A DNA stretch of 64,000 bases from assembly GCA_945888375.1 (NCBI GenBank), contig CAMCZZ010000001.1, positions 62,001 to 126,000 on the forward strand. Direction: 5' to 3'. Positions 1 to 64,000 of the stretch are shown piece after piece; position 1 is the stretch's first letter; every line of letters starts with the position of its first letter. Position numbers and translations under genes: made by a program. The notes under the pieces are model-generated. The model saw only the letters and a program-made list of their open reading frames with translations, searched no databases and was not told the origin of the DNA. The stretch is from Akkermansia muciniphila (lineage in GTDB: Bacteria; Verrucomicrobiota; Verrucomicrobiia; Opitutales; Opitutaceae).

Positions 1-2533
1 GCACGAACGTCGCCCACGAGCCCCACGAGCGATCCCCCGCCCGCTTCCGCCGCTGGATCGTGTGCGGGACGGCGCCATAGTCGATGCCGGCCGGCCGGGT
101 GATCTCGAACTGGATCTTATCGCCCGCCGTGATACCGGCCAACGTGCTCTTCACGTAGTAGGCCTTGCCCAGCCAGGTCGTCACCACCAGGGGCACCGGC
201 GTCGACGTCGTGAAGCGAAACACCAGGGCCTCCTTCTGGACCACGCGGCCGCCCTGATCGGCCGCCTGCACCACCACGCGGTGGTTCCCCTCCACCGCCG
301 GCAGGATTACGGTGTCGGCGTAGCTGAAGGCCCCCTGCAGCGGCAGCGCGCGCCGTAGGTGCTCGGTCGTCGCGCCCGTCGCCTCAACGACCGAAAAGGC
401 CCGGACCTCGACCAGGTCGTCCTGGTTATCCGCCACAGCCAGATCCAGCGACATCGAGCCGCTGGTCGGCACCGAGGCTCCATTGGCCGGGCTGGTCAGC
501 GTGATCTGCGGAGCCCGCGCCAGGCCGGCCGGGAGCGAGTAGATGACGTCGGAATAGACGTCCGCTCCCTGCAGACCGGCCGCCTCGGCCGTGACCGGAT
601 CGTAGACGGCGGAGGCCGACGAGGCCGCGAAGCGAAACACCCCTGGCGTCTGCTTGAGCAACAGGTCCGCGAAGTCGGCGTGCGTCAGCTCGCTGAGCCG
701 CGATCTCGGCAGCACGTAGGCCTGGTGGCGGTTCCATGCCGCCGGGAAGGACACCGTCCCGCCGAAGGTGCCAAAATCCAGCGCCTTCGTGCCCAGACGC
801 GCGCGCAGGATCGCCACGTCGTAGACCCCGGCCGAGACCGGCGCGACGTCCACCACCGAGCAGACCTCGACCCACTCCAGGTTTCCGTTCGCGCGGATCG
901 TTCCGCTGCCCGGATCTATCGCCACCAGCACGAGGAGCAGCTCGTCGTTGCGGCCCGTCAGATCGACGCCCGTTCCCGTGGCCTCGCGCAGTAGGTTGGC
1001 ATCGATGGTCGGGTCGAAGGTCGGCCCGATCCCGCCGCCGAGCGTGGAGATCAGCGCCAGCCGGACCACGCCGTCATCAAAGGCCAGCGCGTTAACCAAG
1101 GTCGCCGGGCAAGCGAAGCCGAATTGAGAGCCGATGGAGGTGAAGTCTGTCCCCCCGTCCCAGTCCACGCCCGAGTAGAAAACCTCGACCCTCTCCCAGG
1201 TCGGCTCCGGGCGCACCGCGAGCAGGCTGATCCATGGGCCGCCCTCGCCGTCGAAGGGCAACGTGATGAGCTGAAATTCGTCCAGCGGCCCGATGGCCTC
1301 GGGCTCCGGATCCGCGATGGCGTAGCCGGGCAGATAGCCCTCTGGCACCGCGCCCGGATCGCTCTCCCATTCCAGCGTCACCGGTCCGGTCGGCCCGACC
1401 AGGCGGCCGGTGCAGCGGCAGAGCAGCACCACGCCCGCGCCGCCCGGCTCCGGGTCCACGTCGAGCTTGAACCAGTCGCCCGGCCGGATCGGCGTCCCGG
1501 AGGGGTTCACCGCCCGCGCCCGCCGGACCTTGATCGAGCCCTTCAGGATAACGCGACCCGCCCGGCGCAGCTCGGCCGCGCCCTGCGCCCGCGCCGCGCT
1601 CCGGATCGTCACCTGCTTGCGGCTCAGCTTCCGCACCGTGGGCCGGCCCTGCTGGCGAAGCAGCGCGAGGTCGTCGACCTTCTCGGCCGAGTCCGCGTAG
1701 GCGTAGTCCCGGTCGGAGAAGTCCACCGAGATCCCGGTCGCCAGCTCGTCCACCGCCGCCGCCCCCAGATCGAGCTCCGCCACCAGGGCGTTGGCATCGA
1801 GCGTGGTGACGGCGCCGGCCGGTCCGGTCTCGGTCCAGCGGCCCACCTCGACCAGGCCGGTCGAGCCGAGGCGAAACCACAGGTCGCCCGGTGCCCCCAG
1901 ATCGAGCAGCAGCGAGCGCGCGGCCGCCTGGGAGGTCCAGAGCGCGGAGCAGTCCGCCAGCGCCCGCACCGTGGCGTCGGCCTGGATCGCGGCCGCCAGG
2001 CTTTGCCAGCCGGCGCCGTCGAGCGACGCCGAGGGCAGATTCAGACCGTGCCAGGCGGTGAGGACCTCGGCCGCGCTCGCCACCGGGTTGGCCTGCTGCA
2101 CGGCATCCAGCTCCGCCGCCGCGCCCGTGACGACGCTCTGCTGCGGCGAGCGCCTAACGATGAATTCCAGGTTGGGCGCGCTGCCCACCGCCGTGCCGAA
2201 GAAGAAGTCGACCAGCACGAAGTAGCACACGCCCGCGTAGGGCGGCGTGTCCGGCGCCAGCGCGGTCAACACGGCGTCGGCCGTCTGCGTCTCCGTGCCC
2301 CAGTAGAAACGCAGGACCCCGCTCCGCGCCCCGGCCCGCGTGTCCACGATGTCCGTGTAGCCAAACGCATTCGCGGATGAGCGCAGGAGCGGCGAGGTGG
2401 GCTTGTAGAAATACTTCCCGCCCAGGACGACCGCGACGAGCGCGTCCACCGGCCCCACGCAGATCGCGCCCGCGAGGGTGGCGTAGTAGTTGTCCTGTTT
2501 GGAGGCGTTGCCGCTTTTGCCGGAGGAGCCCAT
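1..2533 (-). CDS. tail tip / baseplate receptor-binding protein (partial, C-terminus off window)
   Basis: A minus-strand reading frame starts at ATG 2533, just after the stop of the preceding small gene, and stays open for 844 codons to the window edge. The protein is large, acidic and beta-rich. It lacks a signal peptide. A stretch around residues 665-760 (LTSPANGASVP and following) resembles an Ig-like or fibronectin-type module. It follows the tape measure, the DUF2163-like hub and the NlpC/P60 gene. In gene transfer agents and lambda-like siphophages that place is held by the large tail-tip or host-specificity protein. The function is inferred from position, size and fold character only. 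Confidence 0.72.
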   Translation of the reverse strand, partial: MGSSGKSGNASKQDNYYATLAGAICVGPVDALVAVVLGGKYFYKPTSPLLRSSANAFGYTDIVDTRAGARSGVLRFYWGTETQTADAVLTALAPDTPPYAGVCYFVLVDFFFGTAVGSAPNLEFIVRRSPQQSVVTGAAAELDAVQQANPVASAAEVLTAWHGLNLPSASLDGAGWQSLAAAIQADATVRALADCSALWTSQAAARSLLLDLGAPGDLWFRLGSTGLVEVGRWTETGPAGAVTTLDANALVAELDLGAAAVDELATGISVDFSDRDYAYADSAEKVDDLALLRQQGRPTVRKLSRKQVTIRSAARAQGAAELRRAGRVILKGSIKVRRARAVNPSGTPIRPGDWFKLDVDPEPGGAGVVLLCRCTGRLVGPTGPVTLEWESDPGAVPEGYLPGYAIADPEPEAIGPLDEFQLITLPFDGEGGPWISLLAVRPEPTWERVEVFYSGVDWDGGTDFTSIGSQFGFACPATLVNALAFDDGVVRLALISTLGGGIGPTFDPTIDANLLREATGTGVDLTGRNDELLLVLVAIDPGSGTIRANGNLEWVEVCSVVDVAPVSAGVYDVAILRARLGTKALDFGTFGGTVSFPAAWNRHQAYVLPRSRLSELTHADFADLLLKQTPGVFRFAASSASAVYDPVTAEAAGLQGADVYSDVIYSLPAGLARAPQITLTSPANGASVPTSGSMSLDLAVADNQDDLVEVRAFSVVEATGATTEHLRRALPLQGAFSYADTVILPAVEGNHRVVVQAADQGGRVVQKEALVFRFTTSTPVPLVVTTWLGKAYYVKSTLAGITAGDKIQFEITRPAGIDYGAVPHTIQRRKRAGDRSWGSWATFV

Positions 2534-2536
2534 GGT

Positions 2537-2731
2537 TCAGCCTTTTTTGCCGCCGCTGGAGGGCGCGGGATACGTCGACCATTTCAGCACCGGCGTGATC
2601 CAGCGCACCGCGATCTTCCGCTCGCCGGTGAAGAGCGGCAACGGCACCGCCTGCTGGGCCGTGGCGAGGCTCTCCGGTGCGGTCGGCACGTCGGCCAGTT
2701 CGGCGGGCTGTTGCTTGGGCGTGGAGGCCAT
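2537..2731 (-). CDS. small phage protein of unknown function
   Basis: This 64-residue protein lies between the NlpC/P60 gene and the tail-tip gene, and its stop is 3 nt before the next ATG. It has a disordered N-terminal half rich in Ala, Pro and Gln and a basic C-terminus (PAPSSGGKKG). I recognise no domain. Small linker proteins are common at this point in tail operons. The tight stop-start spacing is the main reason for accepting it. Confidence 0.6.
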   Translation of the reverse strand: MASTPKQQPAELADVPTAPESLATAQQAVPLPLFTGERKIAVRWITPVLKWSTYPAPSSGGKKG

Positions 2732-2737
2732 GGGGAA

Positions 2738-2765
2738 GGAGCGAGGAGCTAGGAGCGAGGAGCTA
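2738..2765. repeat. two perfect 14-bp tandem repeats at a gene junction
   Basis: The 14-bp unit ggagcgaggagcta occurs twice back to back. It overlaps the stop codon of the NlpC/P60 gene and fills the gap to the next start. Comparable short-period repeats occur in other gaps of this late operon. Confidence 0.85.
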
Positions 2766-3239
2766 GGAGGCCAGAGGGCGGAAGATGCCGGTGAGCCGTT
2801 TGGTCGCGTCGGCGTCGACGAGCGAGCGCACCCCGGCCACCCGGCCGCTCCAGACCTCCAGCAGCCAGGCGCCCGGCAACACCAGGGCGACGTGGTGGGA
2901 GCACAGGCCGAGGCGGTGCGTGGTGATGTCGCCGGGCAGGAGCGCGCCGACCGCGACCGGCGAGATCTCGGCGAACTTCTCCGGCCGCGCCCGCAGCCAG
3001 GGCAGGATCACCTCGACGCGCGAATGCCGCGCGTGTCCGGCCTGTCCGGTCGGGAAGTTTTCGCCGAGCGACCAGCCGGCCTCCGCCAGCACGCCGACCA
3101 CCAGGCCGTGGCACGAGACGCCGCCCCGCGGGCCGCAGACGATGCCGTTGTGCGCGAAGGGCGTCCCCAGCCAGGCCTGCCCGGCGGCGGCGAGGGCGGC
3201 GAGGCGTTCCGAGGTGGTGAAGTAGGCGGTGGCGGGCAT
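2763..3239 (-). CDS. NlpC/P60-family tail peptidase
   Basis: A 158-residue cell-wall amidase/peptidase of the kind attached to siphophage and gene-transfer-agent tails, where it opens peptidoglycan during entry. The papain-like signature is visible: Cys43 in VSCHGLV is the likely nucleophile and His115/His116 in SHHVAL the likely base. The start at 3239 follows the stop of the DUF2163-like gene in the context TAA-CC-ATG. A longer in-frame opening reading extends upstream but is antisense-like sequence inside the neighbouring gene. There is no signal peptide, as expected for a virion-borne enzyme. Confidence 0.82.
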   Translation of the reverse strand: MPATAYFTTSERLAALAAAGQAWLGTPFAHNGIVCGPRGGVSCHGLVVGVLAEAGWSLGENFPTGQAGHARHSRVEVILPWLRARPEKFAEISPVAVGALLPGDITTHRLGLCSHHVALVLPGAWLLEVWSGRVAGVRSLVDADATKRLTGIFRPLAS

Positions 3240-3241
3240 GG

Positions 3242-5296
3242 TTATTTCTTCGCGACGGTGTCGGTCTTGCGGCGGATGTTGATGCTCGGATTGGTGGTCG
3301 GCAGGCCGGGGAAGCCCCGGTGTTTCGCCAGGTTGTTGAACTTGTCGCGGCAGGTGGCCGCCTTGCCGTCGCAGCCGGGGATGAGGCTCCACGTCTCCGT
3401 CGCGCTCGGCGCGGGCGAGAGCGGGGCCGAGAGGGTGATGGTCAGGGCACCGCCGACCGAGTTGGTCGAGGCGAGGATCGAGATCATCTGCGGCGCGGCC
3501 GAGCCGCGTGGGCGCACCACGTAGCCGCCCGCGAACCACTGCGCTGCCACCGGGGTGATGATGCCGCTCAGGCCGCTCAGGGCGTGGGTGTAGCCGTCCG
3601 CCTGCACCGCGCGGCTGGCCGTGTAGGTCCACGTCGCCCGGTTCAGGCCGCAGGCCTGGTCGAAGAGCGCGGCCGAGCAGGTGGGCTGCACCAGCCAGCG
3701 CGGGGCGGGCTGTTCGAGCTGCGTGCCAAAGCCGCCGACCGCGAGGGTGAGGATGGGGCCGGCCCACTTCGGCGAGCGCACCCGGCCGGTCCAGATCGGC
3801 GCGGCCGAGGTCAAAGCCCCGCCCGAGGGCACGCCCTCGTGGATGGTCAGGGTGAGCGGCGCCGGCGCGCGCTCCAGGCGGTAGCGGGCGAAGGGGCTGT
3901 CGGGCCAGTCGCGCAGGGTAACGGTGCATTCCGAGGCGTCGAGGTTCAGCCGCTCCTTCATCTCGCCGTGCTCGATGCGGGCCGGCGTGTAGGTCTGGCC
4001 CGAAAGGGTGAGGGCCGAGGCGTAGCTGGTGACGCGCCAGGTCTCCGTGCCGTCCGTGATGGCGTAGCACCAGGCCAGGCCGGCCAGCGGGCCGTGGTTC
4101 GTGCCGAGGGTCTCGCCGCTCGCGGTGCCGTATTCCGCCGGCAGCTCGCGCAGCTGGCAGGTCGCCGCCCACACGCCGGATTTATGTTTCAGCACCAGCT
4201 CCTGGCGCGCGAAGCGGACGAAGAGCAGAGGCTGCACGACGGTGTGCCAGGGCGCGGCGGCGAAGCCCAGGGCGGCGTCGAGGGTCACGACGTTGCCCGC
4301 GATGCCGGTGATTCGCCGGGCCGCCCATGAGCCGTCCGGGGAGCCGATCCACAGGTGGGCGTGGCCGAGCAGCGCGTCCGCGTCGTCGAGGGTCAACGTG
4401 GTGGCGGCCGAGGTGGCGGCGGCGGCCAGGCGGCAGGGGCTGGTCGCGGCCGGCGCCCAGAAGGGCGAGACGCCGCCGCCGCCGAGCTGCCAGTGATAGA
4501 TCAGGCGGGCGGCCTCCAGCGCATCGAGGTCGTGGGCCAGTTCGAGGGTGCGCGCCGGCACCTGCGGGTGGTGGGTCTCCGCCTCCTCGCGGCCGTAGCC
4601 TAGCTGGCGACGCGCCACGCGCACCTCGACCCCGCCGGCATTGGCCGAGGCGACGCGCACCGCGCAGGGCAGGAGCGGCCAGGCCGTGCCGTGCAGCGTG
4701 GGGCCGGTGGGCAGGCCGAGGCCAAAGGCGGAGATCGTTAGGGCGCGGTCCAGCGGCCCGTTCTCGATCCACTCCAGGGCGAGCTCGGCCAGTTCGTCGG
4801 TTGTCGCATCCGGCTCGGGCCAGTCCTTGAAGCGGCCCTGCAGCACCGGGCCGGTGAGTGACTCGGCGGTGAGGGTGTAGCCGCCGGGCCAGGTGTCCGT
4901 GAATAGTGCCGCGCGCGTGCCGTCCGGCTCCCATACCGCCCGCAGCAGGGCGTTCATGCGGCCGAGCACGATCACGCCGGTGGCGGGGGCGACTTCGGGC
5001 CAGAATGGGCAGAGGATGGGCTGTAGGGCGGTCTCGGTGCCGTCCACGCCCGGCTCGGTCCGGCCGAGGCCGAGCAGGCCGGCGCGGAAAGCGCGGCCGC
5101 CGGTCCGGGGCAGCACCGTTTTCCACTTCATCGCCACGGTGAAACCCGGCGCGAGCGGCCGGCGTTCCTCGCGCGCGGTCAGGCTGGTCACCTGGTCCGC
5201 CTTGGCCATGCACGAGACTTGCAAGGGCGACGCATCCGGCCCGGCGAGGAGCAGCAGGGCGGCGGTGGAGTCGGGCAGCGTGACGGGGAGGAGCAT
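3242..5296 (-). CDS. tail hub protein, DUF2163 / BR0599-like
   Basis: A 684-residue tail protein. The C-terminal part carries the cysteine-containing signature seen in BR0599-type phage proteins (GCDGKAATCRDKFNN, then a Phe-Pro-Gly-Leu-Pro segment). Upstream are beta-rich modules typical of baseplate hubs. It sits between the tape measure and an NlpC/P60 gene, the same order as the hub, peptidase and tip genes of gene transfer agents. Stop and start to the tape measure gene are separated by only 3 nt. It probably forms part of the distal tail hub through which the tape measure and DNA leave. The family call rests on the C-terminal motif and on synteny. Confidence 0.75.
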   Translation of the reverse strand: MLLPVTLPDSTAALLLLAGPDASPLQVSCMAKADQVTSLTAREERRPLAPGFTVAMKWKTVLPRTGGRAFRAGLLGLGRTEPGVDGTETALQPILCPFWPEVAPATGVIVLGRMNALLRAVWEPDGTRAALFTDTWPGGYTLTAESLTGPVLQGRFKDWPEPDATTDELAELALEWIENGPLDRALTISAFGLGLPTGPTLHGTAWPLLPCAVRVASANAGGVEVRVARRQLGYGREEAETHHPQVPARTLELAHDLDALEAARLIYHWQLGGGGVSPFWAPAATSPCRLAAAATSAATTLTLDDADALLGHAHLWIGSPDGSWAARRITGIAGNVVTLDAALGFAAAPWHTVVQPLLFVRFARQELVLKHKSGVWAATCQLRELPAEYGTASGETLGTNHGPLAGLAWCYAITDGTETWRVTSYASALTLSGQTYTPARIEHGEMKERLNLDASECTVTLRDWPDSPFARYRLERAPAPLTLTIHEGVPSGGALTSAAPIWTGRVRSPKWAGPILTLAVGGFGTQLEQPAPRWLVQPTCSAALFDQACGLNRATWTYTASRAVQADGYTHALSGLSGIITPVAAQWFAGGYVVRPRGSAAPQMISILASTNSVGGALTITLSAPLSPAPSATETWSLIPGCDGKAATCRDKFNNLAKHRGFPGLPTTNPSINIRRKTDTVAKK

Positions 5297-5299
5297 GGC

Positions 5300-7762
5300 C
5301 TAGAGTTCGTATTGGATCTGGCGGAGCAGATCGGTGACGAGGCGGCGGCCGGCGGGATCGGCGAGCGCCTGGCGCATGGCCTCGTTGGGGTCGAAGTGGA
5401 AGTGGTGGCTCATCGAGACAGCCGGTGCGGCGGCGGGCGCGGCGGATCCGCCGGCCGGGCCGGAGGCGAGATCGGGGACGGCGCCGGCGTTGATCGCATC
5501 GAGCACGCCGTGGCCGCCGACGCGCTGCACGGCGGCGGCCGTCATCACGTGCTCGCCGTTGGAGAGGCGGGCGAAGATCGAGTCGCTCGTGCCGGTGCCG
5601 GGGCCGCTCACCGCGCCGCCCTCGGCGAAGGTCAGGGCCGAGGTGAGGATGGCGGTCTTGGCCATGGCCGCCCCGCTCACCGCCGCGCCGCCGTAGGTCG
5701 CGATGCTGGCGGCGGTGGCGGCCGGCGCCCAGAGCGCGGTCGTGGCCAGGGCGATGGGCGCGAGGGCGGCGACCTGCGCCGCCTGCAGCGCCTTGCCGAA
5801 TACGGCCATGATGATCTGCTGCGTGATCCACTGCGCCACCATGCGCACGAAGCTCTGGATGATCGCCTGCAGCACGCTCGTGCCGATGTTGGCCAGGGCC
5901 TGCGTCCACGTCATGGTCTGGTTGATCAGGCCGGTGAGGGAGGAGCCGATGCCTTGTTCCAGCCCCTGGGCGATGCCCACCACGGCCTGCTGGGCGCGGT
6001 CGGCGGCGTCGGGGATCGAATTGAGGTATTCGACCAGGCCGGCGGTCGCACCCGCGCCGACCGATTGCGGGGCTAGGCCGGCTTGCGCGGCGCCGAGTTG
6101 GCCGTCCTTCGCGCGCAGGTCGTCGATCTGGCGCTGGCCCTCGGGCGTGGGATTGGCCGCCTGGTCCCGTTCCAGCTGGGCGATGCGCTCGGCGATGACC
6201 GCGCGCTCCTTCTCGAGCAGGCGCAACTTCTCCTGGTCGCGGGTCTGGTTGAGCAACAGCTTCGACTGGTCGAGCATGGCCAGGCCGGCGTCGGCCGAGG
6301 CCATGCGGCGGGAGAGTTCTTGCTGCCGCTCCTGTTCGCGGGTCTTGGCGCGGAGGGCGAGGCGCTCCGCCTCGGCCGCGTAGGTGCGCTCCAGCCAGGC
6401 CTCGTCTTCGTCCTGAGCCTTCTTGTCCTCCGCCGTCTGCTGGGCCTTGAGCGCGCGCAGGCGCTCGGCCTGGGCAAATAGTTGCGCGCCCACGTCCACC
6501 CGCGTCCGGGCGGCGGCCAGGCTGTCGTTCTCCTCCGCCGGCATGAGGCTCCGCAGCCGCAGGATTTCCGCCTCGGCGACCGCGATTTGATCCGCGACCG
6601 CGAGGGTGGCGGTGTGCTGGTCCAGCATCTTCGCATCGAGGGCGGCCTGAGCCTCGGCGATCTTGGCGCGGTCCGGGGCCTCCAGCGACGCACGGGCGGC
6701 GGCCTCGGCGGCCGGATCGGCCACCGGGCGGGGCGCGGCGGGGCGCGCCGACGAGGTGCCGGCGTTGTTCTCCGCCGCCATGCTTTCGAGCGCGGCGTTG
6801 ACGTCTCCGAGGCTGCCTTGGCCGCTTACCACCACCGCCACGCCGGCCGCCGCGTTGATCAGGTTTTGGAGACCGTTTTTGTAGCGGTCAAAGCCGTCGA
6901 CCACCGGGACGGCGAGCTTGGCCTTGATGATGGTCCACCGCCGGTCCAGCTCCTCCAGCTTCTGGTTCGCGTCGGCCAGCTGTTTGTTCACGCCGTCTTC
7001 CAGCGCCAGGCCGGAGGAGATCGCGTCGGCGCGCACGTTCTCCAGGCCGAGGGTGCCGAGTTCGCGCAGCTGGTTGATGAGGCGGCCGGTGCCCCGGCCC
7101 AGCAGCGTCTGCGCTGCGGCGGCCGAGCCCGCCGACTCCGCGTGGGCGGCAAGCGCCCGGCCGACCTCGGCCAGGGCCGCGTCCGGAGCCAGCTCGGTCA
7201 GCCGCTGCCAGTCCAGCCCCAGCGCGGCGAAGGCTTCCCGTGCCGGCGCGCTGCCCGACGCCGCCTCGGCGAGGGATTGCCGGAGCTTCAGCATGCTCTG
7301 GGCGACGGCGGCGGCCTTGATGCCCGCCGCGCCGAAGAAGGCGTTGAGCGCCTGGAGCGACGAGGTGGTGACATCGAGCTGCTCTGCCGTGTCCTGCAGC
7401 TCGTCGGCCTGGTTGAGCGCGGTGAAGAAACTGGTGGTGGCGGCGGCGGCCACGCCGAGGGTGGCCGCGACCGGCAAGGCGGATCCGTTCAAGCCCTGCA
7501 TGGCCGCGCCCACCGCCGGGATGTTTCGCACCAGCTCTCCCAGGGCGTTGGACAGCTTGTCGTCGCTGCCGATGGCGGCCAGGGCGGTGCGGGTTTTCAG
7601 GAGACCGGCTTCGAGTTCCTTGATCTTCGCCTTAGCCTCGTCGCTCGTGGCCCCCAGCGTCTTGAGCCGCACGATCTGGCGCTGGAAGTCCGCCTCCATG
7701 GCGCGCAGCTGCCCGAGCTGGGCTTCCACGCTGATCTTGATCTGGAGTTCGTTCGGGGCCAT
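5300..7762 (-). CDS. tail tape measure protein
   Basis: This 820-residue protein sets tail length and is ejected ahead of the DNA. The N-terminal 60 residues form a coiled coil. Hydrophobic Ala/Gly-rich stretches follow near residues 95-125 and 640-740, with long charged coiled coils around residues 370-560, the usual make-up of tape measures. The start at 7762 (protein beginning MAPNELQIK) is chosen because an alternative ATG at 7813 adds a basic, non-conserved-looking leader. The gene lies downstream of the frameshifted chaperones, as is standard in siphophage tails. Confidence 0.85.
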   Translation of the reverse strand: MAPNELQIKISVEAQLGQLRAMEADFQRQIVRLKTLGATSDEAKAKIKELEAGLLKTRTALAAIGSDDKLSNALGELVRNIPAVGAAMQGLNGSALPVAATLGVAAAATTSFFTALNQADELQDTAEQLDVTTSSLQALNAFFGAAGIKAAAVAQSMLKLRQSLAEAASGSAPAREAFAALGLDWQRLTELAPDAALAEVGRALAAHAESAGSAAAAQTLLGRGTGRLINQLRELGTLGLENVRADAISSGLALEDGVNKQLADANQKLEELDRRWTIIKAKLAVPVVDGFDRYKNGLQNLINAAAGVAVVVSGQGSLGDVNAALESMAAENNAGTSSARPAAPRPVADPAAEAAARASLEAPDRAKIAEAQAALDAKMLDQHTATLAVADQIAVAEAEILRLRSLMPAEENDSLAAARTRVDVGAQLFAQAERLRALKAQQTAEDKKAQDEDEAWLERTYAAEAERLALRAKTREQERQQELSRRMASADAGLAMLDQSKLLLNQTRDQEKLRLLEKERAVIAERIAQLERDQAANPTPEGQRQIDDLRAKDGQLGAAQAGLAPQSVGAGATAGLVEYLNSIPDAADRAQQAVVGIAQGLEQGIGSSLTGLINQTMTWTQALANIGTSVLQAIIQSFVRMVAQWITQQIIMAVFGKALQAAQVAALAPIALATTALWAPAATAASIATYGGAAVSGAAMAKTAILTSALTFAEGGAVSGPGTGTSDSIFARLSNGEHVMTAAAVQRVGGHGVLDAINAGAVPDLASGPAGGSAAPAAAPAVSMSHHFHFDPNEAMRQALADPAGRRLVTDLLRQIQYEL

Positions 7763-7773
7763 GGGTTGTTCAA

Positions 7774-7899
7774 ATGGGCGGCACGCTGTTTTTCTTCGGC
7801 ATCTTCGGGGCACTCGCCACCGGTCTGGTCGGCCCCTGTCTGCTCATTTCGCTGGTCGGTGTTTTTGTGCTGAGCCGGCCGCGTTGGGCGAAGTTCTAG
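7774..7899 (+). CDS. possible 41-residue hydrophobic peptide, antisense in the tail operon
   Basis: In the unusually wide gap (133 nt) between the chaperone and tape measure genes, the plus strand encodes a 41-residue peptide. It has one or two hydrophobic segments (MGGTLFFFGIFGALATGLVG, then CLLISLVGVFVL) and a basic C-terminus. No Shine-Dalgarno sequence or promoter is apparent. On the minus strand the same gap holds a 25-codon frame (7771-7848) ending just before the tape measure ATG. Either may be real, or neither. Confidence 0.25.
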   Translation: MGGTLFFFGIFGALATGLVGPCLLISLVGVFVLSRPRWAKF

Positions 7900-8213
7900 G
7901 CCGGGCGGGCCTTGGTCTTGCCGGCGGATCTGCGCCAGCGTTTTCCGGTTTGGCCGGCCTCATCCGGCGGGCGAGCGGCAGCTGCCAGTTCTCGGGCGAG
8001 GGTCTGGGCTCCGGGACCACCGGCGAAGGCGTGGTTCATCGTCACGAGCAGGCTCAGCTGGTCGCGGGCGCGGATGCGGTTGCGCTCGGCGATGAGGCGG
8101 CCGAGGCGCTCGGGGGTGAGGTCGAGGCATCGCTCGTAGTCGCCGCCGCAGAGGCCGAGGGCGGCGGCGTGCTCGACGAGGCGTTCGAGCCGAGCCCAAG
8201 CATCGCCACCATC
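7896..8213 (-). CDS. tail assembly chaperone T-domain, expressed by -1 frameshift
   Basis: This frame has no start of its own but has very high GC at third codon positions and encodes a sensible helical domain of 105 residues. It includes CLDLTPERLGRLIAERNRIR, close to the helical segment of tail chaperone T regions. It lies in the -1 frame relative to the upstream chaperone and overlaps its end. The two frames share a GGGG run at 8213-8216, where a glycyl-tRNA on GGG codon 114 can re-pair with GGG one base back. The predicted fusion is about 219 residues. In lambda-like tails the G and G-T proteins chaperone the tape measure. Confidence 0.75.
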   Translation of the reverse strand, partial: DGGDAWARLERLVEHAAALGLCGGDYERCLDLTPERLGRLIAERNRIRARDQLSLLVTMNHAFAGGPGAQTLARELAAAARPPDEAGQTGKRWRRSAGKTKARPA

Positions 8214-8554
8214 CCCAGCAGCCGCTGGGTCTCCCGCGCCATCTCGAAGGGCCTCACCATCGCCGCGAGTCGCGGGTCGCCCTCGGCCACCGCGCTCGCC
8301 TTCGGAAAATTTAGCTCGATGCAGCGTTTGTACAGCCCGCCGAAGCTCTCCGGCGTGAGCGTGTCCACCCAGTCGAGGGAGCGGCCGGTGCAGAGCGCGG
8401 CCAGATCCGGCCCGGCGACGGCGGCCAGGTGCGTGCAGAAGAGGTAGAGCTGGCGGATCGAGAGCCGCAGCAGCTGGACGGTCTCGCGCCGGCCATCGAG
8501 ATGCTCGACCTCGATGGGCGTGCCGTTGACCAGGGTGTGGGCGGGGGTGGACAT
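8054..8554 (-). CDS. tail assembly chaperone (G-like)
   Basis: The unshifted product is 166 residues. Residues 1-120 look like a folded domain (VEHLDGRRETVQLLRLSIRQ and following). The last 45 residues, downstream of the putative slip site, are low-complexity Ser/Ala/Thr/Pro, as expected where this frame overlaps the T frame. It lies between the fibre genes and the tape measure. It is probably made in excess over the frameshifted form and binds the tape measure before tail tube polymerisation. Confidence 0.78.
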   Translation of the reverse strand: MSTPAHTLVNGTPIEVEHLDGRRETVQLLRLSIRQLYLFCTHLAAVAGPDLAALCTGRSLDWVDTLTPESFGGLYKRCIELNFPKASAVAEGDPRLAAMVRPFEMARETQRLLGMVAMLGLGSNASSSTPPPSASAAATTSDASTSPPSASAASSPSATASAPATS

Positions 8555-8564
8555 GGGCGGCGCG

Positions 8565-9053
8565 TCAGAGTTGGGCGGCGCGGATGAAGATCGCGTCGGC
8601 CTGGGCGGACGTGATGCCGAGCATCTCGCCGAGCCGGGCGATCAGCGGGTGGTCGCGCTGGAATTCCAGGGCCTCGTCAAACTCGATCAGATCCGCCTCC
8701 GCCGTCAGCTGCGCGCGGATGGCGGCGCGGGTGAGGGCGGGATTGAATTCGAGCAGGGCGCGGAAGAGCTGCCGTCGCGATACTTCGGTCGGCACCACCA
8801 CCGGCGCGGCCGGCGGGGTGCGAGGGGTGGCCAGCGCGGCCGCCAGATCGGCGACGGAGGGCGTGGCGACGCCGGACCAGAAGGTGCGGCCGTCGCGGGC
8901 GACGTAGGAGTAGCCGTCCCAGCCGGTGATTTCCAAGGCGCCCACGGTGTGGGGCAGGAAGGAGAGATCGGGCGCGGGCGCGGTGTCGGCCCGGAGAGAC
9001 GCGCCGGAGAACAGGAGCGGGGCGAGGAGGAGGAGGGAGCGGATGTGTTTCAT
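8565..9053 (-). CDS. secreted fibre-associated protein of unknown function
   Basis: This 162-residue protein begins with a clear Sec signal peptide (MKHIRSLLLLAPLLFSGASL, cleavage near Ala-Asp). The start at 9053 is chosen because the signal peptide begins there. An upstream extension in the same frame lies inside the fibre gene. The C-terminal helical part (SRRQLFRALLEFNPALTRAA) resembles proteins that often follow phage fibre genes. A signal peptide in a virion-operon gene is odd, and the two neighbouring structural genes share it. Confidence 0.7.
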   Translation of the reverse strand: MKHIRSLLLLAPLLFSGASLRADTAPAPDLSFLPHTVGALEITGWDGYSYVARDGRTFWSGVATPSVADLAAALATPRTPPAAPVVVPTEVSRRQLFRALLEFNPALTRAAIRAQLTAEADLIEFDEALEFQRDHPLIARLGEMLGITSAQADAIFIRAAQL

Positions 9054-9064
9054 GGGGTGAAGGG

Positions 9065-11137
9065 TTAGCGGCGGGTCCAGTGGAGGTCCCAGTCGAGGGC
9101 GACCGGCCCGGAAAGCGTCCAATGCAGGCGGTCGCCGCTGCTTACCTCGAAGCCGCCGGCCGGCGACAAGGCGACAGTCTGCCATTCTGTGCTGGCGGCG
9201 GTCGTGGCGGTGGCGATGGTCGCCCCGCCGGAGGAGTTGAGGCGCAGGGTGATCGTCTGCGCGGTCGCGGCGGCCTGCTTGATGCGCAAGCCGGTGATCA
9301 GGCCTGTCTCGAACCAGAGATCCACCGACCCGGAGCCGAGCACAAAACCGGTTGCGGTTTGGTTGCCGCGCAGAGGGACCGGCGGCCGGGCGGTCAACGG
9401 CCGGACGCCGGCGGTGCAGAGGCCGCGCAGGCGGTTCGGGCCGTGGTCGAGGAGTTGGGCGGTGCGGGTGATCTCGGGCTGGAAGAGCGCGCCAAGGGAC
9501 GAGACCGTGATTGTCTTGATATAGTAGATGGTTCCTTCATTAAGGTCTGAGCGAAACGCACCTGCTGCATTGCACGGAGAAATGCGGAGCGGGCAATAGG
9601 TTGCCTCCGCCCGAATAGAAAATGGGAAAACACAATTTACGGTTGTGCCCTCTGCTACGGCCACGGGTGACGCAACAGTTGTTTGAGTAGATAGGGTCGC
9701 ATAAAAATGCGTTATGCCAGAGCCAACTGGATTGTGTATGCGGGCACGAATGAGACTTTGACTACCTATTGAAACAAGAGAGTTTAGCGTGCTGTCCCGT
9801 GAAATTGAAAGACTGCCTGCTCCTGCTGTTGTGCGCTCTACTTTTAGCCAGTCATCTTCTCCAGCCACACCGTCTATATTTCCGGTTAGCGTGTTTGTTC
9901 CTCCCGACCAAGTGTCCGCACTTGCCGTGAAAATGGAAGTATAGCTAGCCACCATGCTCCCGCCCATCCGGTCCTGCGGCAGGAGGGCGTTGGTCTGGAC
10001 CATCGTGGCGATCTCGGCGGCAGAGAGGGCGCGGTTAAGGAGCGTCGGCGCGCCCAAGGCGCCGGGATAAAATGCGTTTGAAAACATCGTGCCGAGAACG
10101 AACGATGCATTGGGAATCGAAGCCGTCCACGCAGGGGCCGATCCGAGCGTCGCCTCGGAGGGCAAGGCAACTGCGGTTTCGTTCCAGCAAACTGCGATGA
10201 CTCCTGCCGTGCGCGTGATCGTGAGAATCCCCGTCTCGCCTACGAAGAGGTTGTAAAAGTCGGCGGCGGCTATGGAATACTGACGATAATTGGTATCGCT
10301 TCCGATGCGAATCCTCAGAGCGTCCGCCGGATCAAGGCGCACGGTGAAACTAACCCCCGTCCCATAACCGTTCACTGAGCCGACATTATCGGAAAGCATC
10401 CAGATGCCGTTAGTCTGCCCGCTTCGGCGGGTCAGGCCGTGGATGGGGACGATGACCGTGAAATCACTGGTGCCGATAACTGCGGCTTCGGGCGTGTCCC
10501 AATAAACTCGCTGCGCGGCAGTCGCGCCGTCGCTGTAGAGCATATCGATGGCCGCGCGGCTGGCCGCGACGGGATCCACCTTTGCGGCCAGCGCGGCCTT
10601 GTTCGCCGCCGGGGTCACCGCGCGGTCCGTCGCGGTGCCGGTGATCGTCTCCGCATCGCTCGCCGCCGTCACGGTGATGGTGCGGTTGGCGGAGAGGTCT
10701 CCTCCGCCGCTTGCCAGGCCGGAGGCCGCCACCGTGCGTGCCGTGCTCACTGCGTCGGTCAGCCCGGAGGCGGCTACCGTCGTCGGCCGGCCGGTGATGC
10801 TCGCCCAGGCGGGCGTCACGGTGGTCACGCTCGCGCCGGTGATCAGGCCCTTGGCGTTGACCGTCACCACCGGGATCTGCGTGGCGGAGCCGAAGGTGCC
10901 GACGTTGCTGTTGACGGTGGCGAGCGTGGTCGCGGCGGCGCCGGCGCTGGTGGTGATGTCGCCGGTGAAGGCGGGCAGGCGAGCAGTCGGGAGCGTGCCG
11001 GAGGTGAGATCGGTCGCGCTGCGGGTAGTGAAGTCCGCGAGCGAGCTGCCGGTCTTGGAGACATCGGTCCAGGGGATCACCACCTGGGCGAGGGCGGTCG
11101 AGGCCGCGAGGCTGAGGAGAAGGAGGAAGCGTTTCAT
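9065..11137 (-). CDS. tail fibre protein with N-terminal signal peptide
   Basis: A 690-residue fibre-like protein. Residues 1-18 are a Sec signal peptide (MKRFLLLLSLAASTALAQ). Residues 20-190 are Thr/Ala/Gly-rich shaft sequence with phage-fibre motifs (GDITTSAGAAATTL; TVNAKGLITGASV). Residues of roughly 195-385 look like a LamG/concanavalin-type jelly roll ending in LLNRALSAAEIATM. Further beta-rich modules, possibly carbohydrate-binding, follow to the C-terminus. The DNA for the middle (about 9,480-10,400) is visibly AT-richer than both flanks, pointing to exchange of the receptor-binding part. Adhesion to host polysaccharide is inferred. Confidence 0.75.
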   Translation of the reverse strand: MKRFLLLLSLAASTALAQVVIPWTDVSKTGSSLADFTTRSATDLTSGTLPTARLPAFTGDITTSAGAAATTLATVNSNVGTFGSATQIPVVTVNAKGLITGASVTTVTPAWASITGRPTTVAASGLTDAVSTARTVAASGLASGGGDLSANRTITVTAASDAETITGTATDRAVTPAANKAALAAKVDPVAASRAAIDMLYSDGATAAQRVYWDTPEAAVIGTSDFTVIVPIHGLTRRSGQTNGIWMLSDNVGSVNGYGTGVSFTVRLDPADALRIRIGSDTNYRQYSIAAADFYNLFVGETGILTITRTAGVIAVCWNETAVALPSEATLGSAPAWTASIPNASFVLGTMFSNAFYPGALGAPTLLNRALSAAEIATMVQTNALLPQDRMGGSMVASYTSIFTASADTWSGGTNTLTGNIDGVAGEDDWLKVERTTAGAGSLSISRDSTLNSLVSIGSQSLIRARIHNPVGSGITHFYATLSTQTTVASPVAVAEGTTVNCVFPFSIRAEATYCPLRISPCNAAGAFRSDLNEGTIYYIKTITVSSLGALFQPEITRTAQLLDHGPNRLRGLCTAGVRPLTARPPVPLRGNQTATGFVLGSGSVDLWFETGLITGLRIKQAAATAQTITLRLNSSGGATIATATTAASTEWQTVALSPAGGFEVSSGDRLHWTLSGPVALDWDLHWTRR

Positions 11138-11177
11138 GGGAGGATGCAGAGGAGGTGCAGGGGGCGTGCAGGCCGGT

Positions 11178-12014
11178 TTAGACGAGCTGCACGATGAGGT
11201 TGGCGGTGAGGAAGGACCCGGCCTTGGTGGAGCCCACCTGGGTCACCTTCAGGCGCACCAGGGTGTGGATCACCAGCGGCAGCGGGGTGACGAAGGTCAC
11301 GTCGGCCGTGCTCGCGCCGGCGGGCAGGGTGGCGGTGCGGCCGAGGCTCACGCCATCGTTGTCCACCACCTCGATGATCACGTCCGCGCCGGTCGGCGCG
11401 TCCTGGCAGGCGAGCTGCACGCCCTTGAGCGCGACCGCCGCCGGGGCTTTGTAGAAACCGAAAAGCTGGCCCGCCGTGAGGCGGCCCGCGAAGAGAAATG
11501 AGGGAGTGTGCATGGTGTCGTCGGTGGGAGTGGGTATGGCGGGGTCAAAGCCCACCAGCTGCGGAACGTTTTGCGTGGCGGCGGCGGCCAGCGGGGCGGC
11601 CAGCGCCGAGGGCGCCACGCCGGTGCCGGCGAAGGGCGCCAGCGCCACCGCCTCGGGCGCGGAGGCCGTGCCCGCCACCGAGGGCGGCGTGATCGGGCTC
11701 GGGGCCAGGTTGCTCGGGGTGAAGGCCGCCACCGCCACCGCCGTGGGCGGGGAGCCCGTGCCGGCGTAGGCGGGGAGCGATACCGCCGAGGGCGCGGTGT
11801 TGCTCGGGGCGAAGGCGGCGAGCGCCACCGCCTCGGGCGAGGAGGCCGTGCCGGCGACCGAGGGCGGGGTGATCGCAGTCGGGGCGGTGTTGCTCGGCGT
11901 GAAGGCCGCGCCCGCCACCGCCACCGGTGCGGAGCCGGTGCCGGCAAAGGCCGCGACGCTGATCGCCGAGGGCGCGGTGTTGCTGAACGCAAAGTTGAGC
12001 GCGGCGGAGGGCAT
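11178..12014 (-). CDS. repeat-containing fibre / appendage protein
   Basis: A 278-residue protein. Residues 1-135 are about four imperfect 29-residue repeats built on S-N-T-A-P-S-A and V-A-G-T-A-S units, low in charge and rich in Ala, Pro, Thr and Ser, and probably a fibrous shaft. Residues 140-278 form a beta-rich globular domain. It lies between the tail tube and the tail fibre, which suggests a tail or baseplate appendage. I do not recognise a named family. Confidence 0.65.
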   Translation of the reverse strand: MPSAALNFAFSNTAPSAISVAAFAGTGSAPVAVAGAAFTPSNTAPTAITPPSVAGTASSPEAVALAAFAPSNTAPSAVSLPAYAGTGSPPTAVAVAAFTPSNLAPSPITPPSVAGTASAPEAVALAPFAGTGVAPSALAAPLAAAATQNVPQLVGFDPAIPTPTDDTMHTPSFLFAGRLTAGQLFGFYKAPAAVALKGVQLACQDAPTGADVIIEVVDNDGVSLGRTATLPAGASTADVTFVTPLPLVIHTLVRLKVTQVGSTKAGSFLTANLIVQLV

Positions 12015-12037
12015 GGGGAGTGACGGTATCGAGTATC

Positions 12038-12115
12038 GAGTAGCGGGTAGCGAGTAGGGCGGAAGTGGCGGGAGCGGGAGCAGGGCGCGGCAGAAATGCT
12101 CGCTACCCGCTACTC
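12038..12115. repeat. 17-bp perfect inverted repeat with internal 7-bp periodicity
   Basis: The sequence gagtagcgggtagcgag at 12,038-12,054 is exactly inverted at 12,099-12,115, with a 44-bp loop. The right arm is followed by a second partial copy (12,117-12,129). It lies in the 117-bp gap between the tail tube and fibre genes. Transcribed leftwards it would fold into a strong stem after the tail tube stop, so it may limit read-through or stabilise the message. No T-run follows. Confidence 0.8.
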
Positions 12116-12131
12116 ACTACCCGCTACTCCG

Positions 12132-12674
12132 CTAGACCAGGCTTCCCGTGTTGAGGGTGGAGGCGAGCAGCTCGGCCTCGACGTCGATGTCGACCGGGCC
12201 TTCCTCGAACTTCACGTCGCCGGGGATGTTCATCGCGACGAACAGGTCGTAGGTGCAGACCAGCGCCTGGGCGGCGTTGCGCTGCTGCAGCTGCAGCCAG
12301 CCGCGCACGATGGGGTCGCCCTCGCCGGGGTTGAACTGGCCGCCGGCCGTGGGGCTGACCGGCAGGGCCAGCGTGCCGAGGAGCATCTGGAAGGAGAGGT
12401 TCTGCATCTCCATCAGTTTGCCCTTCAACTTCAGGCCCACCTGGGTGGTGATCTTGTCGTAGAGCATCTGCTTGCCCGAGCTGCGGGCGTAAAAGGGGGT
12501 GCTCTTGTTGTCCGGGGTGAGGGTCCAGTCGGCCTCGCCGAGATTGATCCAGCCGGTGTCGGCCGCGCCGGGCTTGGCGGTGCGGGAAGCGGTGCCGGAA
12601 GAGGGCACGGTGAAAGCGCTGCCGGCCGGGAAGAAAAAGGCGGCGGCGCCGATGACGATACGTTCGCGGTTCAT
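12132..12674 (-). CDS. major tail tube protein
   Basis: This 180-residue protein is predicted to be beta-rich and has the size of siphophage tail tube subunits. It begins MNRERIVIGAAAFFFPAG and includes GWINLGEADWTLTPDN, typical of tube proteins in which a defined offset or reference value is compared. It is placed after tail completion/terminator genes and before fibres and chaperones. A strong potential stem-loop follows it. The role is inferred from size, sequence character and position. Confidence 0.68.
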   Translation of the reverse strand: MNRERIVIGAAAFFFPAGSAFTVPSSGTASRTAKPGAADTGWINLGEADWTLTPDNKSTPFYARSSGKQMLYDKITTQVGLKLKGKLMEMQNLSFQMLLGTLALPVSPTAGGQFNPGEGDPIVRGWLQLQQRNAAQALVCTYDLFVAMNIPGDVKFEEGPVDIDVEAELLASTLNTGSLV

Positions 12675-12718
12675 GGGTGGGTGTGGGTCGTGGTTGTGGG
12701 ATTACGGTCGGGAAAAAG

Positions 12719-13279
12719 TCAGGGCGCGGGCACGGCCGGCCAGGTGGCGAGCGGGTAGAGGGTTTCCTCGCCCGCCGGGGTCTCGAAGGCCGCCACCCAG
12801 CACTCGCGGCCGGGCGTGTCCTTCACGTCCTCGTCGGCCACGGTGATCATCTGGCCCTCGGTGGGCGTCAGCACGACGTAGGGCAGGCCGAGCTGGCACT
12901 CGGCCACGAGCGCCGCCGTGACCAGGTCCTTCATGCGGATCACGCCCACGTTGTTCTCGCCGCCCATCACCGCCTCGTGCCCGCCCTTCGTCCAGGCGCG
13001 GTCGGCGGCCAGGATGTCCAGGGAGGTCGTGCGAGAGCAACGGGTCGCCCGGCCCTCGCGCACGCTCTGGTAGCTGTCGCCGCCGGGGACGATCAGGGCC
13101 ACGCGCTGCTTGATGATAGTGAGGTCCTTTAGGGCCTCCTTCAGCTTCCGGTTCTCGTGGAGCTCGACGCGCTCAAAGAGCTTTTCCCCGGCGGCGGCCT
13201 TCGCCTCGTCCGGGTGCGGCAGCGCGGCGAGAAAGGTCTTCAGCGCGTTCAGGATGGAGAGCGTGGGAACGAAGGCCAT
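12719..13279 (-). CDS. probable tail terminator protein
   Basis: A 186-residue protein lying between the virion morphogenesis (tail completion) gene and the tail tube gene, where tail terminators are normally encoded. An N-terminal helix (SILNALKTFLAALPH) is followed by alternating strands, including QRVALIVPGGDSYQS. No catalytic motif is visible. If correct, it caps the tail tube and joins it to the head. The call rests on position and size only. Confidence 0.5.
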   Translation of the reverse strand: MAFVPTLSILNALKTFLAALPHPDEAKAAAGEKLFERVELHENRKLKEALKDLTIIKQRVALIVPGGDSYQSVREGRATRCSRTTSLDILAADRAWTKGGHEAVMGGENNVGVIRMKDLVTAALVAECQLGLPYVVLTPTEGQMITVADEDVKDTPGRECWVAAFETPAGEETLYPLATWPAVPAP

Positions 13280-13283
13280 GGGA

Positions 13284-13964
13284 TCAGTTCGGTTGGTTCA
13301 GGTCGTCCGCCCGGCGCTGCTCGACCGTGAGCATGCGCTTCCGGATGCCCTCGACGGCCAGGCCCTGCATCGCGGCATCGGTCGGCAAGACCGTTGCATC
13401 GGCCTGGTGCGTGGTCTTGCGGGCAAGCCAGAAGACGACCTCGCCGCCGAGCACCGCCCCGGCGCGGATCCGGGTGCGGATGCTGCCGTCCTTCTGGCCG
13501 CGGCGGGAGAACTTCAGCGCGGTCGAGGCGCGGCGGATGAGGCAGAGCTGCAGGCCGCCGTGGGCGGGGTTGATCTGGCGGGAGATTTCCAGGTCGTTGA
13601 AGTCGCGCGGCCCGCCGGCCACCGCCGCGCGACCCGCGCCCTCGGCCGCGTAGGCCACCATCTTTTTGCCGGGGCCGGGCCGGACCACGCCGCCGAGGCG
13701 GCGGAGACGAAAGCCGCGCTGGGCCACGCCCACCACCGCGTCGGATCCGGCCTGGCTGGCGGCGACGGATTTGGCGGCGCGTCCGTAGAAGCTATCGCCC
13801 ACGCCGGCGCGGTGGCGCTCCTGGTTGAGCGCGACCAGGTGCGAGCGCACGCCGACCGCGACCTCGCGGGCCGCGACCAGGACGAGACCCTTGGCCTCGG
13901 CGGCGGAGCGGATCCGCGTGAGCAGCGGCGAGGCCTGGTTGTCGAGACGGATGGAAAGGCTCAC
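13284..13964 (-). CDS. virion morphogenesis / tail completion protein (Mu gpG-like)
   Basis: A 226-residue basic protein. It starts MSLSIRLDNQASPLLTRIRS, like the beginning of gpG/gpS tail completion proteins, which open with a strand and a long helix and later have a motif on ribosomal-like basic surfaces. Its ATG overlaps the stop of the minor head gene by 4 nt (ATGA). Members of this family attach tails to filled heads. The middle of the protein (residues 60-160) is more divergent, so the family assignment is tentative. Confidence 0.55.
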   Translation of the reverse strand: MSLSIRLDNQASPLLTRIRSAAEAKGLVLVAAREVAVGVRSHLVALNQERHRAGVGDSFYGRAAKSVAASQAGSDAVVGVAQRGFRLRRLGGVVRPGPGKKMVAYAAEGAGRAAVAGGPRDFNDLEISRQINPAHGGLQLCLIRRASTALKFSRRGQKDGSIRTRIRAGAVLGGEVVFWLARKTTHQADATVLPTDAAMQGLAVEGIRKRMLTVEQRRADDLNQPN

Positions 13965-14788
13965 GCGCCACCTCCGATCATGCGCAGCACGCCGGCCGCG
14001 TCGAAGCGGCCGAGGCCGCCGGCCTGGATGGCGTCGCGCAGCCAGGTCTGAGTCACCTGCGGGCCGTTCGCCTCGTCTCCGCCCACGCTCGCCAGGAGCG
14101 AGGCCCCCTGGGGGACGGTGGCGCGGTCGATCAGGCCGAGGGCCTCGGCCTCGGCGCGGTCGACGTCCTGCACGTCCATGCCGCTGTTGAAGGCAAAGGG
14201 CGGGTAGGGGTTGCCCAGGGCGTCGGGGAAAAGGGCGGGGTCGCCGAGGCGCGCCCAGATCGGGTCGGTCTTGAGCGCGACCATGCGGCGGCCGAAGAAG
14301 CGGCCGCCGGCCTTGGCCCAGCGGGCGGGCCAGTCGCGGGACCGGGTGCGCGGCGTCACGAAGCGGGTCAGCTCCTGCGCGGGGTAGGCGTCGAGCACGT
14401 CGGCCTGGAGGCCCTGAGCGTGCCAGCCGAGGCCCTGGGCGGTCTCGGTGAGGGTGCGCACCTGGAGATCGGCGCGGGCGCGGGAGGTCACGTCGCCGGT
14501 GCCGCCGGGCCGGCCGGGGCCGGGCTGGGTGCCGAGGGCGAGGTGGAGATCAAGGAGCTGCTCCCGGACCTCCTTTTGGGTGGCGACGCCGGAGAGCACG
14601 GCATCGACGCCGGCGGCGAGGCCCTGGAGCACGCGCACGCTCTCGACGGTGGCGGAGAAGGTTGCCCGGCGTTTGATCGCCCCATCCAGCGCCTGCAGTT
14701 CGGCCGACGTGGCCGAGGTGGGCAGGAGCCCGCGCGCGGCCGCCGAGGCCACGGCTTCACGGAAAGGGATGGGCGAGTCGAAGAGCAT
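13961..14788 (-). CDS. minor head / head morphogenesis protein
   Basis: A 275-residue protein. The C-terminal half has the pattern found in many phage minor head proteins: DPIWARLGD, then NPYPPFAFNSGMDVQDVDR, then a helical region with EAEALGLI. The N-terminal half is helical. In Mu-like phages such proteins (gpF class) assist head assembly near the portal. It is translationally coupled to the downstream gpG-like gene by ATGA. The family name should be treated as provisional. Confidence 0.62.
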   Translation of the reverse strand: MLFDSPIPFREAVASAAARGLLPTSATSAELQALDGAIKRRATFSATVESVRVLQGLAAGVDAVLSGVATQKEVREQLLDLHLALGTQPGPGRPGGTGDVTSRARADLQVRTLTETAQGLGWHAQGLQADVLDAYPAQELTRFVTPRTRSRDWPARWAKAGGRFFGRRMVALKTDPIWARLGDPALFPDALGNPYPPFAFNSGMDVQDVDRAEAEALGLIDRATVPQGASLLASVGGDEANGPQVTQTWLRDAIQAGGLGRFDAAGVLRMIGGGA

Positions 14789-14792
14789 GGGA

Positions 14793-15608
14793 TCAGGCGG
14801 CCTTGCGCTTCACGGCGCGGGTCGGGCTGGTGATGATGACCTCGCGGTAGCGGACGCCGGTCTGGCCCTGCTTGGTCGCGCCGATGCCGTTGGCGCGGTC
14901 CACCGCCACGATGGTGTGGCCGGCGAAGGCGGAGCGGATTTCCGCGCAGTCCTGGAACGTCACCATCCAGGCGCCCTGCAAGGCCTGCACCGCCGTCGCG
15001 AAACGCTCGACCTCGTGCTCGCTCCAGCCGGCGTAGGCCGCGCCGCCCGCGTCGAGGTAGGGCGGATCCATAAAGAAAAAGGTCTGCGGCGAGTCGTAGA
15101 GCGCCAGGACGCGCGACCAGTCGCGGTTCTCGATCACGGTGCGGTCGAGGCGGTGGGACATGGCGCGCAGCGCGAGCAGGCGCTGGGAGCGCGAGGGCAG
15201 CGGCGCGGAGCGGGAGACGGCGAAAGTCTTGCCCATACCGCCGAAGGAGAGGCGGTGGCGGATGAACCAGCGGGCGGCGCGATGGATGTCCGTCAGGCCG
15301 GGCTGGGCGAGGTAGTCCTCGAACTCGCGGCGGGAGTTTAGGACCAGGTCCATCTCATCGAGCAGCGGATCCAGGTGGAACTTCGCGCAGCGCAGGAAGG
15401 AGACGAGGTCGCCGTTGCAGTCGTTGATCACCTCGTGCGCGCTGGGCTCGTGGGCGAAGAACACCGCACCCCCGCCGAAGAAGGGCTCAACGTAGCACAC
15501 GTGGGCCGGGATGAGCGGCAGGATGTGTTTGAGCAGCCGCGCCTTTCCGCCCGGCCAGGCGTAGACCGGCTTGGCCTTGGGGAGTGGGATGGATTCGTCG
15601 TCGTGCAT
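14793..15608 (-). CDS. DNA adenine-N6 methyltransferase (D12 class, Dam-like)
   Basis: A 271-residue methyltransferase. The D12-class motifs are all visible: WPGGK at residues 18-22 (AdoMet binding), EPFFGGG at 41-47, NDCNGDL around 62-68, and the catalytic DPPY at 181-184. These enzymes methylate the N6 of adenine, with GATC as the usual target of the Dam branch. Located inside the head gene cluster, it would act late, modifying replicated phage DNA before packaging. Protection against host restriction is the likely benefit. The target sequence cannot be told from the protein alone. Confidence 0.9.
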   Translation of the reverse strand: MHDDESIPLPKAKPVYAWPGGKARLLKHILPLIPAHVCYVEPFFGGGAVFFAHEPSAHEVINDCNGDLVSFLRCAKFHLDPLLDEMDLVLNSRREFEDYLAQPGLTDIHRAARWFIRHRLSFGGMGKTFAVSRSAPLPSRSQRLLALRAMSHRLDRTVIENRDWSRVLALYDSPQTFFFMDPPYLDAGGAAYAGWSEHEVERFATAVQALQGAWMVTFQDCAEIRSAFAGHTIVAVDRANGIGATKQGQTGVRYREVIITSPTRAVKRKAA

Positions 15609-15623
15609 GGTCGGGCTTGGGTT

Positions 15624-15663
15624 CGGTTTTTTCGTTTTCCGTTTTTCGCGTTTCCGTTTTTCC
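15624..15663. repeat. short tandem repeats upstream of the methylase gene
   Basis: Read on the minus strand, the gap holds three imperfect copies of an AAAAACGGAAA(A)CG unit with a period of about 14-15 bp. It is the AT-richest patch of the head operon. Nothing else is recognised there. Confidence 0.7.
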
Positions 15664-15669
15664 GGGCGG

Positions 15670-16101
15670 TCAGAGTTCGATCTTGGTGGCGGAGCCGAAG
15701 TAGCCGGTGCCTTGCTCGGGCTGGACGGCCGGGGCCACGGGATCGGCCGGCGCGCTCACCACGAGCTTCTTGTCTCGCAGGCCCACCAGCGTGCTCTGCG
15801 CAAGCGCGAGCGCGTCGGATTGGTCCTTGGTCAACGCGATGCCGAGACGGCCGAGCATAGGGGCGAGGATCAGATAGCAGACGTCGATTTTCAGCTCGGG
15901 CGGGATCTTCGCCGCGTCGGCGTCCACCTGGTTGTCGCGGTTGCTGGCGATGTAGGCGCGCACCTTCGCAATCACGTCGGCCGAGATCTTCACGAACGGG
16001 TCGGCCTGGCCGGGAGCGAGCGCCTCGGCGCGCAACGCGTCGATCTGCTCGGCGACCAGGTAGTCGTTGAGATCTGCGGCGCTGAGGGTGGTCCAGGACA
16101 T
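15670..16101 (-). CDS. head-tail connector-like protein (Mu gp36 / DUF1320 position)
   Basis: A 143-residue, mainly helical protein. It begins MSWTTLSAADLNDYLVAEQI and has the sequence KVRAYIASN in the middle, matching the usual layout of small connector proteins: an early short helix, then a helix describing an inserted domain, then a long helix near LILAPMLGRLGIAL. It follows the capsid and decoration genes. DUF1320-type proteins occupy this place in Mu-like genomes and are thought to bridge portal and tail. Similarity by eye is only moderate. Confidence 0.5.
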   Translation of the reverse strand: MSWTTLSAADLNDYLVAEQIDALRAEALAPGQADPFVKISADVIAKVRAYIASNRDNQVDADAAKIPPELKIDVCYLILAPMLGRLGIALTKDQSDALALAQSTLVGLRDKKLVVSAPADPVAPAVQPEQGTGYFGSATKIEL

Positions 16102-16152
16102 GACGGGAAAAGCGGGATGTGGAAGGCTGGAAGGTCCGGAAAAGGCGGGCGG

Positions 16153-17178
16153 TTAGTTCACCTGGATGGTGAAGGCCGTGATGCGCACGTCCGTCACCGC
16201 CGTGCCGAGCTGGGCCGTCCAGGCGGTGTTGACCGTCGCCTGTTTGGCGACGACCGGCAGGGCCACGGTCAGCGTGGTGGTGGCGGGCAGCCAGACCGAG
16301 AAGACCACCGTGCCCGCCGCCACCGTGCGGAAGTCCACGCGCGTCGCGGTGGCTGAGGTGTTCGTCAGAATCAGGCCTCGGAGGTCGTTGAAGATCGCGG
16401 CCGTGGCGGCGACGATGGTGGTCTCGGTCGTGGCCGTGAGCGTCACCATCGGCGCCATGGTGGTCAGGTCGCGGATCTGCTCATAGGCGCCGACTTCGCG
16501 GCCGATCTTGTCAAACGCCGGGATCACGATCTGACCCGCCGTCCGCGCGGTCTGGATGGCCGTGGCCGCGATCACCCCCACCTGCACCGGATTGCCCGAG
16601 GCGGTGGCGCCGGCGGCGGCGGCGCCGGCCACGCCCGTGGCCGTCACGCTGCCGCTGATCGGCTGGGTCGCGAGGCCTTCCGAGGCCGTGCCGCCTACCG
16701 AGGTCGCCGCCCGGATGTTGATCGTCGCGGTGCCCGAGGTGTAGGGGCTCATGAAGGCCCGGATCTTGTGCGCGCCGGCCAGCCGAAAAGCCCACGCACC
16801 GTTCCCGGTGGTCGTGCTTACGTTGGTGACGCTCGCCCCGCCAAAAACGGTGCCGTTGTGGGTCACCCAGTCCGTGCCGTTGATCGTGGACTGGAAGCTC
16901 AGCGTGCCCGCCCATGTGCCGCTCACCTGGATGGCCGCGCCGGCGGCGCCGGCGACGGTCAATTCGACCGAGGCATTCAGCGCGCCGGCCGTGCCGGTGA
17001 CGCTCGGCGAGGTGCCGGTGACGGCGAGGCCGCCGTTCTGGTAGATGAAGAGCGGGGACTTGTCGCCTTCCACCAGGGTGGGCGGAGAGGTCGGGCTGAT
17101 GACCACGGCCTGCTGGGCTCGCAGCGGCAGCAGAAGCGCGAGGGAGAGGAGGAGCGGGAGGAGGGCTGGGATTTTCAC
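16153..17178 (-). CDS. secreted decoration-like structural protein
   Basis: The chosen GTG start at 17,178 gives a 341-residue protein with a strong signal peptide (MKIPALLPLLLSLALLLPLR, then Ala-Gln-Gln). A TTG start 8 codons upstream is possible. The mature part is beta-rich and Thr/Ala/Gly-rich. It contains a module around residues 70-160 (LSFQSTINGTDWVTHNG; GAHKIRAFMSPYTSGTATI) of a kind I associate with capsid or tail surface proteins. It lies directly after the capsid gene. A signal peptide is unexpected for a head protein assembled in the cytoplasm. Confidence 0.65.
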   Translation of the reverse strand: MKIPALLPLLLSLALLLPLRAQQAVVISPTSPPTLVEGDKSPLFIYQNGGLAVTGTSPSVTGTAGALNASVELTVAGAAGAAIQVSGTWAGTLSFQSTINGTDWVTHNGTVFGGASVTNVSTTTGNGAWAFRLAGAHKIRAFMSPYTSGTATINIRAATSVGGTASEGLATQPISGSVTATGVAGAAAAGATASGNPVQVGVIAATAIQTARTAGQIVIPAFDKIGREVGAYEQIRDLTTMAPMVTLTATTETTIVAATAAIFNDLRGLILTNTSATATRVDFRTVAAGTVVFSVWLPATTTLTVALPVVAKQATVNTAWTAQLGTAVTDVRITAFTIQVN

Positions 17179-17200
17179 GGGAGTTGGAGGTTGCGGTTTC

Positions 17201-17228
17201 AAAAGAGCCGCCCGCCCGGAGGCGGGAG
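17201..17228 (-). terminator. hairpin terminator downstream of the capsid gene
   Basis: On the minus strand CCCGCC-TCCG-GGCGGG forms a perfect 6-bp GC stem with a 4-base loop, followed by CGGCTCTTTTG. It lies between the capsid stop and the next start. It could reduce transcription after the highly needed capsid gene. Confidence 0.5.
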
Positions 17229-17260
17229 GCTGTGCGTGAAACGGCGGCGTCGCTCAGGCC

Positions 17261-19120
17261 TTAGGCCGAGACGAGGCGCTGGCCGGAGCTGGGGTTGCCC
17301 TTCGCGACGCCGTAGGCGATGGCGATGCGGCTGTAGGCCTTGGCCAGTTTGTGGTCCACGAAGTCCACCTTTTGCACCGACATGCCCGTGATCGGGTTGG
17401 TGATGACCGAGACCGCGCCGTTCGACGCGCCGGGCAGGGCGCGGGTGTAGTCCTCGGGCACGCGGGTCATCAACACCATGGCGTCCTTGGTGAAGCCGAA
17501 GCCGGTGAGGTTGGCCGTGGTGGGCAGGTTCACCGCCTCGGTGATGGCGAACTTCGCCACCGGGGGCAGCATGCCCTCCGTGATCACGCCGGGCATCGAG
17601 TAGGCGGCGAGGTTCACGATGGTCGAATCCTGGCCGAGCTTCTCGTAGTAGTCCTGGTTGAGCAGCAGGGTGCGGCCCATCTGGGAGACGCCGCGACCGG
17701 TCAAGGCCTTGGCCATCGCGGTCACGTCGTTGCGGGTGAAGGTCGCCAGCGCCTTGGTGGTGACGTTGGCGAAGTTGCCGGCGGTGATGAGGGCGTAGAG
17801 CGCGTCAAACATGTTTTTGCCGAGCGCGTAGTGGCAGGCCTCGACCTGCTCGCCGAAAATGTCGCGCAGGGTGTTGGCCAGCTCGGTCGAGGTGTATTCG
17901 ATCTGCACGCCCTTGGGCTGGCCGATGGTCACGGCCACGTCGGTCGTGGTGGCGTCGCTGCTGCTCCAGCCGGTGGCGTCGTCCAGGGTGACGACCGAGG
18001 GCACGCTAACGATGCGGGTCTTGAGCGTCTGGCCCTGGCGGGCCTGCTCGGCACTGAAGTCCGTGGTGATGCCGGAGAGCGCGGGGAAGCTGAGCTTCAG
18101 GAGATCGAGCGCGCGGAGCACGATGAGGTCGCCCGCCACGGAGCCGAGGCTGTTGGCCGCAAGGATGGGGCCGAGGGCAAAGCCGGGCTGGAAGAGCGGG
18201 ATCACGTCCTTGGCGTAGATCGCGCCGCGTTTGGTGGCGTCCTTTTCGGCCGCGTAGGCCTTGAGCACCTCGACCGGGCCGGCCTTGGCCGAGATCGGCT
18301 CGCCGGCGGGGGTGACGGGCTGGGTGATGTCGCGGCCGGGCAGGGCGGCGAGCAGCGTGGCGTGGGAGGGGTCGGCCTCGATGAGGGCGGACCACTTGGC
18401 CTGGATGGCCTCGTCCTTGGGGGCGAGGGCGCCACGGGCGACGGCGGCGGCGACGAGCGCCCCGGCGTCAGCCTTGCGGCGGGCGGCGTCCTTGGCTTTC
18501 AGGGCGGCGAGTTCGTTCTGGGCGGTGGCAAGTGCCTCCTTGGCCTTCAGGGCTTCGGCGGCGGCGGTGGGATCGGGTTGGTTGTTTTGTTCGCTCATGT
18601 TGGGTTGGGAGGGAAAGGGTTGCTTGGCCCAGATCGGGCTCTGGGCGCGAAAGGCGGGGGTGTTCACCAGGCCGCCCATGTTCAGCGGGGCGGTGGTTAC
18701 GCGGGCGGGGTTGCCGCCGTCGACGTGGAAGACGGGAGAGAAGGAGCGGTAGGCACGGCCCGCCACCGCCTCGGCCCCGCTGCGGCTCCATTCGAGTTTC
18801 GCGTAGACGCCGGCCGGGCGGCCGTCCGCGCCGTCGCTCCAGCGGAAGGCGAGAGGCCAGGCGCTGGCCGCATCGTCGTCGTGGTTGAAATCGAAATACG
18901 GCTTCTGCGGGCCGGCGGCGATATGGGCATCCAGCGCGGCTTGCATGGCCTTGGCGGTGAAGGCGTCGACCAGGACGGTCTTGGTCACCGGCCGGTCGTT
19001 CTGGGTGGCGTGGATCGTATGCTGCCCGGCGGGGAAGACCATGATCTCTTCCGGGGCGTAGCCGCCTTCGGGCAGCAGGCTGGGGGCGAGACGGGCGAGG
19101 ATGGGGGCGTCGGTTTTCAT
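17261..19120 (-). CDS. fused prohead protease (Mu I-like), scaffold and major capsid protein
   Basis: A single 619-residue reading frame. Residues 1-165 match Mu I-type prohead proteases (YFDFNHDDDAASAWPLA with His80; GVYAKLEWS; YRSFSPVF). Residues 178-230 are Ala/Glu/Lys-rich coiled coil like a scaffold. Residues of about 285-619 look like a major capsid protein (DLIVLRALDLLKLSFPAL and following; repeated strand-turn motifs to the end). In Mu the protease, the in-frame internal scaffold and the capsid are made from separate starts. Met175 at 18,598 is a candidate internal start. Self-cleavage between modules is inferred. Confidence 0.82.
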   Translation of the reverse strand: MKTDAPILARLAPSLLPEGGYAPEEIMVFPAGQHTIHATQNDRPVTKTVLVDAFTAKAMQAALDAHIAAGPQKPYFDFNHDDDAASAWPLAFRWSDGADGRPAGVYAKLEWSRSGAEAVAGRAYRSFSPVFHVDGGNPARVTTAPLNMGGLVNTPAFRAQSPIWAKQPFPSQPNMSEQNNQPDPTAAAEALKAKEALATAQNELAALKAKDAARRKADAGALVAAAVARGALAPKDEAIQAKWSALIEADPSHATLLAALPGRDITQPVTPAGEPISAKAGPVEVLKAYAAEKDATKRGAIYAKDVIPLFQPGFALGPILAANSLGSVAGDLIVLRALDLLKLSFPALSGITTDFSAEQARQGQTLKTRIVSVPSVVTLDDATGWSSSDATTTDVAVTIGQPKGVQIEYTSTELANTLRDIFGEQVEACHYALGKNMFDALYALITAGNFANVTTKALATFTRNDVTAMAKALTGRGVSQMGRTLLLNQDYYEKLGQDSTIVNLAAYSMPGVITEGMLPPVAKFAITEAVNLPTTANLTGFGFTKDAMVLMTRVPEDYTRALPGASNGAVSVITNPITGMSVQKVDFVDHKLAKAYSRIAIAYGVAKGNPSSGQRLVSA

Positions 19121-19127
19121 GATGGAA

Positions 19128-20900
19128 TCAGGAAGCGGAGGCGGGGCGGGCCTGTGCCCCTTCGATCAGGCCGGAGATGAAGGCCGGGCCGATGATGCGG
19201 CCGAAGACCTCGGCGAGCTGACCGCTCTCGTCGGAGGTGAGGACCTCGCGCGCCAGGCGCGGCAGGTCGGCGCGGAAGGCCGCGAGCAGCGTGCGTTGTT
19301 TCTCCGCGTTCGGCTCCTCCGCGATGGTGAGCAGGGGTGCCAGGACGGGCCGGAGCGCCAGCGACTGGGCCGGGCTCAAGGCCTCCAGGGCACCGGCCTC
19401 GAACAGGGCGGAGCGCGCAGCGGAGGCCGGGGCGGCTTCCGACGCCGCCAAAGCGTGCCCTTGCACACCCCTTGCACGCTCGATTTGGCGCGTTTTCGCG
19501 GCCACGGCCGGGTCCACATGCCCCTCCGCGCCGGATCGGCCCGGAAAAGCGGGGTTTTCGGCGCCGCCGCCAAAGCCGCCCGGCGCGGCGGGGGCGCGAC
19601 CGGTCAAGGTCGCCTCGCCGTCCACCGGCATCGGGATGCCGTGCCGCTCATAGAACCAAGCGCGCGGCAGCTCGATGCCGGCGGTGAGGAGCACCTGGTC
19701 GCGCTCGGCGAGCTTCAGCGGGTCCGGCTCCTCATCGACGTCGGGCACGATGCTCGGCGGCTCCGAGGTATCACCCCAGTTGGCCCGCAGGATCGCCGGC
19801 ACCAGCTGGTAGTTGAGCAGATCCGCGCACCACTGCGCGGCGGCCTGGAGGCGGTCGGCCCGCACGCTGCCCTGGAGGCCGGCCGCCCCGCCGCCCAGGC
19901 CCGCCGCCTGCGCGCCGCCGGAGAGTTCCTGCCCGAGGATCAGGAGATCGCAGGCCTTGTCGGCCAGCTCCTGCACGATCACCTGGGGGTTGCCCGTGGC
20001 GTTCTGCGCGGCCTCCTTGAACTCCAGCTTCGTGCCCTCGGGGAAGGCGCCGTAGCCGCTCGCGCCCATGGCCGCCAGCATGTCGCGCAGCTGCGTGCCG
20101 AGGCCGGGATTGTTCTTGTCGTAGGTCACCCAGCGGAAGGGCACGCCAAAGATCTGCGCGTTCGAGAGCAGCCATTCCCACCCGAAGGTCACGCCCGCCC
20201 AGTAGGGCGCGAGGGCGCGGAGGGTCGCGGTGGAGATCGGCGCGCCGCTGCGGCCCTGCCAGATGCCGACCAGGAAGCGGTCGACGGGGAAGGGTTGCCA
20301 GGCGACGTTGTCCACCCCGGTTAGCCCCAGCTCCGTGCCCGCCTGGTTCCAGGCGAAGCGGCGGGAGGAGAGCTGGTGGGTGCAGCGCGGCAGGATGCCC
20401 TCCGGCCGGCGATCCCAGTGGATTTCCAGCACGGACACGCCCTTGCCGAAGGCGTCGAGGGCGTGAAACAGCGTGTCCTCGAACGAAAGCTCCAGCGTGC
20501 CGGGGCGGGGCCACCACTGGCGGAGCGAGCCGTCGATCAGCGCGGCGCGTTCCTGCGCGCCCTCGCTCGGCTGCTCGCCCCGCGCGGCGTAGGGCGAGAC
20601 CGAGTAGGTGGCGCGGGCGGCGGCGCGACGCAGTTCGGAGAGGTTCTTTTGCAGGCGGGGCCAGGTGTCCTCCATGAGGGCGAACAGCTCCCACTGCGCC
20701 TGGATGCTGCCGGCGACGGCATTGTCCAGGACGAGACGCACATCCGCCGGGGACATGCGGCGGTGGGTGAAAAAGCCCATCGTCTGGAAGTCGATCACCG
20801 AGGCCGGCGTCGCCGGCAGCGCATCGGAGGGCGAGATGGGCGTGCGTCGCTTGGCCAGGGCGCGGGCGAGGATCGGAGGAGTGAGATCGGAGAAGCGCAT
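19128..20900 (-). CDS. portal protein (Mu gp29-like, DUF935)
   Basis: A 590-residue portal. The sequence from residue 30 to 420 has the DUF935 pattern: RRMSPADVRLVLDNAVAGS, an acidic-aromatic region with FALMEDTWPRLQKNLSELRR, then LEIHWDRRPEG, then VTYDKNNPGLG. The C-terminal 150 residues are Ala-rich and helical, as in other Mu-like portals that carry an extension. The gene begins 2 nt after the large terminase stop (TGA-CC-ATG). The dodecameric ring would receive the packaging motor and later the tail. Confidence 0.88.
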   Translation of the reverse strand: MRFSDLTPPILARALAKRRTPISPSDALPATPASVIDFQTMGFFTHRRMSPADVRLVLDNAVAGSIQAQWELFALMEDTWPRLQKNLSELRRAAARATYSVSPYAARGEQPSEGAQERAALIDGSLRQWWPRPGTLELSFEDTLFHALDAFGKGVSVLEIHWDRRPEGILPRCTHQLSSRRFAWNQAGTELGLTGVDNVAWQPFPVDRFLVGIWQGRSGAPISTATLRALAPYWAGVTFGWEWLLSNAQIFGVPFRWVTYDKNNPGLGTQLRDMLAAMGASGYGAFPEGTKLEFKEAAQNATGNPQVIVQELADKACDLLILGQELSGGAQAAGLGGGAAGLQGSVRADRLQAAAQWCADLLNYQLVPAILRANWGDTSEPPSIVPDVDEEPDPLKLAERDQVLLTAGIELPRAWFYERHGIPMPVDGEATLTGRAPAAPGGFGGGAENPAFPGRSGAEGHVDPAVAAKTRQIERARGVQGHALAASEAAPASAARSALFEAGALEALSPAQSLALRPVLAPLLTIAEEPNAEKQRTLLAAFRADLPRLAREVLTSDESGQLAEVFGRIIGPAFISGLIEGAQARPASAS

Positions 20901-20902
20901 GG

Positions 20903-22495
20903 TCAGAAACGCAGGGTCGGGCGGTCGAAGGGGACGGTGCCGGTGATGGGCGCGCCGAGATGGACGGCCGCGAGATCGGCGGTGGTGAAGTGGCCCGCGC
21001 CCCGACCGTCGCCCGCCGCGCGCAGGGCGAGGGCGAGCGCCGTGCAGCGGTCGCTGTGGCCCTCGGCGGTGCGGGGCGCGGCGTAGCTATACTCGCCGTT
21101 GCGCACCACCTGCTTCATCGCGTGCAGGTCCTCGCGGATCGCCACGCTGATCGGGATGCGGATCTTGATCGGGGCCTCGAAGGCCCGCCGCAGCTTCGGG
21201 AAAATCTCGCGCTTAAATCCGCTGGTGAACGTGCAGAGTTCTACGCGGCCGAACTTCTCCTGCGTCGGCTTCCACTCGCCGTGCTCTTTCGCCAGGTAGT
21301 CGCCCAGGCCGATGCCGGGGCCGGTGTAGTCGAAGCAGGTCCGGCCGGCCCGGCGCAGGCGCGCGGAGAGGATTTCCTGCTGCAGCGGAGAGGCCATGCC
21401 GCGCAGCACCAGGACCTCGCGCGTCACCCACACGTCGCCCTCCTGCTGGAGCGTCCAGCAGATGGTCGGGTCGTTCTGGCGGCCGAAGTCCACTCCGCAC
21501 ACCACCGGCCCGCCTCCGGCCGTGGCCCAGAAGTCCGCGCCGATCACCTCGGTCGCGGCCGCGCTCTCCGCCGGCACGAGGATCTCGTAGGGCAGCAGGA
21601 CGTTGCTGGTGTCGAGAAACTCGCACTCGTATTCCTGCGCCCAGCCCTCCGGATCGTCGAAGAGTTCGCGCAGCTGCGGAAGGTTGATCGGCAGGCCGCA
21701 GAGCACGGCGTGGTAGATGGTCACCAGGTGGCGCGACCAGTCGAACTTGCGGCCCTCCTTACCCTCGCGGTCGAAGATCTTGGCCATCTGCCCGTTTTTG
21801 CCGTTGGGCGTGGAGACCACGCGCAGCCGCTTCTCGCCGCCGCGCAGGGGGTTCGTGATCGAGGGCACGATGGCGCGCCAGGTCTCGGCTGGATTGTCGA
21901 AGAAATCGAACTCGGTCAGCAACACGTTGGCCGAGCGACCGCGCACCGTGTCCGGCCGGCCGGGCACGGCGCGGATCCGCGAGCCGTTGCTGAAGGTGAT
22001 CTCCGCCGCCTTGAGCAGGGTCTCGCTGCCGCCCTCGCGCTCGATGGCCAGATCCTGGAGGCGGAAGTCCCAGGCCTCGGCCCAGAGCTTGGCCTGGTCG
22101 AGCGAATCCAGCGCCTGGCGCTCGGAGGGCGCGGCGATCATCCACTCCGTCACGCCGGCCTTGCACGACTCGACGACCTCGCCTTCGGAGGTGAAGTCCT
22201 TGCCGGTCTGGCGCGCCTGGAGCGCGGCCTTGAAGCGGCTGCGGTCGTGATGGAGCTTGAACTGATACTCGAGATAAAGGGCGCGCGGATCGCCCGCCGG
22301 GTAGGGGTTGCGCCAGCCGGAGTGCGAGGTGCCGACCGGGTGGATCTCGGCGGCGGCGCGCAGATCCGCCAGCGGCGCGGCGTAGATCGGCGCGGCCAGC
22401 GCGGCGACGCGGGCGGCCTCGACCTGGCCGGCGAGCGTGGCGTAGGCCTCCGCCTGCGCGGCGGTCTGCAAGGGTTGTGCGCGGCGCTTGCTCAT
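20903..22495 (-). CDS. terminase large subunit (Mu gp28-like)
   Basis: A 530-residue packaging ATPase-nuclease. Motifs seen are a degenerate Walker A with the core RQTGKDF, a Walker B-like segment NVLLTEFDFFDN, a coupling motif VVSTPNGKNG, and the RNase H-like nuclease start VVCGVDFGRQNDPT. The start at 22,495 overlaps the stop of the gp27-like gene (ATGA). A longer frame upstream is out-of-frame shadow of that gene. Mu-type terminases package by headful from integrated copies, taking some flanking host DNA. Confidence 0.9.
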   Translation of the reverse strand: MSKRRAQPLQTAAQAEAYATLAGQVEAARVAALAAPIYAAPLADLRAAAEIHPVGTSHSGWRNPYPAGDPRALYLEYQFKLHHDRSRFKAALQARQTGKDFTSEGEVVESCKAGVTEWMIAAPSERQALDSLDQAKLWAEAWDFRLQDLAIEREGGSETLLKAAEITFSNGSRIRAVPGRPDTVRGRSANVLLTEFDFFDNPAETWRAIVPSITNPLRGGEKRLRVVSTPNGKNGQMAKIFDREGKEGRKFDWSRHLVTIYHAVLCGLPINLPQLRELFDDPEGWAQEYECEFLDTSNVLLPYEILVPAESAAATEVIGADFWATAGGGPVVCGVDFGRQNDPTICWTLQQEGDVWVTREVLVLRGMASPLQQEILSARLRRAGRTCFDYTGPGIGLGDYLAKEHGEWKPTQEKFGRVELCTFTSGFKREIFPKLRRAFEAPIKIRIPISVAIREDLHAMKQVVRNGEYSYAAPRTAEGHSDRCTALALALRAAGDGRGAGHFTTADLAAVHLGAPITGTVPFDRPTLRF

Positions 22496-23028
22496 TGCAT
22501 GCGGAAGATCTGCCGCAGCTTCGCGGTGCGTTGTTCGTCGGTGAGGGTATCGTCGTCGGCCAGGCCCTGCGCGGCGTCGGCCTGCGCGGCCTTCTTTTCC
22601 AAGAGGACGATGCGGCGTTCGGCCAGGCCGACCTCCCGTTGCTTGATCGCCAGCTTGGCCGAGTCGCCGACGATGCCGGCGAGCACGGCGAGATCCTTCA
22701 CATCCGCGCCCTTGGTGCGGGCGAGGATGTAGGCGCGCTCCTTCACCAGGGCGAGGGTGGCGGCGTCGTAGTCGCCCGAGGCGGCGGCATCCGTGCGCAC
22801 CTGCTCGGCCACGCCGCGCGCGCTGGCCGCGCTCTCGCGCCACGAGTGGATCGAATACCAGTCATGCAGCGCCGTGGCGCTGATCGCGTGGCCGTCCTCC
22901 TTCAACCAGGCGGCGACGTCCTTGAACGATTGGTTTTCCTCCGAGAGGCGACGCACGATCTCGGCGCGCAGCTCGGGCGTGAGCTTCGCGATCTTCGAGT
23001 CGCTGCGGGGCTTGGCGGTGGAGGCCAT
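22492..23028 (-). CDS. small terminase-like protein (Mu gp27-like, DUF3486)
   Basis: A 178-residue helical, charged protein beginning MASTAKPRSDSKIAKLTPEL, followed by an HTH-like segment (RLSEENQSFKDVAAWLKEDG, then ALHDWYS) and a long coiled coil. This is the DUF3486/gp27 layout. It sits directly upstream of, and overlaps, the large terminase. DNA recognition at the packaging site is the expected role. The start at 23,028 is preferred over an ATG 12 codons upstream whose extra residues look non-conserved. Confidence 0.83.
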   Translation of the reverse strand: MASTAKPRSDSKIAKLTPELRAEIVRRLSEENQSFKDVAAWLKEDGHAISATALHDWYSIHSWRESAASARGVAEQVRTDAAASGDYDAATLALVKERAYILARTKGADVKDLAVLAGIVGDSAKLAIKQREVGLAERRIVLLEKKAAQADAAQGLADDDTLTDEQRTAKLRQIFRMQ

Positions 23029-23084
23029 GTCGTGGTGGTGGAGAGGGAGAGAGGGGGCACCCATCCGGCAGAAGGGCCGGAGGA

Positions 23085-23162
23085 CTAGAAACCGGCGGGC
23101 ATCTTTCGCGCGCAGGCCGCGCCGCTGTCGTCGGAACCGGATGGGTGAAGGGGGGCGGTCAT
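23085..23162 (-). CDS. possible 25-residue coupled peptide
   Basis: A 25-codon frame starts with an ATG that overlaps the stop of the winged-helix gene by 4 nt, the same coupling used throughout this phage. The product (MTAPLHPSGSDDSGAACARK and six more residues) has no recognisable domain. An 11-bp inverted repeat (23,058-23,068 and 23,137-23,147) brackets most of it. Confidence 0.25.
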   Translation of the reverse strand: MTAPLHPSGSDDSGAACARKMPAGF

Positions 23163-23413
23163 TTCTTGAGGGCGAGCTGGCCGGCCTGGGTGATGGTCCA
23201 GGAGCGGGCGTCGCGGTTGTCGGGCTCCAGCGAGTCCGCCACGCAGGCGGCCAGTTCGCGGTCGCGCAGCCAGGTCAACTCGTCGCGCAGATCGGCCATG
23301 GTGAACTTGGGCAGGCGCAGTTGCACCAGGGTGAGGAGCGCGCCCTGGGTGAGCGCGTCGCCGTAGGTGGCGAGCTCGGCCAGGACGATCTTGCGGATGG
23401 CGAGAGGAGGCAT
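23159..23413 (-). CDS. small winged-helix protein of Mu-like phages
   Basis: An 84-residue protein with the layout helix, helix, WLRDRELAA-type recognition turn and a C-terminal hairpin. It resembles the small winged-helix proteins that lie between gp25- and gp27-like genes in many Mu-like phages (VpaChn25_0724-type). It may contribute to packaging or late control, and the function is unproven. Confidence 0.55.
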   Translation of the reverse strand: MPPLAIRKIVLAELATYGDALTQGALLTLVQLRLPKFTMADLRDELTWLRDRELAACVADSLEPDNRDARSWTITQAGQLALKK

Positions 23414-23425
23414 GGCGGGTGGCGG

Positions 23426-23914
23426 CTAGAGCAGGCCCTTGGTGGAGCGGAGCAGGTTCACGGTGCGCTCGGGCATGGTCGCCACGGTGTCGCGCACCGC
23501 GTCGATCCGGTCGTTGATGCGGGCCTCGCGGTCGCGGCCGGCTTCGTTGTTCATGTCGATCTTGGCCGACATGTCGGCGAGTTCGCCGTCGAGCTTCTCG
23601 CGCACCAGGGCGGCGGTCTCGGCCACGGCGGCGATCTTGGCGTTGGCCTCGTCGCGCTCCCGGTTCATCCGCCCGTGGGCCTCGCTTATCGCCTTGTCGA
23701 AATCGGGCCGGGGCACGAACTCCGTGTGCTGCTGCACCACCAAGGGCTGGGGCGTCTCGGGATCCTTGGCGCGATAGCTCTTCCAAGCGGCGAGGCCGCC
23801 GATGATCGCCGCGCCGGTCAGCGAGAGATACGTCAGATTGGCCAGCCACGGGCCGAAGTCGGCGGGTTGGTCGGCGGCCTGGGCGAGGAGGAGGGTGGCG
23901 AGGGCGGGCGTCAT
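23426..23914 (-). CDS. membrane-anchored coiled-coil protein (Mu gp25 / DUF2730-like)
   Basis: A 162-residue protein with one N-terminal transmembrane segment (ANLTYLSLTGAAIIGGLAAW) followed by a long charged coiled coil. This matches gp25-like proteins placed just upstream of gp26/gp27 genes in Mu relatives. Its ATG overlaps the stop of the lipoprotein gene (ATGA). The role is unknown. Its topology would also suit a lysis accessory. Confidence 0.55.
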   Translation of the reverse strand: MTPALATLLLAQAADQPADFGPWLANLTYLSLTGAAIIGGLAAWKSYRAKDPETPQPLVVQQHTEFVPRPDFDKAISEAHGRMNRERDEANAKIAAVAETAALVREKLDGELADMSAKIDMNNEAGRDREARINDRIDAVRDTVATMPERTVNLLRSTKGLL

Positions 23915-24117
23915 TTCTGGCGGGCTTCAGCGTCGGCGAGGGCGTGGAGGACTTGGCGGGTGAAGTTGGGCGCGGCCTGGGCGGCGGCGGGGAATTCAGG
24001 GTGTTGGAGAAACCGTTTCGCCTGCGGTGTCGGCGTCGCGCAGCCGGTGAGGGCAAGCGCCAGGGCAAACCCAAGGCGCGCGCTGGGCGGCAGAGACGGC
24101 GGCGTCGATTTCATCAT
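23911..24117 (-). CDS. small lipoprotein, outer-membrane spanin candidate
   Basis: A 68-residue product (from 24,117, or 24,114 using the second ATG). The N-terminus is basic and Pro-rich and is followed by a hydrophobic stretch ending in the lipobox ALTGC, then a short helical mature part. It overlaps, in another frame, the hydrophobic-start gene at 23,996-24,229, the Rz/Rz1-like embedded arrangement of two-component spanins. It lies next to a holin candidate. The lysis role is inferred from lipobox, overlap and location. Confidence 0.5.
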   Translation of the reverse strand: MMKSTPPSLPPSARLGFALALALTGCATPTPQAKRFLQHPEFPAAAQAAPNFTRQVLHALADAEARQK

Positions 24118-24229
24118 GGGTCTGGGCGAGGCGGGCGGCCCGCAGCTCGTCCGCCGCCCGCTCGACCATCGCGGCAAAAGCCGGGAAGGCCTTGGCCAGG
24201 GCGAGGAGGGCGGCGAGGAGCGAGGCCAC
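23996..24229 (-). CDS. small membrane-anchored protein, inner-membrane spanin candidate
   Basis: A GTG-started 77-residue product with a hydrophobic N-terminus (MASLLAALLALAKAFPAFAA) followed by a charged helix. It overlaps the lipoprotein gene in another frame for about 120 bp. The C-terminal third, which lies in the overlap, looks less structured. It may be an Rz-like partner of the lipoprotein. It is short for an i-spanin, whose periplasmic coiled coil is normally longer. Confidence 0.4.
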   Translation of the reverse strand: MASLLAALLALAKAFPAFAAMVERAADELRAARLAQTHDEIDAAVSAAQRAPWVCPGACPHRLRDADTAGETVSPTP

Positions 24230-24241
24230 GGCTTCAGGCGC

Positions 24242-24664
24242 CTAGAGTTTCCGGCCTCCGGCTTTGGTCCCGAGGTAGCCGCCCCAGTAGAAAATCTTGT
24301 CCAGGATCCGGAACCAGGCCTTGGCCTCCAGGGATGCGATCCACTGGTCGTCGGCGGGGTCGGCGGTCTCGGCCGCTCGTTTGTGCGCCCAGGCGATGAC
24401 CGCTTGGTAGCCGATGGAGACGGCGCCGAAGATCGAGAGCGCGGTGGTGACCCAGCCCGGCAGGGTGAAGGGCAGCACGGGCGCGGTGTCGGCGGCCGGC
24501 GCGGCGGCGACGGCCAGATCGCCGGGTGCTGGGACCGGCAAGGTCTGCGCGGCGGCGGGCGCGGCGAGCAGGAGGATGACGCCGAGGCAGAGGAGGAAGG
24601 CCAGGATCGCGGCGGCGAGCAGATCGCCCCGGCCGGAGACGGTGTGACGGGTGGTGGATTTCAT
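24242..24664 (-). CDS. holin candidate, two-transmembrane protein
   Basis: A 140-residue protein starting MKSTTRHTVSGRG. It has a first hydrophobic segment near residues 14-40 (AAAILAFLLCLGVILLLAAP), a Pro/Ala-rich linker, a second segment around residues 68-92 (GWVTTALSIFGAVSIGYQAV) and a charged tail ending GGRKL. The first segment could also serve as a signal peptide. Its place upstream of the spanin-like pair suits a holin. A longer upstream frame is not used because it is antisense-like. Confidence 0.5.
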   Translation of the reverse strand: MKSTTRHTVSGRGDLLAAAILAFLLCLGVILLLAAPAAAQTLPVPAPGDLAVAAAPAADTAPVLPFTLPGWVTTALSIFGAVSIGYQAVIAWAHKRAAETADPADDQWIASLEAKAWFRILDKIFYWGGYLGTKAGGRKL

Positions 24665-24698
24665 GGTGGTGTTTTGGTGGAACAAGGTGGGAGGCCGC

Positions 24699-24935
24699 TC
24701 AGGCCGCGCGGGCGCGGACGCGCTCGGCCAAGACCGGGTCGGCGCGAAAGAGGGCGGCGATGACGTCGGTCCAGACGTTGCGGCTGGCGCGGATGCCGTG
24801 CGTGTGCGGTGCGCAGGACGGGTCGCCAATGTGGACGACCACGGCGGCGTCGCCGGTGGGGAAGGCCTGGACGCCCTTGAGCGCGAAGATCTGCGCGACC
24901 TTCAGCGGGGCGGAGGCGAGGGCGGGCTTGCTCAT
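24699..24935 (-). CDS. first late-operon gene, small protein of unknown function
   Basis: A 78-residue protein (MSKPALASAPLKVAQIFALK and following; an acidic-aromatic centre; Arg/Ala-rich C-terminus). It is one of the few genes here with a classical Shine-Dalgarno sequence: GGAGG lies 7 nt before the ATG at 24,935. It is probably the first gene of the leftward late transcript. No family recognised. Confidence 0.55.
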   Translation of the reverse strand: MSKPALASAPLKVAQIFALKGVQAFPTGDAAVVVHIGDPSCAPHTHGIRASRNVWTDVIAALFRADPVLAERVRARAA

Positions 24936-24990
24936 GCCACACCTCCGCAGAGGGGTTGCAGGGCCGGGGTGGCGCGTTCAGCCTCGGCCG

Positions 24991-25404
24991 ATGTCGCTTG
25001 ATCATCAGGTCCGGGAGCTTTTTGAGCGCGGGCGGGAGCACTCGGAAAAACGCCACGCGTTTCTTCGCCAGCTGCTGGTGATAGCCAGCGCAGCGTTGAC
25101 CCTGCTGGTATCGCTAGGGCCGCCTCGTGGTGCCACGGGCAGCGAGCTGGCTCGCCTGAGCCTGCAAGCAGCGTGGCCTCTAATCGGACTGAGTATCCTG
25201 CTGCTTGCAGTAGCTCTGCACGGCGAAGTGCGGATAACAGGAGATCTGGTGAAGCGCCTGGCGGAGGACATACGACAATCTCCGGGCGGCCCCAAACCCA
25301 GCGTTGTAAAGCCGCGCCCCATCTATGCACGAGCCGAGCGAGCGGCCTACGTGTGCCTCGCGCTCTCCGTGCTCGCGCTGGTGCTGCACGGCGCCAGCCG
25401 CTAG
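24991..25404 (+). CDS. three-TM membrane protein, moron candidate on the opposite strand
   Basis: A 137-residue protein beginning MSLDHQVRELFERGREHSEK. It has an amphipathic helix, then three hydrophobic segments (QLLVIASAALTLLVSL; AWPLIGLSILLLAVALHG; AAYVCLALSVLALVL) with a charged loop between the second and third. It is transcribed against the late operon. Codon use (more A/T in third positions) differs from its neighbours, so it looks acquired. A minus-strand frame over the same DNA (24,932-25,480) encodes an Arg/Ala/Pro-rich, unconvincing product. No promoter is obvious and the function is unknown. Confidence 0.62.
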   Translation: MSLDHQVRELFERGREHSEKRHAFLRQLLVIASAALTLLVSLGPPRGATGSELARLSLQAAWPLIGLSILLLAVALHGEVRITGDLVKRLAEDIRQSPGGPKPSVVKPRPIYARAERAAYVCLALSVLALVLHGASR

Positions 25405-25430
25405 CCGCGCTGGACGCGGCGGGCGTTTTC
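25404..25430 (+). terminator. weak hairpin terminator after the plus-strand membrane gene
   Basis: GCCGCG-CTGGA-CGCGGC is a perfect 6-bp stem directly at the stop codon, followed by GGGCGTTTTC. Confidence 0.45.
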
Positions 25431-25536
25431 TGCTGGGCTGAAGGTGTCGAGGGGGCGGGCATCGGTGACGATGCACCCACCTTACCCGAGGCCCGCGCCT
25501 AGGGCTTCCCCACCGTTTCACCGGTTCATTCAGTTC

Positions 25537-25596
25537 CCGCACTTTGTGCGGAAGCCGCACCAGTGCGGAAGTGGAATCAGTGCGGAAGTGGCCTCC
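25537..25596. repeat. array of three 17-bp direct repeats plus an inverted half-site
   Basis: GTGCGGAAG occurs at 25,546, 25,563 and 25,580, exactly 17 bp apart, preceded by the inverted CCGCAC at about 25,538 (ccgcac-ttt-gtgcgg is a perfect hairpin). It lies between the HTH gene and the start of the leftward late operon. It may be an operator or activator array for the late promoter. No promoter elements can be fixed. Confidence 0.7.
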
Positions 25597-25613
25597 GCAG
25601 TCGCCGCGATTCT

Positions 25614-26213
25614 TTACCCCGGCAGCCCGATCCAGTGAGGCATTTTCCTCTGCGTCGCGATCATTCGGCCCTCCAAAACGCGCGTCCGCTCCTTCACCTC
25701 ATCGAGTTCCCGGCGCAGCGCGGTAACCGTGCGGTGCCAGCCCTCGGGCTCGCCGCGCATATCGTCGGCGAGCGCATCGAACACCTGCTGACTCTTCGCC
25801 GTGAGCCGTTTCCCGGAGATCGCACTTTGCACCGCGCTGACCGCGAACCCGCGAGCCAGTGCCCATTCCGCCAGGGTGACACCTTGGCGGGCGAAGTAGG
25901 CCCGCGCCGCCTTGCCGGTGAGATCGTAGGCTTGCAAGGGCTGCGCCGGCCCTTTGCGGAGCGACTTGTGTTTCTCCAGCACACGCCAATCGCGCTCCGC
26001 TTTTCGCCAGGCGCGATACCGCCGGTAGATCGAGACCGTCGAGACGCCGGTTCGTTTGCCTGGCGCCTTGGTGGCGACGTAACGCGCCGCGATCAATCCG
26101 GCGACGGCGTGGGGAGACTCGGCCGCGTCCATCTCCAGCATCCAGGCGACGGCGGTCTCGATGTCCGCCCTTACCTTCGGCGGCAGCGCTTCAAACTCGG
26201 CATCGCCTCGCAT
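25614..26213 (-). CDS. HTH regulator, BcepMu gp16-like at the C-terminus
   Basis: A 199-residue basic protein. Residues of about 100-150 (GVTLAEWALARGFAVSAVQS, then AISGKR) read as a helix-turn-helix of the BcepMu gp16 type found in Mu-like prophages. An N-terminal region also contains an HTH-like stretch (STVSIYRRYRAWRKAERD). The C-terminus is a leucine-zipper-like coil (LRRELDEVKERTRVLEGRM). It lies next to the 17-bp repeat array and the late operon, and so may control late transcription. Its target is inferred. Confidence 0.55.
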   Translation of the reverse strand: MRGDAEFEALPPKVRADIETAVAWMLEMDAAESPHAVAGLIAARYVATKAPGKRTGVSTVSIYRRYRAWRKAERDWRVLEKHKSLRKGPAQPLQAYDLTGKAARAYFARQGVTLAEWALARGFAVSAVQSAISGKRLTAKSQQVFDALADDMRGEPEGWHRTVTALRRELDEVKERTRVLEGRMIATQRKMPHWIGLPG

Positions 26214-26228
26214 GGCCGGCGGACCGGA

Positions 26229-26867
26229 TCACTCCTGCTTGAACGCCCCGAACTTCATGCTGAGCGACACCAGCGTCTCCAGCTCGTCGGCGACGGAGCC
26301 GGTGGTGTTCAGGGTGCAGGCGCCGGCCACGCCATAGTAGACCTCCTCCGTGCCGACGATGCTCAGCGGAACGGTGACCTCGCCGTAGCTGATCACCTGA
26401 TTGCCCTGGTAGTTGGCTATCACCTGATAAAGCACCCGGCGCTTCAGGGTGCCGGTGACCTTGCCCGCCTTGGATACGCTGGCCGCGCCGGTGCCGGTGG
26501 TGCCAAGCTGCTCGATGCGCAGGATCGGTTCGAGCGACACGAGGTTGCTGCCATCCTTGTCGCTCAGCCAGAACCGGGGCTGACCGACCAGGAGCAGCTC
26601 CTCCATCGTCGCGTCGTAGCGGCAGACGATCTTCCACCCGGCCGCCGAGGGAATCAGGCGCCGGTCCACCGCCTCCTGCACGATCTCCTTGTTCCCGATC
26701 TTGCTCGTGATGCTCTTCACCGTGGCCTTGGTGCCGGTGTAGTAGGGGCCGTCGCTGCTGGTGACCGTGGCCGTCACCGTGACCGGCGCGATGGCGTCCG
26801 GCCAGGCCTGGGCGAGCGGGAGCAACGCGAAAGCGGTAAAAAGGGATGCGGCGAGCTTGGTTTTCAT
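26229..26867 (-). CDS. secreted protein of unknown function, lysogeny-linked cargo
   Basis: A 212-residue protein with a clear Sec signal peptide (MKTKLAASLFTAFALLPLAQ, then Ala-Trp). The mature part is Thr/Val-rich and beta-rich with a single Cys in the ATME-preceding segment VCRYDATMEE and another in GACTLNTTG. No known domain is recognised. It sits in the control region, transcribed with the minus-strand ribbon-helix-helix gene side. It may be expressed in the lysogen and change the host envelope. That is inference only. Confidence 0.6.
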   Translation of the reverse strand: MKTKLAASLFTAFALLPLAQAWPDAIAPVTVTATVTSSDGPYYTGTKATVKSITSKIGNKEIVQEAVDRRLIPSAAGWKIVCRYDATMEELLLVGQPRFWLSDKDGSNLVSLEPILRIEQLGTTGTGAASVSKAGKVTGTLKRRVLYQVIANYQGNQVISYGEVTVPLSIVGTEEVYYGVAGACTLNTTGSVADELETLVSLSMKFGAFKQE

Positions 26868-26881
26868 GATGGTAAGTGTTT

Positions 26882-27082
26882 TTACTCTAGGACCGAAAAA
26901 CAGCCGTGCCCGCCACCCCAGCCCGCAGACGTCGCCAGGGCCTGACCGATGCCGAGGGGCAGCTGCTTTTTCGATTCGCGGCTGAAATGCAGGAACGAAG
27001 AGCGGAGGCCGAGGCCGAGATCGAACGGCTGCGCCGCCGGATCTACCTTCTCGAACGAGAACTCCGGCGCGTTCGGGCTCAT
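26882..27082 (-). CDS. possible small protein between regulator and secreted protein
   Basis: A 66-residue frame whose ATG overlaps the stop of the ribbon-helix-helix gene by 4 nt, and whose stop lies 14 nt before the next gene on the same strand. About 80% of its codons end in G or C. The competing plus-strand frame (26,906-27,121) encodes a coiled-coil-like peptide with about 69%. No domain is recognised. The strand choice is uncertain. Confidence 0.4.
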   Translation of the reverse strand: MSPNAPEFSFEKVDPAAQPFDLGLGLRSSFLHFSRESKKQLPLGIGQALATSAGWGGGHGCFSVLE

Positions 27083-27399
27083 GCGGCGGAGATCTTGGAC
27101 ACTCCCTTGGCGGGCTTTTGAATCGCGGCGCGGGCCGCTACGCGCGCCGGATCCGAGCGACCCTTCGCTAGGGCGGTGGTCAAGGCCGGCACATTCAGCT
27201 CCTCCCGATTTCGACCGGCGACACCCGCGTTGGCCGGGAGGGGATAGCCTCTCGCCTGGAGATATTCGACTATCGCGTCGCGGACGAACGTGGAGCGGTC
27301 CTTGCCTCCCTGGATGCGGGCCGCCTCGACCACGGCCGCAAGGTCGTCGTCAAGCCAGAGCGACATGGGTGTGCGGTTGGCGGCGCGTTGTGAGGGCAT
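27079..27399 (-). CDS. ribbon-helix-helix regulator, lysogeny repressor candidate
   Basis: A 106-residue protein. Residues 11-50 show the ribbon-helix-helix pattern: a strand (PMSLWLDDDL), helix A (AAVVEAARIQ), a turn with GGKDRSTF, and helix B (VRDAIVEYLQARG). The rest is flexible and basic. It is transcribed away from a second ribbon-helix-helix gene, across a 78-bp gap containing a perfect palindrome. That is the place of the repressor gene c in Mu, and the paired layout suggests a lysis-lysogeny switch. Met12 could be the true start. Confidence 0.65.
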   Translation of the reverse strand: MPSQRAANRTPMSLWLDDDLAAVVEAARIQGGKDRSTFVRDAIVEYLQARGYPLPANAGVAGRNREELNVPALTTALAKGRSDPARVAARAAIQKPAKGVSKISAA

Positions 27400-27446
27400 T
27401 TCCGGGTGTATGACACTTTTTCCCGCCTCCGCTACTTTTTCCTTGC

Positions 27447-27469
27447 GGTGTAATAAAGTTTATTACACC
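27447..27469. promoter_or_regulatory. 23-bp perfect palindrome, operator candidate
   Basis: GGTGTAATAAA is exactly inverted as TTTATTACACC around a central G, ending 8 bp before the plus-strand start at 27,478. It is the most AT-rich spot of the region. A related half-site, GTGTATGACAC, lies at 27,406-27,416 near the minus-strand start. Binding by one of the adjacent ribbon-helix-helix proteins is inferred. Confidence 0.75.
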
Positions 27470-27477
27470 TTTCACAC

Positions 27478-27669
27478 ATGCCCAAGAAACCTCGCCGCTC
27501 AAAGCTGCTGACCGTTTGGCTGGAACCCCAGGAGCTGGCCGCTCTCGATTCGGTTGCCCGCCGCCAAGACAGCGACCGATCCAAGGTCGCTCGCGCCGCC
27601 ATCCGGGAAAAAATCGGCCGCAGCCCGGCGAAGGCTCCGGCCATCAAATTCCAGGGGGCCTCGTCGTGA
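27478..27669 (+). CDS. ribbon-helix-helix protein, early regulator (Ner/Cro-like role)
   Basis: A 63-residue basic protein: MPKKPRRSK, then a strand LLTVWLEP, helix QELAALDSVARRQ, the turn DSDRSKV and helix ARAAIREKI, a complete ribbon-helix-helix. It is the first gene of the early operon, and its stop overlaps the next start (GTGA). Its place equals that of ner in Mu. Because the palindrome sits just upstream, it may regulate its own promoter. Confidence 0.68.
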   Translation: MPKKPRRSKLLTVWLEPQELAALDSVARRQDSDRSKVARAAIREKIGRSPAKAPAIKFQGASS

Positions 27670-27893
27670 AACGCACCCGCGCCCGCCAGCTCCAGCGCTG
27701 CGTCATGCAGGTCGGCTACACCACGCCCAAGGGCGCGGTCATCCAGGTCGGCGATATCTGCCAGGGCTCGCAGGCCTTCGCCGGCGGGCCGGTCGAAATC
27801 GCCGCGCCCCTCACCTCGGAACGCGTGTGCTTCAGCGCCCGCGAGTGCGGCCTACCCGTGCCCGAGATCGTGATCGAAGACCTCGCCGCCTGA
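27666..27893 (+). CDS. small early protein of unknown function
   Basis: A 75-residue product from a GTG overlapping the previous stop. It begins MKRTRARQLQRCVMQVGYTT and is likely a small beta-rich domain (KGAVIQVGDICQGSQAF) with three Cys. No family recognised. The coupling to the regulator supports it. Confidence 0.6.
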   Translation: MKRTRARQLQRCVMQVGYTTPKGAVIQVGDICQGSQAFAGGPVEIAAPLTSERVCFSARECGLPVPEIVIEDLAA

Positions 27894-27915
27894 TCCGGCC
27901 CCTCGTTCCGCTCCC

Positions 27916-28272
27916 ATGCCCGCCGAGCAGCTCCAGCTTTTCGCCTCCCTCGACTTCCCCGGACGCACCGTCGTCCTGGTGCGCGAGATGGCCGAGCGCC
28001 TGGGCGTCTCCGTGCGGCACCTGCTCAACGAGATCGACGACGGCTCCCTGGGCGTGCTCGACCTGAAAAGCGCCGGCTCCTCCCGCCGCGCCGCGCGGAT
28101 CCCCATCGAGTGCTACCGCGCCTACGTCGCCAAACGGCTCAGCGGCACGGACCAGACGGTCGCCGCCTTTATCCTTTCCCTGCCCCGCGCCGTCCGCCGG
28201 TCCCTTATCCTGGAACTGCCCGCCGAGGAGCGCCGCGCCCTCTGCCTCGAACTGAAGGAGAGCCTCAAATGA
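27916..28272 (+). CDS. small HTH protein, excisionase/MerR-like
   Basis: A 118-residue protein. Residues 20-55 (VVLVREMAERLGVSVRHLLN, then EIDDGSLG) read as a MerR/excisionase-type HTH with a following basic segment (SSRRAARIPI), and a second helical half reaches the end. It may help transposase assembly or early control. Its stop overlaps the next ATG. Confidence 0.55.
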   Translation: MPAEQLQLFASLDFPGRTVVLVREMAERLGVSVRHLLNEIDDGSLGVLDLKSAGSSRRAARIPIECYRAYVAKRLSGTDQTVAAFILSLPRAVRRSLILELPAEERRALCLELKESLK

Positions 28273-29216
28273 AGCCCGCCGCCGAGATCCTCCTCACCTG
28301 CCCCTGGTGCAGGCAGCACGGCTTCACCGAGCGCGGCCTGCGCGCCCACGTGTGCCGCTCCGCGCCCGGCGGGAAGCGCCGCCAGCTCTCCGCTCCGGCC
28401 CTGCGCACCGCCCGCAAGGCCGCCGGCCTGGTCAAGCCCCGTCTCCCGAAACCCGCCCCCCTTTCCCCCTCCTTCGTCAAAATGGCAAAACCCAACACCA
28501 CCACCGCCCTGGCCGTCATCGGTTCCCCCGAGCTGAAGGCCGACGCCAAACAACTCGCCTTGCTCAAGACGTCGGCCGAGCAGCAGTTCAAGCGCCTGGC
28601 CGAGATGCGCCACGAGGAGGCGCTGCGCGGCCTGCTGCTCGGGCTCACCCTGCACCGCGTCAAGGCCAGCCTGCCTTACGGCGAGTTCGGCAAATGGGCC
28701 AAGGCCCACGCCACCTTCGGCGAGCGCTGGGTGAACTACCTGATGAAGCTCGCCCTGGTGTTCATCGACAAGTCGAAGGCGACCAAGCCCGAGCTGCTCG
28801 CCTGTCCCGGCGACCAGACCGAGCTGGCCATCGAAGGGCAGCAAGGCCTGCAGCGCCAGTTCACCCTCAAGGCCAATAAATTCACCGCCGGCCTCTCCCT
28901 CTCCGAGCTGCTCGACAAATACGAGATCAAGAGCGGCGCGAAGCTCGGCGGCGCGCGCGGCGCGGCCGAGAAGGAGGACGCAACGCCCGAGCAGCTCGCC
29001 GCCCGCGCCCGCACCGATCTGTCGGACTGGGTCACCCAGGGCCGCCAGCTCCTCCTCCAGGACAACGTCTGCCAGTGGCTGCCCGCCGAAGACACCCGCG
29101 CCGTCGCCGATAGCCTCGACGCCCTCCGCACCGAGTGGCGCGCCTCCCTGAAGAGGCTCCTCGCCGCCGCCCCCAAACCCGTCGCCGCCATCCCGGCCGG
29201 CGCCGACGAAGCCTGA
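28269..29216 (+). CDS. early protein with N-terminal zinc finger, DUF3102-like core
   Basis: A 315-residue protein. Residues 11-31 contain CPWC, then 11 residues, H, three residues and C, a plausible C2HC zinc finger. A basic Pro-rich linker follows. The helical core (residues 90-180; LLLGLTLHRVKASLPYGEF, ALVFIDKSKATKP) recalls DUF3102-type phage proteins. The tail is charged. It directly precedes the transposase, which suggests a part in replication or transposition control. That is an inference from context. Confidence 0.58.
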   Translation: MKPAAEILLTCPWCRQHGFTERGLRAHVCRSAPGGKRRQLSAPALRTARKAAGLVKPRLPKPAPLSPSFVKMAKPNTTTALAVIGSPELKADAKQLALLKTSAEQQFKRLAEMRHEEALRGLLLGLTLHRVKASLPYGEFGKWAKAHATFGERWVNYLMKLALVFIDKSKATKPELLACPGDQTELAIEGQQGLQRQFTLKANKFTAGLSLSELLDKYEIKSGAKLGGARGAAEKEDATPEQLAARARTDLSDWVTQGRQLLLQDNVCQWLPAEDTRAVADSLDALRTEWRASLKRLLAAAPKPVAAIPAGADEA

Positions 29217-29228
29217 TCCTCCCCGCCC

Positions 29229-31478
29229 ATGAGTTCCTCCGCCCTCGCCGCCTTTTCCCTCGCCCCCGCCGCCGGGGTGGAATCCGCCCGCCTGCCCGCC
29301 GCCGCGCCCCTGCGCTTCCACGTTCCCCTGGCGGACAACGACGAGTTCTCGGCCCTGAAGCCCAAGACCCGCCACGAGGTGAACCTCACCCTGCGCATGA
29401 TGGAGCGCGTCCACGCCCTGCACGCCGGGCCGGACTTCGTCGGCGCGACCGACGCCCTCGGCCAATCCTACCGCCACCTGCGGGGCTTTTCCGGGCCGTC
29501 CTTGCGGCGCAAATACTACGCCTTCGCGGAGAGCGGCTCCTGGCGCAGCCTGCTGAAGGACTACCGGCCGCCGTCCCGCCAGCCGGGTGATTTCGTCGAA
29601 TTCATCAAGGGCCTGATCGAGCAGAACCACCGCAGCGTCGCCACCGCCCTGCACAAGCTGCGCGACGAGATCTGGCCGTCCGGCGCCGCCGTGCCCGGCT
29701 ACGGCACGTGGATGGATTTTTTCCGCGCCCACCACCCGGAGCTGGACATGCCCGCCCGCTTCCCCCGCGTCTGGCCCCAGGGCTGGAGCGTCGAGAACCT
29801 CCGCCGCTACGGCCCCAGCCGCGCCGAGAAGAAGCTCTTCCAGACCGGCCTCGCCTCCGCCCACGGCAACATGCCCACCGTGCGGCGCGATCCGTCCAAG
29901 CTCCGCCCCCTGGAGTGGATCGTGATCGACGACTTCCAGCTCGACGTGATGTGCGTTTTCCGGGGCGACCCGGAGCGCGGGCTGAAGGCCCAGACCGCCT
30001 ACGTCGGCGGCCTGCTGGCGATGTGCGTCGGCACGCGGAAAAAGTTGCACCGCCTCTTCGGCCCCATGGTCGACCGCGAGGAAAAGCAGAAGGACGGCAC
30101 CGTGAAAACCATCCGCAGCGGCGTGCGTGCAATGGACGTGCAGGCCCTGCTCTACGGCATCTTCCGCGAGCACGGTCTGCCGGATTACGAGGTCACGATC
30201 ATCTGCGAAAACCGCTCCGCCTCCATCGCCCCCGAGCTGGAGCTGATGCTCTCCACCGTGTTCGAGGGCCGCATCAAGGTCCGCCGCACGTCCCTGATCG
30301 ACCACAAGACCCTGCCCAACGGCTTCACCGAAGGCGGCGGCACGCCCTGGGAAAAGGGCTGGATCGAGTCCGAGTTCAACTTCCTCTGGAACCAGCTCGC
30401 CGACCTGAAGGGATACAAGGGCTCGAACGAGCGCCTCAACGGCCCGGCCGATCTGGACGAGAAACTTAAATACGCCGCCAAGTTCCTCGGCTCGGGCGAC
30501 CGCGCGAAGGATCTGAACCTGCCGCCCGAGATCGTGGACGAGCTGAACCTGCCCTTCCTGAACGAGACCCAGCTCGGCCTGGCCTTCGACTTCGTGATCA
30601 CGCGCAGCGAGCTGCGGACCAAGCACCGCATTCTGGGCTTCGACACCGTGACGGAGTTCCGCTGGGCGCACCCGAGCCTGCCCGCGCCGGCCGGCATCGA
30701 CCCGGTGGGGCCGAACAGCTTCCGCGCCCTGGGCGCGCTCACCTGCGCCCAGCAGGCGGCCATGCTGCCCGAGGAGCGGAAGGAGTCGCCCCTGGAGCGC
30801 TGGGAACGCCTCTCCACCGCCAACCCCCGCCAGGCCCTCTCCGCCCGCGCCCTCGCGCTCTTCCTCCTCACCCCGAACCGCGCCACCTGGCTCAACCACG
30901 CCGTGACCTTCAGCCGCAAGGGCGTGGGCGGGTTCAGTTACCTGGACGACGACGGCGTGATGGCCGACGTCGCCGAGCGCACCGAGGTCCTGGCCTACGT
31001 CGATTTCAACGAACCCGGCACCGCCTACGTGACGCACCTGGACGGCCGCCAGCTCGGCGTCCTGCGCATGCTCGGCGACACCCCGGCCGGCGTGGACGTG
31101 ACGGATCCCGAGGCGATGGCCGAGGCCCGCGCCCGCCGCGCCAAGATCGTCAACCGCGTGCTCTCCCAGGTCCGCGCCCGTCCCCTGCACCAGGAGGCCG
31201 ACGCGCAGCTCGTCGCCGCCCGCGCCCACAACGACCGCGTGGTCGCCACCTACCAGGCCGCCGCCGCCGATCTGCCCGCCGCCGAGCGCATCGCCGCCGC
31301 CCGTGGCGAGATCGCGGCCAAAGACGCCTCCGCCAAGGCCGATGCACAGGCCGTGCAGCGCACCGTCAAACGCGCCGCCGCCACCGTGACCGCCGAGGAT
31401 GCCGCCGCCCTGCGCGGCGAGACCGCCCCGGCCGCCGCCCCGGCCGACGACGGACTCAGCCTCTCCGATTTCCGCTAG
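29229..31478 (+). CDS. MuA-type DDE transposase
   Basis: A 749-residue transposase that would join phage ends to target DNA. It has N-terminal DNA-binding helical domains (residues 40-200) and an RNase H-like core. The core carries the first acidic residue in WIVIDDFQLDV (Asp234/235), the second position in ICENRSASIAPE (Glu327-Asn328), and the third in KGWIESEFNFLWN (Glu380 or Glu382). A beta-barrel region and a charged, coiled C-terminal tail, where MuA binds MuB, follow. The second site reads Glu-Asn where MuA-type enzymes normally have Asp-Asn. The MuB gene is directly downstream. Confidence 0.92.
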   Translation: MSSSALAAFSLAPAAGVESARLPAAAPLRFHVPLADNDEFSALKPKTRHEVNLTLRMMERVHALHAGPDFVGATDALGQSYRHLRGFSGPSLRRKYYAFAESGSWRSLLKDYRPPSRQPGDFVEFIKGLIEQNHRSVATALHKLRDEIWPSGAAVPGYGTWMDFFRAHHPELDMPARFPRVWPQGWSVENLRRYGPSRAEKKLFQTGLASAHGNMPTVRRDPSKLRPLEWIVIDDFQLDVMCVFRGDPERGLKAQTAYVGGLLAMCVGTRKKLHRLFGPMVDREEKQKDGTVKTIRSGVRAMDVQALLYGIFREHGLPDYEVTIICENRSASIAPELELMLSTVFEGRIKVRRTSLIDHKTLPNGFTEGGGTPWEKGWIESEFNFLWNQLADLKGYKGSNERLNGPADLDEKLKYAAKFLGSGDRAKDLNLPPEIVDELNLPFLNETQLGLAFDFVITRSELRTKHRILGFDTVTEFRWAHPSLPAPAGIDPVGPNSFRALGALTCAQQAAMLPEERKESPLERWERLSTANPRQALSARALALFLLTPNRATWLNHAVTFSRKGVGGFSYLDDDGVMADVAERTEVLAYVDFNEPGTAYVTHLDGRQLGVLRMLGDTPAGVDVTDPEAMAEARARRAKIVNRVLSQVRARPLHQEADAQLVAARAHNDRVVATYQAAAADLPAAERIAAARGEIAAKDASAKADAQAVQRTVKRAAATVTAEDAAALRGETAPAAAPADDGLSLSDFR

Positions 31479-31518
31479 CTCCACCCGCAACCCTCAACCC
31501 AACCAAAAAGGACACCCA

Positions 31519-32652
31519 ATGACCGCACCCGCCACACCTCCCACCATCCCGCCCAAGCCTCCGGCCGCTCCCCCCGCCGCCGGCTCACCCGAGGATCCGC
31601 ACCATAACTCCGCCGCCCTCGGGCTCACCGAGCGCCAGACCAACCGCGTCCCCGGCTACAAGGTCGCCGAGGCCACCGAGCACCTGCCCGATGAGCAGCG
31701 CCTTCAGATCCGCTGGCTCCACGCCCATTACTACGACAGCGGGCGCAGCCTCGCCGAGATCGGCCAGGATATCGGCTACGACGGCGGCACCATTTCCAAG
31801 GTATTCGTCAACAAATACGCTGGCGATCTCGACACCGTGGTGGCCGCCGTGCGGCGCTTTCGCGAGATCCTCGATCTGCGCGCCGGGGCCAACAAGGCCC
31901 CCTACATCCGCACCGCCCTCTACAGCGAGATTGAGCAGGCCTGCGAGACCGCGCTGGCCTACCAGAAGATCGCCTACCTCTACGGCGAATCGCAGGTCGG
32001 TAAAACCGCCGCCCTAACGGAATACGCCCGCACCCATAACCACGGCCAGACCGTCTTCGTCACCATGCCGGTCGGAGGCTCGCTCTCGCACTTCCTGGCC
32101 GCGCTGGCGGCCAAGGTGCGCTGCAGCAACCAGCAGCGCGGCGACGTGCTGCAGCTGAACATCATGAAATGCTTCAGCGGGTCGAACCTCCTGATCGTGG
32201 ACGAGTGCTCCCGTGCCCTCCAGGCCAAGAGCTACGGCGGCAACAACCTCAAGACGATGGATTTTATCCGCGACCTGCACGACCAGACCGGCTGCGGCGT
32301 GGTGTTGTGCGGGACGAACGTCTTCCGCGACCAGATGCAGGACGCGGCCCTCGCCAAGTTCCTGAACCAATTCAACCGCCGGTGCATCGTGCGCCGCCAG
32401 CTCCCCGACCGCCCCAGCCGCGCCGATCTGAACGCCTTCGCCCGCCACTACGGCCTCGAACCGGCCGGGGGCGACGCCCTCCAGCTGCAGCGCGCGGTGG
32501 TGCGCGAACACGGCCTCGGCGTGTGGCTGACCTCGCTCCGCGCCGCCGCCAAGCTGGCCGGCAACAAGGGCGAGAAGATGGCCTGGAGCCACGTCCTGAA
32601 GGCCCACGCCTTCCTCCGCCGGATGGAAGAAACCCAAGCCGTGGAGGACTGA
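31519..32652 (+). CDS. MuB-type target-selection ATPase
   Basis: A 377-residue protein. After a Pro-rich N-terminus comes an HTH of the MuB kind (SLAEIGQDIGYDGGTISKVF, residues 77-96). The AAA+ core has Walker A GESQVGKT at 156-163 and Walker B LLIVDE at 224-229. MuB binds target DNA as ATP-dependent filaments, delivers it to MuA and provides target immunity. The start at 31,519 has AAGGA upstream. An in-frame extension further upstream overlaps the transposase gene and is not used. Confidence 0.92.
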   Translation: MTAPATPPTIPPKPPAAPPAAGSPEDPHHNSAALGLTERQTNRVPGYKVAEATEHLPDEQRLQIRWLHAHYYDSGRSLAEIGQDIGYDGGTISKVFVNKYAGDLDTVVAAVRRFREILDLRAGANKAPYIRTALYSEIEQACETALAYQKIAYLYGESQVGKTAALTEYARTHNHGQTVFVTMPVGGSLSHFLAALAAKVRCSNQQRGDVLQLNIMKCFSGSNLLIVDECSRALQAKSYGGNNLKTMDFIRDLHDQTGCGVVLCGTNVFRDQMQDAALAKFLNQFNRRCIVRRQLPDRPSRADLNAFARHYGLEPAGGDALQLQRAVVREHGLGVWLTSLRAAAKLAGNKGEKMAWSHVLKAHAFLRRMEETQAVED

Positions 32653-32655
32653 GCC

Positions 32656-33111
32656 ATGGCGCGCATAATTCAACGCATTCGCACGCTCGCGATCACCTTG
32701 TCCTGCAAGGGCAGCGCCTGGGCTACCTCGGACCTTTTTTTCTGCAATCCCTACAAAGGCGAAATCACCTGGCGAAATCGCTGCGGCTGGTGGATCGATG
32801 GTCTTTTCAGTCGCGTCTTTAACTGGGCTTACCCCGGTTCCGATGAGGAGATCGAGCAGGCGTTCGATCAGCCTCTCCCGCACCTTTCCGAACGCCAGCT
32901 CGCGCACGTTTGGCCGGCTTTCGACGAGATGGAGGTCACGTGCAACGACTGTCAGTGGGCCGGGTCGGCCTACGATCTCCGGTTTAGCGAGGGCCTGAAC
33001 TTGTGCTGTCCAGATTGCGGCGACGATTCGACCTCCCTCGACGTCCACGGCAACATGGCGCCCTGGTGCCGCGAGGTGCGGGCGAAGCGGGCCGGGAAAG
33101 GAGCCGCCTGA
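32656..33111 (+). CDS. zinc-ribbon protein of unknown function
   Basis: A 151-residue protein with two Cys pairs in the C-terminal half (VTCNDCQW and LCCPDCGD) that would bind zinc. The N-terminal half is aromatic-rich (GWWIDGLFSRVFNWAYPG). The DNA is less GC-rich than the flanking transposition genes. Stop and start to MuB are separated by 3 nt. It is unrecognised. Zinc-ribbon proteins of this sort occur in early operons of many phages. Confidence 0.6.
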   Translation: MARIIQRIRTLAITLSCKGSAWATSDLFFCNPYKGEITWRNRCGWWIDGLFSRVFNWAYPGSDEEIEQAFDQPLPHLSERQLAHVWPAFDEMEVTCNDCQWAGSAYDLRFSEGLNLCCPDCGDDSTSLDVHGNMAPWCREVRAKRAGKGAA

Positions 33112-33113
33112 CC

Positions 33114-33404
33114 ATGCTCGAAGACAAACCCATCGCCCTGGACCCGCCGCGCCGCGTCCTCCTGCGCTGCAAACTGGTCGCCACCATCACCCACCTGGTC
33201 TCGTCTCCCGAGCCTTGGGAACTACTCGGCCAGGCCGACCTCGATGGCGGCAAGCCCGTGCCCCAGCTCTGGACGCGCGCCGGAAGGTTCTTGCCCTACG
33301 CAGGCGGCCGCCACGCCGCCGACATCGTCGGCATGGAGGTGCCAGACAAGCCCGGCGAGTTCATGGTCTACTCGTCGAGCCTCCTGAAGGGAGGCGCGAA
33401 GTGA
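33114..33404 (+). CDS. small early protein of unknown function
   Basis: A 96-residue product, start in the context TGA-CC-ATG. The sequence suggests a small beta-barrel (RRVLLRCKLVATITHLVSS; FMVYSSSLLKGG). No family recognised. Its last codons overlap the next start (GTGA). Confidence 0.58.
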   Translation: MLEDKPIALDPPRRVLLRCKLVATITHLVSSPEPWELLGQADLDGGKPVPQLWTRAGRFLPYAGGRHAADIVGMEVPDKPGEFMVYSSSLLKGGAK

Positions 33405-33556
33405 AGCCCCGCCACCCCATCGAAGGTCTCGAATGCCACGAGGCGCGCGTGCGCGAACTGAACCGCGCCTGGACGCGCGCCCTCGCCGCGATCACCGCCG
33501 TCGCGCTCCTGCTCATCGGCGGCCTCACCCTCTACGCCTGCTCGATCACGCCATGA
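33401..33556 (+). CDS. small membrane protein
   Basis: A GTG-started 51-residue peptide with a charged N-terminal helix and one C-terminal transmembrane segment (ALAAITAVALLLIGGLTLYA) ending Cys-Ser-Ile-Thr-Pro. It overlaps both neighbours by 4 nt. Unknown role. Confidence 0.5.
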   Translation: MKPRHPIEGLECHEARVRELNRAWTRALAAITAVALLLIGGLTLYACSITP

Positions 33557-33780
33557 ACCCCTGCCCCTGCAGCGCCGAGCGCGCGCCGGTCGTCACCTGG
33601 AACGTGCCGAAGTTCTACCAAGGCCGCGACCTGATCATCGTCATCCTCGACGGCCGCTGGTTCTGGCGCCTGGACGAGCCCAACGCCCGCCCGTCGACCG
33701 GCTATCCCGACTATCCGTCCGCCCTCGCCGCCGCCTGCCGCCACTACGGCCTGCCGGCCATCCGCAAGCTCTCCGCATGA
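33553..33780 (+). CDS. small early protein of unknown function
   Basis: A 75-residue protein with an N-terminal CPC pair and aromatic residues (DLIIVILDGRWFWRLDEP). Coupled by ATGA to both flanking genes. No family recognised. Confidence 0.52.
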   Translation: MNPCPCSAERAPVVTWNVPKFYQGRDLIIVILDGRWFWRLDEPNARPSTGYPDYPSALAAACRHYGLPAIRKLSA

Positions 33781-33971
33781 GTCCCGCCTTCCACCGCGAA
33801 GCCGCCCTCACCCTCCGCCGCGTGGCCGAGGCGGAGAGCACCTCCGGCCTCCGCGCCGCGCTGCACGAGATCGCGGACTTCCACGAGGCCGCGTCCCTCG
33901 CTGTGCCCGCCGTCCCCGCCGACCTCACCGACTGCCGCATCCACCTGCCCGACCCCCTTTTATTCCCATGA
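33777..33971 (+). CDS. small early protein of unknown function
   Basis: A 64-residue, mainly helical acidic protein (FHREAALTLRRVAEAESTSG and following) ending in DPLLFP. Both ends overlap neighbours by 4 nt. No family recognised. Confidence 0.52.
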   Translation: MSPAFHREAALTLRRVAEAESTSGLRAALHEIADFHEAASLAVPAVPADLTDCRIHLPDPLLFP

Positions 33972-34540
33972 CCACCATCGCCACCGCCAAGCCTCCGCAC
34001 GAAGTCCTAGACGCCCTCGCGCTCAACCTCGCCAAACGCCGCCAGCAGCTCGCCGACCGCGTCGCCGAATACGACGCCGAGATCCTCGCCGTCCACCGCC
34101 GCCACCGCGCCGCCCTGAACGAAGCCGCCGGCCACGTGGCCGGCGCGCACGACGCCCTCCGCGCCGAAATCGAGGCCCACCGCGACCTCTTCGTCGAGCC
34201 GAAGAGCTGGACCCTCCACGGGATCCAACTCGGCCTGCGCAAAGGCGCGGGCAAGCTCGACTGGGACGACGACGAGGCCCTCGTCGCGCGGATCCGGAAG
34301 CAGTTCAACGAAGACGAGGCCGAGCTGCTCATCCGCGTGAAGGAGGAGCCCATCGTCGCCGCGCTCCAGGATCTGGACGGCAAGGAACTGGCCCGGCTCG
34401 GCGTGCGGGTCGAGGACACCGGCGACGTCGTCTTCGTCCGCCCGCTCGTGGCCGACACCGACAAGCTCCTCAAAGTCCTGCTGAAGGAGAGCGCCCGCAC
34501 CGAGCCGAAGCCGGCGAAAAAGAAGAAAGGGAAGGGCTGA
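33968..34540 (+). CDS. Mu Gam-like host-nuclease inhibitor
   Basis: A 190-residue protein with the Gam layout: an N-terminal coiled coil (LAKRRQQLADRVAEYDAEIL and on to residue 70), then a strand-turn region with KSWTLHGIQLGLRKGAG (about residues 79-95), then the helical segment DDEALVARIRKQF and a C-terminal strand region followed by a Lys-rich tail. Gam binds DNA ends and blocks host exonucleases during transposition. Its position downstream of the MuB gene agrees with Mu. Confidence 0.75.
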   Translation: MTTIATAKPPHEVLDALALNLAKRRQQLADRVAEYDAEILAVHRRHRAALNEAAGHVAGAHDALRAEIEAHRDLFVEPKSWTLHGIQLGLRKGAGKLDWDDDEALVARIRKQFNEDEAELLIRVKEEPIVAALQDLDGKELARLGVRVEDTGDVVFVRPLVADTDKLLKVLLKESARTEPKPAKKKKGKG

Positions 34541-34543
34541 GCC

Positions 34544-35026
34544 ATGACCGCCGTCGAACTCTTCAACACCTTTATCGCGGCCGGCCTGCGCCCCGATTTC
34601 CAGCACCTGGCCGACAACTATTTCGAGCCGGTCAGCGTCGCCTGGGTGCAGCGCAACTGGGACGCCTGGATGGACGCCCGGCCGAGCGAACTGAAGCGCA
34701 CCATCCCGGTCGGCGGCGGTGCGTCCCGCCTGGTCCCGCTCTGGGTGCAGCAATCCAGCGACTGCGACAACCTCGCCCTCGGCCTGATGGTCCACGGCCA
34801 GGTGGGCAACGCGCTGGCCTCGGTGAAGCGCGGCACCAAGCGCGGCGGGTTGGCCTTCGGCGTGGTGTTCTACACCGCGCAATCCGCCACGATGCGCGGC
34901 GGCCACGCGATCAACTGGTTCGTCGGCTACGGCCAGGAGCTGCGCTTCTTCGAGCCCGGCCTGGGCGAGATCGTCGAACTCAACTCCGCCGAGCGCGCCA
35001 GCGCCCGCTTCTGCCTCGCGGCCTGA
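34544..35026 (+). CDS. unknown early protein with papain-like Cys/His arrangement
   Basis: A 160-residue protein. Cys74 in SSDCDNLAL heads a helix, His121 in MRGGHAINWFVGYG starts a strand and Glu137 in RFFEPGLGE lies 16 residues later. That is the order and spacing typical of papain/transglutaminase-fold cysteine enzymes. No family was recognised by eye. It follows the Gam-like gene with a 3-nt gap. If active it could cleave or cross-link a host protein, but no substrate is suggested by the sequence. Confidence 0.58.
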   Translation: MTAVELFNTFIAAGLRPDFQHLADNYFEPVSVAWVQRNWDAWMDARPSELKRTIPVGGGASRLVPLWVQQSSDCDNLALGLMVHGQVGNALASVKRGTKRGGLAFGVVFYTAQSATMRGGHAINWFVGYGQELRFFEPGLGEIVELNSAERASARFCLAA

Positions 35027-35031
35027 TCACC

Positions 35032-35154
35032 ATGCGCCGCTTCCTCATCCTCCTCCTGGTCGCCGCCCTCGCCGGCTGCGCGTCGCGCGTGGATCCGCGC
35101 GACCCCGAGATCTGGCGCCCGACCACCCCCGCCGTCTACCCGCTTCCAGAATGA
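35032..35154 (+). CDS. very small lipoprotein
   Basis: A 40-residue peptide: basic start, hydrophobic core and lipobox (MRRFLILLLVAALAGCASRV), then a 25-residue Pro-rich tail. It is like outer-membrane spanins in size and Pro content, but it lies in the early operon, far from the lysis genes. Its stop overlaps the next ATG. Confidence 0.6.
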   Translation: MRRFLILLLVAALAGCASRVDPRDPEIWRPTTPAVYPLPE

Positions 35155-35372
35155 TCGACAAAATCCACATCTTTCACCCAGGAATCGGTTCCATCCTCGG
35201 GCCGCTAAACAGCGGACTTGATGGTGTCCACGGCACCATTTCGATCCATGCCTCCAAAAACGGACTGCGGATGTCGCAGAACGGAAAGACGCTAGCCAAA
35301 GGCAAAACGCTGGGCCAGTTGCACAAAAACCTCAAAGCCGAGATTGCCAAGGCGGAGGCTGGCAAACGATGA
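35151..35372 (+). CDS. small early protein of unknown function
   Basis: A 73-residue product with a Gly/His-rich first half (IHIFHPGIGSILGPLNSGLD) and a Lys-rich helical C-terminus. Its DNA has visibly lower GC than the upstream early genes, as do the next two genes. No family recognised. Confidence 0.55.
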   Translation: MIDKIHIFHPGIGSILGPLNSGLDGVHGTISIHASKNGLRMSQNGKTLAKGKTLGQLHKNLKAEIAKAEAGKR

Positions 35373-35575
35373 AAGCCCGGTTCTCCGCCACGATCACCTG
35401 GCCTCTTTCCCCAGGCTCAACGGTGAAGGTCTCGCGAACCTTCAAGGGCACGATCACGGCCAAGGCCGGAGCCGATTTGATCAACGCGGTGGCGCACGCC
35501 ATGACCGCCATCGTCGAGCAGGCCGACACCAAAGAAGTCAACGCCCTGACCGTCCGGGCCTCCATGCGCCGATGA
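35369..35575 (+). CDS. small early protein of unknown function
   Basis: A 68-residue alpha/beta protein (strands FSATITWPL and VSRTFKGTI, then a helix ADLINAVAHAMTAIVEQA). It has ATGA overlaps with both neighbours. No family recognised. Confidence 0.55.
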   Translation: MKARFSATITWPLSPGSTVKVSRTFKGTITAKAGADLINAVAHAMTAIVEQADTKEVNALTVRASMRR

Positions 35576-36066
35576 ACCCCGAAGTCCCACCAGTTCTAGA
35601 CGCCTGCTGTGGATCCAGAATGTTCTGGTTCGACCGGCAGGACGACCGCGCTCTGTTCGTCGATAAACGCCGCGAAACCTGCACCGTCGATACGATACAG
35701 GGTTGCCGTGAAATCGTCGTCGATCCCGACGTCCTCGCGAATTTCAAATCCCTGCCGTTTCAGGATTCGTCCTTCACTCTGGTGGTCTTCGATCCGCCCC
35801 ACACCTTCGCTGGTCCCAAAGGCTGGACAGCCAAAAAATACGGCACCTTAAAAAGCGACTGGCGCGACGAAATCCGCGCCGGGTTTGCGGAGTGCTTTCG
35901 CGTGCTAGCCCCGCTGGGCACTTTGATTTTCAAGTGGAACGAACACCGGATCCCCGTCTCCACGGTGCTTGAGTTGACCCCGGAGAAGCCCCTGTTCGGA
36001 CAACGCTGCGGAACAACCGCGAAGACCCACTGGATCGTCTTCCTAAAGCCGGGCATCACGCTATGA
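35572..36066 (+). CDS. class I SAM-dependent methyltransferase
   Basis: A 164-residue methyltransferase. The N-terminal motif VLDACCGSRMFWFD fits AdoMet-binding motif I. FKSLPFQDSSFTLVVFDPPH gives the post-I region and a DPPH catalytic motif of the DPPY type. A C-terminal strand-helix region ends THWIVFLKPG. The DPPH motif suggests an amino-group (nucleic acid) target, perhaps phage DNA, but specificity is unknown. It lies in a lower-GC stretch with two preceding small genes. Confidence 0.75.
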   Translation: MNPEVPPVLDACCGSRMFWFDRQDDRALFVDKRRETCTVDTIQGCREIVVDPDVLANFKSLPFQDSSFTLVVFDPPHTFAGPKGWTAKKYGTLKSDWRDEIRAGFAECFRVLAPLGTLIFKWNEHRIPVSTVLELTPEKPLFGQRCGTTAKTHWIVFLKPGITL

Positions 36067-36593
36067 ATGCTGGCCAGATCCGCGCCTACCGCGCCGAAGT
36101 CGCGAAGTGGAAAGCCGCCTGCGAAAAGCTCGGCCGGCCCTGCGACGACGATGCGCGCCGGGCTTTGCATGCGGAGTGCCGCGCGCCTGCATCGAGCACG
36201 AAGTTCACCAACGCCCAGCTCGACCGCGTGCTGGCCCGGCTCCGGTCCTTCAGCCGGATGGACGATCTGGCCGCGCAGCTGAAGCCGGACGAGGAAGCGA
36301 ACAAACGCCGCCTCGCGGGCATGCGCCGCTGCTATGATGCGGTGGCGGCGTTGACCTCGGCGGGGAACGACGGCCGCGAGAGCCTCGGCCGGGCGAACTA
36401 CCTGGACCGGGTGTCGGAGTCGGTCTGCGGCCAACCCTTCGACGGGTTGCCCGAGGCTCAGTTGATCAAGTTGGCCTACGTCCTCGAAAACCGTCTGCAC
36501 GCGCGCGGCAAGGCCCCTCGGCCCGTGGTCGATCCCGTGGTCCCGGTCCCCGCCGCCGAGCCCGCCGCCGCCGACTGGGACGGGGTATTCTGA
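36063..36593 (+). CDS. GemA-like protein (Mu gp16, DUF1018-like)
   Basis: A 176-residue helical protein. The segment ALHAECRAPASSTKFTNAQL followed by DRVLARLRSF matches the core idea of GemA/gp16 proteins: a short Cys-containing helix, then the strand STKFTNAQLD and a helix. The C-terminal part is Pro/Ala-rich. GemA in Mu alters host gyrase-dependent functions and precedes mor. Its late place in the early operon agrees. Confidence 0.58.
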   Translation: MNAGQIRAYRAEVAKWKAACEKLGRPCDDDARRALHAECRAPASSTKFTNAQLDRVLARLRSFSRMDDLAAQLKPDEEANKRRLAGMRRCYDAVAALTSAGNDGRESLGRANYLDRVSESVCGQPFDGLPEAQLIKLAYVLENRLHARGKAPRPVVDPVVPVPAAEPAAADWDGVF

Positions 36594-36595
36594 CC

Positions 36596-36898
36596 ATGGC
36601 CGACATCCAGCTCCAGGCCTGCCCGCTCTGCTCGCACCCGCCGCACCTGATGGTCCGGCCGAGCTGCGTGCGCGGCGTGCGGAGCGGGCGCTGGATGATC
36701 GTCACCGGGGCGGGTTGCCCGCACCTGGACATCTGGCGGGCCGACAACGTCGCCGACGACCCCGTGCCGCTGGTGGATTGGTGGAACGCCTGGGTGCGGG
36801 CCGAGGCCGCCGGCCGCAGCGCCGCGCGTGGGCACACGGAGGATCAGGCGGCGGCGTTTTTACGGGCCTTGCAGCCCACGACCTACTCCGCCGCATGA
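36596..36898 (+). CDS. Lar-like restriction alleviation zinc protein (tentative)
   Basis: A 100-residue protein opening with ACPLCSHPPHLM, a second Cys-containing segment (GAGCPHLDIW) and VDWWNAWVRAE. This is similar to the Cys pair and the W-N-x-R helix of Lar family proteins, which stimulate modification by type I restriction systems. The C-terminal 30 residues are not conserved-looking. The start follows the previous stop as TGA-CC-ATG. Confidence 0.45.
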   Translation: MADIQLQACPLCSHPPHLMVRPSCVRGVRSGRWMIVTGAGCPHLDIWRADNVADDPVPLVDWWNAWVRAEAAGRSAARGHTEDQAAAFLRALQPTTYSAA

Positions 36899-37278
36899 GC
36901 GCCTCGGCCCCCAACGTCACCGTCGCGGACGTCGCGCGCCTCGTGCAGGCGCTGGAGGGCGGGGTCTGGATGACCGCCGCCGAGCTGGCGGTCGCGCTCT
37001 CGGGCGCCGCGACGGAGTCCAGCAAGCGGCGGATCCGCGCCATCGCCAGCGCGGCCGGCAGCGGCGTGGTGAGTTATCCCGGCAGCCCCGGCTATCGGCT
37101 CTGGAAGGCCTGCACGGTGGACGAACTCCATGCCTGCGTCGCCGCCTACAGCAGCCAGGCCGACGAAATGCGCCGGCGCCGGAACCTCTACCGGGTCCGC
37201 CTGCACCGCGAAAACCCCGCCCGGATCCAGCCCGACCCATCCCTCGCGCCCTCGCGCGTGCAGCTGGCGTTTTTCTGA
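36895..37278 (+). CDS. winged-helix-like early protein
   Basis: A 127-residue protein. Residues 10-70 (VADVARLVQALEGGVWMTAA, ESSKRRIRAIASAAG, GVVSYPGSPGYRLW) look like a winged helix with a beta wing. The remainder is basic and helical. It could act as a regulator in the position of Mu mor, but has no Mor-family signature that I can see. The ATG overlaps the previous stop. Confidence 0.52.
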   Translation: MSASAPNVTVADVARLVQALEGGVWMTAAELAVALSGAATESSKRRIRAIASAAGSGVVSYPGSPGYRLWKACTVDELHACVAAYSSQADEMRRRRNLYRVRLHRENPARIQPDPSLAPSRVQLAFF

Positions 37279-37280
37279 CC

Positions 37281-37895
37281 ATGGCCCTCGACCGTCAGCT
37301 CCAGATCCGCGACGCCGAAGTCGCCCGCGAGGCCTACTTCCTCAAGCAAAACGCCGGCATCGAACGCCGCCAAGCCCTACGCGCCTGGCGCTCGGCGGCC
37401 GCCGAGCTGCTCGCCGAGACGTTCACCTGGCCAACGGATCCCGCGAAACGCTCCCGCCTCATCGGCCAATGCGTCGGCGAGCTGGAGGTGATGGCGCGGC
37501 AGCTTTTCGACCGGGGCTGGCTGTTGAAAGAGGAGCGCCTGCTGGAGGTCGCCCGCACTTGCATCGCTCCCATCGCCGCCGCCCAGGCGGCGGGAAAGAT
37601 CGGAGACTTCTGGCCCTACTTCCGCGCCGCCGTCCGCAAGTTCGTTCCGGTCCACGCGGAGGAGCTGCAGCGCCTGTCTCGGCGCGAAGGCGGCGCAGTC
37701 GGGGCGGCCGATGTCTTCGCCGCCATTGCCGGGGTTATCGGCCAACGCCCGGCGGTCACCGCCACGGAGGCCATCGGCGAGCGCCAGACAGAGCGGATGC
37801 AGGAGGCATGCAAGCCCGCTGCGCGGCGCGGTCGGCCGCCGAAGTTCCGAGCGGCCGCCGAGGCCACCGGCGACCTGTTCGGCAGCGGGTCGTGA
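37281..37895 (+). CDS. last early-operon gene, helical protein with AT-hook-like tail
   Basis: A 204-residue protein, almost entirely helical and rich in Ala and Arg. It has a C-terminal segment ARRGRPPKF that matches an AT-hook (GRP core), pointing to minor-groove DNA binding. It is followed at once by a terminator hairpin and the presumed phage end. A role in regulation or end organisation is possible. No family recognised. Confidence 0.55.
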   Translation: MALDRQLQIRDAEVAREAYFLKQNAGIERRQALRAWRSAAAELLAETFTWPTDPAKRSRLIGQCVGELEVMARQLFDRGWLLKEERLLEVARTCIAPIAAAQAAGKIGDFWPYFRAAVRKFVPVHAEELQRLSRREGGAVGAADVFAAIAGVIGQRPAVTATEAIGERQTERMQEACKPAARRGRPPKFRAAAEATGDLFGSGS

Positions 37896-37943
37896 TCAAA
37901 CCATTGCGGGAAGGCCGATTTCGGCCGGTTTTGTGATCAAACC
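37892..37943. repeat. 11-bp direct repeats near the phage right end
   Basis: GTGATCAAACC occurs at 37,892-37,902 and 37,933-37,943, 41 bp apart. The first overlaps the stop of the last gene and the two flank the terminator. Repeated sites near the termini are the usual form of transposase-binding sites in Mu relatives. The matching left end is not in the window. Confidence 0.6.
37911..37932 (+). terminator. terminator of the early operon
   Basis: GGCCGA-TT-TCGGCC is a perfect 6-bp inverted repeat followed by GGTTTT, 16 nt after the last early stop codon. Confidence 0.75.
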
Positions 37944-38053
37944 GCCTCGACGCCGGCGGATTTCCATAAACCCTTCATTTTCGGGCAATTTCAGTCTGGC
38001 CCGGCTTGATTTATGATTTTCCCATACCTCATGTCATCCGCCACCCCGCCCCC

Positions 38054-39223
38054 ATGAACGACGACGCCTTTCTCGACGACCTCTCGCGCCGCGCCTTTCG
38101 GTTTTTCTTTGATGCGGCTCACCCGCATAGCGGCTTGATTCCTGACCGGGCCCGAGCGGATGGCACCAAGCCTGGTGAAATGGCCAGCGTGGCGGCGACC
38201 GGTTTTGGTCTTACCGCACTGGTGATCGGAGCCGAGCGCGGCTGGGAGTCGCGCGCCGAGTGCCGCGCCTGCGCCGAGCGCGTGTTGCGCACGCTCTGGC
38301 GCGACGCGGCCCACGAGCGGGGTTTTTTCTATCACTTCCTGGATGTGCGCGCGGCGCAGCGCGGCTGGGATTGCGAGGCCTCCAGCATCGACACTGGGTT
38401 GGCGCTCTTCGGTGCGCTCTCGGCCGGGCGCTACTTCGGCGGCGTGGTCGCGGAGTTGGCGGCGGCCATCGAGGCGCGGGTCGACTGGCCGTGGATGCTG
38501 GATACCGAGGGACGAATCTGCCACGGGTGGAAACCGGAGGGTGGGTTTTTGCCCTGGAGTTGGGATCAGTTTTCCGAGCACTGGGGGATGACCTGGTTCG
38601 CGGTGCATCACGCGACGCGACCGGCTCCGGCCGAGAGCTGGCGGGCGTGGCGGCGGGAGCCATGGGTGGAGGTGGGGGGCGAGCGGTTTATGCATCATCC
38701 GCCCTTGTTTACGCACCAGTTTCCCCAGGCTTGGATGGATTGGCGGGAGCACCGGGACGAGGTGAGTGGGGTGAACTTTTTCGCCAACGCCTGCGCGGCC
38801 ACGCGGGCGCAGAAGCGGTTTTGCCTCGGGCTGGCGGAACGGTTTCCCGGTTATTCGGAAAACGTCTGGGGGCTGACCTCGTCGGACGCGGCGGCGGGCT
38901 ACGTCGACTGGGGCGGGCCGCCGGTGGACGGAGCCGCATCCGACGCGCGTATCGACGGCACGGTGGTGCCCTGTGCGGTGGCAGGTTCGCTACCGTTTCT
39001 GCCCGGCGACTGCGTGGCGGCCCTGCGCGAGATGCACGCCCGTTGGAGCGCGACGATCTACGGTCCTTATGGGTTCGCGGATGCGTTTAATCCGAATACT
39101 GGCTGGGTGGGAACGGACGTGATCGGCATCGATGTGGGTATCACTTTGCTCATGGCGGAAAATCTCCGCGACGGCTTCGTCTGGCGGCTGATGGAGCCGT
39201 GGCGGCCGAGGCGGGAGGGTTGA
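38054..39223 (+). CDS. glycoamylase-like hydrolase (PF10091 / GH144-type)
   Basis: The first host gene beside the prophage. From ATG 38,054 it encodes 389 residues starting MNDDAFLDDLSRRAFRFFFD, the usual beginning of glycoamylase-like catalytic domains. The (alpha/alpha)6-barrel pattern continues through SVAATGFGLTALVIGAERGW, GWDCEASSIDTGL, HPPLFTHQFPQAW and GVNFFANACAAT. Relatives act on beta-1,2-glucans. No signal peptide is present, although such enzymes are often exported. Either it is cytoplasmic or its 5' end was changed by the prophage insertion. The prophage end lies about 100 bp upstream and may carry or break its promoter. Confidence 0.78.
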   Translation: MNDDAFLDDLSRRAFRFFFDAAHPHSGLIPDRARADGTKPGEMASVAATGFGLTALVIGAERGWESRAECRACAERVLRTLWRDAAHERGFFYHFLDVRAAQRGWDCEASSIDTGLALFGALSAGRYFGGVVAELAAAIEARVDWPWMLDTEGRICHGWKPEGGFLPWSWDQFSEHWGMTWFAVHHATRPAPAESWRAWRREPWVEVGGERFMHHPPLFTHQFPQAWMDWREHRDEVSGVNFFANACAATRAQKRFCLGLAERFPGYSENVWGLTSSDAAAGYVDWGGPPVDGAASDARIDGTVVPCAVAGSLPFLPGDCVAALREMHARWSATIYGPYGFADAFNPNTGWVGTDVIGIDVGITLLMAENLRDGFVWRLMEPWRPRREG

Positions 39224-39313
39224 GCCGGGACCTACCGGAGTTTCACCGGGGGCGGGGAGCTCCGGCGCTTTGTCCGGTTGCCTTCCGCTGACGAGCGTCC
39301 TCCCTTTGCACCG

Positions 39314-40615
39314 ATGAGTGTTACCCCCGGTTCCGCCCGTGTCGCGAGCGCTCCGTTTCATCTCATGGCCAAGCCCTCCGGCTCAGCCTGCAACCTGGGC
39401 TGCAGCTACTGTTTCTACCTCGAAAAGGAGCACCTCTATCCCGCGAACCGGCGGCCGCGGATGACGCCCGAGGTGCTGGAGGCGTATGTGCGCGACTACA
39501 TCGCCGCCCAGCCGGGGCCCCTGGTGTCCTTCGCCTGGCAAGGCGGCGAGCCCACCCTGATGGGAGTGGATTTTTTCCGCGCGGCGGTCGCGTTGCAGAA
39601 GCGCTACGCCAACGGCAAGACCATCGAAAACGCGTTTCAGACCAACGGAGTCCTGCTCGATGACGAGTGGGGCGAATTTTTTGCGGCCAACGGATTTTTG
39701 GTCGGCCTAAGCATCGACGGCCCGCGCCACCTGCACGACGCCTACCGGGTCACCAAGAACGAAAAACCCACCTTCGATCTGGTGATGGCCGGTCTGGCCG
39801 TGCTCAAAAAACACCGGGTGGAGTTCAACACCCTGACCACGCTGCATCGCAAAAACGCGGTCCAGCCGCGGGAGGTTTATCGGTTTTTGCGCGAGATCGG
39901 TTCGGGTTTCATGCAGTTCATTCCGATCGTCGAGCGGGCCGCGCCCGAGGCGGGTGGCACGCCCGGACTCTGGCTTGCTCCGCCGCCGGACCATCCCGAG
40001 GCGTCCGATCTGGATGGACAGGTGACGCCCTGGAGCGTGCGTCCGGCCGATTTCGGCCGGTTCCTCTGCACCGTCTTCGACGAGTGGGTCCGGGCCGACG
40101 TGGGGCGCGTCTACGTGCAGCAATTTGACGCCGCCCTCGCCAACTGGGTGGGGCAGCAGGCCGGGGTGTGTCTCTTCAGTGAAAAGTGCGGACGTGCCCT
40201 GGCCATCGAGCACAATGGTGATGTCTACAGCTGCGACCACTACGTGTATCCGGCCTACAAGCTCGGCAACCTGGTCGACACCCCGCTCGCCGCCCTGGCC
40301 GACGACCCGCGCCAGAGGGATTTTGGCGAGGCGAAAAAGAACAGCCTGCCGCGTTACTGCCGGGAGTGTCCGGTGCGTTTCGCGTGTCACGGCGAGTGCC
40401 CCAAGCATCGTTTCCTGCGCACTCCGGACGGTGAGCCCGGCTTGAACTACCTTTGCGCCGGCTACAAAAAATTCTTCCACCACATCGAGCCCGCGATGAA
40501 CACCATGGCCGCCCTGCTCCGGGGCGGGCGGGCGCCGGCCGAGATCATGGGCATGTCCCTAGGCGACTGGGCGCCGGCGCGGCTCAAGCGGTCCGGGGTC
40601 CGTGCCGGCCGGTGA
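39314..40615 (+). CDS. anaerobic sulfatase-maturating enzyme (radical SAM)
   Basis: A 433-residue enzyme that oxidises the active-site Cys or Ser of sulfatases to formylglycine. The radical SAM cluster motif is C26-NLG-C30-SY-C33. SPASM-type cluster cysteines follow in EKCGRALAIEHNGDVYSCD and CRECPVRFACHGECPKHRF. The conserved WQGGEPTLMG also fits. The start at 39,314 is chosen over an upstream start whose residues are not family-like. It implies that the host makes sulfatases, consistent with use of sulfated algal glycans. No sulfatase lies in the window. Confidence 0.93.
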   Translation: MSVTPGSARVASAPFHLMAKPSGSACNLGCSYCFYLEKEHLYPANRRPRMTPEVLEAYVRDYIAAQPGPLVSFAWQGGEPTLMGVDFFRAAVALQKRYANGKTIENAFQTNGVLLDDEWGEFFAANGFLVGLSIDGPRHLHDAYRVTKNEKPTFDLVMAGLAVLKKHRVEFNTLTTLHRKNAVQPREVYRFLREIGSGFMQFIPIVERAAPEAGGTPGLWLAPPPDHPEASDLDGQVTPWSVRPADFGRFLCTVFDEWVRADVGRVYVQQFDAALANWVGQQAGVCLFSEKCGRALAIEHNGDVYSCDHYVYPAYKLGNLVDTPLAALADDPRQRDFGEAKKNSLPRYCRECPVRFACHGECPKHRFLRTPDGEPGLNYLCAGYKKFFHHIEPAMNTMAALLRGGRAPAEIMGMSLGDWAPARLKRSGVRAGR

Positions 40616-40679
40616 CCGTCCGAAAAACGAACCATCGCCGCTCGCGGCGGGTTCGCGCCGCCTGGTGCTGGAGATCAAA

Positions 40680-40838
40680 GTGGTATACCGGCCACGCAAA
40701 CAGGTCGCGCGCCTGTTTCGCCGAATCAAGCGCTTGCGTCGTATTTTTACGCGTTACGACAGACTCGATGTCCTATTCCGAGCCTTCGTTACCATGGCCC
40801 TAATCTGGGTGTTTCTAAACAGTGTTAACCGGCGTTAA
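40680..40838 (+). pseudogene. IS5-family transposase C-terminal remnant
   Basis: Fifty-odd codons encode YRPRKQVARLFRRIKRLRRI, then FTRYDRLDVLFRAFVTMALI. This matches the C-terminal end of IS5-type transposases (VERFFNRIKQFRRIATRY-like). The Glu of the conserved E-R pair is replaced by Ala, and the rest of the gene and the inverted repeats are missing. It ends against the GH2 gene. It is a relic, not active. Confidence 0.7.
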
Positions 40839-43705
40839 GGGGTGACGAGTTGGGCGAGGTGGGCGCGGGTGAGGACTACGGGGGGCGCGAACTTGGGCGA
40901 GCTCGCGTGGGTTTGAAGGCTGGTGAGGAGCTGGCGGTTCACCGGGTCTTCGGCGGTCGTAAGGTCGGAGGCGATGAGGAGCAGGCGGCCTTTGCCAACG
41001 CGGCACTCGATGGCGAGGGCGAGGGAGCGGCCGGTGAACCAGTCGTCGATCACGCGCACGATGGGTTTGAGCTCGGGCAGGCCGGTGAGCACAAGCGCGC
41101 CGCCGCGTTGCACCGGGTAGGCCCATTGCCAGTTGCTCCAGGCTTCGGTGGGGAATTGCGCGAGCGCGGGGTGGGCGGGGTCGGGTAGGAGGCCGAGGGT
41201 GTGGGGAGGCTGGCCGTTCGTCCAAAGGGTGTTCCAGAAGACGGGGGAGAAACCCATCTTCACGCCGCCGCGGACGGAGGCGGCGGGGACGGCGGCGAGG
41301 ACGGTGGCGCCGGCTTCGAGGGCGTCGAGCGTGGCGGCATCGAGGGCGCGGGTGACGGTGAGGCCGGCGGGCGTGGCGGGGGCGGCGTTGGCCACGGCCT
41401 GGGGGTAAAGCCAGAGGTCCCAATCGTTGGCGTAGGGGGTGCCGGCGAGGGTGACTTCGAGGCGGAGGCGGGCCGGGGCCAACGCGGCGTGGGCAGCGAG
41501 GGAGAGGGCGAGTTTGCCGAGGTGGGCGGGGCCGCCGACGGGGACGGCGACGGGGGGGAGTTGGCCGGAGGCGAGCACGCGGTCATCCGGGCCGAGGAGG
41601 CGCCAGGCGGGGGTGGCGGCGGGGAGATCGGCGGCGCCCCAGTGGGCGAGGTCGAGGTCGGCGGCGAGGGTGTCGCCGGGGGTGAAGACGCGCTTGGGGA
41701 GGCGGGCGAGGGGCACGGTCTCGGAGCAGAAGCGGCGATACTCGGCGGCGGTGATGTAGCCTTTTTCGTCCCAGAAGGGGTCGAGCACGCCAACGAGGGC
41801 GGTGCCCTGGCCGGGGAAGTCGTGGAGGTCGAGGAGGTGGAAGCCGGCCATGCCGGGGGTGCGGAGGGCGGACTCGATGTCTTCCTTGTAGCAAAGGGCC
41901 TGGAGTTTGCCGGAGGAGTGGAGGAAAGTGGGGGCGAGGTCGAGGAGGCCGGCGGCGATGAGGCGGTCGCGGAAGATCTCGAAGTTTTTCGCCTTCAGGT
42001 AGCCGGTGTATTTGGAGGTCTCGGCGAGGTTGGGGTAGACGCACCACTGGCCGATTTCGTGGGAGATGAGGGGTTGGTCGAACTGGGCGATGTAGTCGCG
42101 GTAGTCGGTGGTGGTCTCGGGGGGCTTGGCGTTGATGCGGGAGGTGAGGCCGGCGCCCCAGTGTTGGACGCGGGGTTTCCAGTCGATGAGGAACTGGCTG
42201 ACGGGGAGGTTGGGCCAGCCGGCGCCGACGGAGACGAGGTGGCGTTGGTCGAGGGCGCGGCGGCGGGTGGCCCAGTCGATGAGCCAGCGGACGTGGCGGG
42301 GGCCGTCGGGTTCGTTGCCGAGGACGAGGAAGACGAAGGACGGGTGGTTGCCGTATTCGCGGACGATGCGGGTGGTCTCGGCCTCGACCCACGCGTCGAC
42401 GGGGCGGTCGTCGCCGAGGGTGACGGATTGGTTGGGCCAGGCGGCGGCCTCGACGTGGAGGTAGAAGCCGAGCTCGTCAGCGGCCTGGAAGGCGGCGCGA
42501 GGCGGGCACCAGGAGTGGAAGCGCAGCATGTTCAGGCCGTGGGCGCGGGCGATGGTCATGAGGCGGCGCCACTCGGCGACGTCGGTGGGCGGGTGGCCGG
42601 TGCGGGGGAAGATGGCGCACTCGAGGGTGCCGCGGATGAAGATGGGGCGGCCGTTGATGAGAATGCGGCGGCCCTCGGCGCGGACTTCGCGGAGGCCGAA
42701 GGTAGTCTCGAAGGAGGAGCCGTCGGGCAGAGTGGCGACTAGGGTGTAGTGGGAGGGGGAAAACTCGTCCCAGGTGCGGGCCAAGGCACCGAGCGGATAC
42801 GAAGCGGAGAAGGCGTTGTCCTGGACCGTGGTTTCGACGGGGGGGAGGGCGACGGGCGCGGAGCCGTCGGCGGGGTGGAGGGTGGCCTGGAGGGTGACGC
42901 GCGGGGTGGTTTTGGCCTCGGCGGGGCCGGGGTTGAAGCCGGGGCCGGAGCCGGCGACGTAGCCGGTGATGCGGGCGGTGCGGGTGGCGAGGTCGGGGTG
43001 GACGTCGACGCGGTCGATCCAGGAGCGGGGGGTGGCGTGGAGGGCGAGGCGGCCGATGAGGCCGTTCCAGTTGCCCTGGGTGTGGTCGGAGACGGAGTGG
43101 GAGTTCTCGCCGAGGTCGATGCGACGGGTGTCGTTGTCGACGAGGATAGTCAGGAGGTGGCGGCCGGGTTTCACGCCGGAGAGTTCGTAGCGGTGGGGGG
43201 TGGAGAGGCTGTCGGAGCCTCCGAGGTCCTTTTCGCCGAGCCAGACACGGGTGAACCAGTGGGCGCGTTCGAGTTCAAGTTCGACGCGGCGTTTGCCCCA
43301 GGTGGCGGGGATCTCGATCTCGCGCTGATACCAAGCGCGGCCGGCGTAGTAGGTGTCGGGCTGGAGCCAGAAGGGGACTTTGAAGTTATCCGGTTGGCGG
43401 TAGGCGGCGTATTCGGGCTCGGTGAAAAAGGAGCGGTCGTTGATGGAGCAGGTCCAGGGGGTGTCGAGGCCGACGGGGTCGCCGAGGCGGATATCCTGGA
43501 TGGCGCCGGGGAGGGAGATGGGGGTGGCGTCGGCAAGGGGTTTGGCGAACCAGCGTTCGCGTTCCCCGGCGTTTGTGCGATCGAGGCGGACGCGCCACTC
43601 GCCGGCGAGGGACAGGGTGGCGGGGGCGAATTCGGCGGGGGCGGCGTCTAGGAGGGTGGGCATGAGGGCGAGGAGGGAGAGGGGGAGGAGGCGGGAGAAG
43701 TGCAT
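40835..43705 (-). CDS. secreted GH2-family glycoside hydrolase
   Basis: A 956-residue protein with a signal peptide (MHFSRLLPLSLLALMPTLLD). Domains in order: GH2 sugar-binding jelly roll (about 35-225, with EIEIPATWGKRRVELELERA), an immunoglobulin-like domain (about 230-340), a TIM barrel (about 345-650) and a long C-terminal beta region. The acid/base is Glu465 in LVLGNEPDG and the nucleophile Glu550 in LISHEIGQW. The substrate could be a beta-galactoside, glucuronide or other beta-glycoside. Longer reading upstream of 43,705 overlaps the GH51 gene and is shadow. It neighbours GH51 and GH105 genes on the same strand. Confidence 0.9.
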   Translation of the reverse strand: MHFSRLLPLSLLALMPTLLDAAPAEFAPATLSLAGEWRVRLDRTNAGERERWFAKPLADATPISLPGAIQDIRLGDPVGLDTPWTCSINDRSFFTEPEYAAYRQPDNFKVPFWLQPDTYYAGRAWYQREIEIPATWGKRRVELELERAHWFTRVWLGEKDLGGSDSLSTPHRYELSGVKPGRHLLTILVDNDTRRIDLGENSHSVSDHTQGNWNGLIGRLALHATPRSWIDRVDVHPDLATRTARITGYVAGSGPGFNPGPAEAKTTPRVTLQATLHPADGSAPVALPPVETTVQDNAFSASYPLGALARTWDEFSPSHYTLVATLPDGSSFETTFGLREVRAEGRRILINGRPIFIRGTLECAIFPRTGHPPTDVAEWRRLMTIARAHGLNMLRFHSWCPPRAAFQAADELGFYLHVEAAAWPNQSVTLGDDRPVDAWVEAETTRIVREYGNHPSFVFLVLGNEPDGPRHVRWLIDWATRRRALDQRHLVSVGAGWPNLPVSQFLIDWKPRVQHWGAGLTSRINAKPPETTTDYRDYIAQFDQPLISHEIGQWCVYPNLAETSKYTGYLKAKNFEIFRDRLIAAGLLDLAPTFLHSSGKLQALCYKEDIESALRTPGMAGFHLLDLHDFPGQGTALVGVLDPFWDEKGYITAAEYRRFCSETVPLARLPKRVFTPGDTLAADLDLAHWGAADLPAATPAWRLLGPDDRVLASGQLPPVAVPVGGPAHLGKLALSLAAHAALAPARLRLEVTLAGTPYANDWDLWLYPQAVANAAPATPAGLTVTRALDAATLDALEAGATVLAAVPAASVRGGVKMGFSPVFWNTLWTNGQPPHTLGLLPDPAHPALAQFPTEAWSNWQWAYPVQRGGALVLTGLPELKPIVRVIDDWFTGRSLALAIECRVGKGRLLLIASDLTTAEDPVNRQLLTSLQTHASSPKFAPPVVLTRAHLAQLVTP

Positions 43706-43734
43706 GGGGAAGCCGGCGAGGTGAATGGGGGCGC

Positions 43735-45732
43735 TTAATTTACAGGAAAGGAGAAGACGGCGATGCCAAGGGCGGGCACGGTGAGCGGTTGGGCGGGGTC
43801 GAGGGCGGAGGTTTCGACAATTTCGACGCGGCGTGGTTGGCCGGGGGTATTGTGCGCGTGCTCGTCGGTGGCGGCGATCAGCCAGCGGGTGCCCGGGCCG
43901 GAGGCGCGGCGGCCGGCGAGGGAGAGGGGGAGGGCGACGGTTTCGGCGGTGGGATTGACGATGCCGACGGTGAGGCTCTTGCCGTCGGAGCTGAGGGCGG
44001 CGGCGAGGTCGAGCGGGCCGAAGTCGGCGGAGAGTTTGAGCGGGATACTGCCGAAGCGGGTGCGGTAGAGCTGCAGGACCAGCCCGGTGGTTTCCAGCTC
44101 GGCGGCAGTCTTGGTGGTCTTGATGGCGCCGATGACGTTCACCGTCTGGGCGTAGTGGGCCATCTGGATGATGTCGCTCTGGCGGAAAAACTCGTGGAGG
44201 CCGATGGCGGTGCCGAGGGCGTCGGCCTGGTCGTAGCTGCATCCAAGTTCTCCATACACGTAGTCGCGGTGCCAATAGTTCCACTCGTCCATGGCGATGG
44301 GGATGACGCGGCCTTTGAGGTGGGGCAGGGAGGCCTGGAGGGTGCGGTGGCCCTCGGCCTTGTGGCGGATGGTTTTGGCGAGGCGGCCGACGTGGTCGGC
44401 CAGCGGGGCGCGGCCTTCCTGGGTCCAGGGCAGGCGGCCTTCGTAGAAGTGTTCGGAGATCATCTCCATGTGATCGGCGCAGGCGAGCAGCATGCCGTGG
44501 GACCATTTGTGACCGCTTTTGACCTGAGCGGGGTCGTGGGCGGTGTTCATGCCGTCGAGATCGCCGACGCCGACGAGGATGAGGGGCAGTTCGGGGGAGG
44601 CGCGGCGCATGGCGGTGGCGACCTCGTTGTGTTTGATGGTGTAGTGGGCGAGCTGCATGAAGCCGAGCTGCCAGGGGCCGAACATCTCGTTGCCGACGCA
44701 CCAGTATTTCACGCCGTAGGGTGTGGCGTAGCCGTTTTTCGCCCGCCAGGCGCCGGCTCCGTGAACGTGGGAGGCATTAGCGTATTCGACCCACTGGGCG
44801 GCGGAGTAGGCATCGCCGAAGCCGGTGTTGACCGCGATCATGGGTTCGGTGCCGAGGGTGCGGCAGAAGGCGAGGAATTCGTCGGTGCCGAAGTCGTTGT
44901 GCTCGACGCCGGTCCACGCGGGGTTTTTGCGCGGAGGGCGGCGGTCGCGATCGCCGATGCCATCGCGCCAGTCGTAGCCGGAGACGAAGTTGCCGCCGGG
45001 CCAGCGGTAGATGGGGCTGTCGAGCTGTTTGAGCAGGGCGAGGGTGTCGCGACGCAGGCCGTTGACGTGGTCGGCGGGCATGAGGGAGACGGTGCCGATG
45101 AGCACGTCTCCGGAGGTGGCGCGGAGGGTGAGGGTGGCTTTTTCGGTGGCGGCGGTCGGGGTGAAGCGGAGGGGGTGTTGAGTATAGTCGCCGACGGGGG
45201 CGTCTAGGAGGGTGGTGGTGCGTTGGTCGGGGGCGTCGCCCCAGGCGAAGGTGACTTCCAGGGTGGCGGGTTGGGAGGTAGCGGGCCGAAACCAGACGTG
45301 GCCCTCGACATCCATGTCGGCGCGGGTGGCGAGGTCGTGCTGGCGGATGGCGGTGCCGCCGGAGAGGCGTGGGGAATGTTCGCCGACGAAGACGAGGGGG
45401 CGGTCCTTGACCATGGTGACCCCGGAGGCCACGCCGATGATCTGCCAGGGGGAGGCGCCGACCACGGGGAAGGGCGTGTCCTGAAGGCTGACGTAGGGGG
45501 CGTAGTCAGCGGTCACGGGGAAGTAGAATTTCCGGTCCTCGAGCATCTCGGCCCAGATGCCGCCGTAGATGCAGCGGCCGAGGTGTTCGATGAACTGGCC
45601 GTAGATGAAGGGATTGATCGGCGCGCCGGTCTGGCGGGCGTCGAGCGCGAGCGAAGGGGCGGCGGAGAGGGTGGCGGGCATAAGCGCGAGAAGGGCAGGC
45701 AGCAGGCGGCGGAGGAGGCGGGGGAGGCGCAT
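43735..45732 (-). CDS. secreted GH51 alpha-L-arabinofuranosidase
   Basis: A 665-residue protein with a signal peptide (MRLPRLLRRLLPALLALMPA, cleaved near SAAP). The N-terminal part has the GH51 hallmark PINPFIYGQFIEHLGRCIYG. A carbohydrate-binding insert follows (about 75-220), then the TIM barrel with acid/base Glu349 in CVGNEMFGPW and nucleophile Glu483 in AMDEWNYW. The C-terminal beta domain ends ALGIAVFSFPVN. It releases arabinose from arabinoxylan or pectic side chains. The GH2 start lies 29 nt downstream, so they probably share a transcript. Confidence 0.93.
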   Translation of the reverse strand: MRLPRLLRRLLPALLALMPATLSAAPSLALDARQTGAPINPFIYGQFIEHLGRCIYGGIWAEMLEDRKFYFPVTADYAPYVSLQDTPFPVVGASPWQIIGVASGVTMVKDRPLVFVGEHSPRLSGGTAIRQHDLATRADMDVEGHVWFRPATSQPATLEVTFAWGDAPDQRTTTLLDAPVGDYTQHPLRFTPTAATEKATLTLRATSGDVLIGTVSLMPADHVNGLRRDTLALLKQLDSPIYRWPGGNFVSGYDWRDGIGDRDRRPPRKNPAWTGVEHNDFGTDEFLAFCRTLGTEPMIAVNTGFGDAYSAAQWVEYANASHVHGAGAWRAKNGYATPYGVKYWCVGNEMFGPWQLGFMQLAHYTIKHNEVATAMRRASPELPLILVGVGDLDGMNTAHDPAQVKSGHKWSHGMLLACADHMEMISEHFYEGRLPWTQEGRAPLADHVGRLAKTIRHKAEGHRTLQASLPHLKGRVIPIAMDEWNYWHRDYVYGELGCSYDQADALGTAIGLHEFFRQSDIIQMAHYAQTVNVIGAIKTTKTAAELETTGLVLQLYRTRFGSIPLKLSADFGPLDLAAALSSDGKSLTVGIVNPTAETVALPLSLAGRRASGPGTRWLIAATDEHAHNTPGQPRRVEIVETSALDPAQPLTVPALGIAVFSFPVN

Positions 45733-45846
45733 GGGGAAAGTTGGAGGGCGTAATCTAAGTTATGGCTGAAACCTCGCTGTTTTTGGAGAGCGGGGCGGAG
45801 GTCTTGGGCGGCACCCAGGGTGGGGGTGCTGCCCGGACTTTCGGTA

Positions 45847-48342
45847 TCAGGGGTTGTTATACACTGGGGTGGGGCGGCCGGTGGCGAGCGCGTGGACCTC
45901 GCTGCCGGCGAGGAGGAAGGCGCCGACGCCGAAGGCATCGGTGTGGGAGGGATCGAAGGAGGTCGGGGCGACGCCGATGGGTTGGATGTGTTCGACCTTG
46001 CCGTCGGCGCGGACGCAGGCGGCGAGGGCGTTCCAAGCGCGGCGGACGGCGGGCTCGGTGGCGGCGCGGTCGAGGAGGTTGTGGTTGATGCCCCAGGCGA
46101 GGGCGTAGGTGAAGAACGCGCTACCGCTGACCTCGATGGCGCGGTGGGCGTCGGCGTCGAGCAGGCCGGGGCGCCAGAGTCCGTCGGGTTGCTGGGCGGC
46201 GAGGCCGGCGGCCATCATCTGGCGGTAAAGGGCGACGTAGCGGGGGTAGTCGGCGTGGTCGCGGGGGAAGCGGGCCAGCACGCGGGCGAGGCCGGCGACG
46301 ACCCAGCCGTTGCCGCGGGACCAATAGAGGCGGCGGCCGTTGGGTTCGCGGAGATCCAGGAAACTCTGGTCACGGGCGAAGAGACCGTCGGAGGGGACGT
46401 AGAGAAAATCGGTGGTGGCCCACCATTCGCGGTTGGCGAATTCTAGGTGGCGCGGATCGCCGGTGAGGAGGTGGGCGTCGAGCCAGGAGGCGGGGGCCAT
46501 GAAGAGGGCGTCGCACCAGGACCAGCGGTCGAGGACATTCGGGGTGCCCCAGTCAAGGAGGGCGGGGGAGGGTTTGGCGAGGAGGCGCTCGAAGAGGGCG
46601 AGCGAGGGGCCCATGAGACGTTTATCGCCGGTGCGGCGTTGGAGTTCCGCGTAGGCCTGGGTGACGGCGTAGTCGTCGGCGTGGTAGTCGCGGGGGGCGG
46701 GTTTCCACTCGAATTTCTCGAAAAGGGCGGCGAGGGCTTGGCTGAAGCGCGGAGAGGCGGAGAGGCGGGCGACCTCAAGGGCGCCGATGTAGAACGGGGC
46801 GATTTCCCAGCCGCGCGGGTCGCGCTTATAGGGGGCGGCGAGTTGCCAGTCGGTCGCGCGCTCGAGGAGAGCGAGGATGGAAGCGGGGTCGAGCGGGCGG
46901 GCGAGGGTGCCGGCAGGAGGGACGGGCAGGCGGGGGGCCGAGGCGTTGGCGGCGCGGTCGTGGGAAAGGGAATGGAGGAAGGGGCTCCAGATGAGGCTGG
47001 CCACGGGGGCGGGGGCGGTAACGGCGGGATTGCGGTCGTCGCCGTCGCGTTGCTCGACCTTTTGAACGAGGAAGTGGATCTGGCGCATCCGGCGCCATTG
47101 TTCGGGGTCGAAGGCGGGCTCCCAGGCACCGAGGGAATCGGCGGTGAGGTCGGCGAGGGACCAGATGGGGGAGGGGGCTTCGATGTCCGCACAGGTGGCG
47201 ATAACGGCGCGGCCGTCGCGTTCGTCGTCGCGGTAGACCAGGTGGGCGGACGATTTGGCGCGCCAGGGCTGTTTGGAGACAAGGATCGAGCGAGAGAGAG
47301 GCGGGCGTCTGGTAGCGGTCCCGGCAAGGGTGAAGGGGGTGGTGCGGCGGGTGATGGTTTGGACTGACCAGGCTTTACCGTCGTGGCGCACGAGGTGGTA
47401 TTGGGGAATGTCGGTGCCGGCGGGGGCCCAGTAGTTGGCGATGAGGGGACGGCCCTGGCTGTCGGCTGAGACGGTGGGCGGGTTCATGAGGCTGCGGCCG
47501 GGGGGGATGCGGAGGGCGTAGTCGGCGGCGGCGGCGGTGAGGGGAATGGTGAGGGGGCCGCCAGTGGTGTTGACCCAAGTGAGGCCTTCATCGTTGGAGC
47601 GAGCGTAGGCGAGGTCGTGGTTGGTGGCGACGTCGGGAGAGGATCGCCAGACCCAGGCGAGGTGGAGCGAGCCGCGGCGGTCGTAGTGGAAAGAGGGATA
47701 GGCGCTGCGGGCGCCTTCGCCGTCGATGAGCTTGTCGTGGACGCGGGTCCAGGTGGTGGCAGCGGTGGAGTAGCGGTTGAGGACTAGGTTGCCGCGACCG
47801 GAGCGGCCGTCGCGGTAGAAAAAGAGGAGATCACCGCTCTTGAGCCGGATAAAAGCGGGGTAGGTGACGCTGGACTCTTCTCGGCCTAGCATGGGGGCGC
47901 GGGGGCCGAGTTCGAGGGAGCCAGGGGCGTTGGCGCGGGCGTAGTTGAGGGTGTTGCCGTGGTGGTCCCAGGCGACGTGGAGGGTGCCGCCGCCGTCGAC
48001 GACAAGGGTGGGGGAGTTGTGGGCGTCGGCGACGCGGCCGGTGTATTGGGTGCGGCGGGTCTCCCAGTGGTCGGAGCCGAGCGCGCGACGCGCGAGGACG
48101 AGGGTGGCGTCGGCGGCGTAGAAGGCGGCGTATTGGACGCCGAGGTGGGTGAAGAGGCTGTGTTGGAGGCCGGCCCCCATGTTGATGGAGGAGCCGGCGA
48201 AGCCATCGCCGGCGATGGGGAGAATGCGGGTAGATGCGATATCGACGAGATGGATACCGGGATCGGCGGCGAGGGCGCGCGGCAGGGCGCACGCCAGGAG
48301 GGCGAGGGTGGAGGCGAGAAGAGTCAGGCGGAGGGAATGCAT
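45847..48342 (-). CDS. secreted fusion of BNR_4 domain and GH105 unsaturated glycuronyl hydrolase
   Basis: An 831-residue protein with a signal peptide (MHSLRLTLLASTLALLACAL, then PRALAAD). Residues of about 40-450 form a BNR_4-type beta-propeller (SPTLVVDGGGTLHVAWDHHG; YDRRGSLHLAWVW; IANYWAPAGTDIPQYHLV) as in some polysaccharide lyases. Residues of about 480-820 are GH105: RRTGDKRLMG, WSWCDALFMAPASW with the likely catalytic Asp, and RLYWSRGNGWVVAGL. The two would cleave a glycuronan and then remove the unsaturated uronic acid, as in ulvan or rhamnogalacturonan breakdown. Whether the propeller is a lyase or a binding domain is not decided. Confidence 0.87.
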   Translation of the reverse strand: MHSLRLTLLASTLALLACALPRALAADPGIHLVDIASTRILPIAGDGFAGSSINMGAGLQHSLFTHLGVQYAAFYAADATLVLARRALGSDHWETRRTQYTGRVADAHNSPTLVVDGGGTLHVAWDHHGNTLNYARANAPGSLELGPRAPMLGREESSVTYPAFIRLKSGDLLFFYRDGRSGRGNLVLNRYSTAATTWTRVHDKLIDGEGARSAYPSFHYDRRGSLHLAWVWRSSPDVATNHDLAYARSNDEGLTWVNTTGGPLTIPLTAAAADYALRIPPGRSLMNPPTVSADSQGRPLIANYWAPAGTDIPQYHLVRHDGKAWSVQTITRRTTPFTLAGTATRRPPLSRSILVSKQPWRAKSSAHLVYRDDERDGRAVIATCADIEAPSPIWSLADLTADSLGAWEPAFDPEQWRRMRQIHFLVQKVEQRDGDDRNPAVTAPAPVASLIWSPFLHSLSHDRAANASAPRLPVPPAGTLARPLDPASILALLERATDWQLAAPYKRDPRGWEIAPFYIGALEVARLSASPRFSQALAALFEKFEWKPAPRDYHADDYAVTQAYAELQRRTGDKRLMGPSLALFERLLAKPSPALLDWGTPNVLDRWSWCDALFMAPASWLDAHLLTGDPRHLEFANREWWATTDFLYVPSDGLFARDQSFLDLREPNGRRLYWSRGNGWVVAGLARVLARFPRDHADYPRYVALYRQMMAAGLAAQQPDGLWRPGLLDADAHRAIEVSGSAFFTYALAWGINHNLLDRAATEPAVRRAWNALAACVRADGKVEHIQPIGVAPTSFDPSHTDAFGVGAFLLAGSEVHALATGRPTPVYNNP

Positions 48343-48373
48343 GGCTAGTGAAACAGAAAAAAGACAGATGGAT

Positions 48374-49231
48374 TCAGGGGATGGAGGAGGTGAGATCGGG
48401 GCCGAGAGTGAGGCGGCCGGATGGAGGCAGGGTAACGGAGATGGTGTGGTCGCCGAGGCGGACGGGGGTGCTGGCTCCGGAGGGGCCGCGTAGGGTGGCG
48501 GTGGTGAGGCGGCCGTCGGCCCAGGCGAGGTCCACGGTGAAGCCGCCGCGGGCGCGGAGGCCGCGCAGGGCGCCTGCGGGCCAGGCGGCGGGGAGGGCGG
48601 GGGTGAAGCGTTCGGAGCGGTCGAGGGCGACGTCGAGGGTGAGGGCGCCGGGGCGGTCGGCGGTGAGGCGAGTGACAATGGCCTGGCCGGGCGCGGAGAC
48701 GAAGTGCTCGCGGGTGAAACGCACGCCGTCGCGGACGTAGGTGACGGTGGCGAGGGCGGAGGGTAGATCGAGCTGGCGGTGGTAGTCGGTGGCGGGCGGA
48801 GAGCCCGCAGCCGAGGAGGGGAAGAAGAGGCGGAGGGTGCCGAGGGTCTGGTAGCAGCCGAAGGGGGCGTTGGCGGCTTTGGCGTGGGCGGAGCCGAGGC
48901 CGGCGCTAGTGAAGTGTTGGTTGACCAGTTTTTCGGCCTCGGCGTTTTTGCCTTCGAGGAGAAGGCGGCGGATCTCGGGAAGGGCGCGGTGGGCGTCTGG
49001 GCGGTCGGCCGCCGGGTCGATCGAACCAGACCAGACGGAGCTTTCGTTCAGGACGATGCGCTCCTCGTCTACGCCGCCGAAGACCATGGCGCCGAGGCGG
49101 CCGTCGCCGAGCGGGAACGAGGCGGTGAAGTGGCGGGCGGGGGCGTCGAACCAGAGGGCGTGGGCGGGGTCGGGGGAGGGGGTGGCAGCGGCCAAGGAAA
49201 GAGAAAGGGGGAGGAGGAGTAATTGGCGCAT
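48374..49231 (-). pseudogene. GH95 alpha-L-fucosidase remnant lacking the catalytic barrel
   Basis: An intact 285-codon frame with a signal peptide (MRQLLLLPLSLSLAAATPSP). Residues 25-203 are the N-terminal GH95 domain (LWFDAPARHFTASFPLGDGR; ERIVLNESSVWSGS). At about residue 205-215 the sequence passes directly to the extreme C-terminus of the family (PALPAAWPAGALRGLRARGG, FTVDLAWADGRL). The complete (alpha/alpha)6 catalytic barrel, some 450-500 residues in normal members of about 750-800 residues, is missing without any frame change. The product cannot hydrolyse fucosides. It might still bind sugar, or be decaying. Confidence 0.75.
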
Positions 49232-49246
49232 GGCGTCGGCCGGCGG

Positions 49247-49327
49247 TCAGGGGGTGAGGATGGCTCGGTAGCTGTAGGGAGGGAGGGTGAGCGGTCCGGG
49301 GGCGATGGGGGCTTGGGTGAGGGCGTC
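49247..49327 (-). pseudogene. C-terminal fragment of a glycoside hydrolase
   Basis: Twenty-six codons before a stop read DALTQAPIAPGPLTLPPYSY and RAILTP. The L-P-P-Y-S-Y ending is typical of the C-terminal beta domain of arabinofuranosidases and related hydrolases. No upstream coding part remains because the HAD gene occupies it. It is probably the scar of a deletion, like the neighbouring GH95 remnant. Confidence 0.5.
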
Positions 49328-50045
49328 AGGCGAGATTGGCGACGAGCGAGGGGAGCTCGCGTAATGATTCGAGCGTAAAGAAGCGGCCGGGGGCCTCGGG
49401 CGGGGCGGCGAGGCGTTCGTGTTCCCAGGTCAGGTGGTAGGGGATGTGGGCGGCGAGGCCGCCGAGGCGCAGGATGGGGGCTATGTCGGATTTCAGGGAG
49501 TTGCCGATCATCAGGAAACGCGTCGGGTCTAGGCCGTAGCGGGCGAGCACGCGGCGGTAGGTGGCGTCGTCTTTTTCGGATACGACTTCGGTGGCGAGAA
49601 AGTGGGGGGCGAGGCCGGATTCGGCGATTTTGCGTTCCTGGTGCTGGAGGTCGCCTTTGGTGATGAGGATCATGCGGTGTCCGGAGGCGGCGAGGCTGGT
49701 GAGGACGTCGGGCACGGCGTCGAGCAGTTCGACGGGGTGGGCGAGGATCTCGCGGCCGAGCGCGATGAGTTCGCGGAGCTCGGCGGGCGAGACACGGCCG
49801 GCGGTCAACTCGATGGCGGTCTCGATGGCGGAGAGGGTGAAGCCCTTGGCGCCATAGCCGTAGAGGGGGAGGTTACGCAACTCGGTGGCATAGAGGGCGC
49901 GATCGACGGTGGCGGCGTCGTGGTGGGCGGCTAGAAGGGCGTGGAACTTCGCGTGGGCGGCGGAGAACAGGCCCTCGTTGTGCCAGAGGGTGTCGTCGGC
50001 GTCGAAGCCAAGGGCGAGGGGCGCGGGCGTGGCGGCGGTGGGCAT
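49326..50045 (-). CDS. HAD-superfamily hydrolase (phosphatase)
   Basis: A 239-residue haloacid-dehalogenase-like protein. Motif I is LGFDADDTLW, motif II ILITKGD, motif III the Lys/Arg region and motif IV MIGNSLKSDI. A helical cap follows motif I. Members of this C1-capped group dephosphorylate small metabolites or proteins. The substrate is not predictable. ATG 50,045 or GTG 50,063 may be the start. It is transcribed in the same direction as the hydrolase cluster but seems unrelated. Confidence 0.85.
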   Translation of the reverse strand: MPTAATPAPLALGFDADDTLWHNEGLFSAAHAKFHALLAAHHDAATVDRALYATELRNLPLYGYGAKGFTLSAIETAIELTAGRVSPAELRELIALGREILAHPVELLDAVPDVLTSLAASGHRMILITKGDLQHQERKIAESGLAPHFLATEVVSEKDDATYRRVLARYGLDPTRFLMIGNSLKSDIAPILRLGGLAAHIPYHLTWEHERLAAPPEAPGRFFTLESLRELPSLVANLA

Positions 50046-50060
50046 TTCCGGAGAATCACC

Positions 50061-50090
50061 CACGAAAAGACACGAAAGGGCACGAAAAGA
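50061..50090. repeat. three 10-bp tandem repeats, CACGAAARGR
   Basis: cacgaaaaga, cacgaaaggg and cacgaaaaga follow one another exactly at 10-bp intervals in the gap between the HAD gene and the AraC gene. A single related CCACGAAAC lies before the methionine synthase gene (about 63,216). Confidence 0.8.
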
Positions 50091-50205
50091 AAGTCAGGGC
50101 AGGGGGGGCGATGAGCAGGAAAGTTCAACTAAAACAGGGGAAAAGTCGCTAAGGGTTCGCAATCCCGGTGACGCCGGCGTTACGAGTCAGGTTTAAGTTC
50201 ACCCC

Positions 50206-51213
50206 ATGATCGTCTTCAACCCCGCGATCCGTCCGAAACCGCCCGCCGAGGCGCGGACCATCTTCATCGAAACATTTCTGGCCCAGATCGCCGCCTTGGA
50301 GCGGAATACGTCCGCTTTTCGGGTGCCGCAAACCCGCCACCTTTACGAGCGCCACCCGAGCATGGCATATCATTTCAAGCCGGAGCTCTTCATTCAACGC
50401 CACGGCGCGACCGATTTTACCTTTCCCGACCGTAGCCTTCGATTGGAGGCGGGGGAGATTTGCATCATGCCCAAGGGCGTGCCTCACGCTGAAGTGGCCC
50501 GCGCGGATGGTCGGCCCTTTGAGAACGTAGTCGTGTGTTATTACAACGAAACGGTCGCCATCCATGTGGCCCATGGCGATGCCGGTGGGCGGCCTTTTGT
50601 TGATGACATCTATTTCTACACCAGTCCGTTTTTTCATGATTTGGTGGAATACTTGAATCGCATCTGCGAGCTGCGCTTTACCCGTAATCCCGCCTGCGAC
50701 ACCGCAATCAAAGGCCTCTTGCTGGCGGAATTGGCTTTGTTGCTGGCCATTGTGGAGGGCAGCGCGGCAGGGCGTTTCTCGGAGACAGAACGGATTTTCC
50801 GGTGCCAATGGTTGATCCGCAACAACATCGCCGACTCCGATTTAAGCGTCGAGGGTTTGTCCGGCGAGTTACACTGCTCGCCTAATCATCTTTCCAAATT
50901 ATTTCACGAACAGACGGGCGAGCGCATCGTCGAATATATTACCCGGGTGCGGATCGGAAATGCCTTGGATGCCTTGCGTCACACCAGTCTAAGCGTGAAG
51001 GAAATCGCGGTGGCGAGCGGCTTCAACGACCCGAATTATTTTGCGCGGGTTTTTCGCAAGAGCACCGGACGGTCTCCGGTGGAATTTCGCCAGGACCTGG
51101 CCAGAGTGGCATGTGTGCGCGAGCAGGACCCGAAGGCGGTTTACTACGACCACGAAGAGCACAACTTTGGCTTACCTCCTGAAGTGATGGCTAGGTCGGA
51201 ATCCACCCTCTAA
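50206..51213 (+). CDS. AraC-family transcriptional regulator
   Basis: A 335-residue regulator. The N-terminal half is a cupin-like sensing domain (about 60-150, with FTFPDRSLRLEAGEICIMPK and GVPHAEV). The C-terminal AraC DNA-binding domain (about 205-300) has two HTH motifs: LSVEGLSGELHCSPNHLSKL, then LSVKEIAVASGFNDPNYFAR ending VFRKSTGRSPVEFR. It faces the sucrose operon tail to tail. It is the only sugar-type regulator nearby, and so is a likely controller of sucrose use or of the hydrolase cluster. Confidence 0.92.
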   Translation: MIVFNPAIRPKPPAEARTIFIETFLAQIAALERNTSAFRVPQTRHLYERHPSMAYHFKPELFIQRHGATDFTFPDRSLRLEAGEICIMPKGVPHAEVARADGRPFENVVVCYYNETVAIHVAHGDAGGRPFVDDIYFYTSPFFHDLVEYLNRICELRFTRNPACDTAIKGLLLAELALLLAIVEGSAAGRFSETERIFRCQWLIRNNIADSDLSVEGLSGELHCSPNHLSKLFHEQTGERIVEYITRVRIGNALDALRHTSLSVKEIAVASGFNDPNYFARVFRKSTGRSPVEFRQDLARVACVREQDPKAVYYDHEEHNFGLPPEVMARSESTL

Positions 51214-51232
51214 ATCGGCGTGCGCTGGCTGG

Positions 51233-52120
51233 CTAACGCAGACCGGGCACGTCGGCGGGAATGTAATCAGGCTGGGCGCCGTCGCGGGCGGCGACAAACG
51301 CGCCCATTGCGCACGATCGGGCGAGCAGGCTTGACCAGGCGGGTTCGGCGCCTTCGGCGGCAAGTAGGCCGTCGAGCAAGGCGGCGGTGAAGGCGTCGCC
51401 TGCTCCTATGGTATCACGCACCACGACCTGGGGGGAGGGTGCATGAGCGATGCCGCTGGGGTGGCGTAAAAGGGCGCCTTCGGCCCCTAGGGTGATGCAG
51501 ACGAGCGGGCAGGCGTAGTGCGCGGCGATGTATTCGGCGTGGCGCGCAGGTGTGTCGCTTGCAAGCGCTGGTGGAACCAGGCGAAGGGCTTCGTCAGCGT
51601 TCACTTTAAGCAGATCCACACCATTAATAAACTCCTCGAGTTCCGTTAGGTTATCATGAGGGGCGCGGAGATTTAAATCGCAGACACGAATTGGCGGCCG
51701 CGTAGCGATCCATGCACGCAGGGTATTGCGATTGGCCGGGTGGCGCAGGGCAAGGGTGCCGTGGACTAAGGCGGAAGGCGCGGGCTCTTCGGGGGCGGGC
51801 AGGGTGGTGATGGCATCCCACGCCACGGGTTCGGTGATGCGGTAGGAGGCTTGGCCGGTGGCGTCGAGCGTGACGGTCACGGTGCCGGTATTGAGGTCTT
51901 TGGTTTGGCTGACAAGGCGGGTGTTGAGCCCGGCGCGGTCCATGGCGGCAAGCGTTTCTGCGCCGAGTGAGTCGGGGCCTATGGCCGAGACCAGCCGCGG
52001 GCTTCGACCAAGTCGGCGAAGGTGGTAGGCGAGGTTGAGCGGGGCGCCTCCGAGAAAGCGCCCGCTGGGCAGCAAATCCCATAACACTTCGCCAAAACAA
52101 ATTGGATCTGTAAGGGGCAT
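51233..52120 (-). CDS. PfkB-family carbohydrate kinase, probable fructokinase
   Basis: A 295-residue sugar kinase. The N-terminal signature FGEVLWDLLPSGRFLGGAPL, with NLAYHLRRLG, and the C-terminal DTIGAGDAFTAALLDGLLA with the catalytic Asp are both present. In the operon with sucrose phosphorylase it would phosphorylate the released fructose. The ATG at 52,120 overlaps the transporter's stop (TGATG). A GTG one codon upstream is possible. Confidence 0.9.
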   Translation of the reverse strand: MPLTDPICFGEVLWDLLPSGRFLGGAPLNLAYHLRRLGRSPRLVSAIGPDSLGAETLAAMDRAGLNTRLVSQTKDLNTGTVTVTLDATGQASYRITEPVAWDAITTLPAPEEPAPSALVHGTLALRHPANRNTLRAWIATRPPIRVCDLNLRAPHDNLTELEEFINGVDLLKVNADEALRLVPPALASDTPARHAEYIAAHYACPLVCITLGAEGALLRHPSGIAHAPSPQVVVRDTIGAGDAFTAALLDGLLAAEGAEPAWSSLLARSCAMGAFVAARDGAQPDYIPADVPGLR

Positions 52121-53361
52121 CACAAAGCGGTCTGGTAGTCGCCGGCGTCACGGTCCGCCAGCACGCGGCGGGCGGGGGCGAGGCGCCAGTTCCAGACCAG
52201 CCCGATCGCAAGCAGGGCGGCGAAACCGGTCGCGAGCAGGAAGCCGTGGCGGGCTCCTCCAAAGATATCCCCCACCGCGCCCATGGCCAGCGGTCCGACC
52301 GCGGCTCCCAGGCAGGACAGAAACAGATTCAGGCCGGCGGCGGCGCCGTGGCGTGCCTTGGGCACGCAGCTGATGCCCTTGGAATTAAGGGTCGGGTAGA
52401 TCACCGACATAAATAGACCTGAGAGCGGCAGCAGGTAGATTGCAGCCTCGATGCCGCCGAGCACTCCGCCGAGAAAGCAGAGGAAAATTGCTCCACCAAA
52501 GAGGGCGAGCACGGCGGCCCAGTCCCAGCGTTGCAGCAACCACGCACCGAGAAAACGCCCGGCCGCACGCAGAACAAAGAAGGCCGGCAGGGCATAGCCA
52601 ACCAGGGGTTTGGCGGAGCCGGAGTAGTCGGCTAGAAGTGTCGGCATCCAGACGTAGATGGCGCACTCGACCGCGACGTAGAGCCCGAGCCCCCAGGCGA
52701 AAAGACTGGCATGCGGATCGGCCAACAGGCGCAGAGAGGCGACCAGATCGATCTTTTCGTCCTGGGGGCGTTTTTCGCGCACGGGGTAGCGGGTGAAGGC
52801 GGCGATGAGGAGCAGAACCAGGCTCAGGCCGGCGGCGAAGACGTAGAGCAATTTCCACGACGCTCCCTGGGCGAGCAGGGCCGCCACCAGCGCGGGCCCG
52901 AGGATGGCGCCGACCCCGAAAAAGCCCTCGACCGCGTTCATGGTGGCGGTGTGGTCACGGGTGTCGCGCGAGATGTCGCCGATGAGTGCGAGCGCTCCGG
53001 TTTTGAATACTCCGATGGCCAGACCGGAGGCGATTAGGAGCACGAGGAAAAACCCGAAAGAATTTCCCGCCACGAATAATCCCGATGCCACGGAGAAGCA
53101 GCCGAGGCCAAGGATGATGGTCAGACGCGGGCCGAGCCGGTCGGCGAGGAAGCCGAGTAACACGCCCGAGATCGCGATTGCGATCATCGAGGCGTAGTGG
53201 AAAGATCCGGCGGCGGTGAGGCTGAGGCCGAATTCCTTGATGACTTCCGGAATGATCACGCCGACCGAGTCGGTGGTCATCGCGAACATCATGAACATCA
53301 GGTAAGTCAGCCAGCGGATGATTTTATTCGAGGCCGGCGGAGCGGGATGGGGCGGGGTCAT
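52120..53361 (-). CDS. MFS transporter, probable sucrose or sugar permease
   Basis: A 413-residue protein with about twelve hydrophobic segments in two halves. The MFS loop 2-3 motif is GVLLGFLADRLGPRLTII. A long hydrophilic loop near residues 185-205 (FTRYPVREKRPQDEKIDL) separates the halves. It lies between the sucrose phosphorylase and fructokinase genes, so it most probably carries sucrose across the inner membrane. Proof of substrate is lacking. Confidence 0.88.
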   Translation of the reverse strand: MTPPHPAPPASNKIIRWLTYLMFMMFAMTTDSVGVIIPEVIKEFGLSLTAAGSFHYASMIAIAISGVLLGFLADRLGPRLTIILGLGCFSVASGLFVAGNSFGFFLVLLIASGLAIGVFKTGALALIGDISRDTRDHTATMNAVEGFFGVGAILGPALVAALLAQGASWKLLYVFAAGLSLVLLLIAAFTRYPVREKRPQDEKIDLVASLRLLADPHASLFAWGLGLYVAVECAIYVWMPTLLADYSGSAKPLVGYALPAFFVLRAAGRFLGAWLLQRWDWAAVLALFGGAIFLCFLGGVLGGIEAAIYLLPLSGLFMSVIYPTLNSKGISCVPKARHGAAAGLNLFLSCLGAAVGPLAMGAVGDIFGGARHGFLLATGFAALLAIGLVWNWRLAPARRVLADRDAGDYQTAL

Positions 53362-53373
53362 GGGGCGGGTGAC

Positions 53374-54870
53374 TTAGGCCGTGGTCGTCTGGCGTGAGCG
53401 GGACGCGAATTCGAAACTACGGGTGAAGCCGTTCTCGGTGAAGGTTAACTCGACGCTCGGGCCGGCTTTCAGATCGACGACCAGCCGGGCGGTCTCGCTG
53501 GCGTGGGTCCATTCCAGCCCGATCACATTAGCGGGGCTGGGCAGGATGCGGAAGTCACCGGCGAAGGCAGGGTGGGTATTGCGCAGGCGGATCAGATCGA
53601 GGAGGTCCAGCACGACAGGTAGATCCAAGGACGTGGCGATCTCGGACGGGGTGTAATGGTGGCGATTGATGTCGCGGCCGACCTGGCTGCGGGCTAGCAG
53701 TTCGAGGTCGTTGGTGCCCGCGAGCAGTCCCATGTAATAAACCTGGGGCACGCCGGGGGCGAAAAACTGCAGCGCGCGGGCGGTGAGATACGCGAGGTCA
53801 TCGCGGCCCAATGCGTCGTAGTAGGTGCAGTTGACCTGGTAGAGATCGAGATTCGAGGCAGCCGCGCCGGTGGCGCGCCGGCTCTCGCCCCCGCTTTTGG
53901 CATGGATGGTTTCGACCAGACGGTCGATGGCTTCCGGGGGCAGGAGGCCGGCGCGACCGGTGGCCGCATCGGCCCCGACATCGATCACGCCAATGCCGTC
54001 GTGGGTATCGAGGACAGTGATGCAATTACGGGGGGCGATTTCCAGCCAAGCCTTCAGGGGGCCTCCATCGGCCTGATGGAGGGCGTGGAGGACGAGCGGA
54101 GGCAGAGCGAAATCGTAGACTCGGTCGACGCGCCGGGCGATTTCGATTTGTTCTCGGTAGTAGCTGTGGATTTCCACCAGAACTTCAATCCCGAGTGCCC
54201 TGGCCTCGCGGGTCAGACCGGCGATGAACTCGTAGGTCTCGGGGATCATGAAACTGGGGGTGCCGCGGCGTTTGATCGCGTAGCCGGCGGCGTCCAGGCG
54301 GATGATGCTAACTCCGCTTGCTTTGAAGCTCTTCAAGATGCCGCTCAAATAGGCGCGGCCCTCCGGGTGGGAGACGTCGATATCGACCTGTTTGCTGGTG
54401 AAGGTGGTCCAAAGGATGCGACGTTCTCCATTTTGGAGGGTGACGCACGTAAAGGGAAGGCCCGGGCGGGGACGATAGATCTGCAGCAATTCGGCCTCGG
54501 TCGCGCCGCCCGGAAAGACGCGATCAAGGGTCAGGAACAAACCGGCGTAGGGTGATTCGGCCCCGCGCCGCGAGAAGTCCTGGAATTGCGGCGAGTCCGC
54601 CGAGACGTGGTTCACAATCAAGTCCGCCATCACTTCGACTTGATCTGCCAGCGACCGCACACCGCGCCAATCCCCGAGGCGGGGATCGACACGCGTATGG
54701 TCGATGGGGTCGAAGCCGGCGTCGGCGCCATCTATGGGGTGGAAAAACGGCAGCAGGTGAACGCCACCGAAGACCCCATTTAGCGGGCCGGCGAGCAGGG
54801 CGCCGAGATCGGCGAGTCCGCCACCGCCCAAGCGGTCAACGTAAGTGATGAGTTGGACTTGATTGCGCAC
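53374..54870 (-). CDS. sucrose phosphorylase (GH13 subfamily 18)
   Basis: A 498-residue enzyme that converts sucrose and phosphate to alpha-glucose 1-phosphate and fructose. The GH13_18 start MRNQVQLITYVDRLGGGGLA is characteristic. The catalytic residues are Asp193 in IRLDAAGYA (nucleophile), Glu233 in VLVEIHSYY (acid/base) and Asp291 in VLDTHDGIG, essentially the spacing of Bifidobacterium sucrose phosphorylase. No signal peptide, hence cytoplasmic, which fits uptake of intact sucrose by the linked transporter and receptor. Gaps to both neighbours are 12-13 nt. Confidence 0.93.
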   Translation of the reverse strand: MRNQVQLITYVDRLGGGGLADLGALLAGPLNGVFGGVHLLPFFHPIDGADAGFDPIDHTRVDPRLGDWRGVRSLADQVEVMADLIVNHVSADSPQFQDFSRRGAESPYAGLFLTLDRVFPGGATEAELLQIYRPRPGLPFTCVTLQNGERRILWTTFTSKQVDIDVSHPEGRAYLSGILKSFKASGVSIIRLDAAGYAIKRRGTPSFMIPETYEFIAGLTREARALGIEVLVEIHSYYREQIEIARRVDRVYDFALPPLVLHALHQADGGPLKAWLEIAPRNCITVLDTHDGIGVIDVGADAATGRAGLLPPEAIDRLVETIHAKSGGESRRATGAAASNLDLYQVNCTYYDALGRDDLAYLTARALQFFAPGVPQVYYMGLLAGTNDLELLARSQVGRDINRHHYTPSEIATSLDLPVVLDLLDLIRLRNTHPAFAGDFRILPSPANVIGLEWTHASETARLVVDLKAGPSVELTFTENGFTRSFEFASRSRQTTTA

Positions 54871-54883
54871 GGTTGGGGACGGG

Positions 54884-57295
54884 TCAGAAGTCGTATTTGA
54901 GCGACACGGCGACCGAGCGTCCGGTAAGTCCGCGAGCGCGGATGATACCGCTAGCCGGAATGGAGCCTTCCTCGGCTTCGCTGAGGCCGAAGGTATTGAA
55001 CAGGTTATTGACGTTCAACGAGGCGGTCAGGGCCTTGGTTACCCGCCAGGAGGCAAAACCGTTCACATACGCGTAGGACGGGAAGACCAGCTGGTTGTCG
55101 TCCTGGGCGTAAGCTTCGGTCGTGCCGATCACGCTGCCGCCGAGGCTGAAGCGGCTCCACGAGTAGGTGGGGGAAACGTGATAGGTGAAGTCGGCCTGAC
55201 GGCGGGGGGTGTTTCCGACCAAGGCGGCGTTCTCGGCGGCGTCGATCTCGGCGTCGGTGAAGGTCGCACCGACGCGCAGGTCAAAGCCCTCGTAAACGTA
55301 GACGGCTTCGAGTTCCAGACCTTGGGCCTGGTAGACGCGGCTGGTGAACTTCTGGCTGGTCAGCTCGTAGTTGCTTTCGGTGGTCTCGGCGTGGAACAGG
55401 GTTCCAAAAAGACCAAGGGTGCCGGGGACCAGCTGGCTGGTCTGATACTTCACGCCCAGCTCGGTTTGTTTTAGCACGTTGAACACGGCCTCGTCGCCCG
55501 GCACGGAGCCGTCGGGGAGGATGCTGGAGCCGAAAAGGATGCGGTCGGCACTGGCGCTGGCGCCTTCGCTGTAGCGAATGAAGGAAGCCAGTTTTTTGGT
55601 GAAGGCGTAGTTCGCGCCAACGGAGAAGGACGTGTGGCTGGCGTCGTAGTTGACGATCTGGCGGGTGGACTCATCGACACGTTCGGTCTTGTCGGCGTCG
55701 GCGGTGCCGGAGGCGTAGCTACCCTGGCCTTCGACCATGTCTTCGCGCACGCTGGCGTCGAGGGACAGGCTGCCCAGGGTCACGCCGGCGGAGGCGAAGG
55801 GCGCAGAGGTATCATAGCTGACGTCGTAGTTGCGGTGCAGCGTGTTGCCCCAGGCGGGGGTGCCGAGGGCCACATTGCCGTCGCCGCCGACGGTATCGAC
55901 CAGCGCGCCGTCCTTGGTGGCTTCCATGCGGTAGCTGGACCAGAGCCAATCCATGTCAATTTCCTGGCGGGAGCGGTAGTAGCCTCCCGTGACTTCGGCG
56001 GTGTGGTCGCCGATGGTGAACTCCTTGCTCAGGCGCAGGTCGTTGATCGCGTTATCGAAGTTATTCAGCCGAGTGTTAAAGATATGGATGTCGGCGATGT
56101 AGGCGGAATCATCGACGGCTTTACCGGCATTCTTCCCGTTTACATAAAACAGATTATCGGTGCTGGCGGAGGCCTGGTAGACGTTGGCGGGGAACGGGGC
56201 GACGAACTCGCCGCTGTTCTTCGCGACGCGGGCCCTGTCGGTGAGGGTCCAGCCGTCACCAAGATCGAAGGAGGCTTCGAGGCCTAGGGAGTCCGACTTG
56301 CTGTGCACGCCGGTGTCCATGTCCCCGGTGCGTTCGGTGCCGTTCGTGTCGCTGTAGCGGAAGCGGCGGAAGTTGGCTGAATTCAGGGTGCCGGTGAGTT
56401 TGTCGAAGCCGGGAAGAGAGGTGAAGGTCGGGTCGCTGTTGCTGCCAGACACCAGCATCGGGACAGGCAGGTAAGTGGCGACGTGGTCGTCGAGGCTCTT
56501 GGCGGAGACACGGATGTAGCCGTTGGCCAAGTTTTTGGTGACATTGAGCTTCAGTTGGCCGCCATCGTTGATGTCTGCGCCGGTATCGCGCGGGCCTTCG
56601 CCTGTGCGATAGAAGCCCCCGATTTGGAAGCGGTAGCCATCGCCGATGGGCGAGCCGTAGGCGAAGTCAGCGCGGCTGGAATCGTAATCGAGGCCTTGGG
56701 TGAAGCCGAGGCTGCCGCCGGCGGTCTCGCCGGTCTTGCTGATGAAGTTAATCACGCCGCCGGGAGAATTGCTGGCGAAAGTGGAGGCCGAACCGCCGCG
56801 GATGGCCTCGATTTGGTTCACCGTGTAGTCGGAGCGCAGGAAGCTGTCCGAGGTGGCAAAGGCGATATCGCCAAATTGCAGCAGTGGCAGGCCGTCTTCC
56901 TGGAGTTGCAGGTAGCGGGAGCCGCCGGCTGAGATGGGCGCACCGCGCACGGTGATGTTGGCGTTGGCGTCGCCGGAGGTGGCTTCGGAGCGGATGCCGG
57001 GGATGGTGCGAAAGGACTCCGCTGTGGAGCGAGGGGCGGACACGGCGATTTGCTCGGCGGAGAGACCGCTGACCGAGACGCTGGAGTTCAGCTTGGTGGT
57101 CCCGGGGCGGGCGACGGCGGTGACGACGAGGGCGTCGAGTTCCAGCACGTCGTCTTCGGCGTTTTTGCTGGCGGCGGGCGGGGTGGTGGCCGGGGTTTCT
57201 TGAGCACGTAGGGCCGGTTGGGCGAGTGCGGCCAGCATGAGTGCGGTGGCTACGGGGTAACGCAGGCAGGTTCCTGAGATTGCAGGAGTTTTCAT
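54884..57295 (-). CDS. TonB-dependent outer-membrane receptor, probable sucrose uptake
   Basis: An 803-residue protein from ATG 57,295. It has a signal peptide (MKTPAISGTCLRYPVATALM, cleaved near LRAQ), a plug domain (about 60-180: LDALVVTAVA; ESFRTIPGIRSEATSGDANA; DYTVNQIEAIRGGSASTFAS) and a 22-strand barrel ending in Phe (VAVSLKYDF). It is the first gene of the sucrose operon, so sucrose or a sucrose-containing oligosaccharide is its expected ligand. The upstream start in the same frame adds a basic leader and is not used. Confidence 0.9.
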   Translation of the reverse strand: MKTPAISGTCLRYPVATALMLAALAQPALRAQETPATTPPAASKNAEDDVLELDALVVTAVARPGTTKLNSSVSVSGLSAEQIAVSAPRSTAESFRTIPGIRSEATSGDANANITVRGAPISAGGSRYLQLQEDGLPLLQFGDIAFATSDSFLRSDYTVNQIEAIRGGSASTFASNSPGGVINFISKTGETAGGSLGFTQGLDYDSSRADFAYGSPIGDGYRFQIGGFYRTGEGPRDTGADINDGGQLKLNVTKNLANGYIRVSAKSLDDHVATYLPVPMLVSGSNSDPTFTSLPGFDKLTGTLNSANFRRFRYSDTNGTERTGDMDTGVHSKSDSLGLEASFDLGDGWTLTDRARVAKNSGEFVAPFPANVYQASASTDNLFYVNGKNAGKAVDDSAYIADIHIFNTRLNNFDNAINDLRLSKEFTIGDHTAEVTGGYYRSRQEIDMDWLWSSYRMEATKDGALVDTVGGDGNVALGTPAWGNTLHRNYDVSYDTSAPFASAGVTLGSLSLDASVREDMVEGQGSYASGTADADKTERVDESTRQIVNYDASHTSFSVGANYAFTKKLASFIRYSEGASASADRILFGSSILPDGSVPGDEAVFNVLKQTELGVKYQTSQLVPGTLGLFGTLFHAETTESNYELTSQKFTSRVYQAQGLELEAVYVYEGFDLRVGATFTDAEIDAAENAALVGNTPRRQADFTYHVSPTYSWSRFSLGGSVIGTTEAYAQDDNQLVFPSYAYVNGFASWRVTKALTASLNVNNLFNTFGLSEAEEGSIPASGIIRARGLTGRSVAVSLKYDF

Positions 57296-57542
57296 TGGGG
57301 GGTTGTGGGTTGGATAAATAGCCATTTTCCGCGCGGCACTGACCGTCGGGGTAAACGGCGAACGAAGAAGTCCAAACTGGCGGAAACCCGCCCGACCACC
57401 GCCAAGCCTAGCATCAAAACCCGATCTGCGGGAAAAAACCATCATGGAGGGATCCTGCGAACGTGGGCCGGGGCTTCACGGTCAGTCGGCGGGCTTGGCT
57501 TTGCGCTTGGCGGCGGGCGGGCGGGAACTCTCTGTGTTTGCG

Positions 57543-58271
57543 ATGAATCCTCCCGTGCGTCCTTCGTCTATGCCAGCCAGTGGCCGGGGCGTGCTGGTAT
57601 CGGATCATGATGCGTCAACCCCGGAGGCGAGGCGGCGTCTTTATTGGGAGTCGATTTACCGGCATTGGTCGCTTTGGCGGGAGCTTTATGGCAATGTGCA
57701 TCGGGTGGCGGACGGGGTGTATCGCTCCGGTCAGTTAACGCCGCCCCAGCTCCGGCGGGTGTTTGCCCGGCACGGGATTCGCACGGTAATCAATCTCCGG
57801 GGGCCGGTGCGGAAGTGCCGGTTGCTGGCGTTGGAGGTGCATTTGTGCGCCGAGCAAGGAGTGGAGTTAATCCACTTCGGGCTGGATTCACGGGGTGTGC
57901 CTCGGCCGGAGGCGGTGCGGGCGGCGCACGCGTTGTTGAACTCGGTCAAGGGCCCGCTGTTGATCCACTGTAAAAGCGGTGCTGACCGGGCCGGGCTCTT
58001 GTCTGCCTTGGTGCAGCACTGGCGCTTGGGTATGCCGCTGGAGCGGGCGGCGCGCCAACTGCGGTTTTGGCCTTTTCTGCACTTCAAGCTAGGGCGCACC
58101 GGTCTGATCGATCACTACTTTGTGCAGGCGCAGCATTACCTTCGGGCGCATCCTGAGCACGATCTGCTTTATTGGACGGAAAAGGTGATGGATCGCGCCG
58201 CCCTGGAGGCCAGTTTCTCCTCGCGCGCGGTGTTTGATCTTTTGGTAGATCGCTTGTTGCGCCGCGAGTAG
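57543..58271 (+). CDS. dual-specificity / tyrosine-type phosphatase
   Basis: A 242-residue protein with the P-loop HCKSGADRAG, the Cx5R signature of protein tyrosine/dual-specificity phosphatases, and the preceding IRTVINLRGPVRKCRLL strand. The N-terminal part contains RVADGVYRSGQLTPPQLRRV, common in bacterial members that act on phosphoproteins or phosphoinositide-like substrates. The start at 57,543 is the first ATG giving a convincing N-terminus. It is divergent from the TonB receptor gene. Confidence 0.82.
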   Translation: MNPPVRPSSMPASGRGVLVSDHDASTPEARRRLYWESIYRHWSLWRELYGNVHRVADGVYRSGQLTPPQLRRVFARHGIRTVINLRGPVRKCRLLALEVHLCAEQGVELIHFGLDSRGVPRPEAVRAAHALLNSVKGPLLIHCKSGADRAGLLSALVQHWRLGMPLERAARQLRFWPFLHFKLGRTGLIDHYFVQAQHYLRAHPEHDLLYWTEKVMDRAALEASFSSRAVFDLLVDRLLRRE

Positions 58272-58329
58272 GCTTGCGGGTGTATCGTTCGGGTTTGGCG
58301 TCCGGCCAGCTGGCGCTTTGGCTCCCCTC

Positions 58330-59079
58330 ATGCCCGTTGCCGCAGCCAGTCCCAATGCTCAAATCCATCCGGACCAGATCCGGCCCGCGGTCATCCTTTG
58401 CTGCGGTGAAGACAAGAGGGTCCTGCTCGATGCCCTCGGCGGATTGGGGTTACCGGCGGGCGCTGCGGTGTCGGAGTTCCGCTCTTACGCCGTCTGGACC
58501 TTTCCGGCGGTCACGGTGGTGTTATCCGCCATCGGCACCGGTGCGCTGGAGCCGCTGCTTTACGAGCTGTTGATCACGGGCCGGGTCGAGCGTATCGTCT
58601 TGGTTGGCACGGCGGGCCGTCTGTGCGCGGAGAGATTACCCTTGGGGGTTGGGTTTCCGATCCGGGAGGCTCGCGTGGCGGGGACGGGGCTGGATCGCGA
58701 ATGTGGCGACCGGGCTTTGCGGCCCGAGTGGCCGGAGTTTCCGGAGGGCCCTAGTGCGACCATCGTGTCGTCCGATTTTTATTACGGCTTTTCTCCGGCG
58801 CTGGCCCCGGGTGATTATCGGCACCGTCTCGCCGGGGTGCGCTCAGCTTACGAGCGATTATCGGTTGAGGTCGATCTGGTGGATATGGAGGTGGGGCAGT
58901 TTTATGCGCTCTGCCGGTTGATTCCCGACGCTCCGGGGCTGCGGTTTATCGCTATCAAAGGGGCGGCCAACGCCATCGACAACCATGCCGAGCAAAACAC
59001 TCACGCGCCCTCGGTCTTGCGCGATTGTCTGGAAAAAGCCCTGCGGCTGCTGGGCTTAGGGGGCGTTTTTGAGGCGTAA
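58330..59079 (+). CDS. nucleoside phosphorylase-like protein
   Basis: A 249-residue protein with the purine/uridine phosphorylase fold pattern: VILCCGEDKR at the start, the Gly-rich VVLSAIGTGALEPLLYELL and IVLVGTAGRLC, then VDLVDMEVGQFYALCRL where the Met-Glu pair binds nucleoside ribose. The C-terminal FIAIKGAANAIDNHAEQNTH differs from classical enzymes. It may be a nucleosidase or act on another N-riboside. Substrate uncertain. Confidence 0.72.
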   Translation: MPVAAASPNAQIHPDQIRPAVILCCGEDKRVLLDALGGLGLPAGAAVSEFRSYAVWTFPAVTVVLSAIGTGALEPLLYELLITGRVERIVLVGTAGRLCAERLPLGVGFPIREARVAGTGLDRECGDRALRPEWPEFPEGPSATIVSSDFYYGFSPALAPGDYRHRLAGVRSAYERLSVEVDLVDMEVGQFYALCRLIPDAPGLRFIAIKGAANAIDNHAEQNTHAPSVLRDCLEKALRLLGLGGVFEA

Positions 59080-59198
59080 TGCTCTAAATGACGGAAAGAA
59101 AACCCTGCTTTATAGGGACGAGACTGGCTACGCCGTGGGCTCCGTGAGGACTCCAGCAAATAGGCGACTGGAGGGATGCTGGTTTGGGCCCGGTGGCG

Positions 59199-60491
59199 CT
59201 ACAGTCGTCCGGCCGAGGCGAGCTCGGCGGCGGTGGGGAAGAGTTCTCCGTCGGGCTCGCCTTCTTCGAGGACGAGGTCGGGGATGCGTTGGAAGGCTAT
59301 ACGGATGGGGGCGTAGGCGAGGGCGCCGAGGGCTCCTCCGTAAACCACGGAGTGTTTGCCCAGCTTTTTGTTGATATGATCGAGCGTGGCGTTCAGCGCG
59401 GCGCGGCGGGCGTCGTCGCCGGGGCGCGCTTCGAGGATGCCCGGCAGGGCCGCGGTGTGGGAGCCCCCGGGCACGAGAGCGAAGAGGGTGACGCCCACGG
59501 AAAAATGATCCACGCGACGGGCGGGGCGGCGGTCCCAGAGCAGGTTGAGCACGCGGATGAGTTCCAGCGTGTCCTGAGTATCGGCAAAAGTGACGGCATC
59601 GCTCCAGCGGGTGCCACGGTATTTCAGGGCGAGGTGGAGGCCGCCGGCGTAGAGTTGACCGTGGCGGAGGCGGAGGGCGGCTTTTTGCAGCAGGCGGTGG
59701 AGGGTGGCGCGGGCGCCTTCGGGGTTGCGTAGTTCGGGGCCGAGGATCTGGGCGTGGCCGATGGAGCCGGTGCGGCGGGGTGGGAGGGGCACTTCCTCGC
59801 CGCGGAGACGCCGCCACATGCGCTCACCCTCGATTCCACCCCAGAGGCGGCGGAGGTCGCGCAGGGAGGCGGCGCAGAGCTTTGCGACGGTGTCGACCCC
59901 GTCGTCACGCAGGCGCTGTTCCATGTTTTCGCCGATGCCGGGCAGGTCGCGCAGTTTGAGTGCGTGGAGGCGTTCGGGGAGTTCGTCTTGCTCGATGACG
60001 ACGAGGCCGTCCGGTTTTTCGAGGTCGGAGGCAATCTTGGCCAGCCAAGCGTTGGGGGCGAGGCCGACGGAGCAGGTCAGGTATTCCCCGGCCAGGCGGG
60101 TGATCGCGCGTTTGATTTTTTGGGCGACGGCGCGGGCGGCCTCGGGGCTTTGCAGGCCCGGCGGAAGGCGGCACCAAACCTCGTCGATGGACCAGACTTC
60201 GGTCACGGGCAGGCAGGTCTCGACAGCGGTGAGCAGGTTTTGGTGGTGGCGCAGGTAGACCTCGGGGCGGGACTCGACGATGGCGATGCCCGGGCACAGG
60301 CGGCGGGCCTCGGTGACGGAGGTGCCGACCTTGATGCCGGCGCGTTTGGCGTCATAGGAGGCGGCGATGCAGGAAGTGGTCTCGCTGGCCACGGGCACGA
60401 CCGCGACGGGACGGCCGCGCAGTTCGGGGCGTTCCTGTTGTTCGCAGGAGGCGAAGAAACCGTTGTAATCGATAAGCAGGGACTGGAGCAC
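59199..60491 (-). CDS. Y-family (UmuC/DinB-like) DNA polymerase
   Basis: A 430-residue translesion polymerase. The palm begins LLIDYNGFFASCEQQ, the metal-binding Asp being the first acid. The second site is WSIDEVWC. The helix-hairpin-helix LPGIGENMEQRL and the little-finger domain follow. Overall it resembles UmuC more than DinB (DYNGFF compared with DMDAFF). No umuD partner or imuA/dnaE2 genes lie in the window. Damage-induced expression is likely, but no SOS box was recognised. Confidence 0.88.
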   Translation of the reverse strand: MLQSLLIDYNGFFASCEQQERPELRGRPVAVVPVASETTSCIAASYDAKRAGIKVGTSVTEARRLCPGIAIVESRPEVYLRHHQNLLTAVETCLPVTEVWSIDEVWCRLPPGLQSPEAARAVAQKIKRAITRLAGEYLTCSVGLAPNAWLAKIASDLEKPDGLVVIEQDELPERLHALKLRDLPGIGENMEQRLRDDGVDTVAKLCAASLRDLRRLWGGIEGERMWRRLRGEEVPLPPRRTGSIGHAQILGPELRNPEGARATLHRLLQKAALRLRHGQLYAGGLHLALKYRGTRWSDAVTFADTQDTLELIRVLNLLWDRRPARRVDHFSVGVTLFALVPGGSHTAALPGILEARPGDDARRAALNATLDHINKKLGKHSVVYGGALGALAYAPIRIAFQRIPDLVLEEGEPDGELFPTAAELASAGRL

Positions 60492-60529
60492 GGGGAGGGG
60501 TTCTCCGGATCACCCGGCCGGCGGGATGC

Positions 60530-63208
60530 TTACGCGGGATCGTAATCCAGCCACGGCCCCAGCCATTTTTCGGTGGTGCTGACCGACCGGCCCTTGCGGG
60601 CGGCGTAATCGGCGACTTGATCCCGCCCGAGTTTACCGACGCCGAAATACTTCGAATCAGGGTGATTGAAATACCAGCCGCTGACCGACGAGGCCGGCGA
60701 CATCGCGCAGCTTTCCGTCAGGGTGATGCCGGTGGCGGTTTCGGCCCCGAGGAGTTGGAAGAGGACTGGTTTTTCGGTGTGGTCGGGGCAGGCTGGGTAG
60801 CCGGGGGCGGGGCGGATACCGCGGTATTTTTCCCGAATAATGTCCTCCATTGCGAGGTTCTCGGTCCGTCCGTAGCCGCAGAAGTCTCGCGCCTTTTTAT
60901 GCATCAACTCGGCGAGTGCCTCGGCCAGCCGGTCGCCTAGAGCCTGGGCGAGGATGGCGTTGTAATCATCGGCCCGGTCGCGGAACTCGGCGGCGAAGGT
61001 CTCGACCCCGTGTCCGGCGGTCACGGCGAAGCCGCCGCAGTAGTCGAGCCGGCCGCTTGAGCGGGGGGCTACATAATCGGCGAGGCAGTGGTTGAACTGC
61101 TCGCCGGGTTTTTCCATCTGCTGGCGCAGTTGGTGGAAGCGCGTGACGACTTTGCTGCGGGCTTCGTCAGCGTAGATTTCGATATCGTCGCCGACGGCGT
61201 TGCAGGGCCAGAAGCCGATGACGGCGCGGGCGGTGAACCGTTTCTCGGCGACGATTTGCGCGAGGAGTCTCTGGGCGTCGGCGAAAAGTTTAGCAGCCTC
61301 TGCGCCGACGACTTCATCGGTGAGAATTTGGGGAAAGCGGCCGTGGAGTTCCCAGGCGCTGAAGAAGGGGCCCCAGTCGATGAAAGGCACGATTTCGGCG
61401 AGGGGCACCTCGGAGAATACTTTAGGCCCGAGGAACTCGGGGCGGGGGATGTCGATGCTGGTCCAATCGTAGGTCTGGCGGCGGTCACGGGCCTGCTCGA
61501 GGGTAAGGAGGGGGCGTTTGTTGCGGCGCGCGTTAAAATCGTCGCGCTGGCGTTCCTGCTTGGCGGTGTTGTCGTCGAGGAAAGCCGGTTTTTGTTCGGG
61601 GGAGAGAAGGGCGCTGACGACGTTGACCACGCGGGAGGCGTCCAGGACGTGGACAACGCCGTGGGGATACTCCTGGGCGATTTTCACCGCGGTGTGGGCG
61701 GGAGAGGTGGTGGCGCCGCCGATCAGGAGAGGAACGGTGAAGCCTTCGCGTTTCATTTCGCGGGCGACGTGGACCATCTCATCCAGCGAGGGCGTGATGA
61801 GGCCGGAGAGGCCAATGACGTCGGCACCGAGCTCGCGGGCCTTGGCGAGAATCTTGTCGCAGGGAACCATCACGCCCAGGTCGACGACTTCGTAGTTGTT
61901 GCAGGCGAGGACGACGCCGACGATGTTTTTACCGATGTCGTGCACGTCACCTTTGACGGTCGCGATGAGGAATTTTCCTTGGGCGCGGGTGGCCTCGCCG
62001 GCGGCGGCCGCGCGGGCCTTTTCGGCCTCCATGAAGGGGGTGAGGTAGGCGACGGCGCGCTTCATCACGCGGGCGCTTTTTACAACCTGGGGCAGGAACA
62101 TTTTCCCAGCGCCGAAGAGGTCGCCGACCACGCGCATGCCGTCCATCAGCGGACCTTCGATGATATCGAGCGGGCGGGCATATTTTTGGCGGCATTCCTC
62201 GGTGTCCTGTTCGACATAGGTGTCGATGCCCTTGACGAGTGAATGCGAAAGGCGGGCTTCGACGGTGTTGTTGCGCCAGGCGTCGACGGGAGCGGCGGCG
62301 GTGACCGCACCGCCGGCCTTGGCGGCGTCGAGCTCGGCTTTGATGGCGTCGGCCTTGACGATCAGGCGCTCGGTCGCGTCGGGGCGGCGGTTAAGAATCA
62401 CATCCTCCACGAGGTCGCGGAGGTCTGGCTCGATCGCCTCGTAGTTGCCGAGCATGCCGGCGTTCACGATGGCCATATCCATGCCGGCTCGGATCGCGTG
62501 GTAGAGGAAAACGGTGTGGATGGCCTCGCGGACGGGGTTGTTGCCCCGGAAGCTAAAGGAGACGTTGGACAAGCCGCCGGAGACCTTGGCGTGGGGCAGG
62601 GTGGCCTTGATCGCGCGGGTGGCCTCGATGAAATCGACCGCGTAGTTATTGTGCTCCTCGATACCGGTGGCGACGGTGAGGATATTGGGGTCGAAAATGA
62701 TATCCTCGGGCGGGAAACCGGCGTTCACCAGCAGGTGGTAGGCGCGGGTGCAGATACGGATCTTTTCATCGCGGGTGGCGGCCTGGCCTTGTTCGTCAAA
62801 GGCCATCACGACGGCGGCGGCGCCGTAGCGGCGGATGAGTTTGGCGCGGCGGAGGAACTCGTCCTCGCCGTCTTTTAGCGAGATGGAATTAACGATGCCC
62901 TTGCCCTGAAGGCATTGCAGGCCGGCCTCGAGGACCGTCCATTTGGAAGAATCAATCATCACCGGCACGCGGGTGATGTCGGGCTCGGCGGCGATCAAGT
63001 TGAGAAGCTTGACTATGGTCGATTCGCCCTCGATCAGGGCCTCGTCCACGTTGATGTCGATGATGTTGGCGCCGTTCTCCACCTGTTGTTTGGCGATCGC
63101 CAGGCAGGCGTCCCAATCGCCGGCCTTCAGGGACTTGGCAAATTTGGGCGAACCAGTGATGTTGGTCCGTTCACCGACGACGAGGAAGCTGGAGGCGGAG
63201 GCAGTCAT
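60530..63208 (-). CDS. metH: methionine synthase, pterin-cobalamin-reactivation part (split MetH)
   Basis: An 892-residue protein. Residues 5-270 are the pterin-binding (methyltetrahydrofolate) domain ([31 protein letters not shown]). The B12 domains follow (about 310-560), with the cobalamin-binding [14 protein letters not shown] (His is the lower axial ligand) and GLSGLITPS. The AdoMet-binding reactivation domain closes the chain (about 575-890; [11 protein letters not shown]). The N-terminal homocysteine/zinc domain, about 350 residues in normal MetH, is absent here and encoded by the gene just upstream. Confidence 0.93.
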
Positions 63209-63262
63209 TTTTTAACCACGAAACAGAAGAATAGGCAGCAGGGCGGACCGGGATCGCACGGC

Positions 63263-64000
63263 TCAGGCGGTGAGGGGTTCGAGACCGCTCAGGCGGAGGA
63301 CGGCGGAGATGGCGGAGGGTTGGCGGGGTGGGAGATCGCGGACGGCTGCGGCGATGGCGCGGATATGCGGCGGAGTGGAACCGCAGCAACCGCCGACCAG
63401 GTTGACTAGGCCGGCCTTGGCGAATTCCTGCAGGACCCCGGCCATGTCTGCCGGGCTTTCGTCGTAGCCACCGAAGGCGTTGGGCAGGCCGGCATTGGGG
63501 TAGCAGGAGATGTAGCACTCGGCGATGCGGGCGAGCTCTTCGATGTAGGGGCGCATGGCGCGGCCGCCGAGGGCGCAGTTGATCCCAACGGAAAACGGCC
63601 GGGAGTGGCGGATGCTGTTGTAGAAAGCTTCGGTGGTCTGGCCGGAGAGAGTGCGACCGGAGGCGTCGGTGATTGTCACGCTCACCATCACGGGCAGGCG
63701 GACGGCGCGGCGCTCGAAAACCTCGTCGATGGCGAAGAGGGCGGCCTTGGCGTTGAGGGTATCGAAAATCGTCTCGACGAGGAGTATGTCGGCCCCGGCG
63801 TCGATGAGGGCCTCGATTTGCTGGGTGTAGGCGGCGACCACTTGGGCCCAGGTGACGGCGCGGTAGTCGGGGCGGTTGACATCCGGCGACATGGAGAGGG
63901 TGCGATTGAGCGGGCCGATGGCCCCGGCGACGAAGCGGCGGCGCGAGGGCTCGGCGCGCTCGGCGGCCTGGGCGGCGCGGCGGGCACAGGCGACAGCGGC
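63263..64000 (-). CDS. homocysteine S-methyltransferase domain of split MetH (partial, N-terminus off window)
   Basis: The frame is open to the window edge, with 36 codons upstream of the first visible ATG that also read as family sequence ([20 protein letters not shown]). The zinc-binding cysteines lie in VGINCALGG and [13 protein letters not shown]. It ends in a normal stop, 54 nt before the start of the next gene on the same strand, which carries the rest of methionine synthase. It transfers the methyl group from cobalamin to homocysteine. Gene order and spacing suggest co-transcription. Confidence 0.9.

Follow-up and report, generated by a model that had tools for sequence, protein, structure and literature searches.

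Two long reading frames overlap on the minus strand upstream of the tape measure gene in the window, i.e., the whole stretch of 64,000 nucleotides analyzed here, which raises the question of whether ribosomes pass from the first frame into the second and, if so, on which nucleotides. The source genome, taken to belong to the Opitutaceae (Verrucomicrobiota), is a draft (3.22 Mb in 39 contigs), and, judging from its genes, we read the region as a Mu-like prophage whose tape measure is of the lambda type and whose late genes lie on the minus strand. A Mu portal is encoded (Pfam PF06074, 1.7e-69), an AAA/TniB-type ATPase occupies the place of MuB in a Pfam scan, and the prophage presumably transposes. 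The tape measure protein (5300 to 7762, minus strand) matches PHROG tape-measure families (e.g., phrog_12798, 2.9e-19); its match to Pfam Tape_meas_lam_C (7e-4) falls below that family's curated cutoff. In the relatives introduced below, the longest open reading frame (ORF) after the second frame was a tape measure gene in nine of ten tested and a nuclease gene in L041. Elsewhere among the late genes, an imperfect inverted repeat at 12026 to 12129 (GAGTAGCGGGTAGCGAGTAG / CTACTCACTACCCGCTACTC, 95% over 20 nt), located between two of them, may be a mobile or REP-like hairpin. By eye, the N-terminal half of the product encoded at 11178 to 12014 (minus strand) consists of several repeats of about 30 residues, and the gene at 9065 to 11137 has an A+T-richer core (9550 to 10400) that is possibly a recently exchanged tail-fiber-like domain.

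The zero frame (8054 to 8554, minus strand) encodes a putative G-like tail assembly chaperone of 166 amino acids with a TGA stop, so named from the alignment of relatives and from PHROG 1442. The -1 frame is open from 8564 to a TAG at 7898 to 7896, where the T frame ends just before the tape measure gene; the stop upstream of it lies 252 nt before the heptamer discussed below. As an extension of G, it would contribute 136 codons plus the stop (7896 to 8306, minus strand), consisting of a low-confidence linker followed by a helical T domain, of which the part conserved among relatives (WARLERLVE... onward, including the stop) spans 7896 to 8198 (minus strand). The first-pass annotation had described a clean -1 frame without its own start, and both its coordinates and its frames proved right. 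From the heptamer to the T motif at 8198, the -1 frame of the window contains no ATG, GTG, or TTG. The first in-frame starts, GTG at 8045 and ATG at 8039, are both located downstream of the G stop. While their position just after that stop could favor a separately made T, started internally or by reinitiation and never fused to G, neither codon is accompanied by a Shine-Dalgarno-like sequence, and initiation at either would cost about half of T. Of 16 loci examined, 14 have no start codon ahead of the T motif; the other two, L041 and L047, have a TTG, in neither case with a Shine-Dalgarno-like sequence. We therefore rejected an internal start for T, and consider separate synthesis very improbable indeed.

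Within the overlap, the first-pass annotation had pointed to a GGGG run (8213 to 8216, minus strand; CTG GGG ATG in the zero frame, CT GGG GAT in the -1 frame) as a slip site taking the place of a lambda-type heptamer. However, a canonical X_XXY_YYZ heptamer that the annotation did not mention, A_AAT_TTT (8306 to 8312, minus strand; zero-frame codons CTA AAT TTT at 8314 to 8306), sits in the zero frame inside the same overlap, 90 nt upstream of the run. AAATTTT occurs once in the window against 1.33 times expected from composition, so it is the phase and the conservation of the heptamer that matter, not its rarity. Across 4492 codons, the ten other late genes of the window have eight G_GGG in frame and five in-frame canonical heptamers, AAATTTT not being among the five. 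In these ten genes, A-ending codons account for 213 of 4482, CTA for 12 of 467 Leu codons, AAT for 16 of 121 Asn codons, and TTT for 30 of 139 Phe codons. Transcriptional slippage was rejected for this site, its runs of three A and four T being judged too short.

Slip propensities have been assayed systematically in Escherichia coli, and in the sections of that study used here, UUY codons and R_RR.U_UU.Y heptamers are shift-prone, the latter as exceptions with high shiftiness (PMC4066793). The same sections list 18 motifs for a genome search, chosen by a negative z-score and by more than 0.10% frameshifting without a stimulator in E. coli; A_AA.U_UU.N falls outside those 18, and C_CC.U_UU.U and C_CC.U_UU.A fall inside (PMC4066793). 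The signal from G_GGG is there ascribed to probable Shine-Dalgarno-directed initiation rather than to frameshifting (PMC4066793). By analogy, these data favor the heptamer over the GGGG run, although the host here is not E. coli. A literature search combining AAATTTT or AAAUUUU with frameshifting returned no use of this heptamer in a tail chaperone; a paper on Wolbachia prophages mentions AAATTTT (PMC10299305).

Relatives were collected to compare the candidate sites. In a first search of 200 genomes of the family at E <= 0.01, the N part matched 13 genomes and the T part 17, in each case including the window's own genome and several weak matches. Both parts were clearly matched in G164, G011, and G014 (loci L004, L005, and L007), where the two frames again differ by -1. 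CTA AAT TTT is common to these first relatives, and GTA, CAA, or GAA precedes AAT TTT in others; at the position of the GGGG run, L004 has GGG and L005 has nothing. A wider set, drawn from viral contigs, from GTDB genomes, and from broader searches of genomes, brought the entries to 54 loci. Removing eight of them (a UvrC-like false match, L080, and seven copies that were truncated or near-identical) left 46 distinct loci, window included, which were aligned on an invariant Asn. Repeats from the same place were entered once (L016, L038, L042, L049, L051 to L058, L062, L067, L081, L086 to L088, L102, etc.), and N-part matches with E > 0.001 (L011 to L014), weak T-only matches, and one match without a locus were left out. 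The closest relative of G, L048, is 78% identical over the aligned part; L085, from a genome of the window's own genus, encodes a protein identical to that of L048 over 170 aligned residues.

The -1 frame remains open for at least 80 nt past the G stop in 42 of the 46 loci. L071 and L079 have no long -1 frame, and T may be separate or lost in them; in L099, the frame continues for only 32 nt past the stop; and L006 is cut by the end of its contig. In-frame G_GGG at 25 to 40 codons after the invariant Asn is found in only 6 of the 46, window included. Where the first-pass annotation had looked to relatives for conservation of overlap and G run alike, the overlap is thus conserved and the run is not, and with the conserved canonical heptamer 90 nt upstream, the run does not hold as a replacement for a heptamer.

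The run nevertheless has points in its favor as a site at which a single Gly-tRNA would re-pair from GGG to GGG, giving a GT that keeps nearly all of the folded part of G. It is present in the right phase, the conserved part of the zero frame ends and that of the -1 frame starts nearby, and L048 has an in-frame G_GGG two codons further on. Moreover, L060, L061, L047, and L063 have G_GGG 30 to 37 codons after the Asn, and L060 and L063 do so without a canonical heptamer. Against these stand the 40 of 46 loci that have no in-frame G_GGG in that stretch, the probable initiation signal in E. coli (PMC4066793), and the conserved heptamer, which slippage at the run would leave unexplained. L047 also speaks against the run: reading in its zero frame terminates just past its own run, 114 nt downstream of the heptamer and ahead of the T motif at 168 nt, so that any shift there has to come earlier. 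Compared with L041 and L043, L047 carries an insertion between heptamer and T motif, with the zero frame ending early and the -1 frame staying open. We rejected GGGG as the main site and regard slippage on it in the window as quite improbable. A shift motif close to where T begins (W[DE]xLxRL) was likewise rejected: the TGGGA that is frequent there represents the Trp codon of the -1 frame, and no common motif was seen by eye.

The heptamer behaves differently from the run. An in-frame canonical heptamer lies at codons -1 to +4 of the invariant Asn in 38 of the 46 distinct loci: 31 are A_AAT_TTY (24 AAATTTT and 7 AAATTTC), five are C_CCT_TTW (4 CCCTTTT and 1 CCCTTTA), and two are T_TTC_CCT (both TTTCCCT). 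Control codons in the same frames yielded three heptamers in 5226 (1 in 2703 upstream and 2 in 2523 downstream); a binomial P value for this conservation would be overstated because the loci are related, and the contrast itself is the point. The place is nearly kept where the motif differs, the C_CCT_TTW relatives having theirs three codons on; in L065, AAATTTT comes two codons past the aligned Asn, and in L070, TTTAAAC is present alongside CCCTTTT. Thirty loci have A_AAT_TTY exactly on the Asn; the codon just before it encodes L in 18 of them, I in five, Q in four, V in two, and E in one, yet ends in A in all 30. In a codon alignment of ten sequences, all 45 pairs agree in the Asn codon and likewise in the Phe codon, and nine of the ten sequences have an A-ending codon ahead of the Asn. 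As far as these alignments can tell, conservation acts on the nucleotides and not on the protein, since the residue before Asn varies while its wobble A is kept.

Eight of the 46 loci have no canonical heptamer at the site. Three of these keep AAT TTT and with it at least T_TTT (L039, G_AAT_TTT; L060, C_AAT_TTT; L071, TTG AAT TTT); in L063, L064, L079, L096, and L101, T_TTT is not kept. An ELNRP/EINRP/ELNDP-type sequence occupies the site in L063, L064, L096, and L101, which have no canonical heptamer yet show a long -1 frame. These eight loci, together with the loss of a conserved zero-frame segment from a GT made at the heptamer, could be taken to mean that the shift occurs elsewhere in the overlap or at relative-dependent places, A_AAT_TTY being kept for pausing or for cotranslational folding at Asn-Phe. 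What is kept, however, is exactly X_XXY_YYZ, down to the third base of a codon that encodes different amino acids in different loci, and where A_AAT_TTY is replaced in other relatives, another canonical heptamer is found within three codons; we would give this possibility only a slim chance.

Bounds on the position come from stop codons. A stop in the -1 frame lies 0 nt before the Asn position in L036 and 3 nt before it in L039, L063, L066, L072, and L073, so in these six relatives the shift must occur at or after the Asn. Among the six, L039 and L063 are without a canonical heptamer, and L073 has its heptamer three codons on.

Substitution patterns indicate which frame is under selection. Between the window and L048, substitutions at zero-frame positions 1, 2, and 3 number 4, 4, and 15 before the site; 8, 10, and 8 over the next 90 nt; 5, 10, and 7 between +96 and the stop of G; and, past that stop, 6, 16, and 3, the last being the third-position bias of the -1 frame. 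Beyond the G stop, position 2 is the largest class in nine of nine pairs tested, with a clear excess in L041/L044 (10, 31, 13), L041/L047 (4, 22, 3), and L076/L100 (22, 47, 29) and a small one in divergent pairs such as L093/L094 (23, 30, 29). Read from these counts, the selected frame switches from zero to -1 across the overlap. Such frame-specific selection, along with the 42 of 46 loci in which the -1 frame continues at least 80 nt past the G stop, leaves virtually no room for a sequencing error or a decayed prophage gene, an explanation that the 39-contig draft could otherwise have invited, unless every relative carries the same error.

Downstream of the heptamer, after a 6-nt spacer, a hairpin is predicted at 8265 to 8299 (minus strand; -22.5 kcal/mol) that is a candidate stimulator. 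All 16 loci compared have a hairpin at the published spacing of 4 to 10 nt behind the heptamer, but so do 105 of 160 control positions in these genes, which are GC-rich. Compared with synonymous shuffles, the mean z was -1.37 over 14 loci (12 negative) and 0.02 over 139 control windows; the hairpin of the window itself was no more stable than its shuffles (z +0.19). By eye, the pairing of the helix differs between relatives, with two registers that are offset by three nt. From these predictions, a stimulatory hairpin is likely for the family, and that of the window is a candidate only.

Slippage at the heptamer would yield, besides the 166-residue G, a GT of 83 + 136 = 219 residues that shares G residues 1 to 83. 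An AlphaFold2 model of G (pLDDT 73.8) has a confident core to about residue 100, helices at 68 to 91 and 94 to 118, and a low-confidence Ser/Ala/Pro-rich tail; that the zero frame turns rich in these residues past the GGGG run, as the first-pass annotation had noted, is borne out by the translation. In the model of the -1 part, a low-confidence linker of about 33 residues precedes the helices. The predicted helix 68 to 91 contains the slip point, so a shift at the heptamer would cut G inside a helix, and GT would be without the last helix of G; the conserved zero-frame stretch DPxxAA would also be left out. From slip site to G stop there are 85 codons in the window, 38 to 86 in 16 loci, and 24 to 138 in all 46.

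The chaperone identity is proposed from gene order, the frameshift, weak matches to PHROG 1442, and a weak resemblance to YqbN and 3fgx. G of the window matches phrog_1442 (tail assembly chaperone) at E 0.73, and of five family members, three reach E <= 1 against it, the best of them 8.3e-4. A Pfam scan gave no match for G or T of the window and, in one relative each, DUF4174 and DUF6631 (about 2e-3). The best VIA-align row for the G model was 3klu (YqbN; Z 5.2, rmsd 6.3, 82 aligned), beside 3fgx (Z 5.2, rmsd 4.9, 84 aligned), both in the range of common arrangements. Foldseek with the G model found nothing at E <= 0.001 in PDB or BFVD; several BFVD rows named tail assembly chaperone or frameshift protein G appeared at E 0.027 and weaker, and the best row of any name (E 3e-3) was unnamed. 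A fold search with the T model gave no informative match, and a tblastn search with the G proteins of the window and L039 and the matched part of that of L066 gave none in 50,697 phage records.

In summary, we favor, with a probability of roughly 0.87, a reading in which the two frames are the G and T parts of the chaperone gene of a Mu-like prophage and a -1 slip at A_AAU_UUU gives GT, probably assisted by the hairpin. The programmed -1 frameshift in a G/GT-type chaperone pair upstream of the tape measure, as the first-pass annotation had proposed, is well supported by the heptamer and by the frames of the relatives. The frames, the heptamer, its conservation, the change of selected frame, and the gene order were observed directly; from these we infer slippage and its efficiency, the role of the hairpin, and the chaperone function. 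The -1 frameshift is very probably located at AAATTTT. The majority of ribosomes would read G to its stop, producing 166 amino acids. In a minority, the Asn-tRNA (on AAU) and Phe-tRNA (on UUU) at 8312 to 8306 would slip back one base together and re-pair with AAA and UUU, and reading would resume in the -1 frame from UCC. The resulting 219-residue GT would join G residues 1 to 83 to a flexible linker and the T domain, with the junction ...CIELNF|SEGER.... The hairpin, about 6 nt downstream, would probably assist. By analogy with lambda, G might coat the tape measure and GT recruit the tail tube protein.

We further suggest, at somewhat less than even odds, that across Opitutales prophages the slip site is set mid-fold on the invariant Asn, making G and GT isoforms with alternative endings (an extra helix and a Ser/Ala/Pro tail in G, a linker and T in GT), and that the motifs turn over (A_AAU_UUY, C_CCU_UUW, U_UUC_CCU) while the position, to within about three codons, is fixed by protein architecture. 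A single limited literature search on ribosomal frameshifting in phages of Verrucomicrobiota found no paper, and the present locus adds prophages of Opitutales (Verrucomicrobiota) to those with a G/GT frameshift. It also offers a simple annotation rule for tail chaperones of this kind, as well as a natural set of slip sites that are homologous but differ in their heptamers, and the early slip, if real, tests the need for the C-terminal part of G in GT.

The slippery heptamer of lambda is GGGAAAG; here, the proposed one is A_AAT_TTT, and, unlike in lambda, a conserved zero-frame stretch would be omitted from GT. The likeness to lambda, as described in the part of the source used, lies in a gene before the tape measure, the -1 direction, and a G accompanied by a longer GT (PMC5009743). 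In lambda, the shift takes place near the 3' end of G (PMC5009743), whereas the site described here precedes the G stop by 85 codons, so that G and GT would differ in their C-terminal parts; in addition, G and T of the window have no Pfam match to a lambda-type G family, and the PHROG chaperone match stands at only E 0.73. Bacterial IS elements that shift by -1 on U_UUU/C or on a heptamer share the slippage principle and the hairpin rule of 4 to 10 nt, but theirs are transposase genes, and the sections used do not name A_AAU_UUU as an IS motif (PMC4066793). Phage Mu has in common the Mu-type portal and overlapping tail assembly genes, for which the excerpts used report a shift of -2 (PMC2628397, PMC4378225) rather than the -1 shift proposed here. 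PaMx73, a Mu-like siphophage of Pseudomonas aeruginosa, has, according to the excerpt used, a predicted -1 slip at T TTT TTC in core ORFs 35/36, 43 codons before the stop (PMC4378225); the two share a Mu-like phage, a siphovirus-type tail, and a predicted -1 heptamer slip, and they are set apart, by description and not by sequence comparison, by another heptamer and a later position. The G/GT kind itself is known, and the window adds to it a well-supported member whose heptamer lies unusually early and is held in position.
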